A DNA stretch of 6,141 bases from JACRDV01 sp024860865 [NCBI: Methanobacteriota archaeon] (GTDB taxonomy: Archaea > JACRDV01). Below, in pieces: positions 1-6,141 of this stretch (the first letter of the stretch is position 1; every line of letters starts with the position of its first letter). The notes under the pieces are model-generated. The model saw only the letters and a program-made list of their open reading frames with translations, did no database searches and was not told the DNA's origin. A program made the translations under genes and the position numbers. The stretch is taken from the NCBI GenBank assembly GCA_024860865.1, contig JACRDV010000074.1, forward strand, positions 1 through 6,141, read 5' to 3'.

Positions 1-358
1 AACCATAAAAAATGAAATGGATGCCTCAACAACAACTGCCACAGGCGCTAATAACCCGCACAACAGCTCTTCTAATATAGCCTCCGCCACCTGCAAAAGA
101 TGCCACGGCAGCCTTAGTTTTGCAGTGAATAAAACTGCAAGCTCTACAGATACTCAAGTAGATTATTACATTACAACGCATAAGTCTCCTCCATCCCCTA
201 GCAATATTAATATTAACAGGAGCCAATCCTGGTGCCCGAACTGCCATGGAAATCCCAAAAAAGTCACAACAGTATCAACATACACCAATATTTTGAGCGG
301 AAATGCTCACTCACCACTGGTAAGCGGAGCTAACAATGAAACTAGATCTTTGGGTTGC
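1..358 (+). repeat. Left arm of an imperfect inverted repeat (5' body of cytochrome copy 1)
   Basis: Base x on the + strand aligns with base 3144-x on the - strand without gaps. By hand I count 28 mismatches in 358 bases. Bases 1-84 and 240-358 are perfect, and most differences cluster at 109-173. Identity drops abruptly after 358, just past the first Cys codon of the last heme motif. The left end is cut by the window, so the arm is probably longer. Confidence 0.93.
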
Positions 359-541
359 TTTGTATGTCATGTTGGTATAAATACAACAATTACAGTCAAG
401 AAGCAATTGAAAGTTCTCAACGTTACTGCTTGGATCAACACTACAGCTAGTCCAGAAGGTTGGAATGTAACAAAACAAGCAGGAGTAGCACGTAATACAA
501 CTGGTTATATTGTGCTTGTAGGCAAAGTCAAACAAAGTTAG
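2..541 (+). CDS. Tetraheme-type multiheme cytochrome c, copy 1 (5' end cut by window)
   Basis: This is the C-terminal part of a secreted c-type cytochrome that probably carries electrons at the cell surface. The reading frame is open from base 2, and the visible residues before the first ATG (TIKNEMDA) match copy 2 at 2627-3289 exactly, so the gene starts left of the window and the ATG at 17 is internal. Three heme motifs are visible: CKRCH (bases 92-106), CPNCH (233-247) and CFVCH (356-370). By homology a fourth, with the leader helix, lies upstream. One histidine precedes each visible motif (NNPH, TTHK, NAHSP) and is the likely distal heme ligand. At least nine N-x-S/T sequons are present, dense in the Thr/Asn-rich tail after the last heme. 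That tail (from base 359) differs from copy 2 although the body is nearly identical. A six-heme cytochrome follows 36 bases downstream on the same strand. The family (cytochrome c3-like/multiheme) is clear; the partner and the physiological role are inference. Confidence 0.88.
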   Translation, partial: TIKNEMDASTTTATGANNPHNSSSNIASATCKRCHGSLSFAVNKTASSTDTQVDYYITTHKSPPSPSNININRSQSWCPNCHGNPKKVTTVSTYTNILSGNAHSPLVSGANNETRSLGCFVCHVGINTTITVKKQLKVLNVTAWINTTASPEGWNVTKQAGVARNTTGYIVLVGKVKQS

Positions 542-565
542 AAAAACTTATCTTAAGATTTTTTT
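542..565 (+). terminator. Possible hairpin plus T-run between two cytochrome genes
   Basis: Directly after the stop of cytochrome copy 1, CTTA-TCT-TAAG can form a small stem. It extends through an A-A mismatch into A4:T4 pairing and ends in a run of seven T (559-565). A T-run is the usual archaeal termination signal. If it acts, it is probably partial, because the six-heme gene starts only 13 bases further on the same strand. The stem is AT-only apart from one C-G pair, so this is weak. Confidence 0.25.
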
Positions 566-577
566 CTATTATTTTCT

Positions 578-1225
578 ATGCACAGAAAAATTATTTTTTT
601 TATAATTCTTACGGTCAATCTAATTTTGTGCTCCAATATTATAAGTGGGGCCCGATATAGCCCCACTCTAAAAGGTTATTGCAATAATTGCCATATAATC
701 CTCCTAGGAGAACAAGGTGATATACATCAGATCCATTATTTTGGATCGCCACTAATGGAGGCCCGTGATCCTGGGAGGAGAATACCTTGCATTGGTTGTC
801 ACCAAATCGGCACAAAAATACAAGCTCAAGGTATTGCGTGCCATAATCCTGGTCTTATAGATAGTGTTCATAAAAAAACTTGCCTGATTTGTCATAAGCG
901 CATGTTAAACACTGAAAATGAAAGTGCCATTCACGCAATCCATGCTAAAAAGGAATGTGTTCTATGCCACAGAGAGCCGGCAAAACCATCTTCTGAATGT
1001 ACGAGTTGCCATGGAAATGATCATCACAGAGTCCACCAACGCGTTGTAGATAAAATTTGTGTTAAATGTCATGGCGAAATTGAGAAGGCATATATAAACA
1101 TATCAACCTTTGAGCAAACCCAAAAAAATGTGACCGCATATAAATTAAAATCCACTTTGGCGAAGAAGTTCTCATATGTAAAAAAACTAATAAAAAGTAT
1201 ATTAGATAAGTTCTTAGTGTACTAA
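578..1225 (+). CDS. Secreted six-heme cytochrome c with a seventh, degenerate heme motif
   Basis: This 215-residue exported multiheme cytochrome is a likely electron-transfer partner of the neighbouring tetraheme proteins. Residues 1-24 form a signal peptide (MHRK, then a hydrophobic stretch ending IISGA). Six canonical motifs follow: CNNCH 35-39, CIGCH 71-75, CLICH 102-106, CVLCH 127-131, CTSCH 141-145 and CVKCH 161-165. GIACH at 85-89 has the second Cys and the His but lacks the first Cys. Spare histidines come in HxxH pairs (IHQIH 49-53, IHAIH 118-122, HHRVH 149-153) plus H98, enough to supply distal ligands. The pattern resembles doubled-CxxCH/cytochrome c3-like proteins. The C terminus (about 190-215) is Lys-rich and amphipathic with no membrane helix. 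Sequons are few, unlike the neighbours. ATG 578 is the only possible start, because a stop lies in frame at 554-556. No Shine-Dalgarno is visible, the upstream bases being T-rich. The exact family and redox partner are unknown. Confidence 0.9.
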   Translation: MHRKIIFFIILTVNLILCSNIISGARYSPTLKGYCNNCHIILLGEQGDIHQIHYFGSPLMEARDPGRRIPCIGCHQIGTKIQAQGIACHNPGLIDSVHKKTCLICHKRMLNTENESAIHAIHAKKECVLCHREPAKPSSECTSCHGNDHHRVHQRVVDKICVKCHGEIEKAYINISTFEQTQKNVTAYKLKSTLAKKFSYVKKLIKSILDKFLVY

Positions 1226-1287
1226 TCAATTTCAAATCTTATTCCAAAAAAGCAAAAAAGATAATTGTTTCTAATATTAGTAAGATT

Positions 1288-1902
1288 ATGCCAAAAATTG
1301 ATCGGTTAGTTTTGCTTGAAATCGCTGTAGGTATAATGATACTTGGAATTTCATTAGTTAGTTTTAGTAATACATACCAAAGATTTGGACAAGGTCTTGG
1401 ATATGGACATGGTGAATTAGTTCCCATTGAGAAAATCGAAGAAAAATGGTATTCTGCTTTCATGCAAACATTTAGATCATTGTTCTTGGCTTTTATTAGT
1501 GGTTTAATTTTGATGCACGGGATTTTATCCCTTCGAGCCCCAAAGACAGAAGTGCTTTCACCAGAAGAAGTTCCAACAGAGGAACCTATCAAATTAGTTT
1601 GGAATAATCAAACAATCCTGTTAGAACTCTTTCGAGACTTAGCTCCTAAGACATGTAGTATGATATTGAGCTCACTTCCATTTGAATCGGAGATAAATGA
1701 GTTAGAAAATGGGATATGTTTTAGAATAAGCGAGACAATGAGTTTGAAATTTCTGGTCGTAAAAATTGAACCTGAGAACCAAAGGCTCTTGGTAAAAGCT
1801 GGCGATGTGGGTTACTCTCCAGTAACAGAATCAATCTACATTTTCTATGGGAAAGCCCAATCTGTGCTTCCGCTCAATATATTTGCAAAGGTTAAAGGGT
1901 AA
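1288..1902 (+). CDS. Two-helix membrane protein with C-terminal cyclophilin-like (TM1367/DUF3830-type) domain
   Basis: This 204-residue protein has two membrane helices, about residues 7-27 and 63-81. They are joined by a Gly-rich then charged loop (28-62) predicted to face outside. A Pro/Glu-rich linker (84-99) leads to a domain of about 100 residues. That domain has the marks I associate with the cyclophilin-like fold of Thermotoga TM1367 and DUF3830: an opening beta-strand (IKLVWNN), DLAPKTCSMILSSLP at 117-131, and the later AGDVGYSP...IYIFYGKAQS at 171-192. Basic residues at the N terminus and after helix 2 place this domain in the cytoplasm. TM1367-like proteins are not proven prolyl isomerases, so enzymatic activity should not be assumed. 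The gene lies 62 bases after the six-heme cytochrome on the same strand and may be cotranscribed, suggesting a role in assembling or anchoring the cytochromes (inference). ATG 1288 has no clear ribosome site. The domain call is by eye from motif pattern. Confidence 0.75.
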   Translation: MPKIDRLVLLEIAVGIMILGISLVSFSNTYQRFGQGLGYGHGELVPIEKIEEKWYSAFMQTFRSLFLAFISGLILMHGILSLRAPKTEVLSPEEVPTEEPIKLVWNNQTILLELFRDLAPKTCSMILSSLPFESEINELENGICFRISETMSLKFLVVKIEPENQRLLVKAGDVGYSPVTESIYIFYGKAQSVLPLNIFAKVKG

Positions 1903-1972
1903 GTAGAAGTTTTTCAAAGAATGTTTAGTGGTGACGAAATTCAACTTAGAAAGTATCACGAATAACTCTTAG

Positions 1973-1978
1973 TTTTTT
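1973..1978 (+). terminator. T-run terminator candidate for the + strand cytochrome cluster
   Basis: A run of six T lies 71 bases after the stop of the cyclophilin-like membrane gene in the convergent gap. Archaeal RNA polymerase commonly stops at such T-runs without a hairpin. The assignment rests only on composition and position. Confidence 0.35.
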
Positions 1979-2076
1979 AATTGAAATTAAGCAAATTTAA
2001 ATATTTATTCTTTTGAGTTCTTGAATAAAAATCTAAAACAAAACGTTCGAAATACTTTTTTCTAAAGATATAATCT

Positions 2077-2083
2077 AAAAAAA
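2077..2083 (-). terminator. T-run terminator candidate for the - strand cytochrome pair
   Basis: Seven A on the + strand read as seven T on the - strand, starting 54 bases after the stop of the tetraheme gene ending at 2137. The position fits an archaeal oligo-T terminator for the two-gene - strand transcript. No stable stem is visible. Confidence 0.35.
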
Positions 2084-2136
2084 TTTAACTTCAATAATAA
2101 AACTTTGAAATGGAAATTCTTTCTATCAACAGTTAA

Positions 2137-2625
2137 TTAGCTTAAGAATGTAACATTAACTGCAATTGATGTGTGGCAACCTAAACAGCCAAAATTTAAT
2201 GTCCGATTATTTTTTCCTGAGGCATTGAAGGGTTTGTGAATACCGCTTCTTATACCGCCCCATCCTCTAGTGGAATATGGGCTAGTACTATTATAACCTG
2301 GAAAATATGTTGCGTTATGGCATTTTGTGCAATTAATGTAGCTTGCATTATGGCCGCTAACTGAACCGTATTTGATATGACACTCACGGCACTGGGTATT
2401 ATTGGCCTTATTTGATATTTGTTTATAAGCAATGTGAGGCCAATTAACTGTCTGATTTGAACTGTCTATCTCATTTACTATATACTTATGGCAGGCGGTA
2501 CATTTTGGCATTTTATACCAAGTATGAGCTCCAACGTAGTGTGGAAAACTAACTGGTAAGAAAAGTACTAGCAACAAAATTATTGATAGAAGTATTAAAA
2601 TGCTAATGAGGATTTTTCTATCCAT
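2137..2625 (-). CDS. Membrane-anchored tetraheme cytochrome c, third paralogue
   Basis: This 162-residue exported tetraheme cytochrome has four motifs: CTACH 42-46, CRECH 79-83, CTKCH 99-103 and CLGCH 147-151. A leader helix at about 4-26 (after MDRK) ends without an obvious cleavage site and may stay as an anchor. H34, H64, H92 and H130 each precede one CxxCH and match the four spare histidines of copy 2 (H36, H69, H109, H152), so all four hemes are likely bis-His. The shared pattern AHTWYK...CTACH and GCLGCHTSI...NVTF shows it is a divergent paralogue of the two near-identical copies. Nine N-x-S/T sequons imply heavy surface glycosylation. The protein ends 11 residues after the last motif, lacking the long tail of the paralogues. 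The ATG at 2623-2625 is chosen because it begins the basic-then-hydrophobic leader. A frame extension to 2661 would overlap the upstream gene. It sits one base after copy 2's stop, so the two are probably translationally coupled. Confidence 0.9.
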   Translation of the reverse strand: MDRKILISILILLSIILLLVLFLPVSFPHYVGAHTWYKMPKCTACHKYIVNEIDSSNQTVNWPHIAYKQISNKANNTQCRECHIKYGSVSGHNASYINCTKCHNATYFPGYNSTSPYSTRGWGGIRSGIHKPFNASGKNNRTLNFGCLGCHTSIAVNVTFLS

Positions 2626-2626
2626 T

Positions 2627-3289
2627 TTAACCCGCTTTGTCAGAACCTGAGACAGATACATTAAATGAATAGGGATTGGTTGGGGTAATATTTAGCATCT
2701 TTGTGCTGCGGCTATATGTCATGTTTAACTTTTGGTATACGTTACGAAATGTTATATTGAGTTTAATACCGGTGTGACAACCCATGCAACCCAAAGATCT
2801 AGTTTCATTGTTAGCTCCGCTTACCAGTGGTGAGTGAGCATTTCCGCTCAAAATATTGGTGTATGTTGATACTGTTGTGACTTTTTTGGGATTTCCATGG
2901 CAGTATGGGCACCATGCTTGGCTCCTGTTAATAGTAATATTGCTAGGGGATGGAGGAGACTTATGCGTTGCAATATAGTAATCAACCTGGGCATCAGTTG
3001 ATTTATTGGTCTTATTTACAGCCGAACTAAAGCTTCCGTGGCATCTTTTGCAGGTGGCTGAGGCTATATTAGAAGAGCTGTTGTGCGGGTTATTAGCGCC
3101 TGTGGCAGTTGTTGTTGAGGCATCCATTTCATTTTTTATGGTTGTATGGCAGAGTGCACAATCTGGTTGTTCATACAAAGTATGTGAACTAATATAGCGA
3201 CTAATGGCGGGTACTAATGAAAAAATAAAAGCAATTACTAGAGCCAGAAGTATTGCTACTAAAATTGATCTTCTGATATTTTTACGAAT
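2627..3289 (-). CDS. Membrane-anchored tetraheme cytochrome c, copy 2 (start codon uncertain)
   Basis: This exported, probably surface-displayed tetraheme cytochrome is about 220 residues if begun at the ATT at 3287-3289. Residues 1-8 are basic (IRKNIRRS), then a membrane helix spans about 9-30. Heme motifs follow: CALCH 44-48, CKRCH 80-84, CPYCH 127-131 and CMGCH 168-172. Exactly four other histidines exist (H36, H69, H109, H152), one before each motif, fitting four bis-His hemes. Ten sequons and a Thr/Asn-rich tail (173-220) suggest a glycosylated extracellular protein. The first standard start in frame, TTG at 3176-3178, would delete the leader helix and H36, so it is unlikely to be right. 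The frame is open upstream to a stop at 3317-3319 with no ATG/GTG/TTG. An AUU start 10 bases after AAAGGG, or a one-base indel joining the ATG at 3297-3299 to this frame, would restore a full leader. It is about 92% identical in DNA to copy 1 over the shared part. Confidence 0.88.
   Translation of the reverse strand: MRKNIRRSILVAILLALVIAFIFSLVPAISRYISSHTLYEQPDCALCHTTIKNEMDASTTTATGANNPHNSSSNIASATCKRCHGSFSSAVNKTNKSTDAQVDYYIATHKSPPSPSNITINRSQAWCPYCHGNPKKVTTVSTYTNILSGNAHSPLVSGANNETRSLGCMGCHTGIKLNITFRNVYQKLNMTYSRSTKMLNITPTNPYSFNVSVSGSDKAG
2786..3143 (-). repeat. Right arm of the inverted repeat (5' body of cytochrome copy 2)
   Basis: This is the partner of the arm at 1-358, in opposite orientation. 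The perfect tracts correspond to 3060-3143 and 2786-2904. The arms lie inside paralogous genes in the same reading frame, so an exchange between them would keep both frames open. About 2.4 kb lies between the arms. Confidence 0.93.
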
Positions 3290-3337
3290 GTTTAACCATC
3301 CCTTTAATTTATTAACTTACATTTTTTTACATTAAAA

Positions 3338-3393
3338 ATATCTATAATTTACTAATTAAAAATCAGAAAGCTATCCCGTAGGTATAAGTATTT
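3338..3393 (-). promoter_or_regulatory. Candidate archaeal promoter region for the - strand cytochrome pair
   Basis: On the - strand two TATA-like elements precede cytochrome copy 2: ACTTATAC (about 3382-3389) and TTATAGATA (about 3339-3347). A start about 25 bases below either gives a leader of roughly 30 to 70 bases before the proposed AUU at 3289. This is pattern matching in AT-rich DNA, so only suggestive. Confidence 0.25.
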
Positions 3394-3475
3394 TAAAACT
3401 AGAAAAACTTAGAATTTCAGTTCTAAAAAATTTTATCTAATAATCTAACACTCTTTTTTATCTAATGAACCAAAA

Positions 3476-4441
3476 TCAGATTTTTTTACTTATTTTCCTG
3501 CGTCCTCCTACTTTTCTCCGTATTTTTTCCTCTTTTATCGAAGAGATTTCTTTTTTAAGCTTCTCTAGTTCCTGAGAAAAGTTAGCAACCGCCTGCTTGA
3601 AAGTTAACTCTGGAGTTAAGGTTTTACTCGCCATTTCAGCTAGCCCGTCCGCCTTCTCCTTTAAAGCAGATAATTCACCTATAGATGTATCTAAACGAAG
3701 GTTAATTCTATTCACTTTATCCTCAAGTTTACTGATTTCAGATGCTAATAATGTTTTAATCGTTTTTTCATTAATTGATGGAGTGCTTGGAGCTTTTTCA
3801 CTTAATGTTTTAATTTCACTTTTTATTGCATTAATTTCTGGCTTTATTTTCCAAAGTTCTTGCAGTTTTTTGAACTCAGCTGGGTCTATCGGAATTTTTC
3901 CTTCGGTTATAGTTGCTAGATCTTTTAATTTTTCCAACTCATCCCTTAAAACTGTAACTTCCCGTAATAGAAATTTGTAAGAATCGGTAAGTTCTTTAGT
4001 GCTTTCTGGTGAGAAAATAGATAGACCTGCAACTCGAGCTTTCAGTTCATCATATGCTTTTCTTAAGGCTCGAGTTTCTTCCTCGAGCGACTCAATTGAA
4101 TTGGTCGCTGTTACAAATTTGCTTACATAAGTTTCTTTAATCTCCTCAGCCATATCCAAGGCTCGTTTAAGTTGGGCTTGAATATATGGAGATGTTCTTA
4201 GAAATTCTGCAATTTGATTAGTTATTCCCGCTGTCTTTAATTCTTCAATTCGTATAATAATTTCCTGGTTCGATTTCAGCAATTGATCAAAATCAGCTAC
4301 TTTTTTCTCAGTGGACCAAACTCTGTCTCTTACTTGTCCAACTTCCAAGACCAATTTTTTTCGCACATACAGAAACAAAAATATTATCAAAATGATACAT
4401 GTGCCTGCGGAAATTAAAGATACTAATATTAGAAGCTCCAT
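3476..4441 (-). CDS. Membrane-anchored coiled-coil protein with basic C-terminal tail, function unknown
   Basis: I do not recognise this 321-residue protein. It has one membrane helix at the extreme N terminus (about 4-25) followed by VRKK, a charge pattern that predicts N-out with the rest in the cytoplasm. Residues 33-305 are almost all helical and rich in Glu, Lys and Leu, with heptad-like stretches (about 35-75, 95-145, 150-175, 225-270, 285-306) broken by short Pro/Ser segments (145-149, 183-188, 217-223). The tail (about 306-321) is strongly basic (KIRRKVGGRRKISKKI) and could contact nucleic acid or membrane lipids. The ATG at 4439-4441 has a good ribosome site (AAAGGA, five bases away), so the start is firm. 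It lies 195 bases downstream of the PIN membrane gene on the same strand and probably has its own promoter. It may be a structural or scaffold protein. Membrane-tethered coiled coils of this kind resemble RmuC-type or chemoreceptor-like stalks only superficially. Confidence 0.8.
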   Translation of the reverse strand: MELLILVSLISAGTCIILIIFLFLYVRKKLVLEVGQVRDRVWSTEKKVADFDQLLKSNQEIIIRIEELKTAGITNQIAEFLRTSPYIQAQLKRALDMAEEIKETYVSKFVTATNSIESLEEETRALRKAYDELKARVAGLSIFSPESTKELTDSYKFLLREVTVLRDELEKLKDLATITEGKIPIDPAEFKKLQELWKIKPEINAIKSEIKTLSEKAPSTPSINEKTIKTLLASEISKLEDKVNRINLRLDTSIGELSALKEKADGLAEMASKTLTPELTFKQAVANFSQELEKLKKEISSIKEEKIRRKVGGRRKISKKI

Positions 4442-4446
4442 AGAAA

Positions 4447-4452
4447 TCCTTT
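4447..4452 (-). promoter_or_regulatory. Shine-Dalgarno site of the coiled-coil gene
   Basis: AAAGGA on the - strand stands five bases before the ATG at 4439-4441. It fixes the start of the coiled-coil protein and shows that this organism uses Shine-Dalgarno-led initiation at some genes. Confidence 0.65.
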
Positions 4453-4480
4453 CTAAAACAAATATTACTCAACTAGAAGC

Positions 4481-4492
4481 TTTTATTTATTT
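4481..4492 (-). promoter_or_regulatory. Candidate TATA box of the coiled-coil gene
   Basis: AAATAAATAAAA on the - strand lies about 40 bases upstream of the ATG at 4441. A start about 25 bases below would leave a short leader holding the ribosome site. It fits archaeal promoter geometry but is an AT-rich match only. Confidence 0.35.
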
Positions 4493-4636
4493 TGTCATTT
4501 GAACGTCGAAACAGCTTAAAATGGTCAATTTTTGCATCTACGAATGTAAAATTACTTAGATAAGCGCTCATTACAAAACTCTCTGGATCAGAATTCTCTC
4601 TTTAAAAATTATTAACATTGATAGGTTCCTATTGAT

Positions 4637-5737
4637 TTAACTTGGAGTACTTTCCAAAAGTACTACTCTAACACCTTCAGCCTTTGTGATCATAGCCTGA
4701 ATTTTGTCGCACGTTAGTAGGGTCCCCTTCTTTTTTCTAGCCATATATCGAACCATATCATCAATACCGCCACTCTGGGCCAGTTTAAGCTCCTGAAATC
4801 CAGGCCTCCTGCCGGAAAATATAAGCTTGACCTTTTTTTGATTGGCTAACTCACGTAAACTCTCAAGTTCCTTTAATCCCTTAAAACCTTTTTCATTTCT
4901 TTGGTTAGCAAGGTGCTCAAGTTCTGCAACTGCAGCTCTTGGAACATCAACTAAAATTTTCTCTTTTGCAGCACGCTCTTTAACGTAATTTATAACCATG
5001 CAATTAACTAACGCGCTAGTATCTGGAATAATTATATTTTCAGATGGATAAACCATCAAATATTTTCGAACAAAAAATACCCCAAGTCCTACTAGTGCAA
5101 CTGTTAAAATGCCGAGCGCAATAATCCAACTATACCAAACCAATGATGCCTGGTAGATTATGATTACTCTTGGAGCGCTAAAGGGTGCGATGTTCTCCAA
5201 CGAATAGTAAAGAACCTCTCGATTTCTTTCTGTATAAGATTCTCTCGGGGTGGGATCAACAGATATAATTTTTGTACCCTCTGGAAGCTTAATCCACGTT
5301 TCGAGGCTGAGAGTTGGCCATTCGGCAGAAGTAATAAGCCACTCATGGACGACCCTTTTTAATCCAAACTGTATGGCGCGGCTTGTGGAAATTTCAACAG
5401 TATATGTATAGGTATAACCAGGTTGAATCGGTTTTCTAAACCACCAAGTAATTCGGGTGTAATTTCCAACTTCATCACTTAAGTAGGCAAGCTTCCCTTG
5501 GTCATCAAAAATCTGAATATTTGTAATTTTAAATTCCTTCGGGATTTTCAGCATTCTGCTGCTAATTGGAAGCGTTCCGTTGTTGCGAAGTATAACCGTT
5601 TCTTTTACATGAACGGTATCAGTCCAATCAATGGAAATGATTCGTTCGACTTTAATATTGACCTCATCATAGGCTGAAATAAAAGGACATTGCACGAAAA
5701 GAAGTGCAGCGATCAAAAGAAGTATAATTTTTTTCAG
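4637..5737 (-). CDS. Membrane protein: secreted beta-rich domain, one helix, cytoplasmic PIN nuclease-like domain
   Basis: This is a single-pass membrane protein of about 366 residues. Numbering from the TTG at 5714-5716: a signal peptide ends near 15 (FISA), and an extracytoplasmic domain (about 16-190) of beta-strand character carries sequons N46 and N85. It recalls ribophorin I-like or immunoglobulin-like folds (VKETVILRNNGTLPISS, then Trp/Tyr-rich strands). A membrane helix spans about 193-216. A PIN domain (about 227-357) has the acidic set D232 (IIIPDTSAL), E265 (AVAELEHLA), D319/D320 (GGIDDMV) and D337 (LLTCDK). Its pattern, including GFKGLKELESLREL and GRRP, resembles the PIN domain at the N terminus of archaeal PilT-family ATPases, but no ATPase follows. 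PIN domains usually cut RNA using these acidic residues. A better start is CTG 5735-5737 (LKKIILL added), nine bases after GGAG. Alternatively an A7 homopolymer error hides the ATG at 5742-5744. Substrate and signal are unknown. Confidence 0.85.
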   Translation of the reverse strand: MKKIILLLIAALLFVQCPFISAYDEVNIKVERIISIDWTDTVHVKETVILRNNGTLPISSRMLKIPKEFKITNIQIFDDQGKLAYLSDEVGNYTRITWWFRKPIQPGYTYTYTVEISTSRAIQFGLKRVVHEWLITSAEWPTLSLETWIKLPEGTKIISVDPTPRESYTERNREVLYYSLENIAPFSAPRVIIIYQASLVWYSWIIALGILTVALVGLGVFFVRKYLMVYPSENIIIPDTSALVNCMVINYVKERAAKEKILVDVPRAAVAELEHLANQRNEKGFKGLKELESLRELANQKKVKLIFSGRRPGFQELKLAQSGGIDDMVRYMARKKKGTLLTCDKIQAMITKAEGVRVVLLESTPS

Positions 5738-5746
5738 ATAGCATAT

Positions 5747-5753
5747 CTCCTTT
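5747..5753 (-). promoter_or_regulatory. Shine-Dalgarno site that decides the PIN gene start
   Basis: AAAGGAG on the - strand is the best ribosome site in the window. It is nine bases before an in-frame CTG (5735-5737) but only two before an out-of-frame ATG (5742-5744), and 30 before the first in-frame TTG (5714-5716). It argues that translation begins upstream of the TTG, so the signal peptide includes the basic LKK. Confidence 0.6.
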
Positions 5754-5924
5754 AATTAGTCCTTTGATATTTAGAAGTTAGTTACCAAAAAAACTTTGCA
5801 TTAGAATTTCCTCAAAAGCTTTTGCAACCTTGATTGGCTCGTCTCCTCAAATCAGCCCAATTTTCTCATAATTAAAAATTTCTTCGCCACTAAACATAAA
5901 AATTCTTATCTTTTAGCTGGAAGG

Positions 5925-6140
5925 TCAATAAGAGATTTTCTTGACCAATTCTAATGTAATATATTGCTGCGATGATATTATCATGAACCAATATTTTTTA
6001 TGCCCCCAAACTACTGTATAAAGCTTTTTTGTCTCATTTTGAACTGGCAAAGTTTTAATTTTGGTCACAACTTTGCTATCAATTAATTCGCTTTCGATAA
6101 TGGTATTCTTTTGGCTTTCTTCTCTGATAAAATTATTTAA
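5925..6140 (-). CDS. C-terminal fragment of an unidentified protein entering from the right edge
   Basis: One - strand frame is open from the window edge for 71 codons to a TGA at 5925-5927, while the other two - strand frames hit stops within the first codons. The peptide starts LNNFIREESQ, is charged in its first 40 residues, and ends with an aromatic segment (LYTVVWGHKKYWFMI) and ITLELVKKISY. The segment could be a beta-rich domain end; no membrane helix is clear. The gene begins outside the window and I cannot name a family. It lies about 190 bases upstream of the PIN membrane gene on the same strand. It could be a chance open frame in AT-rich DNA, but its composition looks protein-like. 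Confidence 0.5.
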   Translation of the reverse strand, partial: LNNFIREESQKNTIIESELIDSKVVTKIKTLPVQNETKKLYTVVWGHKKYWFMIISSQQYITLELVKKISY

Positions 6141-6141
6141 G

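Follow-up and report, generated by a model that had tools for sequence, protein, structure and literature searches.

Computational analysis of the window, by which we mean the whole 6,141-nucleotide stretch of archaeal DNA examined here, revealed a gene for a fusion protein. In it, a signal peptide, an outer domain modelled with the fold of ribophorin I/Ost1, a single membrane helix and a PIN domain of the PIN-ATPase family follow one another, and all invariant residues of these PIN domains are kept. The parts are known, and their combination is new. With about as much confidence as doubt, we favour a single-pass membrane protein in which an endonuclease-type PIN domain would face the cytoplasm and be positioned by an Ost1/ribophorin-I-type domain on the outside. 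In the cell, an active PIN domain would then cut RNA near the membrane, placed or gated by a partner of the outer domain. The evidence for the fusion comes from one contig of one metagenome-assembled genome: the window is the complete 6141-base contig C22 from a genome of 1.54 Mb in 160 contigs, 92% complete, of a deep-branching archaeon, the sole member of its phylum in the genome set.

Gene structure and predicted topology

The minus-strand frame is open from position 5752 down to the stop codon at 4637-4639. Residues are counted from codon 5750-5752 as residue 1; numbers in the initial annotation are 12 lower. The following features were assigned:

4637..5737, minus strand: whole gene, 366 codons, probable CTG start at 5735-5737 and stop at 4637-4639 (open frame and GGAG spacing)
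5747..5752, minus strand: AAGGAG, Shine-Dalgarno-like (sequence)
5672..5737, minus strand: signal peptide, residues 6-27, LKKIILLLIAALLFVQCPFISA (hydropathy; helix 2-15 of the AlphaFold2 model; cleavage site by eye)
5141..5671, minus strand: predicted extracytoplasmic ribophorin-I/Ost1-like beta domain, residues 28-204 (AlphaFold2 model, structure matches and profiles)
5066..5140, minus strand: single transmembrane helix, residues about 205-229 (hydropathy; model helix 200-229, corresponding to residues 205-234)
4640..5041, minus strand: PIN domain, residues 238-371, running to the stop codon (Pfam, NCBIfam, PDB and profile matches)
5021..5023, minus strand: D244, catalytic-type Asp (100% in 52 other PINs)
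4922..4924, minus strand: E277, catalytic-type Glu (100% in 52 other PINs)
4760..4762, minus strand: D331, catalytic-type Asp (100% in 52 other PINs)
4706..4708, minus strand: D349, catalytic-type Asp (100% in 52 other PINs)

The CTG codon at 5735-5737 is the probable start codon, as it stands 9 nt after the GGAG and yields the full signal peptide; initiation at the first TTG (5716) would cut the signal peptide short. No in-frame ATG was found upstream of the outer domain in the 4637-5752 frame, and the ATG at 5742-5744 is out of frame.

The fusion described in the initial annotation for 4637-5737 was confirmed: a signal peptide, a beta-rich half of extracytoplasmic type with about 175 residues, a single membrane helix and then the PIN domain. 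The outer domain comprises about 177 beta-rich residues directly after the signal peptide, and the first strand of the PIN domain starts only some ten residues past the membrane helix. The basic residues RKY lie on the C-terminal side of this helix; because they come after the second hydrophobic stretch, an N-out/C-in topology is predicted, as read by eye. The two sequons of the outer half, which had been listed among its features, carry no weight: the same number or more was reached in 265 of 1000 shuffles, so they are not in excess over chance.

Family, active site and distribution of the PIN half

The PIN half scored 24.5 bits with Pfam PF01850, over the curated cut-off of 23.6, and 106 bits with NCBIfam PRK13764 (NF010335), where the match covered residues 226-357 of the 359-amino-acid form and the PIN part of the family only. 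The whole-family cut-off of 340 was not reached by the fusion protein, whose frame stops at the PIN end without a PilT-like ATPase. Among solved structures, the PIN domain of MJ1533 (PDB 3i8o) matched at E 2e-20, and by homology to it the C-terminal half is expected to fold as a PIN domain. A profile of 14 PINs also matched TTHA0540 (3ix7, E 1e-10) and two PINc entries (5yww, 5f4h). On these matches, the window PIN belongs with those of the archaeal PIN-ATPases (PRK13764/MJ1533), in line with its original description as a PilT-ATPase-type PIN devoid of the ATPase. A single-sequence AlphaFold2 model of the whole fusion protein (pLDDT 42) was set aside.

Compared with 52 archaeal PIN-ATPase PINs, the window PIN is divergent, with a mean identity of 39% (best 46.5%) and a long terminal branch of 1.36 in the PIN tree. 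It nevertheless keeps each of the 10 columns without variation among the 52 sequences, including the four carboxylates D244, E277, D331 and D349. A decaying domain would not be expected to show this retention despite divergence, whereas one whose active site stayed under selection while it diverged would. Among the columns conserved in ≥85% of the 52 PINs, 25 of 31 are kept, the six changes being V242I, G251C, Q281L, G285R, I322L and I334V. The acidic set proposed earlier was thus upheld for these four residues but not for D332 (D320 in the initial numbering), which occupies a column that is not conserved.

It had also been suggested that the ATPase was lost or replaced. It is absent from the fusion protein, but the type is not lost from the genome, because an intact PIN-ATPase of 613 amino acids remains on contig C42. 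Apart from the fusion, its PIN (43% identical to that of the window) is the sole one of this type found in the genome. In the PIN tree, the window PIN falls nearest to PIN-ATPases from the Hydrothermarchaeum phylum (94/86, at a fork drawn open), and a grouping with the PIN-ATPase of its own genome was not rejected (AU p 0.25). As regards a VapBC toxin-antitoxin pair, no Pfam match to an antitoxin was obtained beside the fusion gene, which is flanked by the gene of a coiled-coil membrane protein and by a cut-off frame.

The search for the same fusion in other archaea, proposed with the initial annotation, returned no second copy among the matches listed, from which rare or weakly matching fusions may be missing. 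With the PIN half as query, 253 of 394 archaeal genomes matched, each with a single match except the window's own genome. The non-window frames among the matches listed had 514-1262 amino acids, except G383, G263 and G202. As fusion candidates, the short frames G383 and G263, and G181 from the search of the Hydrothermarchaeum phylum, were rejected as PIN-ATPases cut by a contig end, and G202 as a PIN-ATPase broken by a frame change. The fusion was not found in 23 genomes of the Hydrothermarchaeum phylum (an inferred assignment), nor among the matches listed for 227 genomes of a presumably Asgard phylum, 142 of which had a match. In the latter, the short frames G488, G491 and G538 proved to be of PIN-ATPase type with no outer domain, and G447 combined an outer domain with a winged helix; G396, G413, G349, G434, G314 and G496 were left out of this inspection. 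A search with the whole protein gave 20 pattern stretches in genome contigs, none of which was confirmed; in viral contigs, 0 of 22 and 0 of 2 stretches were confirmed. No phage matched the fusion, and one plasmid did so weakly in the PIN part.

Eleven of the matches listed for the presumably Asgard phylum were confined or nearly so to the outer half, ten of them in frames of 583-699 amino acids. The two that were scanned with Pfam, G541 and G397, both pass Ribophorin_I, and one of the two matched 8whn_A at 6e-30, a PDB chain named 'Ribophorin 1 superfamily protein'. The Asgard assignment was drawn from the Ribophorin_I-passing frames and this match. Judged by size, 8whn_A seems to be the Asgard domain that was crystallised in PMC11417166.

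Fold and relatives of the outer half

The outer half was modelled by AlphaFold2 with a pLDDT of 87 and a pTM of 0.76 using A3, an alignment of 55 related outer domains and the window sequence. In a structural comparison with the PDB, the eight best entries (Z 18.0-19.3) were all chains of oligosaccharyltransferase complexes. The best match was to residues 226-447 of 6ezn_A (Z 19.3, 2.1 Å, 174 residues, 20% identity), and the next family, M1 aminopeptidase/LTA4 hydrolase domains, followed at Z 14.8. The entries 6s7o, 6s7t, 8b6l and 8pn9 are named glycosyltransferase subunit 1, equivalent to ribophorin I, with Z 18.1-18.4 for the human chains; the four yeast chains among the eight are presumably Ost1. 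A full-length archaeal Ost1 profile matched the human subunit 1 chains at E 2.6e-32. By fold, the modelled outer half thus corresponds to the luminal domain of ribophorin I/Ost1 that lies next to the membrane.

A profile of this membrane-proximal domain, built from eight archaeal Ost1 proteins, gave the window 46.5 bits (best of 300 shuffles, 6.9 bits) and rank 11 after ten Ost1-like frames, with the winged-helix protein L090 of the same genome next at 31.0 bits. Within the ten, L222 as a whole protein passes Pfam Ribophorin_I, and L058, which has no Ribophorin_I match, was counted as Ost1-like by its 87.8 bits alone. In the leave-one-out profiles (n = 8), the window scored 39.6-53.5 bits and L090 26.3-39.6 bits. 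The possible match to ribophorin I raised in the initial annotation was therefore borne out both as a fold (Z up to 19.3) and by the archaeal Ost1 profile. Pfam Ribophorin_I (PF04597) gave no match to the window or its genome at E up to 1, and the A3 profile matched PDB sequences only at E 0.18 or worse, none of them from an oligosaccharyltransferase. Across the 394 archaeal genomes, nine matched Pfam ribophorin I, seven of them over the cut-off. The second outer domain of Ost1 and its cytoplasmic helix bundle are absent from the fusion, which has one outer domain and the PIN domain instead.

By homology, the outer half is not unique to the window protein and has kin in many archaea. A search with the outer half and the membrane helix matched 28 of the 394 genomes, the own one included; ten matched frames were scanned with Pfam and comprised five with a DUF7343 winged helix, two with ribophorin I, one with a transglutaminase, one with DUF2207 and one with no family over its cut-off. 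Among the 56 members of A3, weak Pfam matches were to DUF2207 in seven, to Ribophorin_I in four and to DUF5803 in four; other families matched one or two members each. In profiles built without the window, its outer domain scored 43.4 bits with an A3-type profile of winged-helix-protein outer domains, and 57 bits with a second profile of 11 sequences (best of 200 shuffles, 4.6 bits).

Ost1/ribophorin-I-type outer domains, as counted with the A3 profile, match in 196 of the 394 archaeal genomes at E ≤ 0.001 and stand mostly in membrane-anchored winged-helix proteins in the frames opened.

Output domains were counted in the loci fetched by outer-domain homology, because the other scan used the winged-helix family and is biased to it. 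These 47 frames held 43 winged helices, no PIN and four with neither, one of the four being cut by a contig end. Inclusion of the winged-helix scan (80 of 99 confirmed loci taken in) gave 92 winged helices, one PIN (the window) and four with neither. The window's own genome encodes four winged-helix proteins with an outer domain of the window type. PF24034 (DUF7343) was found at nine places in this genome, none in the window, and the fusion has no winged helix. On contig C73, the same kind of winged helix follows a quite different outer part, CW_binding_2; this use of one output domain with unlike outer parts in the same genome indicates that parts are exchanged.

A tree of 47 outer domains, with long branches and a midpoint root, paired the window with L056 (98/83), a protein from G086 (L224:7994-8701, Hydrothermarchaeum phylum inferred) that matched the window at BLASTP E 3e-7 in a single comparison. 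A branch with 95/85 set off 33 outer domains, 33/33 from winged-helix proteins; the window and L056 fell outside this clan, on the Ost1 side. Grouping of the window with the Ost1 clade was not rejected (AU p 0.38), and grouping with L090 of its own genome was nearly rejected (AU p 0.059). L056 scored 8.4 bits with the Ost1 profile and fills 36% of the columns of the tree (L057, 49%). Because of the long branches, the low identities and the mere 8.4 bits of L056, the outer domain of the window is placed between archaeal Ost1 and the winged-helix outer domains, leaning to Ost1, and no further.

Possible function and relation to known systems

In the favoured explanation, the PIN domain would cleave nucleic acid on the cytoplasmic side of the membrane, where RNA (mRNA or rRNA) is the likelier substrate, and the outer domain would dock or sense, thereby placing or gating it. 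Candidate partners of the outer domain are secreted or glycosylated clients, components of the translocon or oligosaccharyltransferase, and envelope signals. The gene probably arose by fusion of a PIN copied from a PIN-ATPase with a pre-existing unit of outer domain plus membrane helix. The PIN would then occupy the place of the winged helix of its relatives, as in a one-component regulator, or of the ribosome-binding helix bundle of Ost1. The 'sensor' role and the control of RNA cleavage ascribed to the outer domain from the start are readings of this layout, and no hint of a substrate or signal was found among the neighbours of the fusion gene in the window.

What the outer domain does is where the readings part. 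It could sense an envelope or external cue in a one-component regulator whose winged-helix output has been replaced by the PIN, so that RNA is cleaved instead of transcription being controlled. This is possible, at clearly less than even chances: the outer domains of the family mostly precede a DUF7343 winged helix in the frames opened, four such proteins occur in the same genome, and the CW_binding_2 case speaks for exchange of parts. The window lies, however, outside the branch of 33 winged-helix outer domains, its grouping with L090 was nearly rejected, and sensing is putative for every member of the family. Docking of the Ost1-like domain to the translocon or oligosaccharyltransferase, with the PIN cutting mRNA or rRNA of translocon ribosomes in quality control, is a more doubtful possibility. 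The fold and profile affinity to Ost1 and the AU test, which did not reject a grouping with Ost1, agree with it, as does the ability of the cytoplasmic helix bundle of an Asgard OST1, crystallised according to the available text of PMC11417166, to pull down ribosomes. Neighbouring genes also include some for sequon-rich proteins. Of the cytochrome genes in the window, cytB has 9 sequons versus 2.3 in shuffles (0 of 1000 shuffles), cytC 10 versus 4.8 (8 of 1000) and cytA 3 versus 1.0 (62 of 1000); for the frame at the start of the contig, the figures are 9 versus 4.9 (30 of 1000). The two proteins encoded beside L056 contain 79 and 25 sequons, versus 22.3 and 9.2 (0 of 1000 each). A connection with glycosylated proteins that are secreted would agree with these counts, which come from only two loci, a small number for an argument from gene neighbourhood. 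Against docking also count the presence of just one of the two outer domains of Ost1, the lack of a Pfam Ribophorin_I match and the low Ost1 score and sparse tree columns of L056, the nearest outer domain. Quite unlikely, in our estimate, is an Ost1-like subunit whose ribosome-contacting domain was replaced by an endonuclease and in which RNA on docked ribosomes would be cut according to the state of the secreted (glyco)protein outside.

The PIN domain might instead be a non-catalytic tether that binds nucleic acid or protein, or act on DNA. No nuclease data for the PIN-ATPase PIN subfamily were found in the open-access literature searched, and the available text of PMC8775617 reports that PINA, a PIN-ATPase, promotes branch migration of Holliday junctions in vitro, so the substrate of the fusion PIN could be DNA or the domain non-catalytic. 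The long PIN branch and the six changed columns point the same way; with all 10 invariant columns kept, carboxylates included, we consider this unlikely. An artefact of assembly or binning, in which outer domain with membrane helix and PIN stem from different genes or the contig is foreign, is very improbable, even though a single contig is at hand. Its tetranucleotide correlation with 22 pooled stretches of the own genome (0.357) lies below 15 of 17 own stretches (0.239-0.603) and inside the values of seven foreign archaeal loci (0.280-0.462), two ranges that overlap. Third-codon-position GC differs somewhat (0.37 in the outer half, 0.31 in the PIN), and a comparison of six other window proteins with 178 kb of sequence from the own genome found no kin. 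Overall GC is nevertheless alike in the two halves (0.39 and 0.40), and the frame is uninterrupted across the junction between membrane helix and PIN strand 1. It ends exactly at the PIN end, where a chimera with a PIN-ATPase would be expected to continue into the ATPase, and the one further PIN of this type, 43% identical, is part of an intact PIN-ATPase elsewhere in the genome. Wrong binning of the contig would alter the host, not the fusion.

The favoured membrane-bound nuclease shares elements with several known systems. Like the archaeal PIN-ATPases (PRK13764/MJ1533, PDB 3i8o, including PINA), it has a PIN domain with all invariant residues; unlike them, it lacks ATPase and KH (the latter per the molecule name of 3i8o), and a signal peptide, outer domain and helix are added. 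With ribophorin I/Ost1 (PF04597; human, yeast, Asgard OST1), it has in common the order of outer domain, helix and cytoplasmic domain, but it has a single outer domain, a PIN for the helix bundle and no Pfam-model match. The archaeal SP-ECD-TM-winged-helix proteins (DUF7343, PF24034) have the same layout and a homologous outer domain, whereas the fusion carries a PIN and its outer domain lies outside their clan. L056, nearest in the outer-domain tree, stops after the membrane helix without a PIN. A related PIN occurs in TTHA0540, which we take to be of the bacterial PIN-TRAM/YacL type; in YacL, the PIN is tethered by a multi-helix membrane part, while the fusion has no TRAM match and one helix besides the signal peptide. 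Eukaryotic IRE1 likewise consists of an outer domain, one helix and a cytoplasmic nuclease. The likeness is one of analogy, as the fusion has no homology to IRE1, no kinase and a different nuclease fold.

In the open-access literature, judged by titles and the starts of abstracts, no fusion of an Ost1-like domain with a PIN was described, no paper there combined all terms for membrane one-component regulators in archaea or for a membrane-anchored PIN endoribonuclease, and none came up for DUF7343, DUF7345 and HVO_A0114. For the non-catalytic oligosaccharyltransferase subunits, the available text of PMC4973528 gave no promising prokaryotic candidates as of 2016; Ost1 was later reported in Asgard archaea (available text of PMC10307638 and PMC11417166) and also in TACK archaea (PMC11417166).

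If its PIN domain is active, the fusion would be a prokaryotic protein in which the cell exterior and the cleavage of nucleic acid in the interior are physically linked by one membrane helix. An Ost1-like endonuclease subunit, if true, would mean that prokaryotes have independently evolved a layout comparable to that of IRE1-type RNA decay at the secretory membrane. With its about equal scores for both groups (46.5 and 43.4 bits), the window protein helps to link the outer domains of Ost1 and of the winged-helix proteins, a link that bears on the origin of a eukaryotic oligosaccharyltransferase subunit.

Genes of the window and the start of the PIN gene

The following features were assigned in the window:
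1-358 and 2786-3143, inverted duplication (358 bases, 92.2% identical)
2137-3178 (-) and 578-1225 (+), CXXCH multihaem cytochromes (4, 4 and 6 CXXCH motifs)
1288-1902 (+), cyclophilin-like domain (PF04126, 31.7 bits versus a Pfam cut-off of 27), preceded by two apparent membrane helices, judged by eye
3476-4441 (-), membrane helix, long coiled coil and basic C-terminal tail, recognized by eye

The coiled-coil gene is the next one downstream of the PIN gene, at a distance of approximately 200 bases, and scans of its product against Pfam and NCBIfam identified no family above cut-off. At the beginning of the PIN gene (5735-5752 (-)), CTG is the probable start codon. Because seven consecutive A and an ATG in another reading frame also occur at this site, the sequence may contain an error close to the start.

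Multihaem cytochromes and the inverted duplication

Two multihaem cytochromes of the window were enriched in N-glycosylation sequons in comparison with shuffled sequences (9 versus 2.3 and 10 versus 4.8, respectively). The inverted duplication contains portions of two multihaem cytochrome genes. Its copies diverge by 8%, which makes an origin as a simple fold-back artefact of assembly less likely.

Partners of the ribophorin-I-type outer domain

The ribophorin-I-type outer domain, for which there is no good Pfam model, was matched in 196 of the 394 archaeal genomes sampled. In the frames examined, a winged helix was mostly located C-terminal to it. Ost1-like proteins with further N-terminal outer parts in the same frame were found at two loci, in genomes of family f38:
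L058:160-3105, genome G207
L222:802-3279, genome G170

An FKBP-type isomerase domain, above cut-off in L058 and weak in L222, adjoins their Ost1-like domains. The nearest outer-domain relative in the tree, L056, which lacks a PIN domain, is flanked by two large sequon-rich frames of 2411 and 621 amino acids with 79 and 25 sequons, respectively (L224:722-10607), judged by eye to encode surface proteins.

A further protein with an outer part is encoded on another contig (C73) of the window's own genome:
L095:649-1704, CW_binding_2 cell-wall-binding outer part (61.8 bits) and DUF7343 winged helix

In this protein, CW_binding_2 is joined to a winged helix of the kind found behind the ribophorin-I-type outer domain (DUF7343, PF24034), which shows that swapping of outer and inner parts occurs in this genome.
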